Source of the DNA: Mucilaginibacter terrigena | GTDB lineage: Bacteria; Bacteroidota; Bacteroidia; Sphingobacteriales; Sphingobacteriaceae | Direction of reading: 5' to 3' | Length of the DNA: 64,000 nucleotides | NCBI RefSeq assembly: GCF_004168255.1 | Contig: NZ_SEWG01000003.1 | Coordinates: 62,001 to 126,000, forward strand | In this document: one piece after another, positions 1-64,000 of the stretch | How the letters are laid out: each line of letters starts with the position of its first letter | Position numbering within the stretch: position 1 is the stretch's first letter | Notes under the pieces: model-generated | Database searches by the model: none | What the model was told of the DNA's origin: nothing | The model's input: only the letters and a program-made list of their open reading frames with translations | Position numbers and translations under genes: made by a program

Positions 1-415
1 TGAGCCACAGCACCGCATGACCATCCCGTCGTTGCTTTGCGAGGCAAGGGTATCTGTAACGCCAATGAACGGACACATCCGTTTTGGCGGAACCATGGAA
101 ATTGGCAAAATAAACCGGAAGGTGAATATGAACCGGGTGGCAGGCATCGTGGAATCGATCCCTCAATATTTTCCAGATTTTGCGCCTGCCTTACCACTGC
201 AAAAAGATATATGGTTTGGTTTCCGCCCCTGCTCGCCCGATGGTTTGCCATATATTGGCTTATCGGGCAAGTACAAAAACCTGGCGGTTGCCACCGGGCA
301 CGGCATGATGGGATTAAGCCTTGCGCCCGCAACCGGTAAATTGATAGATGATGTGCTAAACCAGGCAACACCATCTACCGGTATCAGTCAGTTTTCACCA
401 GACCGATACGCCTAA
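1..415 (+). CDS. FAD-dependent oxidoreductase, DAO family (C-terminal part)
   Basis: The reading frame is open from base 2 through the left edge and stops at 413-415, so only about the last 138 residues are present. The visible part has the C-terminal signature of glycine/D-amino-acid oxidases: a strand rich in Gly and Met (GHIRFGGTMEIG), then WFGFRPCSPDGLPYIG, then ATGHGMMGLSLAPATGKL, which in this family closes over the flavin and substrate. The family oxidises amino or imino groups (DadA, sarcosine oxidase, ThiO); the substrate cannot be told from this fragment. The FAD-binding GxGxxG region lies outside the window. It converges on the DUF5777 gene 41 bases away. Confidence 0.8.
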   Translation, partial: EPQHRMTIPSLLCEARVSVTPMNGHIRFGGTMEIGKINRKVNMNRVAGIVESIPQYFPDFAPALPLQKDIWFGFRPCSPDGLPYIGLSGKYKNLAVATGHGMMGLSLAPATGKLIDDVLNQATPSTGISQFSPDRYA

Positions 416-456
416 TTATTGATTTAATGAATCATTGATTTTTCTCAGCATATCAA

Positions 457-1401
457 TCAATACCCTGACTTATGTTTTTTATTGAAGTCGAAGATCCTGG
501 AGATGGTAAATCCTAACCGGAACTGCCCTTTGCCCCAGTCAGATTCGGTATCGTTAAGGTAATTAAACTCGGATATGGCCTGCGCGTTGGTAAAGTTGAT
601 GGTAAACACGTGTCCGCCGGTTTCTATCTCTATGCCCACGCCTAAGCCGTCATAAAACCGCGGGTTTACACTGCTGTTCCTGAAGTTGGAGAAGGGGTGC
701 ACATAATCAATCACCAAACCCATCCGTTTGCTGAATTTTAAACGTCCGGCGGCAGACAGGGCCAGGAAACGCCTCTCATTACCATACAGGAACGGGAACG
801 GCGCATTGTTAAAAATGTACATCGGTGATACCTGCAGCGACAAAGCCGGCGAGAATTTTCGCGCTACAACCGCCTGCAGCAAATGCGAAAAGCGGTTGCT
901 GTAATTATCAAAAACAGGTGTATTTGAATGATAGGCTTTAAGCCCGGTTTTGCCAATTAAGGTAAGCGCAAAAGGCATGCTTTCGTCGGTTTTTTGGTGC
1001 AGTATATTGTACTTTAAGCCCAGTTCCAGCAGCGATTCAAATTTGCTGCGGCCAAAATCAATGTTCAGGTTATCGCTAAGGCCGTATTCAAAGCCAATGT
1101 AAATATCCGATGAATTATCAAGCCCCCAAAGGGTTTTGCCGCCGCCTGCCGAGCCGCCGATATCGCCAAACCGGTGGATCACCAAAAAGTTTAGTCCGTG
1201 CTTTTTAACTGTCTCGGTAGTTTGTGATAGGATCAAACGTGTTGCTTTAAAAGTAGCTATCACCGGCTCGCCTTTTTCGGGTATGCTTAGCGTGTTCATT
1301 AACGAATCGGTGCTGCTTTTAGCAGTGTCTTTCGTAGTTGTCTGCGCTTTTGAAAGTGATACTGTAAATAACAGGGAGATAAATAAGAGGGATGTTTTCA
1401 T
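457..1401 (-). CDS. DUF5777 family outer-membrane beta-barrel protein
   Basis: 314 residues with a clean signal peptide ending in SLSKAQ. The rest alternates short polar turns with amphipathic strands and ends in FTISRIFDFNKKHKSGY, as expected of a small outer-membrane barrel. I recognise the DUF5777 pattern (GLNFLVIHRFGDIG, then IYIGFEYGLSDNLNIDFGRS). The function is unknown; in Bacteroidota the family often sits beside YceI proteins, as here. It is the last gene of the minus-strand operon led by the ECF sigma factor, 21 bases after the YceI stop. Family fairly certain, role unknown. Confidence 0.75.
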   Translation of the reverse strand: MKTSLLFISLLFTVSLSKAQTTTKDTAKSSTDSLMNTLSIPEKGEPVIATFKATRLILSQTTETVKKHGLNFLVIHRFGDIGGSAGGGKTLWGLDNSSDIYIGFEYGLSDNLNIDFGRSKFESLLELGLKYNILHQKTDESMPFALTLIGKTGLKAYHSNTPVFDNYSNRFSHLLQAVVARKFSPALSLQVSPMYIFNNAPFPFLYGNERRFLALSAAGRLKFSKRMGLVIDYVHPFSNFRNSSVNPRFYDGLGVGIEIETGGHVFTINFTNAQAISEFNYLNDTESDWGKGQFRLGFTISRIFDFNKKHKSGY

Positions 1402-1422
1402 ATGATTGTGGTATTAGAGATG

Positions 1423-1965
1423 TTATTTATAGGGTGAATAAGCAGCCGATACCTGGATTCGGATGCTTTCGGCGATATTGTGGAATACCAGGGTTGGAAT
1501 CTCGATCTTGTGATCTTTACAGGCCACCGTAAATTCTGAAGTGAGGCTGATAGCGCCGTTGGCTACCGTTAATTTGCCTGGTATACTGCGGGTTTGCTTT
1601 ACCCCGTGCACCTCCAACACTCCGCTTGCCGTTACAGGGTAGGTGCCATCTTTGGTAACATCAACCTTGTCGGTAAGCTTGCCTTTAAAGGTGGCCTGCG
1701 GGTATTTATCGCTTTCCATATAGTTTTCGTTGAAATGTTCCTGCATCAGCGCCTTATCAAACTTAAAAGAGCGGATAGGCACGCTAAAGGCCAGCTCGCC
1801 GGTGGCAGTATTTAAAACTGATGTGCCCTTGTCGGTACGTGCCTCGATATCTTCTATGGGTGCCTTCGAATAAAGGGTCACAACCGCGTTTTTACAGGCA
1901 TAGATATCCTGTCCCGTGCGGTTTGTAGCAAACCACACGAGTAATATTACTCCGATATATTTCAT
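1423..1965 (-). CDS. YceI-like periplasmic protein
   Basis: 180 residues with a short N-terminal hydrophobic stretch likely to be a signal peptide. The body fits the lipocalin-like YceI fold: strands such as LAFSVPIRSFKFDKALMQEH, then YPQATFKGKL, then a late VEVHGVKQTR-type hairpin. YceI proteins bind isoprenoid or amphiphilic ligands in the periplasm, and some accompany cytochromes or stress responses. It starts 3 bases after the stop of the barrel gene at 1969-3261, so the two are probably co-transcribed. Function here is inferred from family and operon only. Confidence 0.75.
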   Translation of the reverse strand: MKYIGVILLVWFATNRTGQDIYACKNAVVTLYSKAPIEDIEARTDKGTSVLNTATGELAFSVPIRSFKFDKALMQEHFNENYMESDKYPQATFKGKLTDKVDVTKDGTYPVTASGVLEVHGVKQTRSIPGKLTVANGAISLTSEFTVACKDHKIEIPTLVFHNIAESIRIQVSAAYSPYK

Positions 1966-1968
1966 GTT

Positions 1969-3261
1969 TTACTTAGGTTTTAGTGCCGAATTAATGTTCC
2001 ACGTTACGCCTACGGCAACCCCTGCCGATTTTAAATTTACCTGCCCGTAGCCTATGCCGGTGAGCGGTAGCTTGTAATATGGTTGTACCCCCACGCCAAA
2101 TTTTGAGCTTATCTCGCGCTGATAAGTCATATTCAGGTTAAGTATCCCCATAATATGTTTGTTTTTGTTACGGATATTATAGGTTGCAGGCCCTCCCGGA
2201 TACACGCCGGTATAATTAAACGTGTAATTTTCGCGCAGCATAAAGTACGATGAAAGGCCTGTACCCAAACTAAACTTATTGCCGCCCTTGTTATAAACCT
2301 GGTAGCCGATATTTAGGGGGATATCTAACACGATACAGCTTGCACTAACGCTTGCCGGATTAGATGTAAACTTGTAAGCGCTGGAGTAGTTGGCAAAATC
2401 AGTTAAGTAAGGCTTATCGGCATAAATAGCGCCCGTAGTTATACTCCATTTTTTTGATACGCCCATGGTTAACAGCAACCCTGCGTTAGTACCCACCTTA
2501 TTTTGCGAAAAGCCTTTAACGCTGTTGATATCAGGCGAAGCCACAAAGCTTAATGCAAAGGTTGGTTTAAATGCTGCCGATGATGCAGGCGCTGCCTGTT
2601 TCTTGTTCGGCTTAATATCATCCACAACCGATGCCAGTACAGGTTTTTTCTCGGCAATAGCGCTATCAACCTTCATACTATTATTGGCAAGCTTATCTGT
2701 TTTCGGGGTGATTAACGTATCAGTTTTTGTCGTATTGATGGCCATGCTAACCGTCTTATCCGGCGGGGTAGTATCGCGGTTTGGTTTTATAACACGTGCC
2801 GTATAAATATCATTGATGCCCAATTTACCGGCAGTATTACGGCCGCCCGCATCAGCAGATAAGGTAAAGAACGATCTGCTTTTACGGCTTATATCATTCG
2901 CACTCATCGCGCTGCTATCACTTGCCGAAAGCGCATTACTTTTGGATTCTGCCAGTTGCTGAGCCGGCGGGCCGTATTTGCCGGTGTCTTGTTGTACCTG
3001 CGGTTTGGTTTTAACCACTTGGGGCGGTGTACCGGTTTTTTGCGCGGGGTTTAAATACAACCAGCCAATTACAAGCAATAACATGGCGGCTGCAGCGCCA
3101 GCCAGTAACACTAAACTGCGCACAATACCTTTAGGTTTCCGGCCATTCAGCATAGCCTCCATAGCATCCCAGTCGCCCTCCCGGTATGGTGCGTTTTCGC
3201 CAGGGTCGTTAAGGCCGCGGCTAAACAATTTATCAATGCTATCTTCTTTTTCCTCTTTCAT
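1969..3261 (-). CDS. Membrane-anchored protein with C-terminal beta-barrel domain, sigma-factor partner
   Basis: 430 residues in three parts. Residues 1-46 are charged and cytoplasm-like, with a WDAMEAMLNGR segment typical of short Bacteroidota anti-sigma N-termini. Residues about 47-69 form one transmembrane helix. A Ser/Lys/Thr-rich linker runs to about 235, and the C-terminus is strand-rich like a small outer-membrane barrel (GTNAGLLLTMGVSKKW, GVAVGVTWNIN). Its ATG overlaps the sigma-factor stop by 4 bases (ATGA), so translation is coupled. I infer that the N-terminus restrains the sigma factor and the rest senses the envelope. No RskA or FecR domain is recognisable. Confidence 0.65.
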   Translation of the reverse strand: MKEEKEDSIDKLFSRGLNDPGENAPYREGDWDAMEAMLNGRKPKGIVRSLVLLAGAAAAMLLLVIGWLYLNPAQKTGTPPQVVKTKPQVQQDTGKYGPPAQQLAESKSNALSASDSSAMSANDISRKSRSFFTLSADAGGRNTAGKLGINDIYTARVIKPNRDTTPPDKTVSMAINTTKTDTLITPKTDKLANNSMKVDSAIAEKKPVLASVVDDIKPNKKQAAPASSAAFKPTFALSFVASPDINSVKGFSQNKVGTNAGLLLTMGVSKKWSITTGAIYADKPYLTDFANYSSAYKFTSNPASVSASCIVLDIPLNIGYQVYNKGGNKFSLGTGLSSYFMLRENYTFNYTGVYPGGPATYNIRNKNKHIMGILNLNMTYQREISSKFGVGVQPYYKLPLTGIGYGQVNLKSAGVAVGVTWNINSALKPK

Positions 3262-3899
3262 TGTTTGGTTACGTTATTCACAAAGGATACAGATAGGTTG
3301 GGGTTACTTTGCTGGGTTATAGATATGATATTATCGTTCGACTGTTTATTTACCGTACCGGGTATACGGTTGTTTTCGGCTATCATTACTTTTAATTTTT
3401 CGCGTGCTTTATGCAGGTTTGATTTTGATGTGCCGGTGCTAATGTTCAGCATATCTCCAATTTCTTCGTGCGTGTAGCCTTCAATGGCAAATAAGTTAAA
3501 AATGGTGCGGTAAGCACGCGGCAACTTAGTTATCATCTCCAGCAAATCGTTATAATTTAAGTTTTGGTCGGCATATTCTGTATCATTAATATGTTCGGCC
3601 TTATCAAGCTCTTCTGTATAAGCTATTTTTAAGTTGGAGCGGTAATAATCTATAGATGTATTTACCATAATACGCCCCAGCCAGGCCTTAAAGGGCTTGG
3701 TGATATCGTATTTATTTAAATTTTTAAATACCTTATAAAACCCCTGGTTCATGATCTCCGAAGCCTCGTACCTGTTGGCGGCGTACCTTAAACAAATGCC
3801 CATAGCAAAGCCATAAAAAGCCTTATACAGCAGCTTTTGGCTCAGCCTGTCATCCTTTAAACAACCACTTATCAGTCGGTACAGTTCTTCTTCGCCCAT
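3258..3899 (-). CDS. ECF-type RNA polymerase sigma factor
   Basis: 213 residues. Region 2 is at about 25-90 (FYGFAMGICLRYAANRYEASEIMNQGFYKVFKNL, KPFKAWLGRIMVNTSIDYYR) and region 4 at about 118-170 (LPRAYRTIFNLFAIEGYTHEEIGDML, then STGTSKSNLHKAREKLK). These are the hallmarks of sigma-70 family ECF factors. An Asn/Ser-rich tail of about 40 residues follows region 4 and is unusual. It is the first gene of the four-gene operon and diverges from the AraC regulator across a 206-base gap. It likely activates its own operon, but I found no ECF-type promoter motif with confidence. Confidence 0.9.
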   Translation of the reverse strand: MGEEELYRLISGCLKDDRLSQKLLYKAFYGFAMGICLRYAANRYEASEIMNQGFYKVFKNLNKYDITKPFKAWLGRIMVNTSIDYYRSNLKIAYTEELDKAEHINDTEYADQNLNYNDLLEMITKLPRAYRTIFNLFAIEGYTHEEIGDMLNISTGTSKSNLHKAREKLKVMIAENNRIPGTVNKQSNDNIISITQQSNPNLSVSFVNNVTKQ

Positions 3900-4015
3900 A
3901 TCAGGGTTCCCTGTTTATTCTTAAATTATTACCTTATCTGCCTACATCACGATGGATATTATACAAAGGTTGCCACGGGTGTGAAAATATTTATTGATTT
4001 GATGACTTACAGAAT

Positions 4016-4100
4016 TAATTATCGAAGAAATTTAGCTATAATTAATTGTATTAAAATAACCGGCGTATCACTAAATCAATAAAAAACTAATCGATAATTA
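4016..4100. promoter_or_regulatory. Pair of 10-bp inverted repeats before the AraC gene
   Basis: TAATTATCGA at 4016-4025 and its exact reverse complement TCGATAATTA at 4091-4100 bracket the likely promoter region, the second copy lying 5 bases before the ATG at 4106. Spaced half-sites are common for AraC-type autoregulation. Binding is inferred. Confidence 0.35.
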
Positions 4101-4105
4101 TCCTG

Positions 4106-4987
4106 ATGAAAGTACTGCCTTTTACCATTCCCGTTCCGCACGATAAAACTATTATTGTGCAAAGCGAGATATTGCCAAACTTTTACCCGCACTTGCACCG
4201 CCACGCCGAAGTGCAGATAACATGGATAAAAGAGGGGCAGGGCACTTTAATTGCGGGTAACAGCATGCACCCTTTTAACAATGGTGAAATATACGTACTG
4301 GGCAAAAACCTGCCGCATTTATTTAAAAGCGGCCCCGAGTATTTTGACGACGACAGTAATTTAACCGTTGAAACGCTAACCATATTTTTTGACCCGGAGG
4401 GTAAAATGTCGGCGTTATTTAGCTTGCCCGAAATGAAAGTCGTGCAATCGTTTTTTGAACATTGGCAATGCGGTTTTAAGATCCCTAAAACAGTACACTC
4501 CGTTTTTACAACGCTTATTGATAAAGTGGAGCACACAAAGGGTGCTTACCAAATGTCGGTCTTTATTAAAATGCTGCACTTAATTAGTAAAATTGAAGGC
4601 CTGCAGCCCTTATCGTCAATAAATTACACCCAGCCCCTTACCGACCCCGAAGGCATGCGTATTGCATTGGTTTACAATTATATAATGCACAATTTTAATA
4701 AGGCCTTAACACTTGAGGATGTTGCGCAGCAGGCGCATTTAACGCCTAATGCTTTTTGCCGTTACTTTAAAAAACATACGCGTACCACCTTTACAGCGTT
4801 TGTAAATAAGGTTAGGGTAAACCAGGCCTGCAAATTACTGATGGACGGCGACTATAACAGCATTGCCGATGTTGCCTACAGTTGTGGTTTTACCAGCCTT
4901 ACCAATTTTAATTATGTTTTTAAGAATGTAAGCGGCAAATCGCCGCGTACGTATCTGCACGATTACGAAAGAGAGTTGAAAACATGA
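4106..4987 (+). CDS. AraC family transcriptional regulator
   Basis: 293 residues. The N-terminal cupin (about 1-120) carries a histidine-rich sensor patch (FYPHLHRHAEVQITWIKEGQG). Two helix-turn-helix motifs lie at about 200-290: LTLEDVAQQAHLTPNAFCRYFKKHTRTTF, then SIADVAYSCGFTSLTNFNYVFK, ending with the usual SGKSPRTYL. This is the AraC layout of carbohydrate or stress regulators. It stands alone, divergent from the sigma-factor operon and 23 bases before a lipoprotein gene. The effector is not predictable. Confidence 0.9.
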   Translation: MKVLPFTIPVPHDKTIIVQSEILPNFYPHLHRHAEVQITWIKEGQGTLIAGNSMHPFNNGEIYVLGKNLPHLFKSGPEYFDDDSNLTVETLTIFFDPEGKMSALFSLPEMKVVQSFFEHWQCGFKIPKTVHSVFTTLIDKVEHTKGAYQMSVFIKMLHLISKIEGLQPLSSINYTQPLTDPEGMRIALVYNYIMHNFNKALTLEDVAQQAHLTPNAFCRYFKKHTRTTFTAFVNKVRVNQACKLLMDGDYNSIADVAYSCGFTSLTNFNYVFKNVSGKSPRTYLHDYERELKT

Positions 4988-5010
4988 ACACAAATTGACT
5001 ATATTTAATC

Positions 5011-5742
5011 ATGAAAAAGCTGATATTCATAATGGTATTATTTGCTGCTTGTAAAAGCCCCGAAAAAAAGGTTGATACAGTTGTAAAGGATACGGTAGCG
5101 AAGACTAAACATGCTGATACTGCTTTTTTATTGAGGGATGTGAAGAAGGGTTTTTATCATGCCATTTATATCGAAAAGAACCGTTCGGCAAGCCAGTATA
5201 AATGGCTCCTGGGTTTTAAATACGACCATTACGACAGCGTAAATTATAACGAAACTTACAAGATATTAAAGGTTAAGCACCGTAAGCCATTGAAAGAATA
5301 CGACCTGTCCGGTTTGCCAAAACAATGGGTACCACTAAACCTATACAAAGGGAAGTATTACTTATATGCGCCAAGCGATGGCGGCAGCACACAGGTAAGA
5401 GCACTTACCGATAGTACGGTGATCTATTATGATATGGATGGGCCAACCGTGCAGCCTTTACTCGATTTTAAAAAGCTTAACGCGAATAAATATTTTTTTA
5501 AATCATTACCGTTTTACCAGTTCGTAAAATCAACCAATGTTACCATTTACGTTATCGACCCTGAAAATATGGTAACCGTTTGGGTGGACACCACAGTACC
5601 CGAAGCATACCGCTATATGTTATATGTTGCAAAAGAACATGCCGCTAATTTTGACATGGTTGTTAATTATTGCAAAACCGAAAGAACGGACGAATTTACT
5701 TTTGATAAGATAGATTTTAAAGCGCTAATCAAAGGCCGTTAA
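5011..5742 (+). CDS. Lipoprotein of unknown function
   Basis: 243 residues with a lipoprotein signal: MKKLIFIMVLFAAC places the lipidated cysteine at residue 14, followed by KSPEKK. The mature part is rich in Tyr, Lys and Asp with no domain I recognise. It starts 23 bases after the AraC stop and may be co-transcribed. Its stop shares the tetranucleotide TTAA (5739-5742) with the stop of the convergent gene. Confidence 0.65.
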   Translation: MKKLIFIMVLFAACKSPEKKVDTVVKDTVAKTKHADTAFLLRDVKKGFYHAIYIEKNRSASQYKWLLGFKYDHYDSVNYNETYKILKVKHRKPLKEYDLSGLPKQWVPLNLYKGKYYLYAPSDGGSTQVRALTDSTVIYYDMDGPTVQPLLDFKKLNANKYFFKSLPFYQFVKSTNVTIYVIDPENMVTVWVDTTVPEAYRYMLYVAKEHAANFDMVVNYCKTERTDEFTFDKIDFKALIKGR

Positions 5743-6650
5743 TTGCCCGGCGTTTTGTAATAATATATAGGCGCGTAAACGCCCTCGCTGGTGGTATAAT
5801 AACCCTTGCCGTCAGGCGTAAAAGCAATAGCCTCGCCTTGTTTTTCCTGTTTGTAAACCAACTCCTGAGGTTTGCTTTGCAGTGTTTGCCAAATATGCTG
5901 CCCGGTAGTACGCTGCCAGTAGTAAACTTTTTGATAACTTTTTACTAATACCTGTTTGCCATCCGGCGATATATCTGCGGCGGTTATCCACTTAAACGGT
6001 TTTAAACCGTCAAAAAACAGGCGCCCTCTAAAGGTAAGCGTTACGGTATCGTTGGCTTTATATTTTAATGGCGAGGTATAAACACCCACGCTATCGCCCC
6101 GCTTGGTAATAATGTATAATAATTTTTCTACGGGGTCAATGGCCATTGCCTCGGCATCCTTCGGTCCATCAGGATATTTTAAGTTAAGCGGTACGGGTAC
6201 GGCATGGGCAATACTATCTTTGCCCCACGCTTTTCGCTCTTCAGCACGATAAACGGTTATAAATTTCCTTTTTGCACCATTATCCCCTATATCGCCCACA
6301 TATACGTAGCTTTTGCCTTTTACCGGCCCGGGGCCAACCGCAATATCTTCACAATCGCGTACGCCAAGCCGTTCGGCTTTATTGCCCATGTAATATATGG
6401 TTGTTTTTAATTTGCCCTCGGCAGTAATGGCAAAGAACCGGCTGGTATCACCGCTATCGTTATTGGCGTAATAAATATCTTCGTTTAAACCCGATGCCGC
6501 TAAGCCGGATGTTTCATCCATTTGTTTGGCATACAAGTGGCTTTCGGGCAGGTGCTTATTATCAATTAAACGGTGCTTGGCAAAGGCTGCTATAACCATC
6601 AGGCACAATACGGGAACAAATATCTTTAATGCTTTTCTCTTTTTAAACAT
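5739..6650 (-). CDS. Exported or anchored beta-propeller-like protein
   Basis: 303 residues. A basic N-terminus and one hydrophobic segment (FVPVLCLMVIAAFA) form a signal peptide or anchor. The rest has repeated propeller-like strands: ETSGLAASGLNEDIYYANND, DCEDIAVGPG, SYVYVGDIGDN, AEAMAIDPVEKLLYIITKR, ISPDGKQVLVKSYQKVYYW, EAIAFTPDGKGYYTTSEG. This matches the SdiA-regulated/esterase-like propeller group often called 'hypothetical' in Sphingobacteriaceae. No catalytic residues can be assigned. Confidence 0.6.
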   Translation of the reverse strand: MFKKRKALKIFVPVLCLMVIAAFAKHRLIDNKHLPESHLYAKQMDETSGLAASGLNEDIYYANNDSGDTSRFFAITAEGKLKTTIYYMGNKAERLGVRDCEDIAVGPGPVKGKSYVYVGDIGDNGAKRKFITVYRAEERKAWGKDSIAHAVPVPLNLKYPDGPKDAEAMAIDPVEKLLYIITKRGDSVGVYTSPLKYKANDTVTLTFRGRLFFDGLKPFKWITAADISPDGKQVLVKSYQKVYYWQRTTGQHIWQTLQSKPQELVYKQEKQGEAIAFTPDGKGYYTTSEGVYAPIYYYKTPGN

Positions 6651-6661
6651 AGCTAAGCTTA

Positions 6662-6696
6662 TAAAACAAAAAACGGCCCATAATATTATGGGCCGT
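6662..6696 (-). terminator. Intrinsic terminator of the desaturase gene
   Basis: A perfect 24-base palindrome (6673-6696, arms ACGGCCCATAAT/ATTATGGGCCGT) is followed on the minus strand by a T-rich tract (6662-6672). It lies 26 bases past the stop of the minus-strand gene at 6722. Confidence 0.8.
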
Positions 6697-6721
6697 TGTA
6701 TTTATGCTTTTAATTTGACAC

Positions 6722-7747
6722 TTACGAGTTTTGAGGAGATAAATCCGACTCTTTAAAAACCAATTCGGCATCAGGTTTTGATACATCGGTTATGGCCACT
6801 TTACCACGCTCGCGGCGTAAAATACGGTTGAATAACGAGATCTCCCTGTCAAACAAAAACTGGAAGAAGAGCTTGGTCCACGAGGTATGGTAATACAAGG
6901 TATCGTAGTACTCCGGCGCGGTTTTCCTTATCTCCGGAAGTTTATTCCATGGGATAGAAGGGAAATCGTGGTGCTCGTTATGGAAACCTACGTTAAATGC
7001 TACCGCATTAAGGTTGCCATAGTAGCTGTACGTTTCCTGCTCAACGCTGTGGGTTAAATAATGTTCTTGTATCCAGCGGGCGCCCAACGGGTGTAAACCT
7101 ACCGAGAACGAGAAGCTTAGCAACAAAAATGCTAACGAATGCCAGCCCATAAATTGATAAATTACAACAGTAAAGGCTATTTGTAGTACCCAGTTGGTTA
7201 GTATCCAGCCATCAAATGGGTGAATTTCGCGCAGGCGCGATAAGCGGAATAGTTGGAACACCGGGAAAAATAGTAGCCACAATGCTTTACCCAAAAATGA
7301 GTTGCTGATCAGTTTTGCCTCCCAGCGGTTAGGCAGATCGGCATCAAGTTCATGTATTCCCTGAAAAGAATGGTGTTTGATATGATATTTTTCGAATGAT
7401 ATGGCGCTTGGCAATATTTGCGGTAAGTTGGCAAACATTGATGCCCAGCGGTTGGCGTTGCGATTTTTGAATAATAGCTGGTGAGTGCATTCGTGTATCA
7501 TTACAAACAAGGCATGGTCTGCAAAGGCGCCTAATAAATAAGCTGCGCCAAATACCAGCCACCACGATTGATCGCGCAGGAACCAGGCCAGTATAACCTG
7601 GAAGGCTACCAACCCAATAATTGCCCAGATAGTTTTTGGGTTTTTTCCTATTAAATTACGCAGCTGCGGAAATTGCTTTAGTATCTTTTTTGTACGTATA
7701 CGGTGTGGTTCCGACTCCTGGGAATAAACAAAATCAGTTTTCTTCAT
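6722..7747 (-). CDS. DES1-like sphingolipid (dihydroceramide) desaturase family protein
   Basis: 341 residues, close to eukaryotic DEGS1 (about 323). Three histidine boxes for a di-iron centre are seen: HECTH (85-89), HIKHH (122-126) and HNEHH (256-260). Around the third box the sequence FNVGFHNEHHDFPSIP, then APEYYDTL and SWTKLF, follows the DES1 signature rather than that of acyl-CoA or acyl-lipid desaturases. Four or more transmembrane segments surround the boxes. The family inserts a trans double bond or hydroxyl at C4 of dihydroceramide. Sphingobacteriaceae make sphingolipids, so such a substrate is reasonable but unproven. The gene stands alone with its own terminator. Confidence 0.8.
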   Translation of the reverse strand: MKKTDFVYSQESEPHRIRTKKILKQFPQLRNLIGKNPKTIWAIIGLVAFQVILAWFLRDQSWWLVFGAAYLLGAFADHALFVMIHECTHQLLFKNRNANRWASMFANLPQILPSAISFEKYHIKHHSFQGIHELDADLPNRWEAKLISNSFLGKALWLLFFPVFQLFRLSRLREIHPFDGWILTNWVLQIAFTVVIYQFMGWHSLAFLLLSFSFSVGLHPLGARWIQEHYLTHSVEQETYSYYGNLNAVAFNVGFHNEHHDFPSIPWNKLPEIRKTAPEYYDTLYYHTSWTKLFFQFLFDREISLFNRILRRERGKVAITDVSKPDAELVFKESDLSPQNS

Positions 7748-7924
7748 ATTAGGTTAAAACGATGAAGATAAGAATAACGTCTTAAAAAAATGACTTTCTT
7801 CTAAAAATTTCCCATTTTTATTGTAGAAAAGTATGTTATTTTTAATCTTAAAGAAATTATTTTCTCATTGGTTAGTGTTAAATCAATCAGCCGAATAATT
7901 ATTTTAATTTATAGAAACTAAATT

Positions 7925-8338
7925 ATGTGGTGGATATATGCATTGTTATCGGCACTGTTTGCGGCACTTACAGCTGTCTTCGCAAAAATTGGAATTAAAG
8001 GTGTTGACAGCGACCTGGCCACTGCCATACGCACAGTAGTGATATTGCTGATAGCATGGGCAATTGTATTGTACAAAGGCGTTCAGCACAATATAGGCGG
8101 GCTAAATAAACTCAACTGGACATTCCTAATGCTATCGGGTTGTGCAACGGGGCTGTCGTGGATCTTTTATTTTAAGGCATTGCAATTAGGCAAAGTATCG
8201 CAGGTGGCACCGGTAGATAAATTAAGCGTAGCCATAGCAATTGTACTATCTGTATTGTTTTTAGGCGAGCCCCTTACGCTAAAAACCGGGTCGGGGGCGT
8301 TACTTATAATAGCAGGCACGCTGGTTTTAATATTTTAA
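7925..8338 (+). CDS. EamA-type small transporter
   Basis: 137 residues in about five transmembrane segments, a single EamA (DMT superfamily) unit. It begins WWIYALLSALFAALTAVFAK, has the half-unit motif FYFKALQLGKVSQVAPVDKL, and ends LGEPLTLKTGSGALLIIAG. Full-length DMT carriers have two such units, so this one probably dimerises as SMR/EmrE proteins do. Substrate unknown. A 177-base AT-rich gap separates it from the divergent desaturase. Confidence 0.8.
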   Translation: MWWIYALLSALFAALTAVFAKIGIKGVDSDLATAIRTVVILLIAWAIVLYKGVQHNIGGLNKLNWTFLMLSGCATGLSWIFYFKALQLGKVSQVAPVDKLSVAIAIVLSVLFLGEPLTLKTGSGALLIIAGTLVLIF

Positions 8339-8340
8339 GA

Positions 8341-8365
8341 TTGTTACATAGTGTATATGTAACAA
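8341..8365. promoter_or_regulatory. Perfect inverted repeat between EamA and receptor genes
   Basis: TTGTTACATA and TATGTAACAA form a perfect 10-bp inverted repeat with a 5-base spacer, 2 bases after the EamA stop. No T-run follows on either strand, so an operator for the downstream receptor or a weak processing hairpin is likelier than a terminator. Confidence 0.4.
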
Positions 8366-8435
8366 TTACGAAACTTCCGCAATTAATCCAAAGTTTCTTA
8401 ACAGTTTTGCGCCTCGAAATAGAGAGAGGTTTACT

Positions 8436-10937
8436 ATGCGATCGTTTTTTGTTTTTTTAGCGTTAATTTTCATCACCCTACAAATAAATGCCCAAAGCAT
8501 CGATGCCGGTAAAGGTAAGATAAATGGTAAGGTTACCGATGCGGTTAGCAAACAGCCGGTTGACTATGCCACCGTATCGGTATTTAAGCAAGGCAGCACA
8601 AGCCCTTTCAATGGCATAAGCACCGACCCTAAGGGCATTTTTAGCTTAAACAATATTGTTGCCGGCGATTACCGTGTAACCATTGACTTTTTAGGATACA
8701 AACGCCATACTATTGACCATGTAATAGTTACTGATGGCGGTACAATGGCACTGGGGAATATTTTGTTAGAGCCTGTTCAAAACCAGCTAAAGGGCGTAAA
8801 TATTGTAGCCAAAGCGCCTATAATTGAAAACCGTATTGATAAAATGGTATACAACGCGGCCAACGACCTTACCGCACAAAGCGGCGCAGCTATTGATGTG
8901 TTAAAGAAAGTACCACAGGTTACGGTTGATATTGATGGTAATGTAGAGTTGCAGGGTAATGCCAACATCCGTTTCTTGATCAATGGTAAACCAAGCAGCA
9001 TTTTTGGTGCCAGCCTTGCAGATGCATTGCAGGCTATACCCGGCAGCCAGATAAAAAGTATTGAAGTGATAACCAGCCCCGGCGCAAAATACGATGCGGC
9101 AGGCACAGGGGGTATCATCAACATCATATTAAAAGACAGCAAGGTACAGGGCATAAACGGCAGTGTTAACCTTACCGCCGGTACCCGGCAGGAAAATGGG
9201 TCGTTTAACCTGAATGCGCGTAAGGGTAATTTTGGCGCAAACGCTTTTTTTGGCGGTAATGCCATGTTAAACTCAACGGTGCTAAGCAATAACAAGCGTA
9301 GTTCTACCGATCAGGCGGGTAATATAACCAGCTTGTTTCAGGATGGCAGCAGCCAATCCACACGCGGCGGCTACCAATCGGGCATTAATTTAAACTGGAG
9401 CATTACACCTAAAGATGAACTGACCGCATCTGTAGGGTTTGATCATTTTGGCAACCACAATTATGGTTTAACCGATCAAAAGGAAACACGTATCGATGCA
9501 TCAGGCAACCTTTTTTCGGATATTTTAAGTCAGCGTAACTCGGATAGTAAATTCAACGCCTACTCAACCGATTACAGCCTTGATTACAAAAAGAACTTTA
9601 AAAAAGAAGGCCAGGAACTGGAGGTATCGGTTAATACCAGCAACAGTAAAAACACATCAAATTATTTTCAGCAGCAGGATTATTTAAACACAGGTGATAT
9701 AACAACCGGCATAAGGGGCAACAACCCCGGCAATAGCCGCGAAACCAATATAGGTGTTGATTACACCCACCCGGTAACCAAAACATTTACCATTGAAGGC
9801 GGTGCAAAGGCGGTGATAGAAAACTTAAAGAACGTTACCAACACCGATACGTTACTGGCCAATGGCAATTACATAAATAATGCCGACCAAACCTACGCCT
9901 TTAATTACAAGCGAAATATTTATGCAGTTTACCTGTCAACCTCGGCATCATTATTTAAAAACTTTTTAGATTTTAAAGTTGGTTTGCGTAATGAGTATAC
10001 CACTACTACTGCCGATTTCCCCGGCGTTGTGATACCGGGCTACAATACTTTAGCACCGTCGTTTGTGTTATCGCACAAAATAAGCCCTACCCAAAGTATA
10101 AAATTAAGCTATGCGTACCGTATAGAGCGGCCCGACTATAGGGATGTAAACCCTTTTTATAACATTAGCGACCCGCACAACATTAGTACAGGTAACCCCA
10201 ACTTAAAGCCCGAGATAAGCGATAATTTTGAGATAGGGTACAACCGCTCGTTTGATGGCGGTGCAAATATTTATGTAGGTACTTTTTACCGCCACAACGA
10301 TAACGATATACAACAATACACCACATCGTTTGATACCTTAAGCCTTAATGGTAAAGAGTATACCAACGTGCTGCTTAACCAGCGCGCCAATATTGGAACA
10401 CAAGCATCAGTAGGCGGCAATATATTTGCATCTATACCGGTTACAAGTAAGTTGAACCTGCGCACAAACATCTTTTTGGTTAACCGCACAAATGTTAATA
10501 AAGACCCTAACATTCAAACAAGCGTAAACCGGATAAGTGCCTTTCAATACCGTATAAATTTAAATGCCAGTTACCAGTTCCCGGGTAATTTTATGGCCGA
10601 GGCATTTGGTAATTATAACTCATCATCGCGTGGTTTACAAAGTACACGGCCCAAATTCTTTTGGTACAACATTGCTGTGCGTAAACAATTTTGGGATAAA
10701 AAGGCAAGTATTGGCCTGGTGGCAAGTAACCCGTTCAGCAAGTATATCGATCAATACTCTACAACTACAGGCCCCGGATATAACCAATCGAGCTTAAGGC
10801 AACTGCCGTTCCGTTCATTCGGTATATCGCTCAGCTACAAATTTGGTAAACTGGAATTCTCTAAAGATAAAGACAAGGATAAAGAAGGCCGCGACGACAA
10901 CAGCCCGGGCATGCCGGCAGAGCCGATGGGCAAGTAA
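8436..10937 (+). CDS. TonB-dependent receptor family protein, OMP_b-brl_3 type
   Basis: 833 residues. A signal peptide ends INAQ. A carboxypeptidase-regulatory-like domain follows (about 28-112, GKVTDAVSKQPVDYATVSV), then a plug (about 130-220, DVLKKVPQVTVDIDGNVELQG and SIEVITSPGAKYDAAGTGGIINI), then a large barrel with the conserved RPDYRDVNPFYNISDPHNISTGNPNLKPE segment of the OMP_b-brl_3 group. The C-terminus is unusual: after the last strand comes a charged tail of repeated Lys-Asp. No TonB box is evident. The ligand is unknown and no SusD partner is adjacent. Confidence 0.85.
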   Translation: MRSFFVFLALIFITLQINAQSIDAGKGKINGKVTDAVSKQPVDYATVSVFKQGSTSPFNGISTDPKGIFSLNNIVAGDYRVTIDFLGYKRHTIDHVIVTDGGTMALGNILLEPVQNQLKGVNIVAKAPIIENRIDKMVYNAANDLTAQSGAAIDVLKKVPQVTVDIDGNVELQGNANIRFLINGKPSSIFGASLADALQAIPGSQIKSIEVITSPGAKYDAAGTGGIINIILKDSKVQGINGSVNLTAGTRQENGSFNLNARKGNFGANAFFGGNAMLNSTVLSNNKRSSTDQAGNITSLFQDGSSQSTRGGYQSGINLNWSITPKDELTASVGFDHFGNHNYGLTDQKETRIDASGNLFSDILSQRNSDSKFNAYSTDYSLDYKKNFKKEGQELEVSVNTSNSKNTSNYFQQQDYLNTGDITTGIRGNNPGNSRETNIGVDYTHPVTKTFTIEGGAKAVIENLKNVTNTDTLLANGNYINNADQTYAFNYKRNIYAVYLSTSASLFKNFLDFKVGLRNEYTTTTADFPGVVIPGYNTLAPSFVLSHKISPTQSIKLSYAYRIERPDYRDVNPFYNISDPHNISTGNPNLKPEISDNFEIGYNRSFDGGANIYVGTFYRHNDNDIQQYTTSFDTLSLNGKEYTNVLLNQRANIGTQASVGGNIFASIPVTSKLNLRTNIFLVNRTNVNKDPNIQTSVNRISAFQYRINLNASYQFPGNFMAEAFGNYNSSSRGLQSTRPKFFWYNIAVRKQFWDKKASIGLVASNPFSKYIDQYSTTTGPGYNQSSLRQLPFRSFGISLSYKFGKLEFSKDKDKDKEGRDDNSPGMPAEPMGK

Positions 10938-10993
10938 TTTTAAAAACAATATATCGTTAAATAGTATTACTAATGATATAAAGCATTATCATT

Positions 10994-11185
10994 ATGAGTA
11001 CTGCTGACAAACACTATAAATTCATAAACAGCAGAACTGGTTATGTAATTTTCTATTCGTCGTTAAGTACTAAGTTATCGCCCAAAGAAATAAAGGCCGA
11101 ACTGGATAAGATTAAAGCGCAGGTTGCCATTAAAAACGGCATTTACCAGGAAACCGTTTATTGGGAAGAAATAAAAGACGAATAG
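10994..11185 (+). CDS. Small conserved-looking protein of unknown function
   Basis: 63 residues, no signal peptide. It is soluble and charged, with an alternating strand (YKFINSRTGYVIFYSS) and an amphipathic helix (SPKEIKAELDKIKAQVA). Codon use resembles its neighbours and it sits 56 bases after the receptor stop. No homologue comes to mind. It is accepted because composition and placement look genic, but a chance frame cannot be excluded. Confidence 0.5.
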   Translation: MSTADKHYKFINSRTGYVIFYSSLSTKLSPKEIKAELDKIKAQVAIKNGIYQETVYWEEIKDE

Positions 11186-11395
11186 CCGCGAACTAAACCC
11201 GCTATCCCGGCGGATCATATTATGGGCTGCGCCCCCGTTGCAGCCATATGAATCCCTGTACACTACTTCATTCAAAAACAAAGCTAATCAGCAGCAAATA
11301 ATTCATTTGCAGTATTGCTTTGATTATCAGTATATTTATTTGCCAATTATAAGCGGGCCATCACCCGGATTTTATCGCTAATAATCTTACACACC

Positions 11396-13807
11396 ATGAA
11401 GAAGTTTTTTTTAATGTTGATTGCTGCAGGCTGCTCTGTTTTAGCTGTGCATGCACAGGTTGCACCCGCAAAAAACGAGGGTACTATGAAAGAGGTAGTT
11501 ACCCGGTTACAAGCTTTATCAACAGATAGGGCAATTGAAAAAGCATATCTGCATTTTGATAAACCTTATTACAACCCGGGCGATACCATATATTTTAAGG
11601 CATATGTAACAGCCGGTGAGCGGCACGAATTATCAAAGATAAGTGGTGTGTTACATGTAGACCTGGTGAGCAAAAACGATTCGGTAATGCAATCTATCGT
11701 ATTACAACTTAAGAACGGACTGGCCTGGGGCGATTTTGCGTTACCCAACTATATGTCAAAGGGGAATTATAGGCTAAGGGCTTATACACAGTGGATGCAA
11801 AATGCCGGCAATAGCTATGTCTTTAATAAAACCATCCCGGTTAACGGTAAAAGCATATCGCAGGTATACCCTGCCAAAGCTGCAAGTAATAAAACTGATG
11901 TGCAGTTTTTCCCCGAAGGCGGTACATTTGTAGCCGCGGTTCCATCTAAAATTGCCTTTAAAGCTGTTGGCAGTAATGGCATGGGCGTGTATGTAAAAGG
12001 CACCGTGGTTGATAATAATAATGCCGAAGTTGCCAAATTTACCTCGGCGCACTTAGGCATGGGGCAAATATTTATTACACCCGAAGAAGGCAAAACCTAT
12101 AAAGCCAAAGTAACCTACCCGGACGGATCTGTTAACACAGTAGACCTGCCTAAACCCGAAGCAAAAGGCGTGTCGCTATCTGTAAATAACAGCGACTTAA
12201 CAAAGCTGTCTATCGATATAAATGCCAATAAACCTTATTATTTAGATAATAAAGATAAAGAAATAAATGTTGTCATCTATTCGGGGGGAGTTGTTAAAAC
12301 GGTAAAAACAACTCTTGATAATCAGGCAATAGGCTTCGACCTGCCAAAGAAGGACCTTAGTTCGGGTATTGCGCAAATTACGCTTTTTTCGGGAAGTGGT
12401 GTACCGCTTAGCGAGCGCCTGGTGTTTATCCAAAACGAAGACGGCGTTAAATTCACCATCAATAGCGATAAAACAACATATGCAGCACACGATAAAGCAC
12501 ATATAGTTGTTAATGCACATACCGCGTTAGATAAGGCATCGGTAGGCAATTTCTCGGTAGCGGTTATTGATGAAAGCGCTGTACAGGCAAACGAGGATAA
12601 GGAAAGCTCTATATTTTCGGATCTGCTGCTTACATCCGAACTTAGGGGTTATGTAGAACAGCCGGGTTATTATTTTAATAATGTAAATACCGATACGCGT
12701 AATAACCTGGATGTTTTAATGCTTACCCAGGGATACCGCCGTTTTCAATGGAAGGAGTTTTTAACTGAACCCACCGCGCCAATGGCATACCAGCCGGAAG
12801 TTGGCATGCAGATAAAGGGCACCCTGGTAACTAAAGACGGTGCAACTATACCAAACGAAAAGATAACCCTTATGCTATCTGCTACGGGCCAAACATTAAC
12901 AACAAATACCGATGCTGCCGGTAAATTCAATTTCCTGGGCCTGGAGTATGCAGACAGGACACAATTTTTATTAACCATTGATAATAAATCAATTAAAAAT
13001 AAAACCAAACTTATATTGGATAAAACTGATGTAACTGTACCGCTAAGCGAAAATAATTTGCCCGAGGGGAAGATTGATGAAAAGCTACCGGATTATACAG
13101 CGGCGGATGCTGAGCAATCAACTCCAACTAAAACACGGGAATTAAAGCCTGTAAATGTAAGGACAAAGCAAAGCTACCGTTCATCCAGCCTTGCGGGTGC
13201 CGGAAACGCTGATCAGGTTATTTTTAATAAAGACCTTAAGAATTTCCCCTCGCTATCGCAGGCTTTAAATGGAAAAGCGCGCAATATCGATTTTACTGAC
13301 GGTAAAGCTTACATGAAAACATCACTGGCAATTGCAAACGGAAAAACTGTGTTAGAGCCTATGATGATCGTAATTGATGGTGCGATAACTAACAGTTCTA
13401 TCGATAACATACAGCCGGGTGATGTATCATCTGTCGAAATTTTAAAGGGGGCCAACGCAACTGTGTATGGTATGGGTTCGGGAGCCGGGGTTATGGTAAT
13501 AAACACAAGGCAGGGTGGCGAAGTTGCCGAAGTTAGTAAAGAGATGGCACCGGGCTTGTTATCAATAACACCAAAGGGCTTTTACAAAGCCCGCGAATTT
13601 TACTCGCCTGTTTATGATGTTGCTAAAAAAGGCCCTGCCGAGGGGCGCACTACCATATTTTGGAAGCCTGACTTGATAACTAATGAGGGCGGCAATGTTG
13701 CTTTCGATTATTTTAACGATGGCCCCGGCCAATACCGTATCATAATTGAGGGTATTGATAATAGTGGTAACATAGGCAGGGTGGTTTACAAGTATACTGT
13801 GCAGTAA
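11396..13807 (+). CDS. Exported MG2-domain protein with a C-terminal TonB-plug domain
   Basis: 803 residues. A signal peptide ends AVHAQ. An MG2-like domain of the alpha-2-macroglobulin type is at about 50-150 (KAYLHFDKPYYNPGDTIYFKAYV, NYRLRAYTQWMQN). Immunoglobulin-like repeats follow, and a carboxypeptidase-regulatory-like segment is near 490-560. A TonB plug at about 610-715 (LEPMMIVIDGAI, GDVSSVEILKGANATVYGMGSGAGVMVINTR) completes it. No barrel follows the plug; the end is one more beta domain. This is a known but uncharacterised Bacteroidota architecture. It is convergent with the glycosyltransferase gene 9 bases away. Confidence 0.75.
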   Translation: MKKFFLMLIAAGCSVLAVHAQVAPAKNEGTMKEVVTRLQALSTDRAIEKAYLHFDKPYYNPGDTIYFKAYVTAGERHELSKISGVLHVDLVSKNDSVMQSIVLQLKNGLAWGDFALPNYMSKGNYRLRAYTQWMQNAGNSYVFNKTIPVNGKSISQVYPAKAASNKTDVQFFPEGGTFVAAVPSKIAFKAVGSNGMGVYVKGTVVDNNNAEVAKFTSAHLGMGQIFITPEEGKTYKAKVTYPDGSVNTVDLPKPEAKGVSLSVNNSDLTKLSIDINANKPYYLDNKDKEINVVIYSGGVVKTVKTTLDNQAIGFDLPKKDLSSGIAQITLFSGSGVPLSERLVFIQNEDGVKFTINSDKTTYAAHDKAHIVVNAHTALDKASVGNFSVAVIDESAVQANEDKESSIFSDLLLTSELRGYVEQPGYYFNNVNTDTRNNLDVLMLTQGYRRFQWKEFLTEPTAPMAYQPEVGMQIKGTLVTKDGATIPNEKITLMLSATGQTLTTNTDAAGKFNFLGLEYADRTQFLLTIDNKSIKNKTKLILDKTDVTVPLSENNLPEGKIDEKLPDYTAADAEQSTPTKTRELKPVNVRTKQSYRSSSLAGAGNADQVIFNKDLKNFPSLSQALNGKARNIDFTDGKAYMKTSLAIANGKTVLEPMMIVIDGAITNSSIDNIQPGDVSSVEILKGANATVYGMGSGAGVMVINTRQGGEVAEVSKEMAPGLLSITPKGFYKAREFYSPVYDVAKKGPAEGRTTIFWKPDLITNEGGNVAFDYFNDGPGQYRIIIEGIDNSGNIGRVVYKYTVQ

Positions 13808-13816
13808 CAACTGTAG

Positions 13817-15469
13817 CTACTTGCTTATAAGGTATACTTTACTGAGCACCTTATAGCGTGTAGCGCTGTTAATAAACGCGGGCAAAATATTTTCCTGCGG
13901 ATAATCTGTAAAGGCTTTTATCACTTTAAAACTGATGTGGTTATCTACCAGGTAATCTACCGATACCTGGTTAGCAAAAAAGATGGCATTATCTGGTAAT
14001 GTGTGTTTTTCGAGATCTTCTGGCAGGATGAGATCAACCGGTTTGCTGCAATAAAACTGGAAAACGTTATTCGACGGCCTTAACGAATAAACCAGCGCAT
14101 CTTTAAATCGTGGTTGATTTATATACCTGCCGGCGCTTACTTGCCCGTTGTAGGAGGCAACGGTGGGAAAAAATACCGTATTCATATAAAAATTAGCAAA
14201 TAATACCGCGCAGCAGGTGAGCATAAACAGCCTGTAATTACCTGCTTGTATTTTTATAACGATAGCTGCTGCCAGTACACCAAATATCAAACAATCTGCT
14301 ATAAAAAGCACGCTATTTACCGGCTTAAGAAACAGGTGGATAACGATGATAACTACCGGCAATGCTATCGCAAAGATAAGCAGGGCTATTCTTCTGAATA
14401 TATTGCCGGCACTGCTAAGCTGTTTTAAACAATAAGGCGCGGTTATAATAGCAAACAGCGGGAAAAGTATGTTGGTATAAAACGGTAACTGGAAGCGGGA
14501 CAGCGAAAACAGCACCAGCAAAAGTAAGCCGCCGCTTAAAGTGTAATACTCCGGGAGTTTTATTTTTTGCCAGATGTTTTTAAGGCTTTTGTATAAACTG
14601 TAGTAAAACAGCAGGCACCAGGGTAAAAATGCCCATAGTAGTGTGTGTGCAAAAAAGAACGGATCGCCGGAGTTTTTTTGTTTGATGGGGCCATTGTTTA
14701 TAAAACGCCCAAACTGGCTATCCCATAAAAACCAGCGTATACCGCTTACATTGTGTGTATTAAAAACCAATTTGTTAGGGTGCAGGTCAAACTGTATATA
14801 TAGTGCGTAAAACTCAGGCAGGGTAAAAACAAATGTAAGCAGGTAAAGCAGCAGCCATCTGCCGTAAAATATCTGTGCAAATTTCTTTTGAAAAATAAAC
14901 TGACCCAGCAATGCGCCATAAATAGCCACAATTACAAATATGCCTTTTGTCATGATGGCGCAGGCCGTTAAAATTGCAGCCGGCAGTAAATGTTTAAATA
15001 CCGGCTTATCGTTATATCGGGCTATGTGGTAAATGCTGCCAATTATAAGTGCCATCAGGTATGGTTCGGCCCGCACATCAAGGTTAGATAGCAGCACGTG
15101 TTGGGCGGTCATCAATATTAAAACAGCCGTTAGGGCAATTTCTTTATTATAAAACCTTCGGGTAAATAAGTAAGTATAAAGCAGGCTGAGCAAAAAGAAC
15201 AGTAAAGCAGGCAACCTGTACGCCCAAACACTTATGCCAAAAAGTTTAAAGCTTACCATTACCGCCCAAAAAGGAAAATGCGGTTTATCAAGCCAATCGC
15301 GGTTATAGGTAAACAGTTGCAGCAGGTCCTGCCTGTAAAGCATGTTTTTTGAAATAGCCGCGTAAAGGCCCTGGTCGTCGGTAAAAAAGGGGGTTTTAAT
15401 ACCTGCGAAGCTCACCACCAGCGCCAGTATAAACAGTAAAAGGTAAAAGATCTTTTTATTGTCGGCCAT
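13817..15469 (-). CDS. Glycosyltransferase family 39 membrane protein (ArnT/PMT-like)
   Basis: About 550 residues with roughly a dozen transmembrane segments. The first periplasmic loop carries the acidic motif FTDDQGLYAAISKNML (GT39 uses a D-E/D-D pair here), followed by DWLDKPHFPFW and NLDVRAEPYLMA. These enzymes move a sugar from a polyprenyl-phosphate donor to a lipid or protein on the outer face of the inner membrane. I prefer the ATG at 15469 (MADNKKIFYLLLFI), which leads straight into the first helix. An in-frame ATG at 15523 would add 18 residues but abuts the T-run of a hairpin. Donor and acceptor unknown. Confidence 0.8.
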   Translation of the reverse strand: MADNKKIFYLLLFILALVVSFAGIKTPFFTDDQGLYAAISKNMLYRQDLLQLFTYNRDWLDKPHFPFWAVMVSFKLFGISVWAYRLPALLFFLLSLLYTYLFTRRFYNKEIALTAVLILMTAQHVLLSNLDVRAEPYLMALIIGSIYHIARYNDKPVFKHLLPAAILTACAIMTKGIFVIVAIYGALLGQFIFQKKFAQIFYGRWLLLYLLTFVFTLPEFYALYIQFDLHPNKLVFNTHNVSGIRWFLWDSQFGRFINNGPIKQKNSGDPFFFAHTLLWAFLPWCLLFYYSLYKSLKNIWQKIKLPEYYTLSGGLLLLVLFSLSRFQLPFYTNILFPLFAIITAPYCLKQLSSAGNIFRRIALLIFAIALPVVIIVIHLFLKPVNSVLFIADCLIFGVLAAAIVIKIQAGNYRLFMLTCCAVLFANFYMNTVFFPTVASYNGQVSAGRYINQPRFKDALVYSLRPSNNVFQFYCSKPVDLILPEDLEKHTLPDNAIFFANQVSVDYLVDNHISFKVIKAFTDYPQENILPAFINSATRYKVLSKVYLISK

Positions 15470-15523
15470 TACTAACACAAATATAGGTTTAATGCCACCA
15501 AATTTTACCCGGGGTAATTTCAT

Positions 15524-15551
15524 AAAAAACCCCCACCCAAAAGGGCAGGGG
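15524..15551 (-). terminator. Terminator-like hairpin upstream of the GT39 gene
   Basis: On the minus strand a C/G-rich hairpin (stem parts 15531-15534/15548-15551 and 15536-15538/15543-15545, loop of four) is followed by TTTTTT at 15524-15529, about 55 bases before the preferred GT39 start. It could be a leader attenuator or the end of a short RNA. Confidence 0.45.
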
Positions 15552-15728
15552 CCAAAAACTCACAACAATTGTTTAACCTTTCGGTCAATTCCTAACTGCA
15601 ATGCGAGTATAGGTCATATAACACGCTCATTTGATGAAAGTTTGATAAAACAACGTCATTAAGCAATATTTTTTAAATCCTGATGTTATAACGTTTATCT
15701 TTATCATATAAACCAATAGTAAACTACC

Positions 15729-16244
15729 ATGAAAAAAACGACTCAATTTAAGTCAGCTGCAATGTTCGTTATCGCGATGCTGATTTCTGCCATTACATTT
15801 GCGCAAAATAAACCTGTTGAAAGCCCGCGCGACAGTGTTAGCGCTAAAATTGGTGCAGCTACAATAAGCATTAATTATGGCAGCCCATCGGTAAAGGGCC
15901 GTAAAGTGTTTGGCGAACTGGAACCATATGGTAAAGTGTGGCGCACCGGTGCAAACGAGGCTACGGTTTTTACTACCAGCAAAGATATTATGGTTGAAGG
16001 CAAAAAGTTACCTGCAGGCACCTATGGCTTTTTTGCCATACCAACCGCAACTACCTGGACAATTATCTTTAATAAAGTGGCCAAACAATGGGGCGCTTTT
16101 AAATACGACCAGGCGCAAGATGTGTTGCGCGTAACTGTGAAGCCGGTAAAATCTGTAATGCACGAGCGTTTGGTTTATAAAATTAATGCCAAAGGCTTCT
16201 CATTAAACTGGGATAAATTATCTGTACCTGTTGCTGTAAAATAA
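15729..16244 (+). CDS. DUF2911 family exported protein
   Basis: 171 residues with a signal peptide ending TFAQ. The DUF2911 pattern is clear: RDSVSAKIGAATISINYGSPSVKGRKVFG, then PYGKVWRTGANEATVFTTSKD, then KLPAGTYGFFAIPTATTWTIIFNK. The family is widespread in Bacteroidota, periplasmic, and has no assigned activity. It is a single-gene unit closed by a strong terminator at 16266. Confidence 0.85.
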   Translation: MKKTTQFKSAAMFVIAMLISAITFAQNKPVESPRDSVSAKIGAATISINYGSPSVKGRKVFGELEPYGKVWRTGANEATVFTTSKDIMVEGKKLPAGTYGFFAIPTATTWTIIFNKVAKQWGAFKYDQAQDVLRVTVKPVKSVMHERLVYKINAKGFSLNWDKLSVPVAVK

Positions 16245-16265
16245 TCAGGCAAAAAAATTAAGAAG

Positions 16266-16291
16266 CCCCGGTAATTATACCGGGGTTTTTT
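16266..16291 (+). terminator. Intrinsic terminator after the DUF2911 gene
   Basis: Stem CCCCGGTA/TACCGGGG (16266-16273, 16278-16285) with loop ATTA, followed by TTTTTT, 21 bases past the stop. Confidence 0.9.
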
Positions 16292-16355
16292 GTTGGGCTG
16301 TATTAAAAGAAAGAGCAATATTTGCCTTTAGTTTAAACGGGATATTTATCGCCAT

Positions 16356-17438
16356 ATGCGGAAACAACCAGATAATAAGGCTTTAGTGAAAAGGGGGATA
16401 GCCATCTTATCTCTTGCTTTGGCCATATACCTGCTTATGATACTGGCCGATCATCCCTGGGTGATAGAAAAGTATTACTCAGAAGGTTTGTACCTTTTTA
16501 TTTGCCATGTGCAGCACCCGGTTTTTAACCTGTTCCCGTTTAGCATAGGCGATGTGGTTTACGTACTGGCTATAATTTACCTTGTGTATGCACTTGTAAG
16601 ACTAATAATTTTATGCTTTAAAAAGCGGTTTTTACAGGCCGGCATGCTTGTGGCCGGTGTTGTAACAGGTGTGCAGGTTAGCATTATTATTTTTTACCTT
16701 TTTTGGGGGATGAACTATTTTCGCCCATCGGCTGCCGAGCGGCTAAACCTGCGCGACAGTACTTACAGCACCACTCAACTGCAAAAGGTAACCACCATAC
16801 TTATCGATAGCGCCAACGCCAGCAGGGCAAGGGTTACCCCGGCCGATCTGAAACAGGGTAACGATTCTATTTACAATACAGCGGTAAAAGCAGTGATAAA
16901 GCTTTCGGCAACATCACCTTATTACTATACCTACAAGCCCGGCATCAAGCCCTCGCTAATTACGCCCTTGCTTAACTACATCAGCACATCGGGTTACTAT
17001 AACCCCTTTACCGGCGAGGCGCAGATCAACTACCAGATGCCCGCGTTTAACCGCCCCTTTGTGGCCTGCCACGAAATGTCGCACCAAATGGGATACGGGC
17101 CCGAAGACGAGGCAAACTTTGCGGGGTTTATAGCTGCTACGGGTTCAGGAGATAGGCTTCTGCGCTACTCGGCCTATAATTTAGCGGTTAACGAATTTAT
17201 GCAAACCGTGCGTTACACCGATACTGTGATGTTTAAGCAGCTTAAAAAAAGGATCTCGCCGGCAGTACTCGCCGATTTTAAAGAAGAACGCCTGTACTGG
17301 CTTTCGTACCAAAATAAACTGGAAACCATTACAAGTATATTTTACGATAATTTTTTAAAAGCCAACAATCAACCCGAAGGACTGGCAACCTACAACCGTA
17401 TGGTACTGCTGGTAATGGCGATGTATAAAAAGAAGTGA
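16356..17438 (+). CDS. DUF3810 membrane protein with HExxH motif
   Basis: 360 residues. Three N-terminal transmembrane segments (about 14-32, 62-85, 96-120) precede a soluble domain. The motif CHEMSHQMGYGPEDEANFAG places H239-E240-x-x-H243 with a downstream Glu (E250 or E252), the arrangement of gluzincin-type zinc peptidases. DUF3810 is conserved in Bacteroidota without a known substrate. It probably acts as a membrane-anchored metallopeptidase; activity is inferred from the motif only. Confidence 0.8.
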   Translation: MRKQPDNKALVKRGIAILSLALAIYLLMILADHPWVIEKYYSEGLYLFICHVQHPVFNLFPFSIGDVVYVLAIIYLVYALVRLIILCFKKRFLQAGMLVAGVVTGVQVSIIIFYLFWGMNYFRPSAAERLNLRDSTYSTTQLQKVTTILIDSANASRARVTPADLKQGNDSIYNTAVKAVIKLSATSPYYYTYKPGIKPSLITPLLNYISTSGYYNPFTGEAQINYQMPAFNRPFVACHEMSHQMGYGPEDEANFAGFIAATGSGDRLLRYSAYNLAVNEFMQTVRYTDTVMFKQLKKRISPAVLADFKEERLYWLSYQNKLETITSIFYDNFLKANNQPEGLATYNRMVLLVMAMYKKK

Positions 17439-17512
17439 ATGGTGCATGAAGGGCAGTGAGTGGTTTTAATATGCTACTTATAGATGTGATCCCAACCAAT
17501 GAAATCCCGGAC

Positions 17513-17547
17513 AAAAAAATGCGCTCCGTATCTCACCCCGGAACGCA
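17513..17547 (-). terminator. Terminator of the candidate small RNA
   Basis: On the minus strand TGCGTTCCG pairs with CGGAGCGCA (17539-17547 and 17520-17528, one G-U), with a 10-base loop and seven Ts (17513-17519). No protein gene on this strand ends here. Confidence 0.8.
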
Positions 17548-17712
17548 CTACAACATCATTCAAATAATGTTGATCAACTAAACCTCAGATATGTGTTAGT
17601 TTACCCAAGTTTTTTATAGCTAAACCCTTGCGGTTTGCTGGTTAAATCTTAATATGGTCACATTGTGTAAGTTATACAGCAAAAAGCGTTCCTTTACTTC
17701 TTAAAAAATATT
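17513..17712 (-). ncRNA. Candidate structured small RNA, about 200 nt
   Basis: No gene fits the 590-base gap 17439-18030, but its minus strand carries a full transcription unit: a promoter at 17719-17749, no coding frame of note (its ATGs reach a stop within three codons), several hairpins (17622-17626/17632-17636; 17551-17556/17567-17572) and an intrinsic terminator at 17513-17547. Near the 5' end GGAACGC (17686-17692) is complementary to GCGTTCC (17540-17546) in the terminator arm. The RNA can therefore close end to end as 6S RNA does, or form the terminator. No Rfam family is assigned. The rest of the gap, 17750-18030, is AT-rich and holds the promoter of the acylase gene. Confidence 0.55.
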
Positions 17713-17718
17713 AAATGT

Positions 17719-17749
17719 CAAAGATACATAAATGAACGGTGCGTTTAAA
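17719..17749 (-). promoter_or_regulatory. Bacteroidota-type promoter for the candidate small RNA
   Basis: Minus strand: TTTA (17746-17749), 19 bases, TATCTTTG (17719-17726). The -7 box matches TAnnTTTG exactly and the spacing equals the published optimum; the -33 box differs from TTTG by one base. The start would be near 17712. Confidence 0.6.
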
Positions 17750-18030
17750 GAGATATTATATCTGAAGTAGTTTTTAATACATAAAAGTTACAAAGCATAA
17801 TTTGCCTTGTAAAAGCCGCCCATTATTGGATAGGCTGATCGCGAAAGGACAGGAATAATTTATTATTATACTCTCACAGAATTGATAAGGCAGTAGTATG
17901 TAGCGGCTAACATGAACTATATTGTATACAATAAAAGTTGTTTTACTATATATTTTATCAACTTATTGATAATGTAAATATTGCATATAAACCGGATGAT
18001 TTACTAATTTTAGATGAATAGTTTTATCGT

Positions 18031-20223
18031 ATGGATCTGAAAAAATTATCCACCCTAATTTTGTTTTGCACTATTGGTATAGCCGTTAGTGCGCAGGCGC
18101 AAAAGTTTTCGGTTACCGAAATTGCCCGGTATAAACAACAAGCTGCGGCCGTAACCATCATTCGTGATAATTACGGCGTACCGCACATTTATGGCAAAAC
18201 AGATGCATCGGTAGTATTTGGGTTAATGTACACACAATGCGAGGATTATTTTAAAGGCATCGAGCGCAACTATCTTTACCAATTAGGCAGGCAAACCGAG
18301 GAAGATGGTGAAGCCCGTTTATTTGAGGATGTGCAGCTGCAGCTGATAGCCGATACCTCCAACGCGATAAAAGACTATAACCAAAGCCCGACATATTTTA
18401 AAAAATTAATGAATGCCTTTGCCGATGGCATCAATTACTACCTGTACAAGCACCCCGAAGTAAAGCCACTTGTGTTTACCCGTTTTAAACCTTGGTATGC
18501 CCTTATGTTTACCGATGGCAGCGTGGCCGCAACTGAAACCGGCGGCATTATTCCGCGCGAGACACAAGCTTTTTATAACGACGAAAGCAAAACGGGTACC
18601 CTGTATCGGTCGCAACCCATTATAAAAAATGCCGATGAAAGGGAAACAGGCTCCAACGGGTTTGCTATTTCGCCATCGCGCACGGAATCGGGGCATGCCA
18701 TGTTGTATATAAATCCACATGTGCCGTTTTATTTCAGAAGCGAGGTTGGGCTTAACAGCGGTGAAGGGCTTCACGCTTATGGCGCGGTTACCTGGGGGCA
18801 GTTTTTTATTTACCAGGGCTTTAACCGGCACTGTGGATGGATGCACACCAGCAGCTATGCCGATGTAGGAGACCTGTATGCCGAAAAAGTGATCAAAAAA
18901 GACGGTAAATGGTTTTATGAATACGATGGCAAGCTTAAGCCCGTTGTTACCCGCCAGCTAAAATTGAAAATTAAACAGGGTAACGAATACGTTATCCGCA
19001 ACATTACCGGTTATTATACCCACCATGGCCCGGTAATAGCCGGCAGGGACGGTAAATGGTTTGCGCTGAAACACAATAACCGGTCGTACAACGCTCTGCT
19101 GGAATCGTGGCTGATTACCAAAGCAAATACGTTTGCCGAATACAAAAAAGCTATGGGCTTGCTGGCTAATACCAGTAACAACACCGTTTATGCCGATGAT
19201 AAGGGTAACACCGCCTTTTGGTATGGTAATTTTATGCCCAAACGGGATACATCGTTTAACTGGGCTTTGCCGTTAGATGGTACCACAACCGCTACTGAAT
19301 GGAAAGGCTTGCATGGGATTGACGAGATAGTGCATGTATATAACCCCGCCACGGGATACATCCAAAACTGTAACTCAACGCCTTTTACATCATCAGGCAT
19401 GGCAAGCCCCGATAAAAATAGATACCCCGCCTATATGGCGCCGGATGGCGAGAACTACCGTGGCATAAACGCCATCAATTTATTAAGCAAGTCCAAAAAC
19501 CTAACACTCGACGGCCTGATAGCAAAGGGTTACGACAAGTACCTGGCTGCGTTTGATGATTTGCTACCCCCGTTGTTTGCTGCATATAACAGTGCGCCAG
19601 ATAGCATCAAAGCAAAGCTGGCCGAACCCATTGCTTTACTAAAACAGTGGGACAGGCGCACCGCAGCATCGTCAGTCGCTACCACTTTAGCTGTAGACTG
19701 GGGCACCTTAATGTTCAGGGCTATTGGCCCGGCTAAACCCGGCGAGAGCAGTTACCAGGTGCAGCGGGTTAAAGAGATGCTTCAAACCCTGCCTGCAAGC
19801 CGGCAACTGGAGTTTTTGAATACAGCCATGCAAAACCTGCAAAAGCATTTTGGGAGTTGGAAGATAGCCTGGGGCGAAATTAACCGCTACCAGCGCCCTG
19901 CCGATGGTGTAACTTTTAGTGATGATAAACCAAGTTTGCCTGTTGGTTTAACTTCCTCGCTTTTTGGGCAACTGCCGTCGTACCAAAGCCGTATCATGCA
20001 AACAAATAAACGTTACGGGTACTCGGGCAACAGCTTTATCGCTGCGGTTGAGTTTGGCCCCCGTGTAAAAGCCAAAACCATTATTACAGGCGGGCAATCT
20101 TTTAACGCAGCATCGTCCCACTTTACCGACCAGGCGCAGCGATATATTAACGGAGAGTTTAAGCCCGTACTTTTTTATAAAGAAGATGTATTAAAGCATG
20201 CCGAAAAAACATATCACCCTTAA
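18031..20223 (+). CDS. Penicillin acylase family (Ntn) hydrolase, possible AHL acylase
   Basis: 730 residues with a signal peptide ending SAQAQ. The precursor layout of the family is present: an N-terminal alpha chain (ITIIRDNYGVPHIYGKTDA), a spacer, and a GSNGFAISPSRT segment in which Ser208 should become the N-terminal nucleophile after self-cleavage. Downstream are the oxyanion and binding elements (NPHVPFY, TGYYTHHGPV, NCNSTPF). Members cleave amide-linked acyl groups from penicillins or acyl-homoserine lactones. The substrate cannot be read from sequence. A weak promoter (TTG-N21-TAATTTTA) lies at 17981-18012. Confidence 0.85.
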   Translation: MDLKKLSTLILFCTIGIAVSAQAQKFSVTEIARYKQQAAAVTIIRDNYGVPHIYGKTDASVVFGLMYTQCEDYFKGIERNYLYQLGRQTEEDGEARLFEDVQLQLIADTSNAIKDYNQSPTYFKKLMNAFADGINYYLYKHPEVKPLVFTRFKPWYALMFTDGSVAATETGGIIPRETQAFYNDESKTGTLYRSQPIIKNADERETGSNGFAISPSRTESGHAMLYINPHVPFYFRSEVGLNSGEGLHAYGAVTWGQFFIYQGFNRHCGWMHTSSYADVGDLYAEKVIKKDGKWFYEYDGKLKPVVTRQLKLKIKQGNEYVIRNITGYYTHHGPVIAGRDGKWFALKHNNRSYNALLESWLITKANTFAEYKKAMGLLANTSNNTVYADDKGNTAFWYGNFMPKRDTSFNWALPLDGTTTATEWKGLHGIDEIVHVYNPATGYIQNCNSTPFTSSGMASPDKNRYPAYMAPDGENYRGINAINLLSKSKNLTLDGLIAKGYDKYLAAFDDLLPPLFAAYNSAPDSIKAKLAEPIALLKQWDRRTAASSVATTLAVDWGTLMFRAIGPAKPGESSYQVQRVKEMLQTLPASRQLEFLNTAMQNLQKHFGSWKIAWGEINRYQRPADGVTFSDDKPSLPVGLTSSLFGQLPSYQSRIMQTNKRYGYSGNSFIAAVEFGPRVKAKTIITGGQSFNAASSHFTDQAQRYINGEFKPVLFYKEDVLKHAEKTYHP

Positions 20224-20287
20224 AACATACCACCTAAAAGCTATAAACCAACTTGTTGACGTATAGGCCAAACCTTAAAAAATAAAT

Positions 20288-20295
20288 TATATTTG
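20288..20295 (+). promoter_or_regulatory. Candidate -7 box for the gene at 20310
   Basis: TATATTTG matches TAnnTTTG exactly, 14 bases before the ATG. No convincing -33 element at 17-21 bases upstream. Confidence 0.35.
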
Positions 20296-20309
20296 CTTTA
20301 CCCAATTAA

Positions 20310-20795
20310 ATGAAAAAGTACGGTTTAATAATATTGATGTTTTGTATTTGCACCAGCACCTACGGGCAAAGCATTTCTTTTTTTGACCTTACCAACCTCA
20401 CCAACCTTAGCGACGGGCAGGCGCATACTTATTTAACCCTGGGCAATACCTTTAAGCGCCAGTACTTAGAAGAAAAGGATGGTAAAACCATAGAGCATTT
20501 CCGTTCGATATCCACAAAGGTTAAAGAGCAAAGCATTGTTATAGGCGAGCATGTTAAACTTTCTAACGGTACCCTTTTGCGTACCGTAAAATACGATACC
20601 CGCGACCCGCAGCATATTGTTAATTTAATAGCACAGGCCCGCAGGGCAAAACTGGTGATGAAGTTTCAGGGGCAGGATGCCGATAATAACATCTACAAGT
20701 TTGATAACGAGTTTTACTTTATTACCATGCTCATCAGTACTACCGAAAACAAAGGCTCGGTAGAGGTTACGCAAAAAGAGTTTGTGGGGTATTGA
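20310..20795 (+). CDS. Exported protein of unknown function
   Basis: 161 residues with a signal peptide ending STYGQ. The mature part is a compact alpha/beta domain (LTNLTNLSDGQAHTYLTLGNTFKR, then GTLLRTVKYDTRDPQHIVNLIAQAR). I recognise no family. It is monocistronic and converges on the minus-strand operon with 2 bases between stops. Confidence 0.6.
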   Translation: MKKYGLIILMFCICTSTYGQSISFFDLTNLTNLSDGQAHTYLTLGNTFKRQYLEEKDGKTIEHFRSISTKVKEQSIVIGEHVKLSNGTLLRTVKYDTRDPQHIVNLIAQARRAKLVMKFQGQDADNNIYKFDNEFYFITMLISTTENKGSVEVTQKEFVGY

Positions 20796-20797
20796 TA

Positions 20798-21448
20798 TTA
20801 GGGTTCGCTGTAATAATCGCTGCCTGCAATTTCTTTGCAGGCACCCTGTTGTAAAAGTTTTAATGTTTCGGGCATTTTATTCCAGGCCTTTATCATGGTG
20901 TCTTTTTTAAGGCCACTTTTTAGACTTACAAAATAGGTTGATTTTTGCCAGGAATTATCCTGCATCAAATTTTGCTGATACCACACCACCCCCTTAACCC
21001 CTTTAAATATCTGCCCGTAAAACGCCCGGCCTTTATATATCAGGCTATCGGTTTCATAATCTTTTTCTTTACCGGGTAAATCATAACGTTCAGCCTCGTA
21101 CTCATCGGAGTGATAGGGGTCGTCGGGCGATTGGATATATAAAGCGATATTGGCATCGCATTCATCGCAGCCCCGGCCGGTAAACAGTAAAAAAGGCGCT
21201 TTGCCGCCATTGGTAATTTGCCCTATATATTTAACCTCGTATATTTTGGTGTCGAATTGCTTACCACCTTTAAATAATAATACTGCTCCTTTTACCTTGT
21301 CAAATACCCATCTTTTATCAACAGCTTTGGCTGCACTGTCCGGCGTTGTGTCAATGTCTGTTACAGGGCTGTCTTTTTTATAAGCAAGCCCGATACACAC
21401 CGTAACTAACAGGGCAAAGCATATGCCTATAAAAACAAACCGCTTCAT
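20798..21448 (-). CDS. Exported protein with CDEC motif, unknown function
   Basis: 216 residues. The N-terminal hydrophobic segment (FVFIGICFALLVTVCIGLAY) is a signal anchor. The body has GRGCDECDANIALYIQSP, whose CxxC could form a disulfide or bind metal, and a late KKDTMIKAWNKMPETLKLL helix. No family recognised. Its ATG overlaps the preceding stop by one base (TAATG), so it is translated with the LolA-like gene. Confidence 0.6.
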   Translation of the reverse strand: MKRFVFIGICFALLVTVCIGLAYKKDSPVTDIDTTPDSAAKAVDKRWVFDKVKGAVLLFKGGKQFDTKIYEVKYIGQITNGGKAPFLLFTGRGCDECDANIALYIQSPDDPYHSDEYEAERYDLPGKEKDYETDSLIYKGRAFYGQIFKGVKGVVWYQQNLMQDNSWQKSTYFVSLKSGLKKDTMIKAWNKMPETLKLLQQGACKEIAGSDYYSEP

Positions 21449-22182
21449 TACTTACCTATCATCCCGGGGTCAAACACGCTTTTATCTATGGTTTGGTTGG
21501 CTTTTATATCGTTATAAACCTCGGTTTGCAGCAGTTTATCGTTCATGAAAAATTTGCACAGGGTTTCGCTCCAGGCGCCTGCTACCAGTTGATGCTCTTC
21601 AAATGTTGCTTCCATTTTGCCGCTGGTATCGTACTTAAAATAGCGTACGGCTACCAGCTTATCTTTATCTATCCAAAGCTGGTTTACCTTATCATCATCC
21701 TTTACGGATCCTAACACATAAACTGCTTTGCCTTTCCAGGTGCTTTCGTGGCTTTTTGTAAGGTCAAAATGCAGGTCGTTAAAATGTGTCAGTACCTGGT
21801 CGATAGGCTTAAAATACATGCCACCCAAAAAGAAGATCAGTTCATTCTCGTCCTTGGCGGCGCGTACCACCTTATTATTACGAAAAACATAGGCAGAATC
21901 TCCACGGTATATTATGCCATTGCCGCTTTCATCGTTCCCGATATCGATCCGCAACATATCCGGGTAAACAATACGCTCGTGCCAGGTATCGGTTTTTACC
22001 AGGGTATCGTTACGGTACCGGCCGGTGGTTTGGGTAAAGGTTAACGATTTATGCCATTTGCCGTGATAGCGGCTATACATTTTTTTAATAACATCTGTAG
22101 ATGTTAATTGCTTTGGCGATGTAAAGCCCCATACGGATAGCAGTGTAATAACGGAGGTGATGATGGATAATAAATATTTCAT
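21448..22182 (-). CDS. LolA/LolB-fold-like exported protein
   Basis: 244 residues with a signal peptide (LLSVWGFTSP). The pattern of an N-terminal helix (TSTDVIKKMYSRYHGKWHKSLTFTQTTGRY) followed by a curved sheet (MLRIDIG, GIIYRGDSAYVFRNNKVV, VNQLWIDKDKLVAVRYFKY) matches the outer-membrane lipoprotein-sorting-like group. Such proteins carry or sense lipids in the periplasm. It lies 14 bases after the MBL-fold gene and is coupled to the next one, so the three form an operon. Confidence 0.65.
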   Translation of the reverse strand: MKYLLSIITSVITLLSVWGFTSPKQLTSTDVIKKMYSRYHGKWHKSLTFTQTTGRYRNDTLVKTDTWHERIVYPDMLRIDIGNDESGNGIIYRGDSAYVFRNNKVVRAAKDENELIFFLGGMYFKPIDQVLTHFNDLHFDLTKSHESTWKGKAVYVLGSVKDDDKVNQLWIDKDKLVAVRYFKYDTSGKMEATFEEHQLVAGAWSETLCKFFMNDKLLQTEVYNDIKANQTIDKSVFDPGMIGK

Positions 22183-22196
22183 ATCAGGATTAAATA

Positions 22197-23093
22197 TTAT
22201 GCTGTTAATTCTTCGTAAGCGGCAGTCAGGCTGCGTTGTATGCCATCTCCCTGCCAGTCGGCTACGCCGGGTATAGCAGTTACGCTTAAAATTTGCTCTT
22301 TGGTTTTACCGGCTTTGATGCCGCCATCAACATAAGCCACCAGCTTTTCCATATAGTTTTGCATGGCTTTAATATCATCAATATTACCAACAACTTTTAC
22401 AGGGTCAAAAGCGTGGCCGAATACAAATATGGTATCCTTGTTAAACTGTTTCTGTACAGATTCTAAAGCAGTTGCCCAGTGCCTGCACGATGCGCCCGCG
22501 CTGCGGTCGATATAGGGGTGCATGCGGTTAAAAACCTGGTCGCCGCAGTGTACTATGTTGGCGTTTTCAAAGTGGATAAAGCTATCGCCATTGGTGTGGC
22601 CGGGGCCAAAGTAATGGGCGGTTATAGTTTCGTCGCCTACTTTAGTTTTCCAGTTATCGGTATAGGTAGTATCGGGATATAGCTGTTTATCTTCCGATTT
22701 TTGTTTTACCGCCGATGCCTTTTGGTTGGTTAAGGAGTTGGCATGCGCCGCAACGTTTTTAGCAATGCCTTTAAAAGAGATGTTACCGCTGGTATGGTCG
22801 CCGTGGTGGTGGGTATTTATCAGCCACTGAAAAGGCTTGTCTGATTTTTTCTTCAACTCGGCTATCAGGTGCGTTGCCGGTTCAGGAAATTCTGCATCCA
22901 CACAAACAATGCCTTCCTTATTCACCATCCAGATGATAGTGCCGCCCTGTTCGGTAAAAATACCAACATTGTTGCGCAAGGGTGTTAACTTATAATCGGG
23001 CATGGCCAGCATTGCTGCCAGGCTTTTATTCCCTAAAAAAGACAGCGAACCTGCTGTTATAGCTGTGTTTATTAAAAATTTTCTGCGTTCCAT
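22197..23093 (-). CDS. MBL-fold metallo-hydrolase, Tat-exported
   Basis: 298 residues. It begins MERRKFLINTAITAGSLSFLG; the RRKFL run and following hydrophobic stretch indicate a Tat signal. The metal site motif THHHGDH is at 94-100, with later ligands in HYFGPGHTNGDS and VFGHAFDPVK. Family members hydrolyse lactams, lactones or thioesters and bind two zinc ions; subclass B3-like enzymes and quinoprotein-relay proteins share this export mode. The substrate is open. First gene of the operon with the LolA-like and CDEC proteins. Confidence 0.85.
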   Translation of the reverse strand: MERRKFLINTAITAGSLSFLGNKSLAAMLAMPDYKLTPLRNNVGIFTEQGGTIIWMVNKEGIVCVDAEFPEPATHLIAELKKKSDKPFQWLINTHHHGDHTSGNISFKGIAKNVAAHANSLTNQKASAVKQKSEDKQLYPDTTYTDNWKTKVGDETITAHYFGPGHTNGDSFIHFENANIVHCGDQVFNRMHPYIDRSAGASCRHWATALESVQKQFNKDTIFVFGHAFDPVKVVGNIDDIKAMQNYMEKLVAYVDGGIKAGKTKEQILSVTAIPGVADWQGDGIQRSLTAAYEELTA

Positions 23094-23208
23094 ATGGTGT
23101 AGAAGTTGGTGTTATAGATAGTTAAAGTTATGTTTTATTTGACAAATAGTTAATAGATCATAGTTCATAGAAAAGCTCCTGCCATGAACTATTAACCATC
23201 TCTTAAAA

Positions 23209-24066
23209 TCAATACTGATGAAACACCTGCGATACAAACTCCAGCACGTTGGGCAGCGACGCACGCCAGTAGGTCCAGTTGTGGGCGCCATCGCGTACGC
23301 GATACTCGTGCGGGATCTCTTTCTTACGCATCAGGTTATGCACCAGGCCATTGCCTTCGTATAAAAAATCATCATCGCCGCAATCGATGAACCAGCGCAC
23401 CGCTTTCTTTTGGTCGTCGGGAATGGCATCTATTAAAGGGAGTACGCTGTATCGCTTGTAATAGTTGCTTATGGTACTATCCGGCAGGTTTGGCGTGTTT
23501 TTGCTAATAGCGGCTTTTGCCATCTCCAGGTTTAAAAACCCGGTAGCCGCGCTCAGCGGGCACGCCGACGAAAACATTTCCGGGTGATGCAGCGCGTAAA
23601 CAAAACTACCGCCGCCGCCCATGCTAAGCCCGGCAATGGCACGGAAACGTTTTTCGCTTTTAACGCGGTATTTTTTTTCTACAAAAGGCACCAGTTCATT
23701 AAAAAAGAAATCCTCGTAGTTCCAATCGCCCTTTATATCGTTATTATAGCCACGGCGGCCGGTATTGGCATCGGGCATAATAATGATCATAGGGGTGGCA
23801 ATACCATCTTTTATGGCCTTATCGGTGATGCTCAGTACCTCGCCAAACTGTACCCAGCCGGTTTGGTCGTCGCCGGCGCCATGCAGCAAGTACAGTATGG
23901 GGTAATTGCGGCCGCTGGTTTCGTAATCTGGCGGCAGGTAAACCGCGTATTTGCGTTCGCTTTTAAGGATCTTGCTTTGCAGCGTTAAATTATCATACAC
24001 CTTGCCGGATTGCGCAAACAGCGCTGCCGGGCAAAGCATCAGCAACAATAAAGCTAATTTTTTCAT
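23209..24066 (-). CDS. Exported esterase, alpha/beta hydrolase (PF00756 type)
   Basis: 285 residues with a signal peptide ending ALFAQ. Esterase D/feruloyl-esterase-like signs are YAVYLPPDYE, YPILYLLHGAGDDQTGW and the nucleophile elbow GLSMGG (Ser148). An Asp in FIDCGDDDFLYEGN and a His in VRDGAHNWTYWR complete a triad. It may remove acyl or acetyl groups from plant or microbial glycans. Separated from the MBL gene by 115 bases containing a short hairpin (arms ATAGTTCAT/ATGAACTAT, 23160-23192) without a T-run. Confidence 0.85.
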   Translation of the reverse strand: MKKLALLLLMLCPAALFAQSGKVYDNLTLQSKILKSERKYAVYLPPDYETSGRNYPILYLLHGAGDDQTGWVQFGEVLSITDKAIKDGIATPMIIIMPDANTGRRGYNNDIKGDWNYEDFFFNELVPFVEKKYRVKSEKRFRAIAGLSMGGGGSFVYALHHPEMFSSACPLSAATGFLNLEMAKAAISKNTPNLPDSTISNYYKRYSVLPLIDAIPDDQKKAVRWFIDCGDDDFLYEGNGLVHNLMRKKEIPHEYRVRDGAHNWTYWRASLPNVLEFVSQVFHQY

Positions 24067-24198
24067 GAAGATTAAATTTTGTTAGCAACAGTGTAAGTAT
24101 AGGTTGGCTAAATTTAGGTATAAATTTCAGGATTGCATATTTTGCCCTATAACGCTAAACTAACACAAATAAACCCCGTAGCTAATAAAGTAAAACAC

Positions 24199-24206
24199 TA
24201 AATTTG
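24199..24206 (+). promoter_or_regulatory. Candidate -7 box for recF
   Basis: TAAATTTG matches TAnnTTTG, 11 bases before the recF ATG, implying a very short leader. No clear -33 element. Confidence 0.35.
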
Positions 24207-24217
24207 CTTTCCCGGAT

Positions 24218-25318
24218 ATGTACCTGCAGCAACTCTCATTTATCAACTTTAAAAATTACGCCGAAGCCGAGATTTCGCTTGCCGAAGGTGTGAATGCGTT
24301 TGTTGGTAACAATGGGGCAGGCAAAACCAACCTGCTTGATGCGGTGCATTACTTGTCGCTTTGTAAGAGCTATTTTAACCCTATTGATAGCCAGCAAATA
24401 AAGCAAGGGTCCGATTTTTTTATGATTAACGGTATATTTAAAAAAAACGGCCATAAAGAAGTTGTTGCCTGCGGGGTAAAGCGTAACCAAAAAAAACAGT
24501 TTAAGCGTAACAAAAAAGACTATCAGCGCCTGGCCGACCATATTGGCCTGTTACCCCTGGTAATGATATCGCCCTACGACATCAGCATTATTATTGAAGG
24601 CAGTGAAGAGCGCCGCAAGTTTATTGATAACGTTATTTCGCAAACCGACCATAATTACCTCGACGAACTGATAGCCTATAATAAAGTGTTGGTTAACCGT
24701 AACGCGCTGTTAAAGCAAATTGCCGATACCGGCCGCTACGACCCCGAATTGCTTGGCGTTTTTGATGAGCAGCTGATAGCATCGGGCATGCGAATATTTG
24801 AAAAGCGCCGGGCCTTTATGGAGGTGTTTACCGGCATATTTAACCAGCATTACCAGTTTATAAGCGGCGATGCCGAACAGGTGGGAATAGGGTACGAATC
24901 GCAGTTATTGCAGGACGATTTTGCTACGCTGTTAAATAAAAGCATAGAACGCGACAGAGTGCTTGAGCGTACCACAACCGGCGTGCACAAGGATGACCTG
25001 CAGTTTAATATCCATGGTATGGCCATGAAAAAGTTTGGATCGCAGGGGCAGCAAAAGTCTTTTTTGATTGCATTAAAGCTGGCCCAATACACCTTTCTTA
25101 CGCAAAAAAACGGCTTTAAGCCTCTGTTATTATTAGATGATATTTTTGATAAGCTTGATGATAACCGCATTACTAAATTAATGCAAATGGTATCTAACAA
25201 CGATTTTGGGCAAGTATTTATCACCGATACCAGTTTAAGCCGGGTTGAAGGTATATTTAATAAGATAAACGTTAGCGTTAAACTGTTTAAAGTAACGGAG
25301 GGCAATATAGATGCGTAA
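24218..25318 (+). CDS. recF: DNA replication and repair protein RecF
   Basis: 366 residues, the usual RecF length. Walker A is GNNGAGKTN (30-38). Walker B lies in LLLLDDIFDKLD near the C-terminus, preceded by the ABC signature-like GSQGQQKSFLIALKLAQY. RecF is an SMC-like ATPase that binds gapped DNA with RecR and helps load RecA. It overlaps the DUF721 gene by 8 bases, a pairing common in Bacteroidota. Confidence 0.95.
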   Translation: MYLQQLSFINFKNYAEAEISLAEGVNAFVGNNGAGKTNLLDAVHYLSLCKSYFNPIDSQQIKQGSDFFMINGIFKKNGHKEVVACGVKRNQKKQFKRNKKDYQRLADHIGLLPLVMISPYDISIIIEGSEERRKFIDNVISQTDHNYLDELIAYNKVLVNRNALLKQIADTGRYDPELLGVFDEQLIASGMRIFEKRRAFMEVFTGIFNQHYQFISGDAEQVGIGYESQLLQDDFATLLNKSIERDRVLERTTTGVHKDDLQFNIHGMAMKKFGSQGQQKSFLIALKLAQYTFLTQKNGFKPLLLLDDIFDKLDDNRITKLMQMVSNNDFGQVFITDTSLSRVEGIFNKINVSVKLFKVTEGNIDA

Positions 25319-25601
25319 AGCCAACGATAAATCGCTTAAGGATGCTATTGAGCAAATGCTTAACGTGTACAAAATAAAACGCCGTTATGATGAAACGGCC
25401 ATTGTAAATACCTGGCCACAATTAGTAGGCAAATCTGTAGCTAACCGCACAAAAGAGTTATTTATACGCGATAAGAAATTATTTTTGAGGATAGAATCGT
25501 CGGTAATAAAAAACGAATTGGTAATGATGCGTAACCAGATAATTCAAAAAATAAATGACGATGCAAAAACCGAACTGGTTGTAGAAATAGTTTTCCTGTA
25601 A
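25311..25601 (+). CDS. DUF721/DciA-like protein
   Basis: 96 residues. The DUF721 motif is visible: IEQMLNVYKIKRRYDE, then NTWPQLVGKSVANRTKELFIRDKKLFLRIESSVIKNEL. DciA proteins load the replicative helicase in bacteria lacking DnaC/DnaI. Translational coupling to recF (8-base overlap) supports a role in replication or repair. Confidence 0.85.
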   Translation: MRKANDKSLKDAIEQMLNVYKIKRRYDETAIVNTWPQLVGKSVANRTKELFIRDKKLFLRIESSVIKNELVMMRNQIIQKINDDAKTELVVEIVFL

Positions 25602-25602
25602 A

Positions 25603-25803
25603 TTATCTGCCGCGAGACAGGCGTAATCGGTGGCTAACCTTGCGGAAGCTATCGTCCATTATCTGCGAAAAAGCAAGCAGGAAAATGCCGGGGAATATAA
25701 AAGCGAATTGTGCTTCGGGATGATTCCTGAAAATATCCATCGAAGTAACAATGATAGTCACGATAATTACTGAATAAATAACATATTTAAATAGCGATTT
25801 CAT
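25603..25803 (-). CDS. Small two-helix membrane protein
   Basis: 66 residues with two hydrophobic segments (KYVIYSVIIVTIIVTSM and FAFIFPGIFLLAFSQIM) and a basic C-terminal tail (SHRLRLSRGR). No family recognised. It converges on the DUF721 gene with a 1-base gap and lies downstream of the ndk terminator. Confidence 0.55.
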   Translation of the reverse strand: MKSLFKYVIYSVIIVTIIVTSMDIFRNHPEAQFAFIFPGIFLLAFSQIMDDSFRKVSHRLRLSRGR

Positions 25804-25886
25804 GGCGTTTTGCTAATACCGGGCGTTAAGTTGACCTGATATGTAAAGATATGTAATTGTTTTTTATAAAGTGCAAGAAAATAACG

Positions 25887-25927
25887 AAATAAAAAAAAGC
25901 CGGCTATAATATTTATAGCCGGCTTTT
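25887..25927 (-). terminator. Intrinsic terminator of ndk (possibly bidirectional)
   Basis: A 15-bp stem (25895-25909/25913-25927, core AAGCCGGCTATAA) with a 3-base loop. The minus strand continues with eight Ts (25887-25894); the plus strand has four. Confidence 0.9.
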
Positions 25928-25945
25928 AAATGTAACTAATTGGTT

Positions 25946-26365
25946 TTAAAACCTCTCGAAAGACGAGAAGAAGAAATTACCCTCAATTTCGGCGTTCTCG
26001 TCAGAATCTGAACCATGCACCGCGTTTGCATCAATTGATTTTGCAAACAGATTGCGGATGGTACCTTTATCAGCCTTAGCCGGGTCGGTAGCACCAATCA
26101 GCTTACGGAAATCTTCGATAGCGTTATCTTTCTCAAGTATAGCCGCAACAATAGGCCCCGATGACATAAAGCCAACAAGATCTGCAAAGAAACCGCGCTC
26201 TGCATGTACCGCGTAAAATTCGCCGGCTTTTTCTGCGCTAAGCGATGTGTATTTTAATGCTACAATTTTAAAACCGGCTTTAGTTACCTGGTCCAAAATT
26301 GCACCTATGTGGCCGTTAGCAACTGCATCGGGCTTTATCATTGTAAAAGTTCTGTTATTTGCCAT
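25946..26365 (-). CDS. ndk: Nucleoside-diphosphate kinase
   Basis: 139 residues counted from [15 protein letters not shown]. An in-frame upstream ATG at 26434 would add 23 residues with no family counterpart and would lie upstream of the promoter, so I use 26365. The active-site phosphohistidine is H117 in [12 protein letters not shown]. The enzyme moves gamma-phosphate from ATP to other nucleoside diphosphates. Length and motifs are complete. Confidence 0.95.
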
Positions 26366-26392
26366 TGTATATGCTTTATATTTAAAGAGGCG

Positions 26393-26423
26393 CAAAAGTA
26401 GCGTTTTATAACTGAAACTTAAA
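26393..26423 (-). promoter_or_regulatory. Promoter of ndk
   Basis: Minus strand: TTTA (26420-26423), 19 bases, TACTTTTG (26393-26400). The -7 is exact, and the -33 variant and spacing equal those of the small RNA at 17.5 kb. The leader would be about 20 nt. Confidence 0.6.
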
Positions 26424-26465
26424 GCTTTTGCCATAAATATGCTATACGTATTTAATTAATTTACT

Positions 26466-26473
26466 TAGCTTTG
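26466..26473 (+). promoter_or_regulatory. Candidate -7 box for the nrnA operon
   Basis: TAGCTTTG matches TAnnTTTG, 17 bases before the ATG at 26491. No good -33 box. Confidence 0.35.
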
Positions 26474-26490
26474 CAGCTCTTTTAAAATTG

Positions 26491-27501
26491 ATGTTGGATT
26501 TAGCCTCGCTTACTGAACTTTTAAGTCAGCCACGAAAGATTGTAATTACTACTCATCATAAACCCGATGGCGATGCTATGGGTTCATCGTTAGGGTTATA
26601 TAATTACTTTATTCAGCAAGGCCACCACGCAAAAGTAATTACCCCAACAGATTACCCCGACTTTTTAAGCTGGATGCCGGGTAACGAGGAAGTGATCATT
26701 TATACCGATAACACCGAACTATCTGCCACGCTTATTGCCGATGCCGAGATTATTTTCTGCGTGGACTTTAATAGCCTTAACCGTATTAACGATATGGGCG
26801 TATTGGTAGGCAAAAGCGGTGCTTACAAAGTGATGATAGACCATCACCTGGAGCCTGAAGATTTTGACGATTACAGGCACTGGGATATAAATGCATGTGC
26901 AGCCGCGCAATTGGTGTACACATTTATTGCAGATCAACTGCTTCATAAAAAACTGATCAATAAAGATGTAGCTACCTGTTTATACACCGGTATCATGACA
27001 GATTCTGCATCCTTCCGTTTGCCAAATACAACATCAACCGTGCACCGCATTGTTGCCGAACTGATTGATGCAGGCGCTAATAACTCGCGCATACACGAGT
27101 TGATATACAGCAGTTCGTCAGAGAACCGGCTGCGCTTTTTGGGCCATTGCCTTGCAAACCTTTTAGAAGTTTTACCCGAATATAATACAGCAATAATTGC
27201 CGTTAATAAACACGATATTGCTATGTTTGACGTTAATACCGGCGATACGGAAGGAATAGTTAACTATGCCTTATCGATTGCTAATGTACGTTTGGCGGCA
27301 TTTATAGTTGAGCGCAGCGATAAAGTTAAATTATCATTACGGTCGAAAGCGGATTTCCCGGCCAACGAGATCTGTAAAAAGTATTTTAACGGCGGTGGCC
27401 ACCGTAATGCGGCAGGCGGCCAGTCAGACGAATCGCTTGAAGCAACTGTTGCAAAATTTAAATCAATATTACCCGAATATAAAACCCTATTAATACAATA
27501 A
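26491..27501 (+). CDS. nrnA: DHH/DHHA1 phosphoesterase, NrnA-like oligoribonuclease/pAp phosphatase
   Basis: 336 residues from the ATG at 26491; a TTG one codon earlier is less likely. DHH motifs in order are HHKPDGDAMGSS, VDFNSLNR, MIDHHLEP, a late catalytic region, and GGGHRNAAGG (DHHA1) near the end. NrnA degrades nano-RNAs and dephosphorylates 3'-phosphoadenosine 5'-phosphate using manganese. It lies 15 bases upstream of the first FKBP gene, probably in one operon. Confidence 0.9.
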   Translation: MLDLASLTELLSQPRKIVITTHHKPDGDAMGSSLGLYNYFIQQGHHAKVITPTDYPDFLSWMPGNEEVIIYTDNTELSATLIADAEIIFCVDFNSLNRINDMGVLVGKSGAYKVMIDHHLEPEDFDDYRHWDINACAAAQLVYTFIADQLLHKKLINKDVATCLYTGIMTDSASFRLPNTTSTVHRIVAELIDAGANNSRIHELIYSSSSENRLRFLGHCLANLLEVLPEYNTAIIAVNKHDIAMFDVNTGDTEGIVNYALSIANVRLAAFIVERSDKVKLSLRSKADFPANEICKKYFNGGGHRNAAGGQSDESLEATVAKFKSILPEYKTLLIQ

Positions 27502-27516
27502 GAATTACAAAAAACA

Positions 27517-28479
27517 ATGAGAAAAAACTTAACGATCATAGCCATTGCAGCATTAGGATTTGCAAGCTGCAAAGGTGGGTTTAAACAGGCCGAAGGCGGA
27601 TTATTGTACAATATCCGTACAGATAAATCTGGCCCGCTTGTTAAACCCGGCGATTTTATCAGCCTTAACCTTACCTTAAAAAACGAGGGTGACTCGGTAA
27701 TTGGCAGCACTTATGACCAAGGCCGCCCTGCACCGCAAATTGTAGAAAAAACAACACGCAAAGGCGATGTAACATCAATATTTACCTTGTTAAGCGAAGG
27801 CGATAGCGCCACTGTAAAAGTAAATATCGATTCGATGTTTAAAAAAGGTGCGCCAAGGCCACCGGGCTTAAAAGGTAAATACATTATTTACGAAATTAAA
27901 GTAGATAAAGTAATAGAGAGGGGCAATTCAACCGAGGCTGTTTTCCAGGCTCATATAACCGATTACTTTAAGGCACAGGTTGACAGGATGAAAAAGGCAG
28001 AACCTGTTAAAATGAAAAAATACGTTGAAGATAAAAAGCTGAAAGTTACCACTACAGCCTCAGGTTTACAGTACGAGATCACCAAACAAGGAACAGGGCC
28101 AAACCTGGTTAACGGGGATACTGCTGTGGTAAACTACACAGGGTCGTTACTTAACGGCGATGTTTTTGATAGCAGTGTTAAAGAAGATGCCAAAAAAATA
28201 AAAAGGGCTATGGATCCTGCACGTAAATACGAGCCATACAGGTTTGCCGTTGGTAGTGGTACCGTTATCAGGGGCTGGGACGAAGGTTTCCTGTTGCTGA
28301 ACAAAGGATCGAAAGCTACTTTGGTTATCCCGTCTGAACTTGGCTGGGGCGAACAAGGGTCGCAAGGGATGATACCGGCTTTTGCACCTGTTGTATTTAC
28401 CGTAGAAGTATTAGACATTATTAAACCCGACCCTAATGCGCCAAAACCTGCGCAACCAACAATTCCGGGCGTTAGATAA
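27517..28479 (+). CDS. FKBP-type peptidyl-prolyl isomerase, lipoprotein
   Basis: 320 residues with a lipobox (LGFASC, Cys at 19). Two FKBP-like halves are seen. The N-terminal one (about 25-130) keeps the strands but lacks the aromatic pocket. The C-terminal one (about 185-305) has VVNYTGSLLNGDVFDSS, FAVGSGTVIRGWDEGFLLLNKGSKATLVIPSELGWGEQG and VFTVEVLDI. It probably assists folding of envelope proteins. Its stop is followed by a terminator that sits directly before the next FKBP gene. Confidence 0.9.
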   Translation: MRKNLTIIAIAALGFASCKGGFKQAEGGLLYNIRTDKSGPLVKPGDFISLNLTLKNEGDSVIGSTYDQGRPAPQIVEKTTRKGDVTSIFTLLSEGDSATVKVNIDSMFKKGAPRPPGLKGKYIIYEIKVDKVIERGNSTEAVFQAHITDYFKAQVDRMKKAEPVKMKKYVEDKKLKVTTTASGLQYEITKQGTGPNLVNGDTAVVNYTGSLLNGDVFDSSVKEDAKKIKRAMDPARKYEPYRFAVGSGTVIRGWDEGFLLLNKGSKATLVIPSELGWGEQGSQGMIPAFAPVVFTVEVLDIIKPDPNAPKPAQPTIPGVR

Positions 28480-28497
28480 TTTTATAGAAACATATAC

Positions 28498-28528
28498 AGC
28501 CTTCCGGAAATATCCGGAAGGCTTTTTT
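28498..28528 (+). terminator. Intrinsic terminator between the two FKBP genes
   Basis: A perfect 11-bp stem (AGCCTTCCGGA/TCCGGAAGGCT) with loop AATA and TTTTTT at 28523-28528. The next start codon begins at 28532, only 3 bases after the T-run. Confidence 0.85.
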
Positions 28529-28531
28529 ATT

Positions 28532-29533
28532 ATGATGAAAAATACTTTTTATATAGGTTTATTACTTTGCTTTTTTGGTTTTAACGCCAAAGCACAATTT
28601 CAAAGCACCCCAAAAGGCGTACAATACCAGGTTATAAGCGACAAACCGGGGGCAAAACTAAAACAGAACGATATTATTACCTTTCAGGCGGTACAATGTA
28701 CCGACAAGGATTCGGTATTATTTAGTACTTACCAGCAAGGGCAGCCCATAAAGGCCCAGGTACATCCCTCAACCAATATTGCCGACCTGATGGATATATT
28801 CCCGCTGTTATCAGTTAACGATAGCGCTGTAGTTAAAGTGCCTGTCGATTCGGTATTTAAAGGCCATGAAGATGCCATGCCACCCATATTTAAAAAAGGC
28901 GGTAATATTGTTTTTAAACTAAAAATATTACAAGTGCAAACTTTAGAGGAAGCCATGGCCGAGCGAAATGCTGCTATTGCGGCAATGAAAGCCGAAGGCG
29001 AAAAGCTAAAAGTTGCAGAAGCTGCCAAATTTGAAGACTATTTGAAAAGTAATAAAATAATTGCAAAAACTACCCCATCCGGCTTAAGGTATATCATCAA
29101 ATCGGCAGGTGCAAAACCTAAGCCCATTAACGGCGATACGGTATATGTAAACTATACCGGGCGCACGCTTGAAGGGACGATATTTGACAGCAGCATTGAA
29201 GTTGATGCAAAAGAAGGAGGTGTTTACAACCCCGGTCGCCCTTACGAGCCGATAAGCTTTGCGCTGGGCACTGCCAGGGTAATAAAGGGCTGGGATGAGG
29301 CTTTTCTGCTGATGAACGAGGGCTCGAAAGCTAAGCTATTTATTCCATCGGCCCTTGCTTATGGTGAAAGTGGCTCTGGCCCCAAAATTAAACCCTACAC
29401 ACCGCTGATATTTGATGTAGAGCTTGTAAAAGTGGTAAGAGTTAAGCACGAGACAGTGAAACCCGCCGTAAAAGCACCGTTAAAGAAAAAAACAACGCTT
29501 AAAAAGCGGATAGCAGTAAAAAAGAAAAATTAA
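28532..29533 (+). CDS. FKBP-type peptidyl-prolyl isomerase, exported
   Basis: 333 residues from MMKNTFYIGLLL; the signal peptide ends NAKAQ. The frame is open further upstream to 28436, but that would place the signal peptide 32 residues inside the protein. The layout copies its neighbour: a degenerate N-terminal FKBP-like half, then a canonical C-terminal one (YVNYTGRTLEGTIFDSS, ALGTARVIKGWDEAFLLMNEGSKAKLFIPSALAYGE). A Lys-rich tail (KAPLKKKTTLKKRIAVKKK) is peculiar to this copy. It is a tandem paralogue of the lipoprotein gene. Confidence 0.9.
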   Translation: MMKNTFYIGLLLCFFGFNAKAQFQSTPKGVQYQVISDKPGAKLKQNDIITFQAVQCTDKDSVLFSTYQQGQPIKAQVHPSTNIADLMDIFPLLSVNDSAVVKVPVDSVFKGHEDAMPPIFKKGGNIVFKLKILQVQTLEEAMAERNAAIAAMKAEGEKLKVAEAAKFEDYLKSNKIIAKTTPSGLRYIIKSAGAKPKPINGDTVYVNYTGRTLEGTIFDSSIEVDAKEGGVYNPGRPYEPISFALGTARVIKGWDEAFLLMNEGSKAKLFIPSALAYGESGSGPKIKPYTPLIFDVELVKVVRVKHETVKPAVKAPLKKKTTLKKRIAVKKKN

Positions 29534-29543
29534 TTTTATTGAA

Positions 29544-29573
29544 AAGCCTCCGTTTACTAACGGGGGCTTTTTT
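29544..29573 (+). terminator. Intrinsic terminator after the second FKBP gene
   Basis: Stem AAGCCTCCGTT/AACGGGGGCTT (one T-G pair), loop TACT, then TTTTTT. Confidence 0.85.
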
Positions 29574-29580
29574 AATTTTG
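29573..29580 (+). promoter_or_regulatory. Candidate -7 box for tatD overlapping a terminator tail
   Basis: TAATTTTG matches TAnnTTTG exactly. It begins at the last T of the terminator and ends 4 bases before the tatD ATG, which would give a leaderless or nearly leaderless mRNA. No -33 box at normal spacing. Confidence 0.35.
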
Positions 29581-29584
29581 TGCC

Positions 29585-30352
29585 ATGGTATTAACGGATA
29601 CGCATACACATTTATATTACGAAACTGATGAGGCCAAACGCATGCAGCTTATGCATCGTTGCCGCGATAATAGCGTCGACCGCTTGTTTTTGCCTAATGT
29701 TGATGCCGCATCGGTACCCTTGATGTTTGACTTGTTAAACGCTTACCCGGGCAACTGTTACCCAATGCTGGGCCTGCACCCATGTTCGGTAAAAGATAGC
29801 TGGGAAGAAGAATTGACTGTGATACAACCCGCTTTATATCAGCACAAAATATACGCTATAGGCGAAATTGGGATTGACTTGTACTGGGACAAAACCTTTT
29901 TAACCGAGCAGATCCGGGCCTTTAAACTGCAGATAAACTGGGCTAAAAATTTAAAGTTACCAATAGTTATACATTGCAGGGATGCTTTTGACGAGGTTTA
30001 CCAGGTTTTGCTGGATGAGCAGGACGAAAACCTGCGGGGGATATTTCATTGTTTTGCCGGCTCGCTTGAACAGGCGAATAAGATCACCGACCTGGGCTTT
30101 TATTTAGGTATTGGCGGCGTGGTTACTTACAAAAATGCGGGGCTTGATAAGATATTACCACAAATTGACCTAAAGCATGTGGTTTTAGAAACCGATTCTC
30201 CGTACCTTACCCCTGTTCCGTACCGGGGTAAGCCCAATGAAAGTTCATATTTAATATATGTAGCCGAAAAGGTTGCGGAGTTATATCAAATATCTGTTGA
30301 ACAAGTGGCAAACATTACCACAGACAATTCAAAAAAGGTATTTGGTGTGTGA
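29585..30352 (+). CDS. tatD: TatD family metal-dependent hydrolase
   Basis: 255 residues, usual length. Metal ligands are DTHTHLY at the start, the Glu in AIGEIGIDLYW, His in LPIVIHCRDA and GIFHCFAGS, and Asp in LETDSPYLTP. TatD proteins are 3'-5' exonucleases or deoxyribonucleases linked to DNA turnover and quality control. It stands alone between a terminator and a 125-base gap holding short heptad repeats. Confidence 0.9.
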   Translation: MVLTDTHTHLYYETDEAKRMQLMHRCRDNSVDRLFLPNVDAASVPLMFDLLNAYPGNCYPMLGLHPCSVKDSWEEELTVIQPALYQHKIYAIGEIGIDLYWDKTFLTEQIRAFKLQINWAKNLKLPIVIHCRDAFDEVYQVLLDEQDENLRGIFHCFAGSLEQANKITDLGFYLGIGGVVTYKNAGLDKILPQIDLKHVVLETDSPYLTPVPYRGKPNESSYLIYVAEKVAELYQISVEQVANITTDNSKKVFGV

Positions 30353-30409
30353 AGTGATTTAAGATTATGAGAAGCATGAACCAGGAAAAAAAATTTACAA
30401 ATTGTTTTT

Positions 30410-30437
30410 TCTTGATTCCTGTATCTTGACTTCTTGC
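30410..30437. repeat. Short heptamer repeat
   Basis: Four 7-base units (TCTTGAT, TCCTGTA, TCTTGAC, TTCTTGC; consensus TCTTGAN) lie in the tatD-asparaginase gap. Degenerate, with no gene. Confidence 0.4.
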
Positions 30438-30477
30438 ATCAATTGAATTATTATTAATCGAATAAACCTGACCCAAA

Positions 30478-31497
30478 ATGAGCCAGATACTGATCATCTA
30501 TACCGGTGGAACCATAGGTATGATGAGCGACCCTGTTACAAAAACGTTAGTGCCTATCAACTTTGAGCAGATTATGGATAATGTGCCCGAACTGGAGAAG
30601 CTGAATTGTAAAATTAAGGTCCACTCGTTTGAACATATAATCGATTCCTCAAACATGAACCCTGTTATCTGGGCCGAACTCGCTGCGCTTATCGAGGCCA
30701 ATTACGACACTGTTGATGGCTTTGTGATACTGCATGGATCAGATACGATGGCGTTTACAGCATCGGTATTAAGTTTTATGCTGCAAAATTTGAACAAACC
30801 GGTAATTTTTACCGGGTCGCAACTGCCTATAAGCGCGGTACGTACCGATGCAAAGGAAAACCTGATGACGGCCATTGAAATTGCCAAAGCTAAAAAGAAC
30901 GATAAGGCGCGTGTGCCCGAAGTTTGTATTTATTTTGATTACAAGCTGTTTCGTGGTAACCGCGCGTTCAAATATAATTCCTCAAAGTTCGAGGCGTTTC
31001 GCTCGCCCAATTACCCCATACTGGCCGAGTCTGGCGTGCACCTGCGTTTTAGTGTAAATGATATTCGCGAGCCGGGCGAAGGGCCGCTCAAGATCCACAA
31101 TAAATTGGTAAGCGATGTTGCGGTATTAAAACTTTACCCGGGCATAAGCCCCAAGGTGGTCGAAACCATTTTGGGGGCCGATGTACGCGGCATAGTAATG
31201 GAAACATTTGGAGCCGGCAATACCACTACCGACCAATGGTTTATCGACCTGCTTAAAACCGCCATAGATAGCGGTAAGGTGATATTGGATATTTCGCAAT
31301 GTAAAGTAGGCACGGTTGAGCTTGGCCGTTACGAAACCAGCAAGCAGCTAAAAGATATTGGTGTAGCCAACGGTTACGACATGACCTACGAGGCCGCCGT
31401 TACCAAGATGATGTACCTGCTTGGCGAGATTGACGACCCTAAAGAAGTAAAACGCTGCCTGGAAAAAGACCTGAGGGGGGAGCTAACGGAATCGTAG
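30478..31497 (+). CDS. ansA: Type I (cytoplasmic) L-asparaginase
   Basis: 339 residues, matching E. coli AnsA in length. The N-terminal TGGTIGM carries the nucleophile Thr, HGSDTMAFTAS the second catalytic Thr/Asp/Lys group, and TGSQLPISAVRTDAKEN follows. No signal peptide, so it is the type I housekeeping enzyme that hydrolyses asparagine to aspartate and ammonia. It converges on the LytTR gene. Confidence 0.95.
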   Translation: MSQILIIYTGGTIGMMSDPVTKTLVPINFEQIMDNVPELEKLNCKIKVHSFEHIIDSSNMNPVIWAELAALIEANYDTVDGFVILHGSDTMAFTASVLSFMLQNLNKPVIFTGSQLPISAVRTDAKENLMTAIEIAKAKKNDKARVPEVCIYFDYKLFRGNRAFKYNSSKFEAFRSPNYPILAESGVHLRFSVNDIREPGEGPLKIHNKLVSDVAVLKLYPGISPKVVETILGADVRGIVMETFGAGNTTTDQWFIDLLKTAIDSGKVILDISQCKVGTVELGRYETSKQLKDIGVANGYDMTYEAAVTKMMYLLGEIDDPKEVKRCLEKDLRGELTES

Positions 31498-31542
31498 ATC
31501 CCCCACTACTGTTGCCGCGGGCGTTCGGCACCATACAAATTA

Positions 31543-32253
31543 TCAAAATATTCTCTGCCGTATCATTTCCATAAAACCTTCCCTGAATTTATCGCTCACC
31601 GGGATCTGTTTATCGCCAATGTAAATATGGTTATCCTGTATTTTGTTAAGCCGTTTTGTATTAACGATATAAGAGTTATGCACCCTTATAAAAGGCTGCG
31701 GCAATTGCGTTTCAATTTCTTTTAAGCGGCGGTATATCAGCAATTCTTCAGTGCCGGTAACCAGCCGCACGTACTCTTTTTCGCCCTCAAAATACAGCAC
31801 CTCGTCAAGTAGTATCTTACGCAGGGTTTTGCCCGATTTTACAAAAAAGTAATCGTCGTCGGGCTTGCCTTCGGTTTTCTCCATAATCACCTGTCTGCCA
31901 AAGGCAGCCTCAATTTTTTGCGTGGCAGCCAGGAAACGTTTAAGCGTTATTGGTTTTAATAAATAGTCGATGGTTTGAAAAGCATAGCTCTCGGCTGCAT
32001 GCTCGGCATAAGCGGTGGTGAACACAATTTTGGTTTCTTTTGGCAGCAGCCCGGCCAGTTCCATACCCGTTAGGTGGGGCATATTTATATCCAGGAAAAT
32101 AAAATCTACGGTGTGTTTCTTTAAAAAATCGATGGCTTCCAGCGCGTTGTAGCATTTACCCAAAAGCTGCCATTGCGTGGTTTGGGCAATCAGTACTTCC
32201 AGCAGGCTAACCGCGTTTGGCTCATCGTCAATAATAATACACTTTAAGTTCAT
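31543..32253 (-). CDS. LytTR-family response regulator
   Basis: 236 residues. The receiver domain has the acidic pocket at DDEPNA and the phospho-acceptor D55 in FLDINMP. A C-terminal LytTR DNA-binding domain follows from about 135 (YFFVKSGKTLRKILLDEVLYFEGEKEYVRL, then RVHNSYIVNTKRLNKI). The gene overlaps the sensor stop by 4 bases. LytTR proteins bind short direct repeats; a pair of such repeats lies at 33452-33492 before the gene at 33515. Confidence 0.92.
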   Translation of the reverse strand: MNLKCIIIDDEPNAVSLLEVLIAQTTQWQLLGKCYNALEAIDFLKKHTVDFIFLDINMPHLTGMELAGLLPKETKIVFTTAYAEHAAESYAFQTIDYLLKPITLKRFLAATQKIEAAFGRQVIMEKTEGKPDDDYFFVKSGKTLRKILLDEVLYFEGEKEYVRLVTGTEELLIYRRLKEIETQLPQPFIRVHNSYIVNTKRLNKIQDNHIYIGDKQIPVSDKFREGFMEMIRQRIF

Positions 32254-33272
32254 GCCAGCGGAATGTTTAGTTGGGCTACATAAATATCGTCTTTATTTTC
32301 AACGTGTAATTCAAAATCACTATTATAAAGCAGCACCAGCCTTTTTCGTAAATTTTGGATACCGAAGCCGGTGGATGGGGCATTAATAGGTTTATCAGGA
32401 ATGGTATTGATAGTAGTGAATTGCAGCCGTCCATTTTGCTGCACCAGGGATAGCTCTACCTTATTATAACTGCTGCTTTTATCAATGCCATGCTTAAAAA
32501 TATTCTCTACAAAGGTCATCAGCAGCATAGGGGGCAGGCTCAGGGCCACATCGCAATCTTTGGTAAAAGTGATATAAACATCGTAACGGATGCGGATATT
32601 CTCCAGCGCAATATAGTTTTCCAGGAACTGGATCTCGGTAGCAAGGCTCACTTCCTGCTTGGGGCTTTCATCAACAAAATAGCGCATAATATCCGATAAG
32701 CGCTCTATGAGCCCCGCGGTGCGGGGCGATTCCAGGTAAGCCTCGTAATAGATATTGTTAAGTGTATTAAACAAAAAGTGCGGCTGCACCTGCGATTTAA
32801 GCAGGTTTAACTCGGCCTGTGTTTTTTGCGCAATGATCTCTTCTGATTGTTGTTTTAATTTGAAATAAGCCAGCGCTATCCTAAAGATGAAGCTGAGCAT
32901 AAAAATTAGCACACCGGCAATTACAAAGCTAATGATAGGTCCGGCTTTCATTTGAGTAGGGTGCCCCATTGCAAAAAAGGCGTTATATATAAACATGGAG
33001 ATGTAAGCCCTAAGCAAACCTGTAAAAAGCAATAATATTATTACCGATATAATATAGATGACGATGTGCCCCTTTTGATATAACCGGGGGAACAGCCATA
33101 AAATATTACCATATATAATTACCGCATAAAAAATGGTATTTATTAAGGCGAAGACAGACGATTGCCCCGGCCCATCCATAGGCAAAAGCGAGAACAGCAC
33201 AATAAAAAACACAAACACCCAAACCAGCCATTGCAATTGTATAGTATTGGGTTTACGGGTAAAAAATAACAT
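32250..33272 (-). CDS. LytS/YehU-type sensor histidine kinase
   Basis: 340 residues. Four transmembrane segments fill 1-140, followed by the His_kinase motif QVQPHFLFNTLNNIYYEA with H165 as the phosphorylated residue. An HATPase region has LPPMLLMTFVENIFKHG (N-box) and STGFGIQNLRKRL (G-box). There is no extracellular sensor domain, so it may respond to membrane or lipid state. Co-transcribed with the LytTR regulator. Confidence 0.92.
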   Translation of the reverse strand: MLFFTRKPNTIQLQWLVWVFVFFIVLFSLLPMDGPGQSSVFALINTIFYAVIIYGNILWLFPRLYQKGHIVIYIISVIILLLFTGLLRAYISMFIYNAFFAMGHPTQMKAGPIISFVIAGVLIFMLSFIFRIALAYFKLKQQSEEIIAQKTQAELNLLKSQVQPHFLFNTLNNIYYEAYLESPRTAGLIERLSDIMRYFVDESPKQEVSLATEIQFLENYIALENIRIRYDVYITFTKDCDVALSLPPMLLMTFVENIFKHGIDKSSSYNKVELSLVQQNGRLQFTTINTIPDKPINAPSTGFGIQNLRKRLVLLYNSDFELHVENKDDIYVAQLNIPLA

Positions 33273-33451
33273 CCTTAAAAGTACAAAGCTTTTTTATAGA
33301 TGCGTATGACTTTAAACCGGACGATGTATTTATTAAACCAACACCTGTAAATATTATATGAAATGGCCGGTTAGGCAAATAGCAGCTATTAGCGCATATG
33401 TTGAAAATACCGCCCCGCATGTTAAATAAATAGTATGCTGTATTGAAATAG

Positions 33452-33492
33452 TTTGAGATAGTATACGGCAAAACACAAATTTGAGATAATAT
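33452..33492 (+). promoter_or_regulatory. Direct repeats, possible LytTR target site
   Basis: TTTGAGATAGTAT (33452-33464) and TTTGAGATAATAT (33480-33492) agree in 12 of 13 bases, 28 bases apart, between the divergent sensor-kinase gene and the gene at 33515. Confidence 0.4.
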
Positions 33493-33514
33493 CAAACCAT
33501 AAACTCACATAACC

Positions 33515-34330
33515 ATGAGATCACCATTATCAATAGTGGGCGCTTTAATAGCCTGTATAGCAACTTTACTTTTTTCGGCGCGGCCACAGCAGGCTTCGGC
33601 GCAGGTAGACACGATTCGTATTAAAGACCACCGTTTAAACACCGCAACCCTTAAGCCTGGGATGCGCCAATACCTGGTGTACTTTCAAAATGCCAGAAGC
33701 CCAAAAACACTAAGGTTTTGGTTATGGCTGCGCGATACAAAAATTGAGACCCGTAATGGCGAGAAGGTATTTGCCACCACACAGCATTGGTATGGCGCGG
33801 ACACGATGAGCTATCGTACCGGTTATTCGGTGAACCGGGTAAAAGATTTCTCACCTGTATACCATACCGAGACTATTGCCGGTAAAGTTGGCGCTTACAA
33901 CTGGGATGCCGACAAAATAAAAGGTGCGGACAGCGTGGCCTTAAACGCCAAAAAAGATTTTACGCTGAATTTTACCGAAGCCAATTTTAACTGGAACCTT
34001 GATATTGAGACTTTTGAAATGCTGCCGTTAGCCGCCGGCAAAACCTTTGCTATTAACTTTTATGATGCAGGCTTTGGCAAACCGGAATACATCATATACA
34101 AAGTTACAGGCAGCGAAGTAGTAAGTACGCTGGATAACCAAAAAGTAGATTGTTGGATATTATTGAACGAAGGCGAAAACAAGGGCAACAAATACACCCA
34201 AGCCTTTTGGATCAGCAAAAAAGGCCACGAGTTTATTAAGGAAGAGGATAGCTTTGGTGGCGGGTATCGTTACAAAGTTAAAATGCCTGCCGGGGCAGTT
34301 AACATATTGCCAAGGTTTTCAGTAAAGTAA
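33515..34330 (+). CDS. Exported protein, DUF3108-like
   Basis: 271 residues with a signal peptide ending QASAQ. Strand-rich: TLRFWLWLRDTKIETRNGEKVF, then YNWDADKIKGADSVALN, then KVTGSEVVSTLDNQKVDCWILLNEGENKG, resembling DUF3108 proteins that fold as beta-sandwiches in the periplasm. No activity known. It faces the LytS/LytTR operon across a 242-base gap carrying paired direct repeats, and may be that system's target. It ends in a strong terminator. Confidence 0.6.
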   Translation: MRSPLSIVGALIACIATLLFSARPQQASAQVDTIRIKDHRLNTATLKPGMRQYLVYFQNARSPKTLRFWLWLRDTKIETRNGEKVFATTQHWYGADTMSYRTGYSVNRVKDFSPVYHTETIAGKVGAYNWDADKIKGADSVALNAKKDFTLNFTEANFNWNLDIETFEMLPLAAGKTFAINFYDAGFGKPEYIIYKVTGSEVVSTLDNQKVDCWILLNEGENKGNKYTQAFWISKKGHEFIKEEDSFGGGYRYKVKMPAGAVNILPRFSVK

Positions 34331-34359
34331 TATAAACCATCAGTACAAAATGTTTTAGT

Positions 34360-34390
34360 AGAGACGCGATACTCCGCGTCTCTTTTTTTT
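34360..34390 (+). terminator. Intrinsic terminator with GAGACGCG stem
   Basis: AGAGACGCG/CGCGTCTCT (34360-34368, 34375-34383), loop ATACTC, then eight Ts. The GTAGAGACGC element resembles a hairpin repeat I recall from other Sphingobacteriaceae intergenic regions. Confidence 0.85.
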
Positions 34391-34541
34391 GAGGATATAA
34401 CCGTAACAATCCTGCCCGGTATAATAAATTTTGATAACTTATTTATTAAGCGCACTTTTAAATAGCTGTATTGCCCACGGGTGAAGGCTAACTTTACATA
34501 TTATTTAGTACCCGTAAAATCAATAAGATAAGAAAAAATTA

Positions 34542-34899
34542 ATGTTAATTATCTGCATGTTCTTCGGCTTAGCCGTAGCTGCAAATGCACAAAATCGACC
34601 CGGCACTACAGACCCTGTTGAAAAAGCAAAGGAATTACAAACCAAGCTTAAATTAACAGATCACCAAACTGCCAAGGTTGCAACTATTTAACAGGAATCG
34701 GCGCAAAAATTCAATCAGATCAAGGCCGACGAAAAAGGTAACAGCAATAAAATGTTGGTAGCTATACGCCCATTGCGTGCTAAAACCATTCAAAAATTTA
34801 ACCCCGGCCCAAAAAGCTAATTACGAAAAATTGGTTAAAAGCAGTGGTAAAGCAAGCGCCGGCTGGAGCGATGGCTGGAGCTCAACCGCGTCGAACTAA
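34542..34899 (+). pseudogene. Decayed small exported protein gene (LTxxQ/Spy-like)
   Basis: From ATG 34542 a signal peptide (FFGLAVAANAQ) and VEKAKELQTKLKLTDHQTAKVATI are readable, then a TAA at 34689-34691. The same frame resumes (QESAQKFNQIKADEKGN, then RPLRAKTIQKF) and breaks at about 34800, where a one-base shift restores PAQKANYEKLVKSSGKASAGW and a stop at 34897-34899. The pattern LKLTDxQ...LTPAQKxxYE is that of small periplasmic Spy/CpxP-like proteins. In-frame codons before the ATG read D-K-K-K-L, suggesting that an original MKKKL start was lost. The rest of the gap holds terminators on each side. Confidence 0.75.
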
Positions 34900-34922
34900 T
34901 ATTACAAATATTATATAGTTTA

Positions 34923-34955
34923 AGGCTGGCCATAGCAATATGGCCGGCCTCTTTT
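34923..34955 (+). terminator. Intrinsic terminator after the pseudogene
   Basis: AGGCTGGCCATA/TATGGCCGGCCT (one T-G pair), loop GCAA, then CTTTT. It survives although the gene in front of it is broken. Confidence 0.75.
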
Positions 34956-34960
34956 ATGCG

Positions 34961-35809
34961 CTATATAAGCAGATAATGCACATATGCAATTCCGGTACGG
35001 TAAACTGCAATAACCAGCACAAACCAACATACAAACCCCAGTGTTTTTAGCGCGGTAATAAATATTGATTGTTTGTAAACCCGTTTAAACGAGGCATACA
35101 TATACCAAATAACAGGTATAATTACCAGCGAAACAAACATGGAGTGGTGAGCTTTAAAAACATCGGTTTTTGATATTGGCAAAATAACAATCGCGGCGTA
35201 GATCATGAAAAATAAAAGCATAAACGAAAAGAAGTGCGTAGCAAATACAATATGCGGTACTATCTTTTTTTGCTTGGTGAAATTAAGCATCCAAAGCCCA
35301 ATAGCCAGTAGTGGAATAAGTAAAATAATAAAAGCCTTGGCGGTATCGGGCAGGGTATTGTCAAACGCTTCGATGTAGGCTGCCGTGCTGATGCCTTTAT
35401 GCGCTGCCCCTTTGGCCACAAGCCGGCGTGCTAAAATAGCTACCGGGTCTGGCCCGGCTACCATATATTTTAAATAGTAAAGAAAAAGGTCGACTTGCTT
35501 AAGCAGGAAAAAGTAAATGATGTTGATGATGATGTAAAGCTGTAAGGGCTTCATGAGCTTTACACGCCGGCCCGCCAAAAACTCTGCTGTAAGCTTGCCC
35601 GGATAAAGCAGCAGGTATTTTACCGATTGAAAAAATTTCCCATCAAAGTGCGTGAAAATATCTACTGTTTGCTCCGCGAACTTTTTTAATGATAGATCCT
35701 TTTCATTGATTTGCTTCTCGCCGCAGGCATAGCAAAACTTTCCCATAAAAGCCTCGCCGCAAGTTGGGCAGGCATTAGCAATTATTTGTATGTCGTTTGG
35801 TTTACTCAT
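34961..35809 (-). CDS. DUF3667 membrane protein with zinc ribbon
   Basis: 282 residues. The N-terminal ribbon has CPTC (14-17) and CYAC about 12 residues later, then the DUF3667 segment (FTHFDGKFFQSVKYLLLYPGKLTAEFLAGRRVKLMKPLQLYI), then about five transmembrane helices. The family is common in Bacteroidota and uncharacterised. A cytosolic metal ribbon joined to a membrane domain suggests a sensor or assembly role, but that is a guess. Divergent from the GbsR gene. Confidence 0.85.
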   Translation of the reverse strand: MSKPNDIQIIANACPTCGEAFMGKFCYACGEKQINEKDLSLKKFAEQTVDIFTHFDGKFFQSVKYLLLYPGKLTAEFLAGRRVKLMKPLQLYIIINIIYFFLLKQVDLFLYYLKYMVAGPDPVAILARRLVAKGAAHKGISTAAYIEAFDNTLPDTAKAFIILLIPLLAIGLWMLNFTKQKKIVPHIVFATHFFSFMLLFFMIYAAIVILPISKTDVFKAHHSMFVSLVIIPVIWYMYASFKRVYKQSIFITALKTLGFVCWFVLVIAVYRTGIAYVHYLLI

Positions 35810-35883
35810 GGCGCAGGTTTCGTTTATCTAAAATAAAAATCTTAAAGAGATAATAAAGAACAGATGTAGAATTTCAATAAAAT

Positions 35884-35909
35884 AAACTTTCAATATATTT
35901 TGAAAGTTT
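35884..35909. promoter_or_regulatory. Operator palindrome over the GbsR promoter
   Basis: Perfect 10-bp arms AAACTTTCAA/TTGAAAGTTT with a 6-base centre. The 18-base core TTTCAATATATTTTGAAA (35888-35905) recurs at 36458. It covers the -33 box (35899-35902). A lone half-site TTTCAATA lies at 35872-35879. Confidence 0.6.
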
Positions 35910-35928
35910 AAAAAGTTATTTATATTTG
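35899..35928 (+). promoter_or_regulatory. Promoter of the GbsR/MarR gene
   Basis: TTTG (35899-35902), 18 bases, TATATTTG (35921-35928): both boxes are consensus. The ATG at 35932 follows almost at once, so the mRNA is probably leaderless. Confidence 0.6.
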
Positions 35929-35931
35929 CAT

Positions 35932-36438
35932 ATGGAATTACCTGAGGCAAAGCAAAAATTTATTGAGGCGTGGGGCAAGTTAGGATCTGAGTGGGGCATT
36001 AACCGCACAATGGCCCAGGTGCATGCTTTGCTGCTGGTAACCTCAACCGAGCTAACTACCGAAGAGATCATGGAGAGCCTGAGTATATCACGGGGTAACG
36101 CTAACATGACCCTTCGCGACCTGATGGGCTGGGGCCTGGTTGAAAAACTGCATAAAGCAGGCGAACGCAAAGAATACTTTTTTGCCGATAAAAACACCTG
36201 GAACATTGCCCGCCAGGTAGCCAAAGAACGCCGCAAACGCGAACTGGAGCCGGTTATGAAAATATTAGACGAACTGGTAAAAGTAAAAGGCGATAGCAAA
36301 GACCCGGAATTTGCAACCTTCAACAAATCTGTAACCGATATTAACAAAATGGCTAAAAACGTTGATAAAACTTTAGAGACTATGCTAAAGGCTGAAGAAA
36401 ACTGGTTTTGGGGTTCTATCTTTAAAATGTTCAAGTAA
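35932..36438 (+). CDS. GbsR/MarR family transcriptional regulator
   Basis: 168 residues from ATG 35932 (MELPEAKQKFIEAWGKLGSEWGIN). A winged helix-turn-helix is at about 20-90 (TTEEIMESLSISRGNANMTLRDLMGWGLVEKL, then RKEYFFADKN), followed by a helical dimerisation tail. GbsR members repress osmoprotectant or membrane-stress genes. A palindrome over its promoter and a second identically spaced one in front of the operon at 36531 indicate autoregulation and control of the four genes that follow. Confidence 0.88.
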   Translation: MELPEAKQKFIEAWGKLGSEWGINRTMAQVHALLLVTSTELTTEEIMESLSISRGNANMTLRDLMGWGLVEKLHKAGERKEYFFADKNTWNIARQVAKERRKRELEPVMKILDELVKVKGDSKDPEFATFNKSVTDINKMAKNVDKTLETMLKAEENWFWGSIFKMFK

Positions 36439-36457
36439 CATTTTTTTGCATTATATA

Positions 36458-36475
36458 TTTCAATATTTATTGAAA
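36458..36475. promoter_or_regulatory. Second GbsR-type operator, before the membrane-protein operon
   Basis: TTTCAATATTTATTGAAA: perfect 8-bp arms, the same length as the core at 35888 and differing only in the central bases. It lies 56 bases before the ATG at 36531. Confidence 0.55.
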
Positions 36476-36530
36476 ATTCAAATAGTACTAATATTTTAAT
36501 CTTTATTTTTCACCATTAACAATTCACATC

Positions 36531-36911
36531 ATGAACTATTTTATTTTAACCTACGCATTTTATTTGGCCATTAGCATTGCATTAACCGTTTGGGTCGCCA
36601 AGGTGCTGTTTAAAAACGGGAGGGTATTTTTGGTCGACATTTTTCACGGTAACCAAGAGCTTGCCGACTCTGTAAACCGGCTGCTTGTGGTAGGCTTTTA
36701 TCTTGTTAACATTGGCTACATGAGTTTGGTGCTGAAGGAAGAGGGTTCTATTCAAAGCACCCAGGTATTGATTGAAGTGCTGAGCCGTAAATTGGGCTGC
36801 ATTATTCTGATACTTGGCGGGATGCACTTCCTTAACCTCACCATCTTTTTTAAACTGCGTAACCGCGCACGTAACGAGAAACCAATTTTCGCACGCTCTG
36901 AAGAAAAGTAA
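36531..36911 (+). CDS. Small integral membrane protein
   Basis: 126 residues with three transmembrane segments (about 2-26, 48-66, 86-106) and a basic tail. No family name recognised. It follows a GbsR-type operator and begins an operon with the DCC1-like, TIGR01777 and 166-residue membrane proteins (gaps of 28, 10 and 11 bases). Confidence 0.7.
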   Translation: MNYFILTYAFYLAISIALTVWVAKVLFKNGRVFLVDIFHGNQELADSVNRLLVVGFYLVNIGYMSLVLKEEGSIQSTQVLIEVLSRKLGCIILILGGMHFLNLTIFFKLRNRARNEKPIFARSEEK

Positions 36912-36939
36912 ATATTTACAGAATCTAAATAGTATAACC

Positions 36940-37755
36940 ATGAAAACGCTTGGCAATCACACCATATTTTTTGACGCCGAATGCCCTATGTGCAAACTGT
37001 ACACCAAAGCCTTTGTGCAAACAGGTTTACTTGATAAGGATGGCCGCGAGGCATACCAGCACTTAGATACCAACACCTGCCCCATGGTTGACAGGCAGCG
37101 CGCCGTAAACGAAATAGCCCTGGTAAACCAGGAAACCGGTGAGGTTACTTATGGTGTAAAAAGCCTTTTTAAAATTATTGGTAACGCTATGCCTGTGTTT
37201 AAGCCGCTATTTAATTTTGTGCCCTTTGTATGGATGATGGGTAAACTCTATAGCTTTATATCATATAACCGCAGGGTTATTATACCATCAGCTGGCGATG
37301 GCTATGCCTTGCAGCCTACCTTTAAATTGAGATATCGCATAGCCTACCTGGTGTTTGCCTGGGCCGTTACATCATACATACTTACGCTTTATGCCGGGTT
37401 ATTACAAGGTATAATGCCTGTTGGTAACCTGTACCGCGAAGGCCTGATATGCGGCGGACAAATATTTTTCCAGGGGATAATTATCAGTTTGATAGCCAGT
37501 GAAAAGAAGTGGGAGTACCTGGGTAACATGATGACCATCTCTTTTGGCGGCGGGCTATTGTTATTGCCCATGCTGCTATTGGCCGGTATTACAGGGCAGT
37601 ATCCGGTATTATACGCGGGCTACTTTATGTTGGTTGCCGGGCTGATGTTTTTAGAGCACATCCGCAGAAGTAAGCTATTAAATATAGGGTGGGTGCTTAC
37701 CATTAGCTGGGCTATCTACCGCGCCATCATACTTTTGGTTATCTTATTCGTTTAA
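36940..37755 (+). CDS. DCC1-like thiol-disulfide oxidoreductase fused to a membrane domain
   Basis: 271 residues from ATG 36940 (MKTLGNHTIFFDAEC). The frame extends upstream but overlaps the previous gene without homology. Residues 1-120 are DCC1-like: FFDAECPMCKLYTKAF gives the CxxC, and YGVKSLFKIIG follows. From about 130 four or five transmembrane helices are present. DCC proteins are thioredoxin-fold disulfide exchangers; here the CxxC domain seems tied to the membrane by its own C-terminal domain. Second gene of the GbsR-linked operon. Confidence 0.85.
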   Translation: MKTLGNHTIFFDAECPMCKLYTKAFVQTGLLDKDGREAYQHLDTNTCPMVDRQRAVNEIALVNQETGEVTYGVKSLFKIIGNAMPVFKPLFNFVPFVWMMGKLYSFISYNRRVIIPSAGDGYALQPTFKLRYRIAYLVFAWAVTSYILTLYAGLLQGIMPVGNLYREGLICGGQIFFQGIIISLIASEKKWEYLGNMMTISFGGGLLLLPMLLLAGITGQYPVLYAGYFMLVAGLMFLEHIRRSKLLNIGWVLTISWAIYRAIILLVILFV

Positions 37756-37765
37756 ACTTATCATC

Positions 37766-38692
37766 ATGAAATACAGCAAAATAATACTGGCAGGTGGCAA
37801 TGGCCAAATAGGTAAGGCCCTCGCTGGATATTATAAAGGCATAGCCGATGAAATTATCATCCTGAGCAGGAAACCCGCGCCGGCAAAAGGTAATATTAAA
37901 ACACTGGTATGGGATGGCCGAACCCCGGGCGACTGGGCAAAGGAACTGGAAGGCGCTGATCTGCTGGTAAACCTTTGCGGTAAAAATGTGAACTGCCGTT
38001 ATACAAAAGAAAACCGCGAAGATATCATCCGCTCAAGAGTGGAGCCAACAAAATTACTTGGGAAGGTTATCGACGGCCTGATCAATCCGCCTAAACTTTG
38101 GATCAATGCGGCGTCTGCTACCATCTATCGCCACGCGGAAGACCGCCCGCAGGATGAAGAAACAGGTGAAATTGGCTATGGTTTTTCTATAGAGGTTTGT
38201 AAACAATGGGAACAAACGTTTTTTGAAACAGAAACTCCCAATACCCGTAAGGTTGCGTTACGTACCAGTATCGTACTTGGGCGTAATGATGGCGCTTTAC
38301 CAAGGTTGATTAACCTGGTTAAAACCGGTATGGGCGGCCGGCAGGGCGATGGGCAGCAATACATTTCGTGGGTACATGAGCAGGACGTTGTTAACTGTAC
38401 CGAATGGCTGCTGCAGCATCCCGAAGTTAACGGCGTGCTCAACTGTACAGCCCCGCATCCCCTAAAAAACACCGAATTTATGAAAGAACTGCGCAATGCC
38501 TGCGGCGTTCCGTTTGGTTTGCCTGCACCGGCGTGGCTGCTGGAAATGGGCGCAGCGCTAATAGGTACTGAAACAGAACTGATATTGAAGAGTCGGTGGG
38601 TGTTGCCCAAACGATTGCTGGATGCAGGCTTCGAGTTTCAGTTTAAAAAAGCAGGGCATGCTATTAAAGATATTTTAAGTATCAGGATCTAA
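37766..38692 (+). CDS. TIGR01777 family epimerase-like protein
   Basis: 308 residues. Rossmann motif GGNGQIGKAL at 11-20, then LVNLCGKNVNCRYTKENR, the active-site region INAASATIYRHAEDRPQDEE and the C-terminal DUF1731 segment (FGLPAPAWLLEMGAALIGTETELILKSRWVLPKRLLDAGF). The family is an extended SDR related to cell-division inhibitor SulA-like (YfcH) proteins; its substrate is unknown. In Bacteroidota it often accompanies DCC1 and photolyase genes. Third gene of the operon. Confidence 0.9.
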   Translation: MKYSKIILAGGNGQIGKALAGYYKGIADEIIILSRKPAPAKGNIKTLVWDGRTPGDWAKELEGADLLVNLCGKNVNCRYTKENREDIIRSRVEPTKLLGKVIDGLINPPKLWINAASATIYRHAEDRPQDEETGEIGYGFSIEVCKQWEQTFFETETPNTRKVALRTSIVLGRNDGALPRLINLVKTGMGGRQGDGQQYISWVHEQDVVNCTEWLLQHPEVNGVLNCTAPHPLKNTEFMKELRNACGVPFGLPAPAWLLEMGAALIGTETELILKSRWVLPKRLLDAGFEFQFKKAGHAIKDILSIRI

Positions 38693-38703
38693 ATTTAAAC
38701 ACC

Positions 38704-39204
38704 ATGAACCCTACCCAGATACAACTAAAAAGGAAGATAAAACGCTGGCTGATATTTTTGATGGCCGGATTGGTATTAAGCGGCATTACCGCGTTTCCGA
38801 TAGAAAGCGAATTGGCTATCGCGATGAGCAACATCAATATCTTTTCGCCTAAAATGCAGCACTGGCTTACCACCATTTACACAGCCGTAACACATACTAA
38901 CGCCCAATACCCATACCTAAGCTATGGTACCGACTGGCTGGCCTTTGCCCACATTGTTATCGCTATAGCGTTTATAGGCCCCCTGCGCGACCCGGTGCGA
39001 AACGTTTGGGTGCTGCAGTTTGGTATGATAGCCTGTGTTCTCATATTCCCGCTGGCCTTTATTGCAGGGCCTGTCAGGCATATCCCCTTGTTCTGGCAAC
39101 TGGTAGATTGTTCTTTTGGGGTGATTGGAATTATTCCCCTGTATGTTGCTTGTCGTTACACCTACCAGTTAGAAAATATCACAAATAATGGCCATTTTAA
39201 ATAA
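38704..39204 (+). CDS. Integral membrane protein of unknown function
   Basis: 166 residues with four transmembrane segments (about 12-30, 80-97, 105-122, 130-150). The loop between the first two carries IFSPKMQHWLTTIYTAVTH and YPYLSYGTDWLAFAH, with conserved-looking Trp and His. No domain name is known to me. Last gene of the GbsR-linked operon, 11 bases after the epimerase. It converges on the DUF1801 gene. Confidence 0.7.
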   Translation: MNPTQIQLKRKIKRWLIFLMAGLVLSGITAFPIESELAIAMSNINIFSPKMQHWLTTIYTAVTHTNAQYPYLSYGTDWLAFAHIVIAIAFIGPLRDPVRNVWVLQFGMIACVLIFPLAFIAGPVRHIPLFWQLVDCSFGVIGIIPLYVACRYTYQLENITNNGHFK

Positions 39205-39224
39205 TAGGTTAAACGATTGTATTA

Positions 39225-39575
39225 CTAATGCCGATAAACATCAAGCATTTGGTTCAGGATGTTATCTATCTTGCCCATCGGCAGGTCCTGTGACGGATCA
39301 AGAAGCAATATCTTCATTTTAGCCCTTTTCTCGATGATCAGATCGGGATGGATAACCAGGTTACCGGTTACTATACCAAGGTAGGGCTGCCGAAGCTTTT
39401 TGTGGACCCATAGGTAACACATCATCTTGCCATTATAGCAAAAGAAAGGCATACCATATTTCCATGCTTCGGTAATGTTGCTATCCAATTTAAGGATGTG
39501 ACCGCGCAGGTATTGCAGACAACTTTGGGTTGGTTCGGCATGTTGCAAAAAATAGTGGTCAAAAGGGCTAAGCAT
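39225..39575 (-). CDS. DUF1801 (YdhG-like) protein
   Basis: 116 residues. The DUF1801 signature is NITEAWKYGMPFFCYNGKMMCYLWVHKKLRQPYLGIV, followed by a C-terminal helix. These small cytosolic proteins share a fold with frataxin-like domains and have no firm role. The gene lies alone; a 9-bp palindrome at 39686-39705 sits 111 bases upstream. Confidence 0.85.
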   Translation of the reverse strand: MLSPFDHYFLQHAEPTQSCLQYLRGHILKLDSNITEAWKYGMPFFCYNGKMMCYLWVHKKLRQPYLGIVTGNLVIHPDLIIEKRAKMKILLLDPSQDLPMGKIDNILNQMLDVYRH

Positions 39576-39685
39576 GGTTTATTTCATTTCTACATTATAA
39601 TCCCTTGCTATGTACGATAGCTCGTATAGATAAACAAAATTACCAGTGTTAAATGAAACTTTCTTAACTGTACCCTTAAGTAATG

Positions 39686-39705
39686 TGCTAAGCTAAAGCT
39701 TAGCA
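39686..39705. promoter_or_regulatory. Perfect palindrome between DUF1801 and GntR genes
   Basis: TGCTAAGCT-AA-AGCTTAGCA. No T-run on either strand. It could be an operator for the DUF1801 gene. The rest of the gap 39576-39802 shows nothing else. Confidence 0.35.
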
Positions 39706-39802
39706 TAATGCCAATTACGTATTTAATAGGGGTAAAAACTTCCAGTCACTTATAATGTAAAGGATCCAGGATAGCTATTTATTTAGATCGATAAACATTT
39801 GA

Positions 39803-40531
39803 TTACCGCCTGCTCTCTACAGTGTACACAAAGCTATCGGCTTTGTAATAGCCCAGGTTATATTCAAGCGGGCGCTCGCCCTGGTCAAATACAAATCGCT
39901 TGCGGAACAGTACCGGGCTGCCATTAGTTATCCTTAGCTTATTAGCTATGATATCATCGGCGGCGTGGGCGCTTATTTCCTCTTTAGATAAGGTGGCTAC
40001 AGTAGAATATTCCATTTCCAGCAATTCGTAAAGCGGGCGTTTAAAATCCTCGTCGCCGGTTAGCCCAATGCGGGGGTGAAAGTAAGAGATGAAATACACG
40101 AAGGGCTCGTCTGACCGGCCGCGCACGCGTTCCATTTTCAACACCTTCCTGTCTGTTTTTATTTCAAAAAAATTGGCCAGTATCTCGTCCGGGTAAACCC
40201 AGGTAACATGCAGTTCGAAGTTTTTTATGGTGATACCCCGCAACTTCATTTCCTGCGAAAAGCTGAGCCAGTTATTTGATTTTGAGCTTACAGTTGCCTG
40301 GTTAACCTTTGTACCGGTCCGTTTTTTACGGATCAGCAGCCCTTCAAAAACAAGCTTATTAATGGCCTGGCGTAAAGTAGTGCGCGATATGGCGAGCACC
40401 TTTGCCAGGTCAACCTCGTTGGGCAACAGCTTTCCGTTTTGAAATTCTTCTTCCGCTATCATGCTTCTTAAAAGTTCTTCGGCTTGTATATGCAGCGGAA
40501 TAGGGCTTTTATGATCAATAGAATATTTCAT
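39803..40531 (-). CDS. GntR family regulator, HutC/UTRA type, of the mannan locus
   Basis: 242 residues. The winged helix-turn-helix is at about 8-75 (PIPLHIQAEELLRSMIAEEEF, LPNEVDLAKVLAISRTTLRQAINKLVFEGLL). A UTRA effector domain follows (about 95-240, VLKMERVRGRSDEPFVYFISYFHP, then PLEYNLGYYKADSFVY). UTRA domains bind phosphorylated sugars, so a mannose phosphate is a natural inducer here (inferred). It diverges from manA; three similar sites in the shared gap are candidate operators. This contrasts with the hybrid two-component, SusR or ECF control usual for such loci. Confidence 0.92.
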   Translation of the reverse strand: MKYSIDHKSPIPLHIQAEELLRSMIAEEEFQNGKLLPNEVDLAKVLAISRTTLRQAINKLVFEGLLIRKKRTGTKVNQATVSSKSNNWLSFSQEMKLRGITIKNFELHVTWVYPDEILANFFEIKTDRKVLKMERVRGRSDEPFVYFISYFHPRIGLTGDEDFKRPLYELLEMEYSTVATLSKEEISAHAADDIIANKLRITNGSPVLFRKRFVFDQGERPLEYNLGYYKADSFVYTVESRR

Positions 40532-40580
40532 GGCGGTGTAATATATACAATTATAATAAATTTCAAATCACAAGTTTAAT

Positions 40581-40596
40581 TGTACATACATATGTA
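40581..40596. promoter_or_regulatory. Candidate GntR operator 1
   Basis: TGTACATACATATGTA, 50 bases upstream of the gntR start. It contains the palindromes TGTACA and TACATATGTA. Confidence 0.5.
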
Positions 40597-40683
40597 GCTT
40601 GTAAAAGCCTTAGTAAATCGCATATAGTGTGATTTTTACACCTAAAATTTTATTTTTTAATTTATTTGGTATTGTAAAATTTG

Positions 40684-40699
40684 TTCATATGTTTGTACA
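40684..40699. promoter_or_regulatory. Candidate GntR operator 2 (inverted copy)
   Basis: TTCATATGTTTGTACA; its reverse complement TGTACAAACATATGAA matches operator 1 at 14 of 16 positions. Confidence 0.5.
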
Positions 40700-40782
40700 T
40701 TATAATCATAAACCAATAGTTTTTTTAATTTTCCCGGATTGAAGCAGAGGCCTTAAATGGCCTACTTATGTGGAAATTAATA

Positions 40783-40798
40783 TGTACATACATTACTA
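40783..40798. promoter_or_regulatory. Candidate GntR operator 3
   Basis: TGTACATACATTACTA, identical to operator 1 over the first 11 bases and ending 7 bases before the manA ATG, where bound repressor would block initiation. Confidence 0.45.
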
Positions 40799-40805
40799 CA
40801 AATAA

Positions 40806-42608
40806 ATGAATATTGATATTAAAGATTACAAGGCAGAAGGTGTTGAGACGGAATTAAGAAAAACCAGTCAATTTTTAATGCCTGCAAAATTACCTGACAC
40901 CTTTAATGCTGATGGAGGCTATAATATATTCCCGGCCTGCGCATTAGGTGCCGGAAAGATATTTAACGGTTTTCATTCGCTTGCGGAATATATTATTGAG
41001 CAAAAAACTGTTGTTATTGATGGCTTTGTGGGGTTGTTTTGGGATACCATACAGGCAAGGTTGCAGCATCATTTTACAGCCGCAGGCCTTAAAGTAAACT
41101 GGATAAACACCGGCACCTTTTTAAAGCCCGCTTCTGAAATTGAAAAACTTGTTGAGCCATTCTTGGGAGAGTATGAATCTGTTTGGGGTACCAAAACTAC
41201 CCTGTCATTAATTGATATTTATAATACCGGCATTACTCAACAGGTTGCAGATAATAGCGACCTTAATATTGTTATAGGCCCTGGCGCGGCGCTATCGGGA
41301 TGGAATGCCCCGGTTATTTATATCGACTTGCCAAAAAACGAATTGCAGTTTAGGATGCGTGCAGGCAGTATTACCAACTTAGGCGCTGCTCAGGCAAGCG
41401 AGCCTTTTCAAATGTACAAGCGCTTTTATTTTGTGGATTGGGTAATGCTTAATGATCACAAAAAAGCCATACTTGACCGAATTACCGTTATGGCAGACGG
41501 CCAATGGCCCGAAACCATAAATTGGATGCATAAAATTGATCTTGCAAAGGCACTTAATCAAATCAGCAGGTCGGTGTTGCGGGTGCGCCCATGGTTTGAG
41601 CCGGGTGCCTGGGGCGGCCAGTGGATAAAAAACAACATTAAAAACCTTAATACCGATGTAGTAAACCTTGCATGGTCTTTTGAGTTGATAGTGCCCGAGA
41701 ACGGCCTGGTGTTTGAAAGCGATGGTAACTTATTAGAGGTATCGTTTGATACCCTGATGTTTGAGAATAACAAAAACATATTGGGCAAACATGCCGAACG
41801 ATTTGGCGACGAATTCCCTATCCGTTTCGATTTTTTAGATACTTATAACGGAGGTAATTTATCTATACAGTGCCATCCAAAAGTTAAATACATACAAGAA
41901 AATTTTGGTGAGAAACTTACCCAGGATGAAACCTATTATATTTTAGACTGCGAGGATAACGCCCGCGTTTACCTGGGCTTTCAGGATAGTATCAACCCAA
42001 CAGAGTTTAGAAGTGTACTTGAAGAAAGCCAGGAAACAGGTAACGAGATAGAGATTGAAAAGTATGTGCAATCGCACCCGGCCCAAAAGCACGATCTGTT
42101 TTTGATCCCTAACAGTACAGTGCATAGCGCCGGCACCGGCAACCTGGTATTAGAGATAAGCGCCACGCCATACATTTTCACCTTTAAAATGTACGATTGG
42201 GTACGCCTTGACCTTGACGGTAACCCACGCCCTATCAATATCGACCACGCTTTTAACAACCTTGATTTTAACCGTAAGGGCAAGCAGGTATATCGCGAGT
42301 TGATCTCGAAACCGGCTGTAATAGAGCAGGGAGAGGGATACCAGCTTGTGCACGTACCAACCCATGCCGAGCATTTTTATGATGTGCACCGCATGGAGTT
42401 TGATAACAAAATTACTGTGGAAACCAATAATGTATGCCATGTGCTGATGCTGGTTGAAGGTAAATCAATATTGCTTGAAACCGCCGATGGCACCAAACAT
42501 CAGTTTGCCTACGCCGAAACATTTGTGGTACCAGCTGCGGCGGGTTCATACACCATTACCAATTTGGGTAAAGGCCGTGCAAAAGTTGTTAAAGCATTTT
42601 TAAAATAA
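40806..42608 (+). CDS. manA: Class I mannose-6-phosphate isomerase with N-terminal kinase-like domain
   Basis: 600 residues, well above the roughly 320-400 of ordinary type I enzymes. The C-terminal part (about 265-600) is the cupin isomerase: WGGQWIKNN, the zinc site LSIQCHPKVKYIQENFG, LIPNSTVHSAGTGNLVLEIS. The N-terminal 250 residues look like a P-loop kinase core (VVIDGFVGLFWDTIQARLQHHFTAAG), but the GxGKT residues are replaced by GLFWDT, so ATP binding is doubtful. It converts mannose-6-phosphate to fructose-6-phosphate, the last step for mannose released by this locus. First gene of the operon. Confidence 0.85.
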   Translation: MNIDIKDYKAEGVETELRKTSQFLMPAKLPDTFNADGGYNIFPACALGAGKIFNGFHSLAEYIIEQKTVVIDGFVGLFWDTIQARLQHHFTAAGLKVNWINTGTFLKPASEIEKLVEPFLGEYESVWGTKTTLSLIDIYNTGITQQVADNSDLNIVIGPGAALSGWNAPVIYIDLPKNELQFRMRAGSITNLGAAQASEPFQMYKRFYFVDWVMLNDHKKAILDRITVMADGQWPETINWMHKIDLAKALNQISRSVLRVRPWFEPGAWGGQWIKNNIKNLNTDVVNLAWSFELIVPENGLVFESDGNLLEVSFDTLMFENNKNILGKHAERFGDEFPIRFDFLDTYNGGNLSIQCHPKVKYIQENFGEKLTQDETYYILDCEDNARVYLGFQDSINPTEFRSVLEESQETGNEIEIEKYVQSHPAQKHDLFLIPNSTVHSAGTGNLVLEISATPYIFTFKMYDWVRLDLDGNPRPINIDHAFNNLDFNRKGKQVYRELISKPAVIEQGEGYQLVHVPTHAEHFYDVHRMEFDNKITVETNNVCHVLMLVEGKSILLETADGTKHQFAYAETFVVPAAAGSYTITNLGKGRAKVVKAFLK

Positions 42609-42613
42609 CAAAG

Positions 42614-44026
42614 ATGAGCAATACAATAAACCATATTGAAGTGAAGAAGAGCAGCACCTACCTGTACCTGGTATGCCTGGTGGCTGCACTTGGAGGGTTT
42701 TTATTCGGGTTTGATACGGCGGTTATTTCCGGTACAGTTAGCCTGGTAAAAAATGATTTTAGCCTTAGTGCTGTTAGCGAAGGCTGGTTTGTAAGCTGTG
42801 CCCTGCTTGGCTGCATTATAGGTGTAAGCTTTTCGGGCAAACTGAGCGATAAATATGGGCGCAAAATAGTATTGATCTTATCGGCGGTGCTGTTTTTGGC
42901 ATCGGCGCTGGGTTGCATGCTTTCAAATTCATTCACGGTTCTTATTATTTTCCGGTTAATAGGCGGCCTGGGTATTGGTGTGGCTTCAATGGTATCGCCA
43001 TTATACATTTCAGAGTTTTCGCCGTCGCGCTACCGCGGAATGATGGTGTCGCTATACCAATTGGCTTTAACCATTGGTATTGTGCTTGCCTATTTTTCAA
43101 ACGCTTATTTGGCTAACCATACCGGCGATACTTATTCTGGCGGCATGCAAACAATTTTTTCGGCCCAGGTTTGGCGGGGAATGCTTGGCTTGGGTGCCCT
43201 GCCTGCAGCTATATTTTTAATATGCCTGTTTATGGTTCCAGAATCGCCAAGGTGGCTGTTGTTAAAAGGGCAAGAGCAAAAAGCCGAAGCCGTTTTAATA
43301 AAAATTGATGGCAGCGACGCAGCAGCCCACGAGATAAAAGCTTTTAAAGAACAGGACGACAATGATAGCGAATCTCTTACCGAACTGTTTAAACCCGTTT
43401 ACCGTAAAGCGCTGTGGATTGGCCTATTGTTGCCCTTCCTATCGCAAGTGTGCGGCATAAACGCGGTAATATATTATGGCCCAAGAATTTTAGAGCAAGC
43501 CGGCTTTACACTGAACAACGCCCTTGGCGGGCAGGTTACCATTGGTTTGGTGAATGTGGTGTTCACATTTGTTGCCATTTTCACTATTGATAAGTGGGGG
43601 CGTAAACCATTGCTTTTTGCAGGCGTTGGCGGTGCCGTGGTATCGCTTGTTATTATAGGCGCGTTATTCGCCCTGGGTGTAACATCCGGCCCGTGGATCC
43701 TCATTTTTATACTCGCGTTTATTGCCTGTTTCGCCTTTTCATTCGGCCCGGTTTGCTGGGTAGTTGTTGGCGAGATCTTCCCCAATGCCATCAGGGGTAA
43801 GGCTATGGCACTGGCAACGCTATCATTATGGGTAGGCAACTTTTTGGTTGGCCAGCTAACCCCCGTTATGCTGGAAGGCCTGGGCTCGTCATGGACGTTC
43901 TGGCTGTTCGCGCTGTGCTGTTCGCCTGCCTTGTGGATAACCTGGAAACTGATACCCGAAACCAAAGGCCGCTCGCTGGAAAATATTGAGAATTACTGGA
44001 AGGAAACCTATAAAGGCAAGGCATAA
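42614..44026 (+). CDS. Sugar porter family MFS transporter
   Basis: 470 residues with twelve transmembrane segments. Sugar porter signatures are GFDTAVISGTV in helix 1, GKLSDKYGRK after helix 2, RYRGMMVSLYQLALTIG, PESPRWLLLKG before the central loop, QVCGINAVIYYGPRI in helix 7 and PETKGRSLENIE at the end. It starts 6 bases after manA. A proton symporter bringing mannose from periplasm to cytoplasm is the simplest reading; a kinase for mannose is not in the locus. Confidence 0.92.
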   Translation: MSNTINHIEVKKSSTYLYLVCLVAALGGFLFGFDTAVISGTVSLVKNDFSLSAVSEGWFVSCALLGCIIGVSFSGKLSDKYGRKIVLILSAVLFLASALGCMLSNSFTVLIIFRLIGGLGIGVASMVSPLYISEFSPSRYRGMMVSLYQLALTIGIVLAYFSNAYLANHTGDTYSGGMQTIFSAQVWRGMLGLGALPAAIFLICLFMVPESPRWLLLKGQEQKAEAVLIKIDGSDAAAHEIKAFKEQDDNDSESLTELFKPVYRKALWIGLLLPFLSQVCGINAVIYYGPRILEQAGFTLNNALGGQVTIGLVNVVFTFVAIFTIDKWGRKPLLFAGVGGAVVSLVIIGALFALGVTSGPWILIFILAFIACFAFSFGPVCWVVVGEIFPNAIRGKAMALATLSLWVGNFLVGQLTPVMLEGLGSSWTFWLFALCCSPALWITWKLIPETKGRSLENIENYWKETYKGKA

Positions 44027-44085
44027 AGGATGTGCTGCGCCTAAACAAATAAACAAACCCCAAAATAAACTAAAATCAACCGATT

Positions 44086-47000
44086 ATGAGATTAAAACTA
44101 TTACACAAATTAAAAAAATTAAAGCGGCTTTACAGCAAGGTGCTGGTTGCAGGGCTATTTGGCGTTGCTGCCCTCAATTGCAGCGCTGCTAATGCTACCG
44201 CTACGGCTGCAAGCCATGCCTATAATAAAAATGCTTTTGATATAGCCGTAACCGGTAGGGTATTGGATGATACCAACCAGCCCTTGCCCGGTGTTAATGT
44301 AAGCATTGCAGGTACTACTATAGGCACAGTTACCGATGTAAATGGCCGGTATAAGCTAAATGTACCCGATAGCTATGCAAACGCCAAACTTACCTTTTCG
44401 TTTATTGGTTTTGTAAAACAGGATGTTGCGATAGCTGGTAAAACAGAGATAAATGTTAGTTTAAAAGCCGACAATACCAACCTTAACGAAGTGGTGGTTG
44501 TAGGTTACGGAACGCAAAAAAGGATAAACCTTACCGGTGCGGTGGGTACCATCAGCTCTAAAAACATCGAAAATAAGCCGGTATTAAACACTTACCAGGC
44601 TTTACAGGGCGAATCGCCAAACTTAATTATACAGCAAAGCACTTTAGACCCCGGCAGCGACGTAACCGTAAATATACGCGGTGTGGGTACGCTGGGCGAT
44701 AATAACCCGCTGGTTGTTATTGATGGTATAATTGGCGGTAATTTAAATACCCTTAACCCTAATGATATCGAAAGCGTATCTATATTAAAAGATGCAGGCT
44801 CGGCAGCTATATATGGTTCGCGTGCTGCAAACGGGGTGATCCTGGTAACCACTAAGGCAGGTAAATTTAATTCAAAACAAAGCATCAGCTACAGCGGCAG
44901 CTTTGGCTTACAGGATGCAAGGGTATTGGTACATAAGGTTGATGCGTGGGACAATGCCTACTACAAAAACCAGTCGCTAATAAACTCCGGTTTGCCGGCT
45001 GCCTATACGCCCGACCAGATCCAGGCGCTTAAAGACGCAGGTAACGGTACCTGGGACGTAGAGCATCTATTAAAACAGGCACCTCAGCAATCGCACAACA
45101 TAAGTATATCCGGTGGTAGCGATAATAGCTCATACCGCATATCTGCGGGCTACCAAAACCAGGGTAGTAACTTAATTGGTAATGGTGGTACAGGTGCCGA
45201 TTTTGGTTATCAAAAATATAACCTGCGTTTAAATCAAACCTCGCTAATAGGTATATTCAGGTCTAATATTATCCTTAATTATACTAAAACACGTAATAAA
45301 ACCAACAGCGTTGGCAATAACAATATTTTTGCCGATGCCAACCGCGTACCGCACAATTACAACTGGCAGGACGAGAACGGGAACTACTTAACCAATCCTG
45401 TAGCCTCACAATACAACGAATATGGTGTATTGGAAAAAGGCGGTTATAACCAGGCAGATAATGATGAGATATTTGGTGCTTTTAACGGGCAGCTAAGCAT
45501 TACCAAGGATTTAAAATTAAACGCCGAATTTGGTGGTACTGCACAAAATAACGGTACCTTTTTCAGAAGGACACAGGTTGATTATTTACCTGCCGGTGTT
45601 TACGGTAACGACCTTTCGGTATTAGATGGTAACAGCAAATCCTTGCTGTTAAACACCAAACTTTATGGCGAATACAGCAAAAAGATAACCGACCATTATT
45701 TTAAAGTACAGGTAGGTGTATCAAGCGAAAACTATAGCCAAAGAGGTTTCCAGTTACAAAAAACACTAACCGACCCTTACCTGGGTACCCCAACAACAGG
45801 TACTATAATTGATACCCAAAACTCTACCAATAGTATCGGGATAAATTCATACAGCCTGCTTTCGGTATTTGGCCGTGTAAACTATTCGTATCAGGACAAG
45901 TATCTTTTCGAGGCTATGTTCCGTGACGATGCTTCATCAAAATTTGCAGCGGGCAACAGGGCAAGTTTCTTCCCGTCGGTAAGTGCAGGCTGGATAGTGT
46001 CGAAGGAATCGTTCATGCAAAATATCCAAAACACATTAAGCACCTTTAAAATAAGGGCATCATATGGTATTGTAGGTAATCAAAGTGTTAACAATTTCCA
46101 ATACCAAACCCTTTATTTTAATTATCCTAACGCTTATGGTTTTGGCAATAATGTAGTTGGTGGTGCAGGCACAAATATTGCCAACCGTGATATAACCTGG
46201 GAAAAATCAGCCAAATTGAATATTGGTTTGGATGCCGGTTTATTTAATGATAAAATAACCGCCACCTTTGATTATTTCAGAGAAACCCGGAGCGATATCC
46301 TTGCTGCAAGGGCAGATGTACCTTATATCTTTGGTGCAGCTTCGCCGGATTTTAACGTAGCTAAAGTAAGAAATACCGGTTGGGAAGCATCGTTAACATA
46401 CAACTTACGCGGTAAAGATCTTAGCCAGAGCTTTAGTGTAAACCTTGCCGATAACCAAAACAAGCTGTTAAAATTAACCGGTGACGCTACAGAAAACATC
46501 ATTAACCAGGATGTATTTCAATTGCTAAGAAGGGTTGGTGAGCCTATCACTCAATACTATGGCTATCAAACCAATGGCTTTTTCCAAAACCAGCAGGATA
46601 TTGATAACTCTCCTAAAATTGCAGGTAACAGTGTACAGCCGGGCGATCTGAAATTTAAAGACCGCAACAATGATGGTATTATTGATGAAAAGGATAAAAC
46701 TGTTTTAGGTAACCCCTTCCCACGTTACACATTTGGCTTCACTTATCGTGCATCATACAAGGGTTTCGACCTGTCATTGTTCATACAAGGTGTTGGCAAA
46801 CGCGATCAGTTCTTGCGCGGCGAGTTGGTTGAGCCATTCCACTACGGTTATGGCGCTACCGTTTACGAGCATCAAACAGACATTTGGTCGCCAAGCAACC
46901 CAAATGCACGGTACCCGATATTGGCAAACATTGGCTCGCCATCAAATACAAACAACTGGCGTACTGGGTCTGACCTGTATAAATACGACGCTGCATACGT

Positions 47001-47241
47001 AAGGTTAAAGAATGTTAACATTGGGTACAGTTTCCCCAACAGCATAACCAAACGCCTGGGCATTGAGAAATTAAGAATTTCTTTAATCGGACAAAATCTT
47101 GCCACGCTTAGCAAGCTTAGGTTTATTGATCCTGAAACCTCTGAGTTTGGTAATAACCTGGGCCTTGGTTCGTATTCAAACAGTGCTAGGCAATATCCGC
47201 TGCCTGTGTTTTACGGTGCAGGCCTTGATATCACATTCTAA
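44086..47241 (+). CDS. susC: SusC/RagA-type TonB-linked outer-membrane transporter
   Basis: 1051 residues with a long N-terminus before the export signal (KVLVAGLFGVAALNCSAANA). A carboxypeptidase-regulatory-like domain is at about 53-135 (VTGRVLDDTNQPLPGVNVSIAGT). The SusC box NEVVVVGYGTQKR leads into the plug (VNIRGVGTLGDNNPLVVIDG, SVSILKDAGSAAIYGSRAANGVILVTTK) and then a 22-strand-size barrel. It imports mannan oligosaccharides with the SusD lid, using TonB energy. 59 bases separate it from the transporter gene, and susD follows after 26 bases. Confidence 0.95.
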   Translation: MRLKLLHKLKKLKRLYSKVLVAGLFGVAALNCSAANATATAASHAYNKNAFDIAVTGRVLDDTNQPLPGVNVSIAGTTIGTVTDVNGRYKLNVPDSYANAKLTFSFIGFVKQDVAIAGKTEINVSLKADNTNLNEVVVVGYGTQKRINLTGAVGTISSKNIENKPVLNTYQALQGESPNLIIQQSTLDPGSDVTVNIRGVGTLGDNNPLVVIDGIIGGNLNTLNPNDIESVSILKDAGSAAIYGSRAANGVILVTTKAGKFNSKQSISYSGSFGLQDARVLVHKVDAWDNAYYKNQSLINSGLPAAYTPDQIQALKDAGNGTWDVEHLLKQAPQQSHNISISGGSDNSSYRISAGYQNQGSNLIGNGGTGADFGYQKYNLRLNQTSLIGIFRSNIILNYTKTRNKTNSVGNNNIFADANRVPHNYNWQDENGNYLTNPVASQYNEYGVLEKGGYNQADNDEIFGAFNGQLSITKDLKLNAEFGGTAQNNGTFFRRTQVDYLPAGVYGNDLSVLDGNSKSLLLNTKLYGEYSKKITDHYFKVQVGVSSENYSQRGFQLQKTLTDPYLGTPTTGTIIDTQNSTNSIGINSYSLLSVFGRVNYSYQDKYLFEAMFRDDASSKFAAGNRASFFPSVSAGWIVSKESFMQNIQNTLSTFKIRASYGIVGNQSVNNFQYQTLYFNYPNAYGFGNNVVGGAGTNIANRDITWEKSAKLNIGLDAGLFNDKITATFDYFRETRSDILAARADVPYIFGAASPDFNVAKVRNTGWEASLTYNLRGKDLSQSFSVNLADNQNKLLKLTGDATENIINQDVFQLLRRVGEPITQYYGYQTNGFFQNQQDIDNSPKIAGNSVQPGDLKFKDRNNDGIIDEKDKTVLGNPFPRYTFGFTYRASYKGFDLSLFIQGVGKRDQFLRGELVEPFHYGYGATVYEHQTDIWSPSNPNARYPILANIGSPSNTNNWRTGSDLYKYDAAYVRLKNVNIGYSFPNSITKRLGIEKLRISLIGQNLATLSKLRFIDPETSEFGNNLGLGSYSNSARQYPLPVFYGAGLDITF

Positions 47242-47267
47242 ACAGATAAAATTTAAAACATATAGAA

Positions 47268-48899
47268 ATGAAATTTTTAAAAAAGCTTTTGATCGTATCT
47301 GTTGCGGTAGTTGCAGTATCGGGGTGTAAAAAACTCGATATTGCACCAACAGACAAGTTCTCTGACCTTACCTTTTGGCAGATTGATGCTAATGTTTACA
47401 ACGCGTTGTATAACAACTACAGCCTTATCTACAATAGCGGCCTGTATTTTGACGCCGAAGCCATATCTGATAATGCTTACTCGCCAAGCGGTGATTTAAA
47501 CCTTATTGCAAGTGGCAATGCAACAGCGCTTACAGCTAAGTTTGCGAGCGACTGGAGCGCATATTACTCAGCTATTAAATCATGTAATATTTTTTTAGCT
47601 AACATAGATAAAAACCAAACATTGCCTGCAGCTACCAAAACCAGGTTAATAGCCGAAACTCGTTTTATACGTGCTTTTGAGCATTTTAACCTTACCAAAT
47701 GGTATGGCGATGTGCCAATTTCCGATCATGACGGAACGCCTGAAGAGGCACAAACCATCTCGCGTTCGCCAAAGGCGGCGGTAGTTAAATTTGTGCTTGA
47801 TGAATTGGAAGCCGTAATTAACGATCTGCCATCAAAAGATGCGTTGCCGGCAAACGAAAATGGCCGTATTACCAAAGGCGCGGCTTTAGCTTTAGAAGCA
47901 AGGGTGTTATTATACCAGGGCGACCGTATGGCCGATGTGGTAGCCGTTTGCGAAAAATTAATGAACAACCAGGCTACTTACGGAACTTATGGTTTAGCCC
48001 CAAGCTATAGCGCGTTGTTTAGCGATCCATCGGTTAACAAAAATAGCAACGAGGTTATCCTGTCATTACAATATGTGCCAACCAACCGCACGTGGCAAAA
48101 CTTTTGGGATTTTGCGCCACGTACTGTTGGTGGCCGTGTAAGTAGCATGGCGCCAACGCAGGAACTTGTTGATGATTATATTATGCTGAATGGCAAAGGC
48201 ATCAAAGAATCAGGTTCGAGCTATGTGGAAAGCAACCCTTATGTTAACCGCGACCCACGTTTAACCGCTACTGTTGTTTATGACAAATATGTATGGGTAA
48301 ACCCTAATAACAGTACAAAAACCATTTATATAAAACCAGGTACCGACCCTGTACAGCCGGGTTTAGACGAATACAGCGCAGGTTCGCAGGCGGCTTCGGC
48401 AACTGCTTATTACTGGCGTAAATACTTCGATCCAAGCGCGCTGGCAAACTTTGTTTCGGGTAATAACCTGCATTTATTTAGGTATGCCGAAATCTTACTT
48501 GATTATGCTGAAGCTAAACAAAGCCTTGGCCAGATGGATGCATCCGTTTGGAATAAAACCATAGGCGCATTACGCGAAAGGGCAGGCTTTACAGATGCCG
48601 GTGCACTAAACTACCCGGGAGCCGCCGGGATGACCGACATCATCAGGCGCGAAAGAAGGGTTGAGTTAGCCATGGAAGGCTTAAGGGTTGATGATATCCG
48701 CAGATGGAAAATAGCTGACGATGTGATGAACGGTTATGCGCATGGCGCCAAATTTTCATCAGACCAAAGCACCGATAATGGTTACATCAGAACACAACTG
48801 CGCAAATTTAACCCTGAAAGGGATTACCTGTGGGCTATACCATCGCACGATGTTAACTTAAACCCTAACCTTGGCCAAAACCCTGGATACACCAAATAA
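47268..48899 (+). CDS. susD: SusD/RagB family glycan-binding lipoprotein
   Basis: 543 residues. Lipobox AVSGC (Cys20) followed by KKLDIAPTDKFSD. The SusD signatures are the TPR-like helices (ETRFIRAFEHFNLTKWYGDVPI, GRITKGAALALEARVLLYQGDR) and the C-terminal FRYAEILLDYAEAKQ, RRERRVELAMEGLRVDDIRRWK and DYLWAIPSHDVNLNPNLGQNPGY. It is the surface lid of the SusC channel and binds the incoming glycan. Confidence 0.95.
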   Translation: MKFLKKLLIVSVAVVAVSGCKKLDIAPTDKFSDLTFWQIDANVYNALYNNYSLIYNSGLYFDAEAISDNAYSPSGDLNLIASGNATALTAKFASDWSAYYSAIKSCNIFLANIDKNQTLPAATKTRLIAETRFIRAFEHFNLTKWYGDVPISDHDGTPEEAQTISRSPKAAVVKFVLDELEAVINDLPSKDALPANENGRITKGAALALEARVLLYQGDRMADVVAVCEKLMNNQATYGTYGLAPSYSALFSDPSVNKNSNEVILSLQYVPTNRTWQNFWDFAPRTVGGRVSSMAPTQELVDDYIMLNGKGIKESGSSYVESNPYVNRDPRLTATVVYDKYVWVNPNNSTKTIYIKPGTDPVQPGLDEYSAGSQAASATAYYWRKYFDPSALANFVSGNNLHLFRYAEILLDYAEAKQSLGQMDASVWNKTIGALRERAGFTDAGALNYPGAAGMTDIIRRERRVELAMEGLRVDDIRRWKIADDVMNGYAHGAKFSSDQSTDNGYIRTQLRKFNPERDYLWAIPSHDVNLNPNLGQNPGYTK

Positions 48900-48919
48900 A
48901 CATTAAAAAAATTATAGAC

Positions 48920-50038
48920 ATGAAAAATTTGATCAGGTTAAGCAGCGTAGTGCTGCTGGGCATAATTTCAATCACAGCCTGTAAAAAGGAGGGAAGGCCG
49001 TTAGACCTTAATTTAACTGCGGTGGGCAACCTGGGTTCGCCGGATGATAATACCGATGTGGTATTAGACCCCACAAGCGATGCAAGCGTTTTATTTAAAT
49101 GGGATGCTGCTACCGACGCTAACGGCGGCCTGATATTGTACGAGATAGCCTTTGATAAAGAAGGGGGTGATTTTAGTAAGCCGGTATACAAAACAATGGC
49201 TGATGGCAATGGCGCGCAAACACAGATCACCATTACGCATAAAAACCTTAACAAAATTGCGGCGGCAGCAGGTGTAGCATCATCAAGTACTGGTAAATTG
49301 AAATGGACAGTTATCGCTTCCAAAGGTACAAACGCTAAACTGGCATCGGTATCAAGGACCATACAGTTAGACAGGCCCGCGGGATTTGCCGAAAACCCCA
49401 CTGAGCTTTACCTGACAGGTTCTGCAACCGAAGGGGGTACCGATATAACCAAAGCAGTTCAGTTGAAAAAAATCGAAGATGGCGTGTTCGAGATATATAC
49501 CTCACTAAAAGCAGGTGATTATATCCTTACAGACAAAAATACTGATGGCGGTAAGCAATATTATATTGATAACGGCATCATAAAAGAGGGTAACAACCCG
49601 GTTACCGTTAGCGGCGGACAAAAAACATATCGCTTAAATTTCGATTTTACATCTGCAACTTCAAAATCAATGGAGATACAATCCATAGGTTTATACATGT
49701 CTGCTTATGGAACCGAAATTGGTACGCTTAATTATATTGGTAACAGCACCTGGGAAGCGCCAAGTGTAGATGTTGAGTTTTACCCATTCTCGTGGGGGCG
49801 CGATGAACGTTACAAATTTATTGTACACACCGCAGCCGGCCTTGAATATATTGGAAGCAGCAATGCCAACAACGACCCGCCGGCAGGCAAACCGGCTTCT
49901 TACTTTTATGTATGGCCGGTAACCAACGATCAGTGGAGCAACACTTATAAGTTCGATCCATCAGCCGATAAGAAGAATGTAAAGGTTGACGTAATGTTTA
50001 AACCTGATGCTTATACGCATAAAGTAACGGTAAACTAA
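48920..50038 (+). CDS. SusE-like surface glycan-binding lipoprotein
   Basis: 372 residues. Lipobox SITAC (Cys21) then KKEGRPLDLNL. The N-terminal SusE domain (about 25-150) has SDASVLFKWDAATDANGGLILYEIAFDKEGGDF. It is followed by SusF/E-type C-terminal modules (ELYLTGSATEGG, VFEIYTSLKAGDYILTDK, GNSTWEAPSVDVEFYPFSWGRDERYKF). Such proteins hold the polymer at the cell surface. Position after susD (20 bases) fits. Confidence 0.85.
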   Translation: MKNLIRLSSVVLLGIISITACKKEGRPLDLNLTAVGNLGSPDDNTDVVLDPTSDASVLFKWDAATDANGGLILYEIAFDKEGGDFSKPVYKTMADGNGAQTQITITHKNLNKIAAAAGVASSSTGKLKWTVIASKGTNAKLASVSRTIQLDRPAGFAENPTELYLTGSATEGGTDITKAVQLKKIEDGVFEIYTSLKAGDYILTDKNTDGGKQYYIDNGIIKEGNNPVTVSGGQKTYRLNFDFTSATSKSMEIQSIGLYMSAYGTEIGTLNYIGNSTWEAPSVDVEFYPFSWGRDERYKFIVHTAAGLEYIGSSNANNDPPAGKPASYFYVWPVTNDQWSNTYKFDPSADKKNVKVDVMFKPDAYTHKVTVN

Positions 50039-50099
50039 ACCGCTGCTTGTAACTTACGCACCTGCAGCTTAGCTGCAGGTGCTTTATAAATCTATCATT

Positions 50100-51317
50100 A
50101 TGAAGAAAGTACTATTTGGGTGGATGGCTGTCGCAATTATTATGGCGGCATCGTGCAGTAAGGATAAAAATATTACACCTACGCCCCCGGGCGGCGGGGA
50201 AAAACCACCGGTAAATCCGCCGGTAACTACAGTTTCATACCTCGACCTGGCAAAACAAACGCATAATTTTGTTACCGGTAATTTTCTTACTTCCAGCTTT
50301 AGCTACCGTGCAAATACAACCACCCATTCAAACAATTGCTTCGAGTGGTATAACGCAAGTCAGATCTATGCCGACGCTGCTTTGGTGGCTGCCGGCGATG
50401 CATCGGCCCTGCCTTACATGAACAATACCTTTAAGTTTATGGAAAACTTTTGGGATAAAGCAGACCTGCGCGGCGGTTATTTCGCATCGGTTAATTTAAA
50501 CGGAACAGGTGCGGCTGGCGATAAATATGTTGATGATAACGCGCTAACCGGCATGGTTTACCTGGAAGCGTATGATATAACTACAGGTACTGATAAACAA
50601 GCTTATTTAGATAAGGCCAAAGCATGTGCCGATTGGCTGATAAACAGCGACCTTTGGGATACTACCTATGGCGGCGGCTTTTGGTGGAACACATCAAAAC
50701 CAAACAAGCCATCGCAATCAAACGGGCTTGCCATGCAGCTTTTCGCACGCCTGTACACCATAACCGGCCAAACGGATTACCGTGACTGGGCAACAAAGGT
50801 GAACACCTGGCTGCGTAATAACATGTTCGATTCTTCCACCGGTTTATACATCTGGATGGTTGATGGTACCGGTGCCGGTACAAAGCACACCGAGAAATTT
50901 ACCTACGATAACGCCATAATGATAGAGGCCGATATTTTATACGGCAAAGCCATAAACGATGATACCTACCTTGCTAAAGCGCAGGCCATAGGTAATGCCA
51001 TGAACACCGTTTTATGGAACTCGGCCTGGAAAGGTTACATATTTAATACCGACCCGAGCCAAACACGCGTAAACCCCGCATGGTGCGGATGGGGAACGCA
51101 GGGTATGATACGCCTGTATGAGCAGGACAAGAATGCAAAGTGGCTTACATTTGCACAAAATAATATCGATGCTTTAAATAAAGCATCACGAAATAAGGAT
51201 ACACACGGTTACTACTTTTTCTCGGGATTTGCAGGGAATGACCGCTCGCCTGAAGTAGAAGGCGTTGACCAGGCCTGGATGCAAAGGATACAGGCCATGA
51301 TGTCTAAATATAAATAA
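50100..51317 (+). CDS. GH76 family alpha-1,6-mannanase, lipoprotein (copy 1)
   Basis: 405 residues from ATG 50100; a start 21 bases earlier is possible but spoils the signal. Lipobox IMAASC (Cys19) is followed by SKDKN and a Pro/Gly-rich linker. The (alpha/alpha)6 catalytic domain starts near 45, with the Asp pair D145-D146 in DKYVDDNALTG characteristic of GH76. GGGFWWNT and FTYDNAIMIEA follow. GH76 enzymes cut the alpha-1,6 mannose backbone internally. Very similar to the copy at 53806. Confidence 0.92.
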   Translation: MKKVLFGWMAVAIIMAASCSKDKNITPTPPGGGEKPPVNPPVTTVSYLDLAKQTHNFVTGNFLTSSFSYRANTTTHSNNCFEWYNASQIYADAALVAAGDASALPYMNNTFKFMENFWDKADLRGGYFASVNLNGTGAAGDKYVDDNALTGMVYLEAYDITTGTDKQAYLDKAKACADWLINSDLWDTTYGGGFWWNTSKPNKPSQSNGLAMQLFARLYTITGQTDYRDWATKVNTWLRNNMFDSSTGLYIWMVDGTGAGTKHTEKFTYDNAIMIEADILYGKAINDDTYLAKAQAIGNAMNTVLWNSAWKGYIFNTDPSQTRVNPAWCGWGTQGMIRLYEQDKNAKWLTFAQNNIDALNKASRNKDTHGYYFFSGFAGNDRSPEVEGVDQAWMQRIQAMMSKYK

Positions 51318-51360
51318 GAAAAACCTATTGCGGCGTAACCGCGATATTAAATATTGCTAC

Positions 51361-53727
51361 ATGAAAATTAAGTTTGGTACAGGTGCTGCTTTAATGGCCC
51401 TATTGCTGGCATCGTGCAGTGTTAAGCGCGAAAGTGTTTCAAAATACGTAGATCCTAATATAGGCACGGCTCACAGTCGCTGGTTTTTTTATACACCTGC
51501 CGCGGTACCATATGGTATGGCAAAACTGGCTCCCTCCACAAACGGGCACTATGGTAATGCATCGGGCTGGGAAGCGGTTGGGTATGATACCCGTCAAAAT
51601 TCGATAGAGGGCTTTGTACACTTTCACGAATGGCAGGTAGGCGGTGTAAGCTATATGCCAACTACTGGTACACTTAAAGTAAAACCCGGCGATCTGGAAG
51701 GCCCAAACACCGGCTACCGCTCAAAATTCGACCGCAAGAACCAGGTTGCAGAACCCGGCTATTATAAAGTATTGCTTGACGATTACAACATAACGGCCGA
51801 ACTTACCGCTACAAAAAGAGTGGGTTTTCAGCGATATACCTTCCCTAAGAACGAACTATCGCACATTATCCTTGATATTGGAAACAAGCAGGGCGAAAGT
51901 GGTGAAACTACTAATGCAAACATAAAAATGCTGGATGATACCCACTTTGAGGGTTACGTAAGCACATATCCAAAATATGTGAAAATATACGACCCCGAAG
52001 GTAAGGTGGACATGTACTTTTACGGCGAGATCAGCAAAAAGCCTGCAAGTGTTTTTTCTTTTGTAGGAGATAAGGTAACGCAGAACAGCACAAGCGCCGC
52101 AGGCAAGGGCGCGGGTTTGGTGCTTAATTATAATACTACCGATAACGAGACCATTGAAATAAAAACCGGCTTATCGTACACCTCAACCGCTAACGCGAAG
52201 GCGAATTTTGCTGCCGAAGCTACAGGTGTTTCGTTTGAACAGGCAAAAAAGAATGCGCAGGAAACCTGGGAGCAGCAGCTTGGCAAAATAGCTGTTGAAG
52301 GTGCCGATGTGCAAAACAAAACCAAATTTTATACAGGGCTGTTCCATGCCTTATTAGGCAGGGGTATAGCCAGCGATGTTAACGGCACTTATCCAAAACA
52401 TGGCGGCTTAACTGGGCAACTGCCGGTACAAACAGATAAAAGCCTTAAGGCCGAATTTATAAACACCGATGCCATTTGGGGAGGTTTCTGGAACATCACA
52501 CAATTATGGTCATTATCATATCCGGAGTGGTATGGCAGTTTTGTGAACACGCAACTACAGCTTTATAAAGATAAAGGCTGGTTTGGCGATGGTGTTGCCA
52601 ACAGTGAATATGTATCGGGCGTGGGCACTAACTTTGTAGGCCTTGCCGTGGCAGGCGCATACAACGTAGGTATCCGCAATTACGATGTAAACCTGGCTTA
52701 CGAAGCTGTAAAGGGCAACGAGCTAAATTACAGGAACCGTGCTTTCGGATCGGGTAAAATGGATATCAAAGCATTTCTGCAATATGGCTACGTGCCTTTT
52801 CTGGATCAAACCGGCAGGGATTTCGTAACCGATTCTACCGGCTCTAACTTTGCGGGGTCGCATACCTTAGAGTATAGCTACAGTGCATTTGCCGCAGCGC
52901 AAATGGCAAAAGCGATGGGCAAAATCAACGACTACAATAGTTTTATCAAATATTCTAACGGTTGGAGACATATTTTTAATCCGCAGAATAAATTGATGCA
53001 GCCAAAAAGGGCTAACGGAAATTTTATTGAAAAGTTTGACCCATATCAGCCCTGGAGAGGTTTCCAGGAAGGTAACGCAGTGCAGTACACCTTTTATGTG
53101 CCGCAAAACCCGGCCGGTTTAATAGATGCCATTGGCAAGGATAACTTTAATAAACGCCTCGACAGCATCTTCACCGTATCAGAAAAACTGGGTTTTGGCG
53201 GCGGAAAAACTATCGACGCTTTTGCGGGCATCAATTCAATTTATAATCATGGTAATCAGCCTAACCTGCATATCAGTTGGTTGTTCAATTTCTCGGGCAA
53301 ACCCTGGTTAACCCAAAAATGGACAAGGCTTATAGGACAGGAGTTTTACGGTACCGAGCCTATCCATGGCTATGGTTATGGGCAGGACGAAGACCAGGGG
53401 CAATTAGGCTCGTGGTATGTGATGAATGCTTTGGGCCTGTTTGATGTGAAAGGGTTTACCGATCTGCGGCCTATTATCGAACTGGGCAGCCCGCTGTTTG
53501 ATAAAGCTACTATAACATTGGGCGATGGTAAGATACTTACTATCGAAACCAAAAATAATGCTAAAGACAACGTGTACATCCAATCAGCAACATTTAACGG
53601 CTCACCGCTTGATAATTGCTGGTTATACCGCGATGAGTTGATGAAAGGCGGAAAATTAACTTTTATTATGGGCAACCAGCCAAATACAAGCTGGGGCACA
53701 AAAACGCCGCCACCATCGGTACAGTAG
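51361..53727 (+). CDS. GH92 family exo-alpha-mannosidase, lipoprotein
   Basis: 788 residues from ATG 51361; an in-frame TTG at 51328 would precede the signal peptide. Lipobox LLLASC (Cys19) followed by SVKRES. GH92 signs are YVDPNIGTAHSRWFF, PYGMAKLAP, GFVHFHEWQVGG and TDAIWGGFWNI. The catalytic region GYGQDEDQGQLGSWYVMNALGLFDV near residue 670 matches the calcium-dependent Asp pair of the family. It removes alpha-1,2 (or 1,3) mannose side residues, exposing the backbone to GH76. No acidic export-type residues follow the cysteine, so a periplasmic location is possible. Confidence 0.92.
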   Translation: MKIKFGTGAALMALLLASCSVKRESVSKYVDPNIGTAHSRWFFYTPAAVPYGMAKLAPSTNGHYGNASGWEAVGYDTRQNSIEGFVHFHEWQVGGVSYMPTTGTLKVKPGDLEGPNTGYRSKFDRKNQVAEPGYYKVLLDDYNITAELTATKRVGFQRYTFPKNELSHIILDIGNKQGESGETTNANIKMLDDTHFEGYVSTYPKYVKIYDPEGKVDMYFYGEISKKPASVFSFVGDKVTQNSTSAAGKGAGLVLNYNTTDNETIEIKTGLSYTSTANAKANFAAEATGVSFEQAKKNAQETWEQQLGKIAVEGADVQNKTKFYTGLFHALLGRGIASDVNGTYPKHGGLTGQLPVQTDKSLKAEFINTDAIWGGFWNITQLWSLSYPEWYGSFVNTQLQLYKDKGWFGDGVANSEYVSGVGTNFVGLAVAGAYNVGIRNYDVNLAYEAVKGNELNYRNRAFGSGKMDIKAFLQYGYVPFLDQTGRDFVTDSTGSNFAGSHTLEYSYSAFAAAQMAKAMGKINDYNSFIKYSNGWRHIFNPQNKLMQPKRANGNFIEKFDPYQPWRGFQEGNAVQYTFYVPQNPAGLIDAIGKDNFNKRLDSIFTVSEKLGFGGGKTIDAFAGINSIYNHGNQPNLHISWLFNFSGKPWLTQKWTRLIGQEFYGTEPIHGYGYGQDEDQGQLGSWYVMNALGLFDVKGFTDLRPIIELGSPLFDKATITLGDGKILTIETKNNAKDNVYIQSATFNGSPLDNCWLYRDELMKGGKLTFIMGNQPNTSWGTKTPPPSVQ

Positions 53728-53805
53728 TGCCTATGTAGCAGGGGAGTGGGATTAGATGAAGGGGAATTATATAATGATTTCTATAAACCTATATAAACAT
53801 CTATT

Positions 53806-55041
53806 ATGAAAACTAATCAATTCACAAAGCTAATGGCGGCATGTATAATGCTGGCCATCACGTTTACCGCCTGTAAAAAAGATCAGGCCCCCTCCTCTGC
53901 AAAACCTATTGCTGGCGAAACCATTACCGCTGGTAAAAAGCTAAAAACGCAGGGCACAAGCTCGGCCTATTACATTAAAGCAGGCGAAACGCACAATTTT
54001 ATATATGGTAACCTGCTTACCAGTTACAATAGTTACCGGGTAAACACAACAACCCAAACCACCACAGCTTACGAATGGTATAATGTTAGCCAGATATATG
54101 CTGATGCAGCAATGGTGAAAGTTGGCAATTCGGCATACGCGCCCTATATGAATAATACTTTCGCATGGATGAACAATATGTGGAATGGATCAAACCCTGC
54201 AGGTGGTTATTATGCAGCAGCCAATGTAAACGGCACGGGCGCCTCGGGCGATAAGTATACAGACGATAACGCCCTTTCGGGAGTGGCGTACCTTGATGGG
54301 TACGATGTAACTACCGGCACAACCAAAACCAATTACCTAAATGCTGCCAAGGCATGTGCAAATTGGTTGATGAACAGCGGCCAATGGGATAACACTTATG
54401 GCGGCGGCTTTTGGTGGAATACGATAAAAGAAAGCAAACCAACCCAAACCAATGGGCTGGCCCTGCAATTGTTTTTGCGCCTTTACCAGATAACGGGACA
54501 AACGTATTACCGGGATTGGGCTATTTCTGTAAAAAACTGGCTGGTAAACAATATGTATGATACACCAACAGGCCTGTACATCTGGAAAATTGACGGTGCC
54601 GGCAGCGGTACCAAACACACCGAAAAGTTCACCTACGATAATGCGATCATGGTTGAAGCCTTTTTGCTTTACGGGCAAGTTATGGCCGACAATAGCTATG
54701 TGACCAAAGCGCAAAACCTGGGCGGAAGCATGAATACCACGCTTTGGAACAGTACATATCATGTTTACATTTTTAACACTACTGATGGCCGTATAAATCC
54801 CGCATGGTGTGTATGGGGCTCGCAGGCCATGATAAAACTATACCAAAGAGATGGTAATACGGCCTGGCTTGATTATGCGCAGCAAAATATCGATTACATG
54901 AATACGCACCTGCGTAATACTACCAACCTTGGGTATTACCATTTCTGCAATTTTAACGGCAGCAATGTTGAAACCAGGCAGGAGGGTGTAGACCAGGCAT
55001 GGATGCAGCGCACACAAGCCATGTTATCCGACTACAGGTAA
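53806..55041 (+). CDS. GH76 family alpha-1,6-mannanase, lipoprotein (copy 2)
   Basis: 411 residues. Lipobox TFTAC (Cys23), then KKDQAPSS. Catalytic Asp pair D153-D154 in DKYTDDNALSG; GGGFWWNTIKESKPTQTNGLALQL and THEKFTYDNAIM-type blocks line up throughout with copy 1, ending EGVDQAWMQRTQAML in both. The two flank the GH92 gene and look like a local duplication. Expected to cut alpha-1,6-mannan at the surface. Confidence 0.92.
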   Translation: MKTNQFTKLMAACIMLAITFTACKKDQAPSSAKPIAGETITAGKKLKTQGTSSAYYIKAGETHNFIYGNLLTSYNSYRVNTTTQTTTAYEWYNVSQIYADAAMVKVGNSAYAPYMNNTFAWMNNMWNGSNPAGGYYAAANVNGTGASGDKYTDDNALSGVAYLDGYDVTTGTTKTNYLNAAKACANWLMNSGQWDNTYGGGFWWNTIKESKPTQTNGLALQLFLRLYQITGQTYYRDWAISVKNWLVNNMYDTPTGLYIWKIDGAGSGTKHTEKFTYDNAIMVEAFLLYGQVMADNSYVTKAQNLGGSMNTTLWNSTYHVYIFNTTDGRINPAWCVWGSQAMIKLYQRDGNTAWLDYAQQNIDYMNTHLRNTTNLGYYHFCNFNGSNVETRQEGVDQAWMQRTQAMLSDYR

Positions 55042-55054
55042 TTAACATACACAA

Positions 55055-56260
55055 ATGACATTGATACAAAAACACATCCGCATTGTTGCTCTTATACTGA
55101 TCATTTCAGGTATACTCCCGCATGTTTCATCCGCGCAGCAAAACCTGTCTGCAGAATACAGGAAACGTGCCGAAAGCATATACCTAAATGTTTGGAAACG
55201 CTACCGTGTGCCTGCGCAGATAGGCCTGTTTTCTGAGAATTATCCCTCCAATAATAAGGATACCCTCACCTATTTCCAGGGAAGCGGGGTTAAGGAAAAA
55301 GAAGTTAGTTTTTTATGGCCTTTTTCGGGCATGTTTTCGGCGGCCAATGTGTTAATGAAAGTGCCGGCGTTAAAGGCAAAATACAAACCGTACCAGGATA
55401 GTTTGGTAATGGGCATTGAGCAATACCGGGATACGGTGCGCAAACCGGCAGGTTACCAGGCATACCCCGTAAAGTTAGAGAAGGCCGACCGTTATTACGA
55501 TGATAACGGGCTGGTAGGTATCGATTATATGGAATCGTACTTTAACACCAACAACCCGGTGTACCTGCAGCGCGCTAAAGGTGTTTTCAAATTTATTTTA
55601 AGCGGATGGAATGATGATGTTGGTGGCGGTGTAACCTGGCTGGAGGGTCATAATGACCAAAAACCTGCCTGTACCAATGGTATGGCCACGCTAACCGCGC
55701 TAAAAATTTACCAGGGCAGCAAGGATAAATATTACCTGCAACAGGGCGAAAAATTTTATAGCTGGATGTATAAAACCCTGCGCGACCCGGCCACCGGTAT
55801 TATAGCCAATGATGTAAAACTTGATGGTAAACAAAACCTGACATTTTATACATACAACACAGGGTCATTAATGGAAGCGGCTGTAATGCTGTATCGGTTC
55901 ACCGGCAAAAAACAATACCTGGAACAGGCCAAAATGCTTGCTGCTGATAGTTATAAATATTATTCGGGCTTGCCGCACAATAATAACCATGCTTTACAGA
56001 TAGACCTGCCCTGGTTTGTTACGGTGTTGTTTCGAGGATACGAAGCATTATATAAGGTTGACGGCAATTACCGGTACATAGCCGCAATTGAGAAAAGCCT
56101 GAACTACGCATGGCAAACATCGCGCGACCGTTACGGCCTTATAAGCCATAGCTGGACACCAAAGCCCGATGAACTGCAGAAACCTAAATGGCTTTTAGAT
56201 GAAGCCTGTATAGCAGAACTGTATGCCCGTTTAAGCATCCTGCAAAAGGATAAAAAATAG
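55055..56260 (+). CDS. GH76 family glycoside hydrolase, exported (copy 3)
   Basis: 401 residues with a type I signal peptide ending HVSSAQQ and no lipobox, so probably periplasmic. The GH76 Asp pair is D149-D150 in RYYDDNGLVGIDYMES. FLWPFSGMFSAANVL and GGGVTWLEGHNDQKPACTNGMATL follow. It is clearly more distant from copies 1 and 2 than they are from each other, so it may act on short imported oligosaccharides. Last gene of the operon, 13 bases after copy 2 and before a terminator. Confidence 0.88.
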   Translation: MTLIQKHIRIVALILIISGILPHVSSAQQNLSAEYRKRAESIYLNVWKRYRVPAQIGLFSENYPSNNKDTLTYFQGSGVKEKEVSFLWPFSGMFSAANVLMKVPALKAKYKPYQDSLVMGIEQYRDTVRKPAGYQAYPVKLEKADRYYDDNGLVGIDYMESYFNTNNPVYLQRAKGVFKFILSGWNDDVGGGVTWLEGHNDQKPACTNGMATLTALKIYQGSKDKYYLQQGEKFYSWMYKTLRDPATGIIANDVKLDGKQNLTFYTYNTGSLMEAAVMLYRFTGKKQYLEQAKMLAADSYKYYSGLPHNNNHALQIDLPWFVTVLFRGYEALYKVDGNYRYIAAIEKSLNYAWQTSRDRYGLISHSWTPKPDELQKPKWLLDEACIAELYARLSILQKDKK

Positions 56261-56288
56261 CAGTTTTTTGGTAAATTGGTTAATATAT

Positions 56289-56324
56289 GCGCCGCCGGTA
56301 ATGAGAGCCGTCGGCGCTTTTTTT
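56289..56324 (+). terminator. Terminator of the mannan operon
   Basis: Stem GCGCCGCCGG/CCGTCGGCGC (one mismatch; 56289-56298, 56308-56317), then TTTTTTT. Confidence 0.85.
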
Positions 56325-56334
56325 ATTAGATTAT

Positions 56335-56670
56335 TTATACGTCTGCCAGCCCGGGTTTTTCGGTAACCTTTTTCCAGATGGAATAGCCGCCGTAAATAAA
56401 CATCAGGCCAATGCATAGGTACACCCAAACAGATATATTGCGGCCTACTATTATAAGGTAAAGGTAGGGCATGCTAAAACTGAGCGAGGCGAATAACAAC
56501 GTTATCATAATAGGCTTTTTTGCCCGCAGGTTCTTTATCGTCCATCCCAAAAAAGAGAAAAAGCTTACTTTACTTACCAGGTAAAGGCTGCCCAGTATAA
56601 GCGGGTCAACCTCGTGCTTTTCGCCGAGGCTTATCACCCAATTTTTAAATAATGTAAAATATTCTTCCAT
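56335..56670 (-). CDS. Small membrane protein
   Basis: 111 residues from ATG 56670 (MEEYFTLFKNWVISLG). Three transmembrane segments (about 25-42, 51-72, 78-96) separated by short basic loops. No family recognised. It lies tail-to-tail with the mannan operon and 60 bases after the acyltransferase stop on the other side. Confidence 0.6.
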   Translation of the reverse strand: MEEYFTLFKNWVISLGEKHEVDPLILGSLYLVSKVSFFSFLGWTIKNLRAKKPIMITLLFASLSFSMPYLYLIIVGRNISVWVYLCIGLMFIYGGYSIWKKVTEKPGLADV

Positions 56671-56730
56671 TACCCGCAAGATATGAATAACAAGTAAACC
56701 GGGGATATAATTTCAGCCCGAACAGGTAAT

Positions 56731-57816
56731 TTATTTTTTTAGCGCCTGTTTGCGTTTATCAGTCAAATACTTACGAAGCGGGATGTCATAATATACCATA
56801 ATTAAATAAGCAAAGCCAACCATCAGGGTCATCCCGGTTATGATAATTAAAGTTAATTGAGGGGTTGATGGCTTATGATTGCTATAGTAATTACCAAACA
56901 TCCATATAAATGCATAATGCGTCATGTATAACGGGTAGGAAATATTACCCGAGAAATTACAGAGTTTTTTTAGTCCCGGCGATAGCGTGGCCCCGGCACC
57001 CAGTGCCACTATCAGCGGGAAATAAAGCAGTACCACCAGCGGTTCGGTAATCCAGTTCCATTTGGTAAAAGGCATTAAAAAGGCAAATATCAGCATAATG
57101 CCAAGCCCGGTAAAGCCCAGTTTATTTTTAATGATCCATTTGGAACGATAAATAAGCAACCCTGCTAAAAACGAATAAGAGATACGGGCCAGGCCATCCC
57201 AAAATGTTGGCCCGCTCCAACCGCCCATAATATTCCCGGCATGGTAGGTAACCATACAAAGCACTACTGCCGATACAATGGTAAATAACAATAACCAGCG
57301 GCGCACTAATTTATATAGCACTAATGCGTAAATAATATTGGCCACATACTCCCAAAATAACGACCATGCAGGGGCGTTGAAGCTGAACAGGTTAAACGCC
57401 CGGTCGGCAATTACCGGGTAAGGTATCAAAAGGATGGAACTTAAAAATACCAGTACGATCTTGCCTGTGCCGTACAATTCGGGGTGGCCGCCAAAGGGGT
57501 CGAACAGGAAGCTTAATAATCCTAATATTGAACCTAATATTACTAATGGATGCAGCCTGATACCTCTCGATTTAAAAAACTCGATCACCCCTATTTTGCC
57601 AACGCGATCGTCATAAGCGTAGCCTATAACAAAACCTGATAAGCAGAAAAAGAAATCGACCGCTAAAAAACCGTGGGCAAGGAAATTTTGCGGCGGGAGG
57701 TAAACCATTTCCATAAAATGAAAGGCTACAACAGCTAAAGCAGCAACACCCCTTAACCCGTCAAGGATCTCAAAGTGCTGTTTGGTTTTTAATACTTCGG
57801 GGTTTAGTTTTTCCAT
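56731..57816 (-). CDS. Acyltransferase-3 family membrane protein (OafA-like)
   Basis: 361 residues with about ten transmembrane segments. The acyltransferase-3 start is present: LDGLRGVAALAVVAFHFMEM, then GFLAVDFFFCLSGFVIGYAYDDRV, with the catalytic-type His in the first segment. These enzymes O-acetylate or acylate sugars of lipopolysaccharide, exopolysaccharide or secondary metabolites. No glycan cluster adjoins it, so the target is open. Confidence 0.88.
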   Translation of the reverse strand: MEKLNPEVLKTKQHFEILDGLRGVAALAVVAFHFMEMVYLPPQNFLAHGFLAVDFFFCLSGFVIGYAYDDRVGKIGVIEFFKSRGIRLHPLVILGSILGLLSFLFDPFGGHPELYGTGKIVLVFLSSILLIPYPVIADRAFNLFSFNAPAWSLFWEYVANIIYALVLYKLVRRWLLLFTIVSAVVLCMVTYHAGNIMGGWSGPTFWDGLARISYSFLAGLLIYRSKWIIKNKLGFTGLGIMLIFAFLMPFTKWNWITEPLVVLLYFPLIVALGAGATLSPGLKKLCNFSGNISYPLYMTHYAFIWMFGNYYSNHKPSTPQLTLIIITGMTLMVGFAYLIMVYYDIPLRKYLTDKRKQALKK

Positions 57817-57936
57817 ACAGCTTCAAGAATACCGAATTATAATGTTCCGGCCAAATATTGGCATGATAGTAAACAAATCATTTAATTAGTGCATCAATAT
57901 TCATGAACAAACATGCGCAGGCCTTGTTCCTTCATC

Positions 57937-59460
57937 ATGCATCCCAATAGTGTCACGCTTGTTTTTCCGCATCAATTGTTTGAGCGCCATCCGGCAATTA
58001 AACAGCAGCGAATGGTTTACCTGGTTGAAGAATACCTCTTCTTTAACCAATACATCTTTCATAAAAAAAAGCTGGTATTGCACCGTGCATCTATGCAATA
58101 TTATGCCGATAGCTTGTCGAAAAAAGGCATCCAGGTAAAATATATAGAAGCAACCAACAAGTTATGTGATATACGAAGGCTGATACCCCATTTGGCGGGG
58201 CAAGGCGTTAAACAAATTCATTATTGTGATGTTGCCGACGATTGGCTGGCGAAGCGCCTGGATAGCCAATGTGCTACACACAACATAGCTTTAGCCAAAT
58301 ACCGCACCCCCAACTTCCTCAACAGCCCCGATGATGTAGCTGATTTTTTTGATAACAGGAAAACATATTTCCAGACCGACTTTTACATAGCCCAACGCAA
58401 GCAACGGAATATTTTATTGGAAAGTGATGGTAAACCCATAGGTGGTAAATGGACCTACGATAGCGAAAACCGGCTGAAATTCCCTAAAAAGCAAAACCCT
58501 CCATTATTGAATGTGCCCAAGGCCAACGAATATGTAACTGTAGCACAGCAATGGGTTGATAAGCACTACCCCGATAATTATGGTAGCACAGCATCGCCTT
58601 TTGGTAATTTGGGTGGTTTTTACCCGGTTACTCATCATGATGCCGCACATTGGCTAAATAATTTCCTGGAACATCGCTTTCAAAATTTTGGTGTATATGA
58701 AGACGCGATGGTTTCGCAAGAGAGTTTTTTATACCATTCGGTTCTTAGTCCGCTCTTAAACATCGGCCTGTTAAATCCGCAGGAAGTAATTGATAAGGCG
58801 CTTGATTTTGCTGCCAGTAACGGTACGCCACTAAACTCTTTAGAAGGATTTGTACGCCAGGTAATGGGCTGGCGCGAGTTTATACATATTGTGTATCAAC
58901 GCGAAGGCGTAAAACAGCGCACAAAAAATTACTGGGGTTTTAAACGGCGTATCCCTTTATCGTTTTGGAAGGGCGAAACAGGCATAGTGCCGGTTGATAC
59001 GATAATTAAGCGCGTGCTGCGTACCGGCTACAGCCACCATATTGAGCGACTGATGGTGATAGGAAATTTTATGCTGCTTTGCGAGTTTAATCCGCACGAT
59101 GTTTACAAATGGTTTATGGAAATGTACGTTGATGCTTACGATTGGGTAATGGTACCTAATACATATGGCATGACACAATTTGCAGATGGCGGCCTGATGA
59201 TGACCAAACCTTATATAAGCGGCAGCAACTACCTGATGAAAATGGGCGACTGGCCAAAAGGCGACTGGCAGGACACCTGGGACGGCTTGTTCTGGAGGTT
59301 TATGCATGTGCACCGTAACTTTTTTTTGCAAAACCCCAGGCTGGGCATGCTTATAAAAATATTTGATAAGATGCCTCCCGAAAAGCAACAGCGACATATT
59401 TTAAACGCGGAAGCTTTTTTGGATAAGCTTGATAAACAGGATAGTATTAATACACGGTAA
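57937..59460 (+). CDS. Photolyase/cryptochrome of the FeS-BCP (PhrB) family, apparently lacking the FeS cysteines
   Basis: 507 residues from ATG 57937 (MHPNSVTLVFPHQLFERHP); a start 24 bases upstream is also open. The DPRP N-terminal domain is at about 5-200 and the FAD-binding helical domain follows: ALDFAASNGTPLNSLEGFVRQVMGWREFI, SHHIERLMVIGNFMLLCEFNP, YDWVMVPNTYGMTQFADGG, TKPYISGSNYLMKMGDW. In PhrB the next segment is a Cys-rich loop (DYCxxCxY...C) binding a 4Fe-4S cluster. Here it reads PKGDWQDTWDGLFWRFM with no cysteine. Likely a light-driven repair enzyme for (6-4) lesions or a cryptochrome. Confidence 0.85.
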   Translation: MHPNSVTLVFPHQLFERHPAIKQQRMVYLVEEYLFFNQYIFHKKKLVLHRASMQYYADSLSKKGIQVKYIEATNKLCDIRRLIPHLAGQGVKQIHYCDVADDWLAKRLDSQCATHNIALAKYRTPNFLNSPDDVADFFDNRKTYFQTDFYIAQRKQRNILLESDGKPIGGKWTYDSENRLKFPKKQNPPLLNVPKANEYVTVAQQWVDKHYPDNYGSTASPFGNLGGFYPVTHHDAAHWLNNFLEHRFQNFGVYEDAMVSQESFLYHSVLSPLLNIGLLNPQEVIDKALDFAASNGTPLNSLEGFVRQVMGWREFIHIVYQREGVKQRTKNYWGFKRRIPLSFWKGETGIVPVDTIIKRVLRTGYSHHIERLMVIGNFMLLCEFNPHDVYKWFMEMYVDAYDWVMVPNTYGMTQFADGGLMMTKPYISGSNYLMKMGDWPKGDWQDTWDGLFWRFMHVHRNFFLQNPRLGMLIKIFDKMPPEKQQRHILNAEAFLDKLDKQDSINTR

Positions 59461-59462
59461 AT

Positions 59463-59490
59463 AAAAAAGCCTGCAATGAAAATTGCAGGC
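59463..59490 (-). terminator. Intrinsic terminator of the S9 peptidase gene
   Basis: GCCTGCAAT/ATTGCAGGC (59469-59477, 59482-59490), loop of four, followed on the minus strand by six Ts (59463-59468). Confidence 0.85.
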
Positions 59491-59516
59491 CGGTATTTAG
59501 TACTTGTCGCGGATCA

Positions 59517-61844
59517 TTAACGTGGGGTTGTGCGTGGTTTCAACTGGTAATCGTAAGGTGCTTCGGCGCCTAACAGGTTCTTTACAAAATAATCCCAGCG
59601 GCGGCGCATCATGTAGCCCGAATACTGGCCATATCCATGCGCGCTATTAGGGAATATCACCAGGTCGAAGCTTTTATTGGCTTTTTCCAATGCCTCAACT
59701 ACCAACAGTGTATTGTATGGCGGCACGTTGTTATCCATCATGCCGTGGGCAAGCATTAGCTTACCTTTTAAGTTTTTAGCATAGTTTTGATTAGCCTGCG
59801 CATCGTAGTCAGAATTTTCAACCAGGCCGTTATAGCGCTCGGCCCAATCATCTTCGTAGTTGCGGTTCTCGTGGTTGCCCGATTCTGAGATGCCTACCTT
59901 AAAGAAGTCGGGATAACGGAACATAGCCGCCGCGGTAGCAAAGCCGCCTCCCGAGTGCCCCCAGATGCCCACTTTTGTTGTATCAATAGGGTATTGCGAA
60001 GCCAGTTGCCTGATGCCTGTTATCTGGTCGGGAAGGGTGTTTTCGGCCATGTTACCGTAGTTCATATCATGAAAACTTTTTGAACGGAGCGGGTTGCTGG
60101 TGCCTTCTATCACTACTACTATAAAACCCAGTTCGGCAAGCGCCTGGTGATCGCCGCGTGATGCAACAAACGACCAGCTGCCTACACCGCCACCCTGCGG
60201 ACCGGGATAGATGTAATCGATAACCGGGTATTTTTTGTTAGCATCCATTTTTGTTGGTGTAAACACCAGGCCATAAATATCGGTAATACCATCGTGAGCT
60301 TTAAGCTTTACCGGGACAGGCGGTTTCCAACCTGTAGCAACCAAACGCGATACGTCTGTTTTTTCCAAAATAGTTATCATTTTGCCTTTAATATCGCGCA
60401 GCACAGTAACCGGCGCTACATCCGGTTTAGAATAGCTATCGACAAAATAATTATAATCGGGCGAGAAGATAACCGTATGGTTACCTTCTTCGGGTGTAAG
60501 CAGGGTTAAGCCCTTGCCATTAAAACCGATTTTATACAGGTGCGAAAAATAGGGGTTACCCGCTTCGCGGCCACCCGCTACAAAGTACAGCACCCGGTTC
60601 TTCTCGTCAACCTTTAGCAACTTGGTTACAACCCAATCGCCTTTGGTTATCTGGTTTTTTACTTTACCTGTTGTGGCATCGTAAAGGTATAAGTGGCCCC
60701 AGTTATCGCGCTCCGAAAACCAGATGATCTCTTTTGAGGCAGGCAGATAGCGCCAGTTGATAACGCCCCAGCCAGATTCGAACTGCGTTTTTACGGTTTC
60801 TTCAAACACCTCGCGTACGGCACCGGTTTCGGCGTTGGCAATGCGCACTTTTTCGTTTTTATGATCGCGCGAGGTTGATACGAAGGCGAACTCGGTATCA
60901 TCGGCTTTCCACTCGGCATCATCAAAACTCCCGCTGCTTGATATATCATCGCTAAGCGTAGCACGGTGCGGATCGGGCGGGATGTTAAAACGGACAACTT
61001 TCGCGTTATCTACATCAACAATAACCCTTTGGATGGTGATAATATCCTTATCGCCGGGCAGCGGGTATTTCCATGCTTTAAGCGTTGGCTTACCTACATT
61101 GGTGGTAACCAGGTACATATCGCTTGCCTTACGCTGGTCCTGCTGAAAGGTGGCAACCTTCTTAGAATCGGGCGACCACGACACGATAGGCCTGTCGCTC
61201 ATTGTCCAACCGGCATTATCGGTAGCATAGCCAAAGTCTTTTGCGCCATCGGTAGTAAGCTGTATTTGTTTGCTGCTGGCAACATCGCGCACCCAAAGGT
61301 TGTAATCTTTAATAAACACGGCGCGTTTGCCATCCGGCGATAACACTTCATTACCTCCGCCACGTGCAGCACGGCCGGTAAGCTTTTCAGCTTTTTCGGG
61401 CAATGCTTTAGATGTATCGGCGCTTAATTGATTGGTTGCCGGGTTATAAGCCCATTTTTTTGCATCCGCAGAAAATAGTATAGATTTTCCATCGGCGGTG
61501 TATTTAATACTTTGAAAAGGCAGCTTGTTGGCATCGTACTTTTTACCACCCGCGGCAGATAAAGCGTCGGCCAGTTTTTGCGCATTAAAGGCAACGGTAC
61601 GTGTTTTTTTAACCGGGTCAACCAATACATATTCGCTGCCCTGCGCGGTATAAACCCGGTACCAGAATTTATTGCCGGGCAGCCAGTTTGGCCTTACGCT
61701 GGAGCGGTCAATAAAGGGCTCGGTGTTGTATCCTAAAAAGCTTTCGGCGTGCTCGTAATCCTTAGCGGTTAAGGAGGTGCTTTGTTGTGCATTAGCGCTT
61801 AAAGCCAATGCAAACGCAGTTACCGTTAGTAAGTATTTATTCAT
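59517..61844 (-). CDS. S9 family peptidase, dipeptidyl-peptidase IV type
   Basis: 775 residues with a signal peptide ending LSANAQ. A DPP-IV N-terminal beta-propeller (about 90-500) has repeated blade segments such as GNEVLSPDGKRAVFIKDYNLWVRD and APIVSWSPDSKKVATFQQD-like strands. The alpha/beta-hydrolase domain follows (about 540-775), with the nucleophile Ser in GIWGHSGGGFATAAAM, Asp near HGMMDNNVPPYN and His in FPNSAHGYGQYS. It should release dipeptides, probably X-Pro, in the periplasm. Monocistronic with its own terminator. Confidence 0.92.
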   Translation of the reverse strand: MNKYLLTVTAFALALSANAQQSTSLTAKDYEHAESFLGYNTEPFIDRSSVRPNWLPGNKFWYRVYTAQGSEYVLVDPVKKTRTVAFNAQKLADALSAAGGKKYDANKLPFQSIKYTADGKSILFSADAKKWAYNPATNQLSADTSKALPEKAEKLTGRAARGGGNEVLSPDGKRAVFIKDYNLWVRDVASSKQIQLTTDGAKDFGYATDNAGWTMSDRPIVSWSPDSKKVATFQQDQRKASDMYLVTTNVGKPTLKAWKYPLPGDKDIITIQRVIVDVDNAKVVRFNIPPDPHRATLSDDISSSGSFDDAEWKADDTEFAFVSTSRDHKNEKVRIANAETGAVREVFEETVKTQFESGWGVINWRYLPASKEIIWFSERDNWGHLYLYDATTGKVKNQITKGDWVVTKLLKVDEKNRVLYFVAGGREAGNPYFSHLYKIGFNGKGLTLLTPEEGNHTVIFSPDYNYFVDSYSKPDVAPVTVLRDIKGKMITILEKTDVSRLVATGWKPPVPVKLKAHDGITDIYGLVFTPTKMDANKKYPVIDYIYPGPQGGGVGSWSFVASRGDHQALAELGFIVVVIEGTSNPLRSKSFHDMNYGNMAENTLPDQITGIRQLASQYPIDTTKVGIWGHSGGGFATAAAMFRYPDFFKVGISESGNHENRNYEDDWAERYNGLVENSDYDAQANQNYAKNLKGKLMLAHGMMDNNVPPYNTLLVVEALEKANKSFDLVIFPNSAHGYGQYSGYMMRRRWDYFVKNLLGAEAPYDYQLKPRTTPR

Positions 61845-61952
61845 TTCAATAATTTAGTCAGTAAAACATTTGAAGATACCAAGTTAAAGCAATTTAACAA
61901 TTTAATAATGCGACCGAAAGTATAATGATTGTTACACTAAGTGATTACAAAA

Positions 61953-61979
61953 CTAAGCCCGGTAATATAATTACCGGGC
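61953..61979 (-). terminator. Hairpin after the small secreted-protein gene
   Basis: GCCCGGTAAT/ATTACCGGGC (61957-61966, 61970-61979), 3-base loop. The minus strand continues TTAGTTTTG, a T-rich though interrupted tail. Confidence 0.7.
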
Positions 61980-62009
61980 ATCCTGTATATAACTGCCATA
62001 GTAGTAAAA

Positions 62010-62339
62010 TTACCTGGGCCTGGGGTTTTGGCCGCCTTTAACAACAATGCCGCCAATAGGCTGCCCGTTAACAAGCGCGATGGTTTCAAGTTTGCGCCCG
62101 CCTGTGTAGGTGCGGTGATCGTCTGCTGCCTGGTTGGCAGTTTGTTTTACGGCATTAACTTTTTGGCCAAAGGAGGTATTTGGTGTTTGCCTTGCGTTAT
62201 TTTGTTGCTTAGCAACGGTTACATTCATCGAAATACGTGGCGAAGGGTTGTTGCTTATGCCTTTTTGTACGGCGCTTTGGGCCAAAGCTGATGCACTTAC
62301 AAATGATAATACTAAAACTGATAATGATAACTTTTTCAT
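62010..62339 (-). CDS. Small secreted protein of unknown function
   Basis: 109 residues with a signal peptide ending SALAQ. The mature part is rich in Asn, Gln, Gly and Lys with little hydrophobic core (VAKQQNNARQTPNTSFGQKVNAVKQTANQ) and ends GGIVVKGGQNPRPR, probably disordered. No family recognised. It has its own hairpin terminator at 61957-61979. Confidence 0.6.
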   Translation of the reverse strand: MKKLSLSVLVLSFVSASALAQSAVQKGISNNPSPRISMNVTVAKQQNNARQTPNTSFGQKVNAVKQTANQAADDHRTYTGGRKLETIALVNGQPIGGIVVKGGQNPRPR

Positions 62340-62529
62340 GATGTTGTTTTTTAGGGTTTCTGCATGTATATCAGCTGTATGCCAATTTTGTTACCCTCCC
62401 CTCAATTATTTTTTTTAAGAAGGGTTTAGCCATTAATAGCTATAATAGGTTCAATGTTGCATTCGGTACCGTGGCAGTGGTTACCAGCCGGGCAGTTTGA
62501 TAAATAAAAAGTAATATCACTTTTAATCA

Positions 62530-62563
62530 AAAGCCATCCGCGATTTTAGTGGATAGCTTTTTT
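62530..62563 (+). terminator. Terminator-like hairpin on the plus strand
   Basis: AAAGCCATCC/GGATAGCTTT (one mismatch), 11-base loop, six Ts at 62558-62563. No plus-strand gene precedes it. On the minus strand it may back up the next hairpin. Nothing else is seen in 62340-62529. Confidence 0.5.
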
Positions 62564-62565
62564 GC

Positions 62566-62601
62566 AAAAAAAGGCTGTATCATTTCTGATAACAGCCTTT
62601 T
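62566..62601 (-). terminator. Terminator of the alginate-lyase-like gene
   Basis: AAAAGGCTGT/ACAGCCTTTT (62569-62578, 62592-62601) with an inner ATCA/TGAT helix, continuing on the minus strand with Ts (62566-62572), 20 bases after the stop. Confidence 0.8.
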
Positions 62602-62620
62602 AGTGATCAACTAATTGCGC

Positions 62621-64000
62621 CTATTGGTTAAGCCCGAATGATTCCCAGCCTTGCGGGGTGGCCCTGGTACATGTCATGGCCTGGGTGCCGTTCTCGCTGG
62701 AGATATACTTACCGTTATTGCCCTGTAGCGTTATCTTGCCATCGGCGGTAACACCCCAGGTGAATTTTTCCCAATCGCTGGGGGTAGTGCGGTTACAGGT
62801 AATAGCCTGCGCGCCATTTTCTGACGATACGTATTTGCCCATGCTGCGCAGATAAACCTTGCCGTTGCCGGCATCCAGTAAGGTAAAGTGTTCCGGGTCG
62901 CCGGCTGTAGTGTGGGTACAGGTCATGGCCTGGGTGCCGCTCTCGCCGCTAATGTATTTATTATTAAAACCCTTAAGCGATATTACTGTACCAATAGGTG
63001 GGTTATTGTTTGGCGGAGGAGTTGTGCCGCCACCTAAATTATAGTGTGTGTAGGTGGTGAAACCTAAAAAGGTATTATCTGCAGGCGCGCCAAGCGGGTC
63101 GTGCAGATCGCGAAGCGCACCCATATTTGAAGTACCATAGTGATGGTACGCCACCTCAATGCCGCCATAAACCGCGCTGCCGGTAGTGCAATAATCGCAG
63201 CTGATGTTCTGAAAGAACGAGCGGTACATGAAATCGTACCCGGTGCTAATACGGTTTGACAGCGCGGTGTATAAAGAATTATCGCCCTGCATGGCCGCAA
63301 CTTCGGCAGCGTAGGTAAAGCCGGTTAACGAATATTGGTAATGCACACAATCTGTACGGTCGCATTCCTCGGGCATGGTGCCGTCCGGGTGGATCATATT
63401 GGGCATGGTAATATTTAGCTGTGCCTCGCCATCATTAAAAACACTGGCGCTGTTCAGGAAAACGCCAACAGCCATTTTAGCGTAACCGGCAGATACGTTC
63501 CAATTGTTGTTATAATTATAACCATTACTACCAAAAGTGTGGTTAATGTAATTGTTTTTTACGTTGTTAAGGTAGTTGCTAAAAGTGTTTATATCCGCCT
63601 GCGACCAGTTTGCCGATACGCCGTTTGGCTGGTAATACCTGATGATCTCGGCAGCGGCTACAAAACTTGGGGTTGTCCATGAAGCTTCCAGGTCGGATTG
63701 ATGGGGGTTATCGGATGCATCAATAGGCGCGTAGTTCTGAAAAGTGGATGCCCAGCCGTTCAGGATGAACTTACACTTATCAGACCATTGCGTGTCACCT
63801 GTTTTTGCGAAACGCAGGGCCAGCGCGTAGGCCAGTATAGCATCCTTACGGATCTGCGACTTGGAAGGACTTGTATGCCCGTTTGAACCTACGTAAACGG
63901 TAGAATAAAACTGTGTGGGCATAGGGTTATTGTTAATAAAATCAACAACCTTTTGATATGAGGCGTTGCGTGCAGCATCGCCGCCATTAACCTGGTTACG
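62621..64000 (-). CDS. Alginate lyase-like enzyme with fascin-like C-terminal repeats (5' end outside window)
   Basis: At least 459 residues; the frame stays open through the right edge (NQVNGGDAARNASYQKVVDFINNNP precedes the first internal Met), so the true start and signal lie outside. The catalytic part is an (alpha/alpha) toroid of the alginate_lyase (PF05426) type: NNWNVSAGYAKMAVGVFLNSA, then MPEECDRTDCVHYQYSLTGFTYAAEVA, where Asn, His and Tyr would be catalytic. A Pro/Asn linker leads to three repeats of about 42 residues with NNKYISGESGTQAMTC-like cores, resembling fascin/beta-trefoil carbohydrate-binding modules. It should degrade an acidic polysaccharide; alginate is only one candidate. 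Confidence 0.75.
   Translation of the reverse strand, partial: RNQVNGGDAARNASYQKVVDFINNNPMPTQFYSTVYVGSNGHTSPSKSQIRKDAILAYALALRFAKTGDTQWSDKCKFILNGWASTFQNYAPIDASDNPHQSDLEASWTTPSFVAAAEIIRYYQPNGVSANWSQADINTFSNYLNNVKNNYINHTFGSNGYNYNNNWNVSAGYAKMAVGVFLNSASVFNDGEAQLNITMPNMIHPDGTMPEECDRTDCVHYQYSLTGFTYAAEVAAMQGDNSLYTALSNRISTGYDFMYRSFFQNISCDYCTTGSAVYGGIEVAYHHYGTSNMGALRDLHDPLGAPADNTFLGFTTYTHYNLGGGTTPPPNNNPPIGTVISLKGFNNKYISGESGTQAMTCTHTTAGDPEHFTLLDAGNGKVYLRSMGKYVSSENGAQAITCNRTTPSDWEKFTWGVTADGKITLQGNNGKYISSENGTQAMTCTRATPQGWESFGLNQ
62624..63004 (-). repeat. Three in-frame repeats in the lyase-like gene
   Basis: Three units of about 42 codons encode GKYISSENGTQAMTCTR-type segments (variants NNKYISGESGTQAMTC and GKYVSSENGAQAITCNR). 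The DNA is also similar, suggesting recent internal duplication. Confidence 0.65.

Follow-up and report, generated by a model that had tools for sequence, protein, structure and literature searches.

FopS, a multicopy family of paralogous small RNAs (sRNAs) of Bacteroides thetaiotaomicron, represses translation of susC by pairing at its start, and is bound by the RRM protein RbpB (PMC11697453). Its members are about 65-70 nt long, carry their seed (R1') in the 5' portion, are present in 12-15 copies in Bacteroidaceae and act on several PUL targets (PMC11697453). Post-transcriptional control of SusC transporters was thus previously described, for FopS, in gut Bacteroides. GibS, another B. thetaiotaomicron sRNA, base-pairs with the translation initiation regions of metabolic genes (PMC11697453).

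The Mucilaginibacter RNA considered here resembles FopS as a multicopy paralogous sRNA of Bacteroidota with Bacteroidota-type promoters and with both intergenic and 3'-UTR copies, in its predicted pairing near the start codon of a susC-type mRNA, and in a host that has RRM proteins (PMC11697453). It differs from FopS by its length of about 200 nt, its 3'-proximal seed, its conserved terminator loop, its confinement to one genus and the single main target found. The two were set apart by description (length, seed position, taxonomic range); the likeness is one of proposed mechanism, and homology is not claimed. GibS, also compared by description, shares the pairing with initiation regions and differs in its targets and in its non-canonical promoter (PMC11697453). 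6S RNA (RF00013) has a similar length of about 200 nt, with no match and no conserved end-to-end helix, and the terminator portion aligns weakly to RteR (RF04181), at 20.5 bits (gathering score 72; E = 1.1), which is chance level. A base-pairing sRNA acting on susC is already known from Bacteroides; the Mucilaginibacter family itself appears to be new.

Locus, promoter and terminator

The whole stretch of DNA that was analysed (64,000 nucleotides) is referred to as the window. It contains a gap of 592 bases between a DUF3810 gene (plus strand, ending at 17438), convergent on the 3' side of the sRNA, and a penicillin-acylase-like gene (plus strand, starting at 18031), divergent on its 5' side; both gene names were carried over from the first-pass annotation. 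In relatives, the best-scoring copy of the RNA was located in this same gap and on the same strand in 47 sampled loci, one or both flanking genes being recognised (hereafter the syntenic loci).

Direct reading of the minus strand from 17749 to 17513 gave a -33-type element TTTA (17746..17749), a 19-nt spacer, the -7 element TATCTTTG of a Bacteroidota primary sigma promoter (17719..17726), about 200 nt without a coding frame, and an intrinsic terminator hairpin followed by a U7 tract (17513..17519). These are the signals that the first-pass annotation had described, and they were confirmed on the sequence. TTTTA is visible at about equal spacing in near orthologs, and TANNTTTG occupies the same alignment columns as the -7 element in 17 of the 47 syntenic loci, all from the near clade, the 5' half being otherwise poorly conserved. 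The terminator tract averages 7.9 U in 10 nt over the syntenic loci. The sRNA gene was accordingly placed at 17513..17712 on the minus strand (about 200 nt), on the basis of promoter, terminator and synteny between DUF3810 and acylase in relatives, with a 5' end deduced from the promoter. Local gene order showed no minus-strand gene downstream of the locus, as had been stated.

A generic sigma-70/terminator scan reported neither promoter nor terminator at the locus, because its promoter consensus is not that of Bacteroidota and because the terminator loop of the window copy, at 12 nt, exceeds its limit. Folding of the window RNA alone was only mildly better than that of shuffled sequences (z -1.9), and comparative evidence was therefore needed. 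The locus appears to have the features of a trans-encoded base-pairing sRNA (its own promoter, an intrinsic terminator and no conserved ORF), and the gap likely holds a small-RNA gene.

Structure and distribution of the RNA family

BLASTN comparison of 256 nt with 60 relatives gave matches in 22 genomes, often at several places in each and mainly in the 3' half. Alignment of 22 copies revealed three stems, P2 (CUUGGRU/RYCUGAG), P3 and the terminator P4, with 97.9% of cells paired and changes on both sides of 9 of 24 pairs; none of 500 shuffles reached these values on any measure, and slid controls were far lower. RNAalifold recovered the same three stems unaided. On the minus strand of the window, P2 lies at 17584..17609 and joins CUUGGGU (17609-17603) to AUCUGAG (17590-17584); 98.7% of its cells are paired over 75 distinct sequences, with both-side changes in 5 of 7 pairs. 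Hairpin P3 (CAACAUUA/UGAUGUUG, 17551..17572) has both-side changes in all 8 of its pairs, and the terminator hairpin P4 (GUGCGUUCC/GGAGCGCA(U), 17519..17548), with its conserved loop GGGGUGAGAUAC, has 98.7% of cells paired and compensatory changes. The family linker UGAGRUUUAGUUGAU is also conserved; the sRNA core carries indels of varied length between homologues.

A covariance model detected the RNA in 101 of 150 Mucilaginibacter genomes (1-12 copies each) and, in about 165 further genomes from the bacterial family, at a single marginal place. This place (genome G320, locus L076), which has no linker, was judged to be a chance terminator. A strict DNA pattern searched against 84,980 GTDB species returned 74 loci, all of them from Mucilaginibacter or unclassified Bacteroidetes MAGs. 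In this set 97.6% of cells were paired and both-side changes were found in 14 of 24 pairs (0/500 shuffles), figures that lean towards the model, since the alignment was fitted to it, and that come from many genomes shared with the first set. A covariation check of the kind proposed by the first-pass annotation came out in favour of the RNA, its three stems covarying across Mucilaginibacter with 0/500 shuffles on every measure. Together with synteny and near-clade promoter conservation, this backs its view that the locus is an unannotated structured RNA, equipped with a promoter and a terminator, and not a leader.

Searches of Rfam 15 found nothing near threshold (gathering thresholds were applied to the window, E-values to the locus and to 12 family loci); known families were rejected as chance matches only, so that the RNA is unannotated there. 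No description of the Mucilaginibacter family was found in the literature searched. As no copy was found in phages, plasmids or viral contigs, spread on such elements was rejected. Judged on sequence comparison, the RNA is a member of an undescribed multicopy family confined to Mucilaginibacter (and unclassified Bacteroidetes MAGs).

Genomic contexts of the copies

Outside the syntenic gap, about 23 of the sampled paralogs lie behind MacB/FtsX permease genes, five sampled loci behind OMP_b-brl_3 outer-membrane proteins and two behind multihaem cytochromes. Many of these 3'-UTR paralogs have different P2 and P3 stems and have retained chiefly the linker and the loop of the terminator. Copies that closely follow a MacB/FtsX stop codon (L087-L091, L094, L096-L101, L103, L104, L108, L109, L115-L117), whose permeases end in NPVKSLRSE or similar, are candidate 3'-UTR-derived sRNAs. 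Two tandem copies (3013-3117 and 3345-3481 of L119) stand behind a single outer-membrane beta-barrel gene.

Other copies precede genes. Three sampled copies (L107, L073, L085) are located 73-150 nt upstream of bacteriophytochrome histidine kinase genes, and five are located 72-78 nt upstream of SusC-type receptors. The latter have weak U-tracts (5.0 U in 10 nt vs 7.9 at the syntenic loci), so that transcription may read through into the receptor gene. The genome of the window also contains a second, degenerate copy (L086 5007-5091; G000 contig C1 314306-314390), flanked by genes for a GH5 cellulase and for another SusC-type receptor; its U-tract is weak and it shows no clear linker.

Complementarity to a susC leader

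The candidate target was found through the leaders downstream of the susC-linked copies, which carry ATCAATTAAATCTCA or close variants directly before the ATG. In the genome of the window, 59 CarbopepD_reg_2 matches were obtained and starts could be set for 51 of them; one leader reads AATCAACTAAATCTCAATCTC-ATG, in which the family consensus UGAGAUUUAGUUGAU finds its exact complement. The corresponding gene (G000 contig C2, start 187501, outside the window) encodes a SusC/RagA-family TonB receptor (TIGR04056, E 1.9e-244), the solved relatives of which are SusC homologs. A GH3 beta-glucosidase gene precedes it, and SusD-type ORFs and an FG-GAP/UnbV_ASPIC protein gene follow. The susD after the target susC is divided in this genome between two ORFs (L408 10278-12112, SusD-like_3 then SusD_RagB), possibly by a frameshift or a sequencing error.

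The linker of the RNA is complementary to AUCAACUAAAUCUCA, at -20 to -6 of the start codon of this single unlinked gene. In the window copy the seed UGAGGUUUAGUUGAU (17573..17587, minus strand), which overlaps the 3' arm of P2 and the conserved linker and is antisense to the susC initiation region, forms 15 pairs with it (14 Watson-Crick and one G.U). Upstream of the seed site, the leader carries UCAAAUA, the complement of the P3 loop region UAUUUGA, and pairing there would extend the duplex. The seed duplex was predicted at -20.0 kcal/mol; among 300 other initiation regions from this genome, the best gave -15.6. For the 67-nt core the duplex reached -36.2, against a shuffled mean of -14.3 (0/2000 shuffles as low), and one GC-rich unrelated initiation region reached -35.2 with the full core, via scattered pairs.

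Local alignment of the sRNA with the reverse complement of susC positions -60..+30 extended the match in relatives to about 55 nt, start codon included. Scores of 52-57 were obtained in G005, G022, G026 and G032 (shuffle maxima 32-35), with 54-57 against shuffle maxima of 32, over about 43-59 columns, in G005, G032 and G026; in G032, 56 nt of RNA are involved, and the match starts in the P3 loop, crosses the start codon and takes in codons 2-9. The window's own copy scored 36, just above its shuffle maximum of 33 (background maximum 24), and that of G003 scored 41, a value exceeded by at least one shuffle (46). An inverted copy of the susC initiation region may have been the origin of the sRNA core.

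Target orthologs were identified in 94 of the 150 genomes; 90 leaders were read, most of them with an identical site. Identity within the leader is 0.84 in -40..-1 vs 0.36 in -110..-61, and codons 2-6 show 100% identity at their third positions over 30 orthologs, downstream values being lower on average. In nine leaders (L362, L368, L369, L371, L372, L376, L380, L383, L388) a second ATCAACTAAATC stands in tandem upstream of the first, as if there were two pairing sites. Neither the terminator-loop complement (GTATCTCACC) nor the linker complement (ATCAACTAAA) was tied to a single gene by enrichment, as both showed no clear genome-wide excess over reversed controls, which fits one main target rather than many.

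Co-occurrence and compensatory changes

RNA and target were both present in 93 of the 150 genomes and both absent in 48; eight had the RNA only and one, G007, the target only, and in this last genome the aligned gene differs and has no site. Fisher's test of the association, which like the shuffles ignores phylogeny, gave p 1.3e-29. In G003 the site ATCAACTAAATTTCA (U for C) is matched by UGAAAUUUAGUUGAU in the sRNA (A for G), a seed variant found in 1 of 139 distinct copies; the site of G166 carries the same change as that of G003. Sites with at least four As were found in G016, G011, G146, G083, G094 and G159. Linkers with at least four Us were counted in 5 of 8 copies from five genomes with 4-A sites, vs 3 of 131 elsewhere; the two features co-occur in G016, G146 and G011, but in G083 and G094 the copy examined has a 3-U linker. 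Complementarity to the target mRNA thus appears to be conserved with compensatory changes, in one clean case and several partial ones.

Proposed mechanism and alternative explanations

These observations make it probable that the locus encodes an antisense sRNA acting in trans to repress the translation of a susC mRNA. The RNA would be transcribed autonomously from its own promoter, starting at the position deduced above, and ended by the intrinsic terminator, the loop of which is part of the conserved core. In the cell, pairing would cover about -20 to -6; a gapped duplex would reach from about -45 to +20 and take in the AUG. A duplex at the initiation region should block 30S binding and presumably yield less receptor, and synthesis of the downstream susD would probably be lowered too. 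Additional copies are found in 3' UTRs and in some susC leaders. A point against this reading is that the sRNA fold, as predicted, already engages some of the seed bases. The UGAGAU terminator loop may make a second contact with the repeated AUCUCA of the leader, or serve as a protein site.

The same RNA and target could also be joined by pairing that activates or stabilises the susC mRNA. The predicted mRNA fold leaves the target site largely unpaired, and a duplex could also protect the mRNA. Pairing at -20 to -6 and over the AUG is, however, where known sRNAs block initiation, and FopS pairing at a susC start represses translation (PMC11697453), which leaves activation unlikely.

It is quite unlikely that the RNA serves mainly to sequester an RNA-binding protein through repeated UGAGA(U) hairpin loops, as CsrB/RsmZ do for CsrA. 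UGAGA is repeated in the core more than in shuffles and is a conserved part of the terminator loop, extra GUGAGAU-loop hairpins occur in several paralogs, and the genome of the window encodes three RRM_1 proteins, with no Hfq detected in it. Yet AUCUCA, to which UGAGAU is complementary, is present twice in the initiation region of the target; antisense pairing therefore explains the recurrence, and canonical copies carry UGAGA for certain only in the terminator loop.

The number of paralogs behind MacB/FtsX permease genes would agree with a dispersed strong terminator, or 3'-end module, that spreads with such genes and whose complementarity to susC is incidental. This is very improbable in view of the promoter at the syntenic locus, the conserved linker outside the terminator, the conservation of the susC leader where pairing falls, and the co-varying changes.

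The first-pass annotation had further proposed two exclusive folds, a 6S-like RNA closed end to end or the terminator, from the complementarity of the 5' segment GGAACGC to GCGUUCC in the terminator arm. The letters are exact complements in the window copy, the only one of the 47 syntenic loci with full 7/7 pairing; elsewhere the 5' segment reads GGAACAC, GGAAUAA, GGUACAG etc., and the terminator arm is the same in nearly all. The end-to-end pairing has a predicted ensemble probability of 0 and the terminator one of about 1. RF00013 gave no match in the genome of the window while five control genomes were positive; RF01685 (6S-Flavo) matched neither this genome nor the controls and is thus uninformative. 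Identity with 6S RNA was rejected for want of an Rfam match in the window and of a conserved closing 5'/3' helix around a central bubble, and the probability of a 6S-like or bistable terminator/antiterminator RNA is practically negligible.

Significance

If translational repression of susC is borne out, an apparently independent and differently built sRNA family would do a FopS-like job in Mucilaginibacter. The interest lies in the comparative case, in which family, target and compensatory variants were all obtained from sequence alone. With its named target site and natural compensatory variants, the family makes the use of sRNAs in Hfq-less Bacteroidota testable outside the gut, and it offers a case of a terminator-containing RNA module behind many different genes. 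As a tentative extension, a genus-wide network can be envisaged, in which an ancestral sRNA originated as an antisense copy of a susC initiation region and was later dispersed as a module. It would have entered the 3' UTRs of genes for MacB-type permeases and for outer-membrane proteins, as well as the leaders of susC and phytochrome-kinase genes. When transcribed, those genes would release or embed receptor-repressing RNAs, acting in trans or in cis, and efflux and envelope genes would thereby be tied to nutrient uptake.
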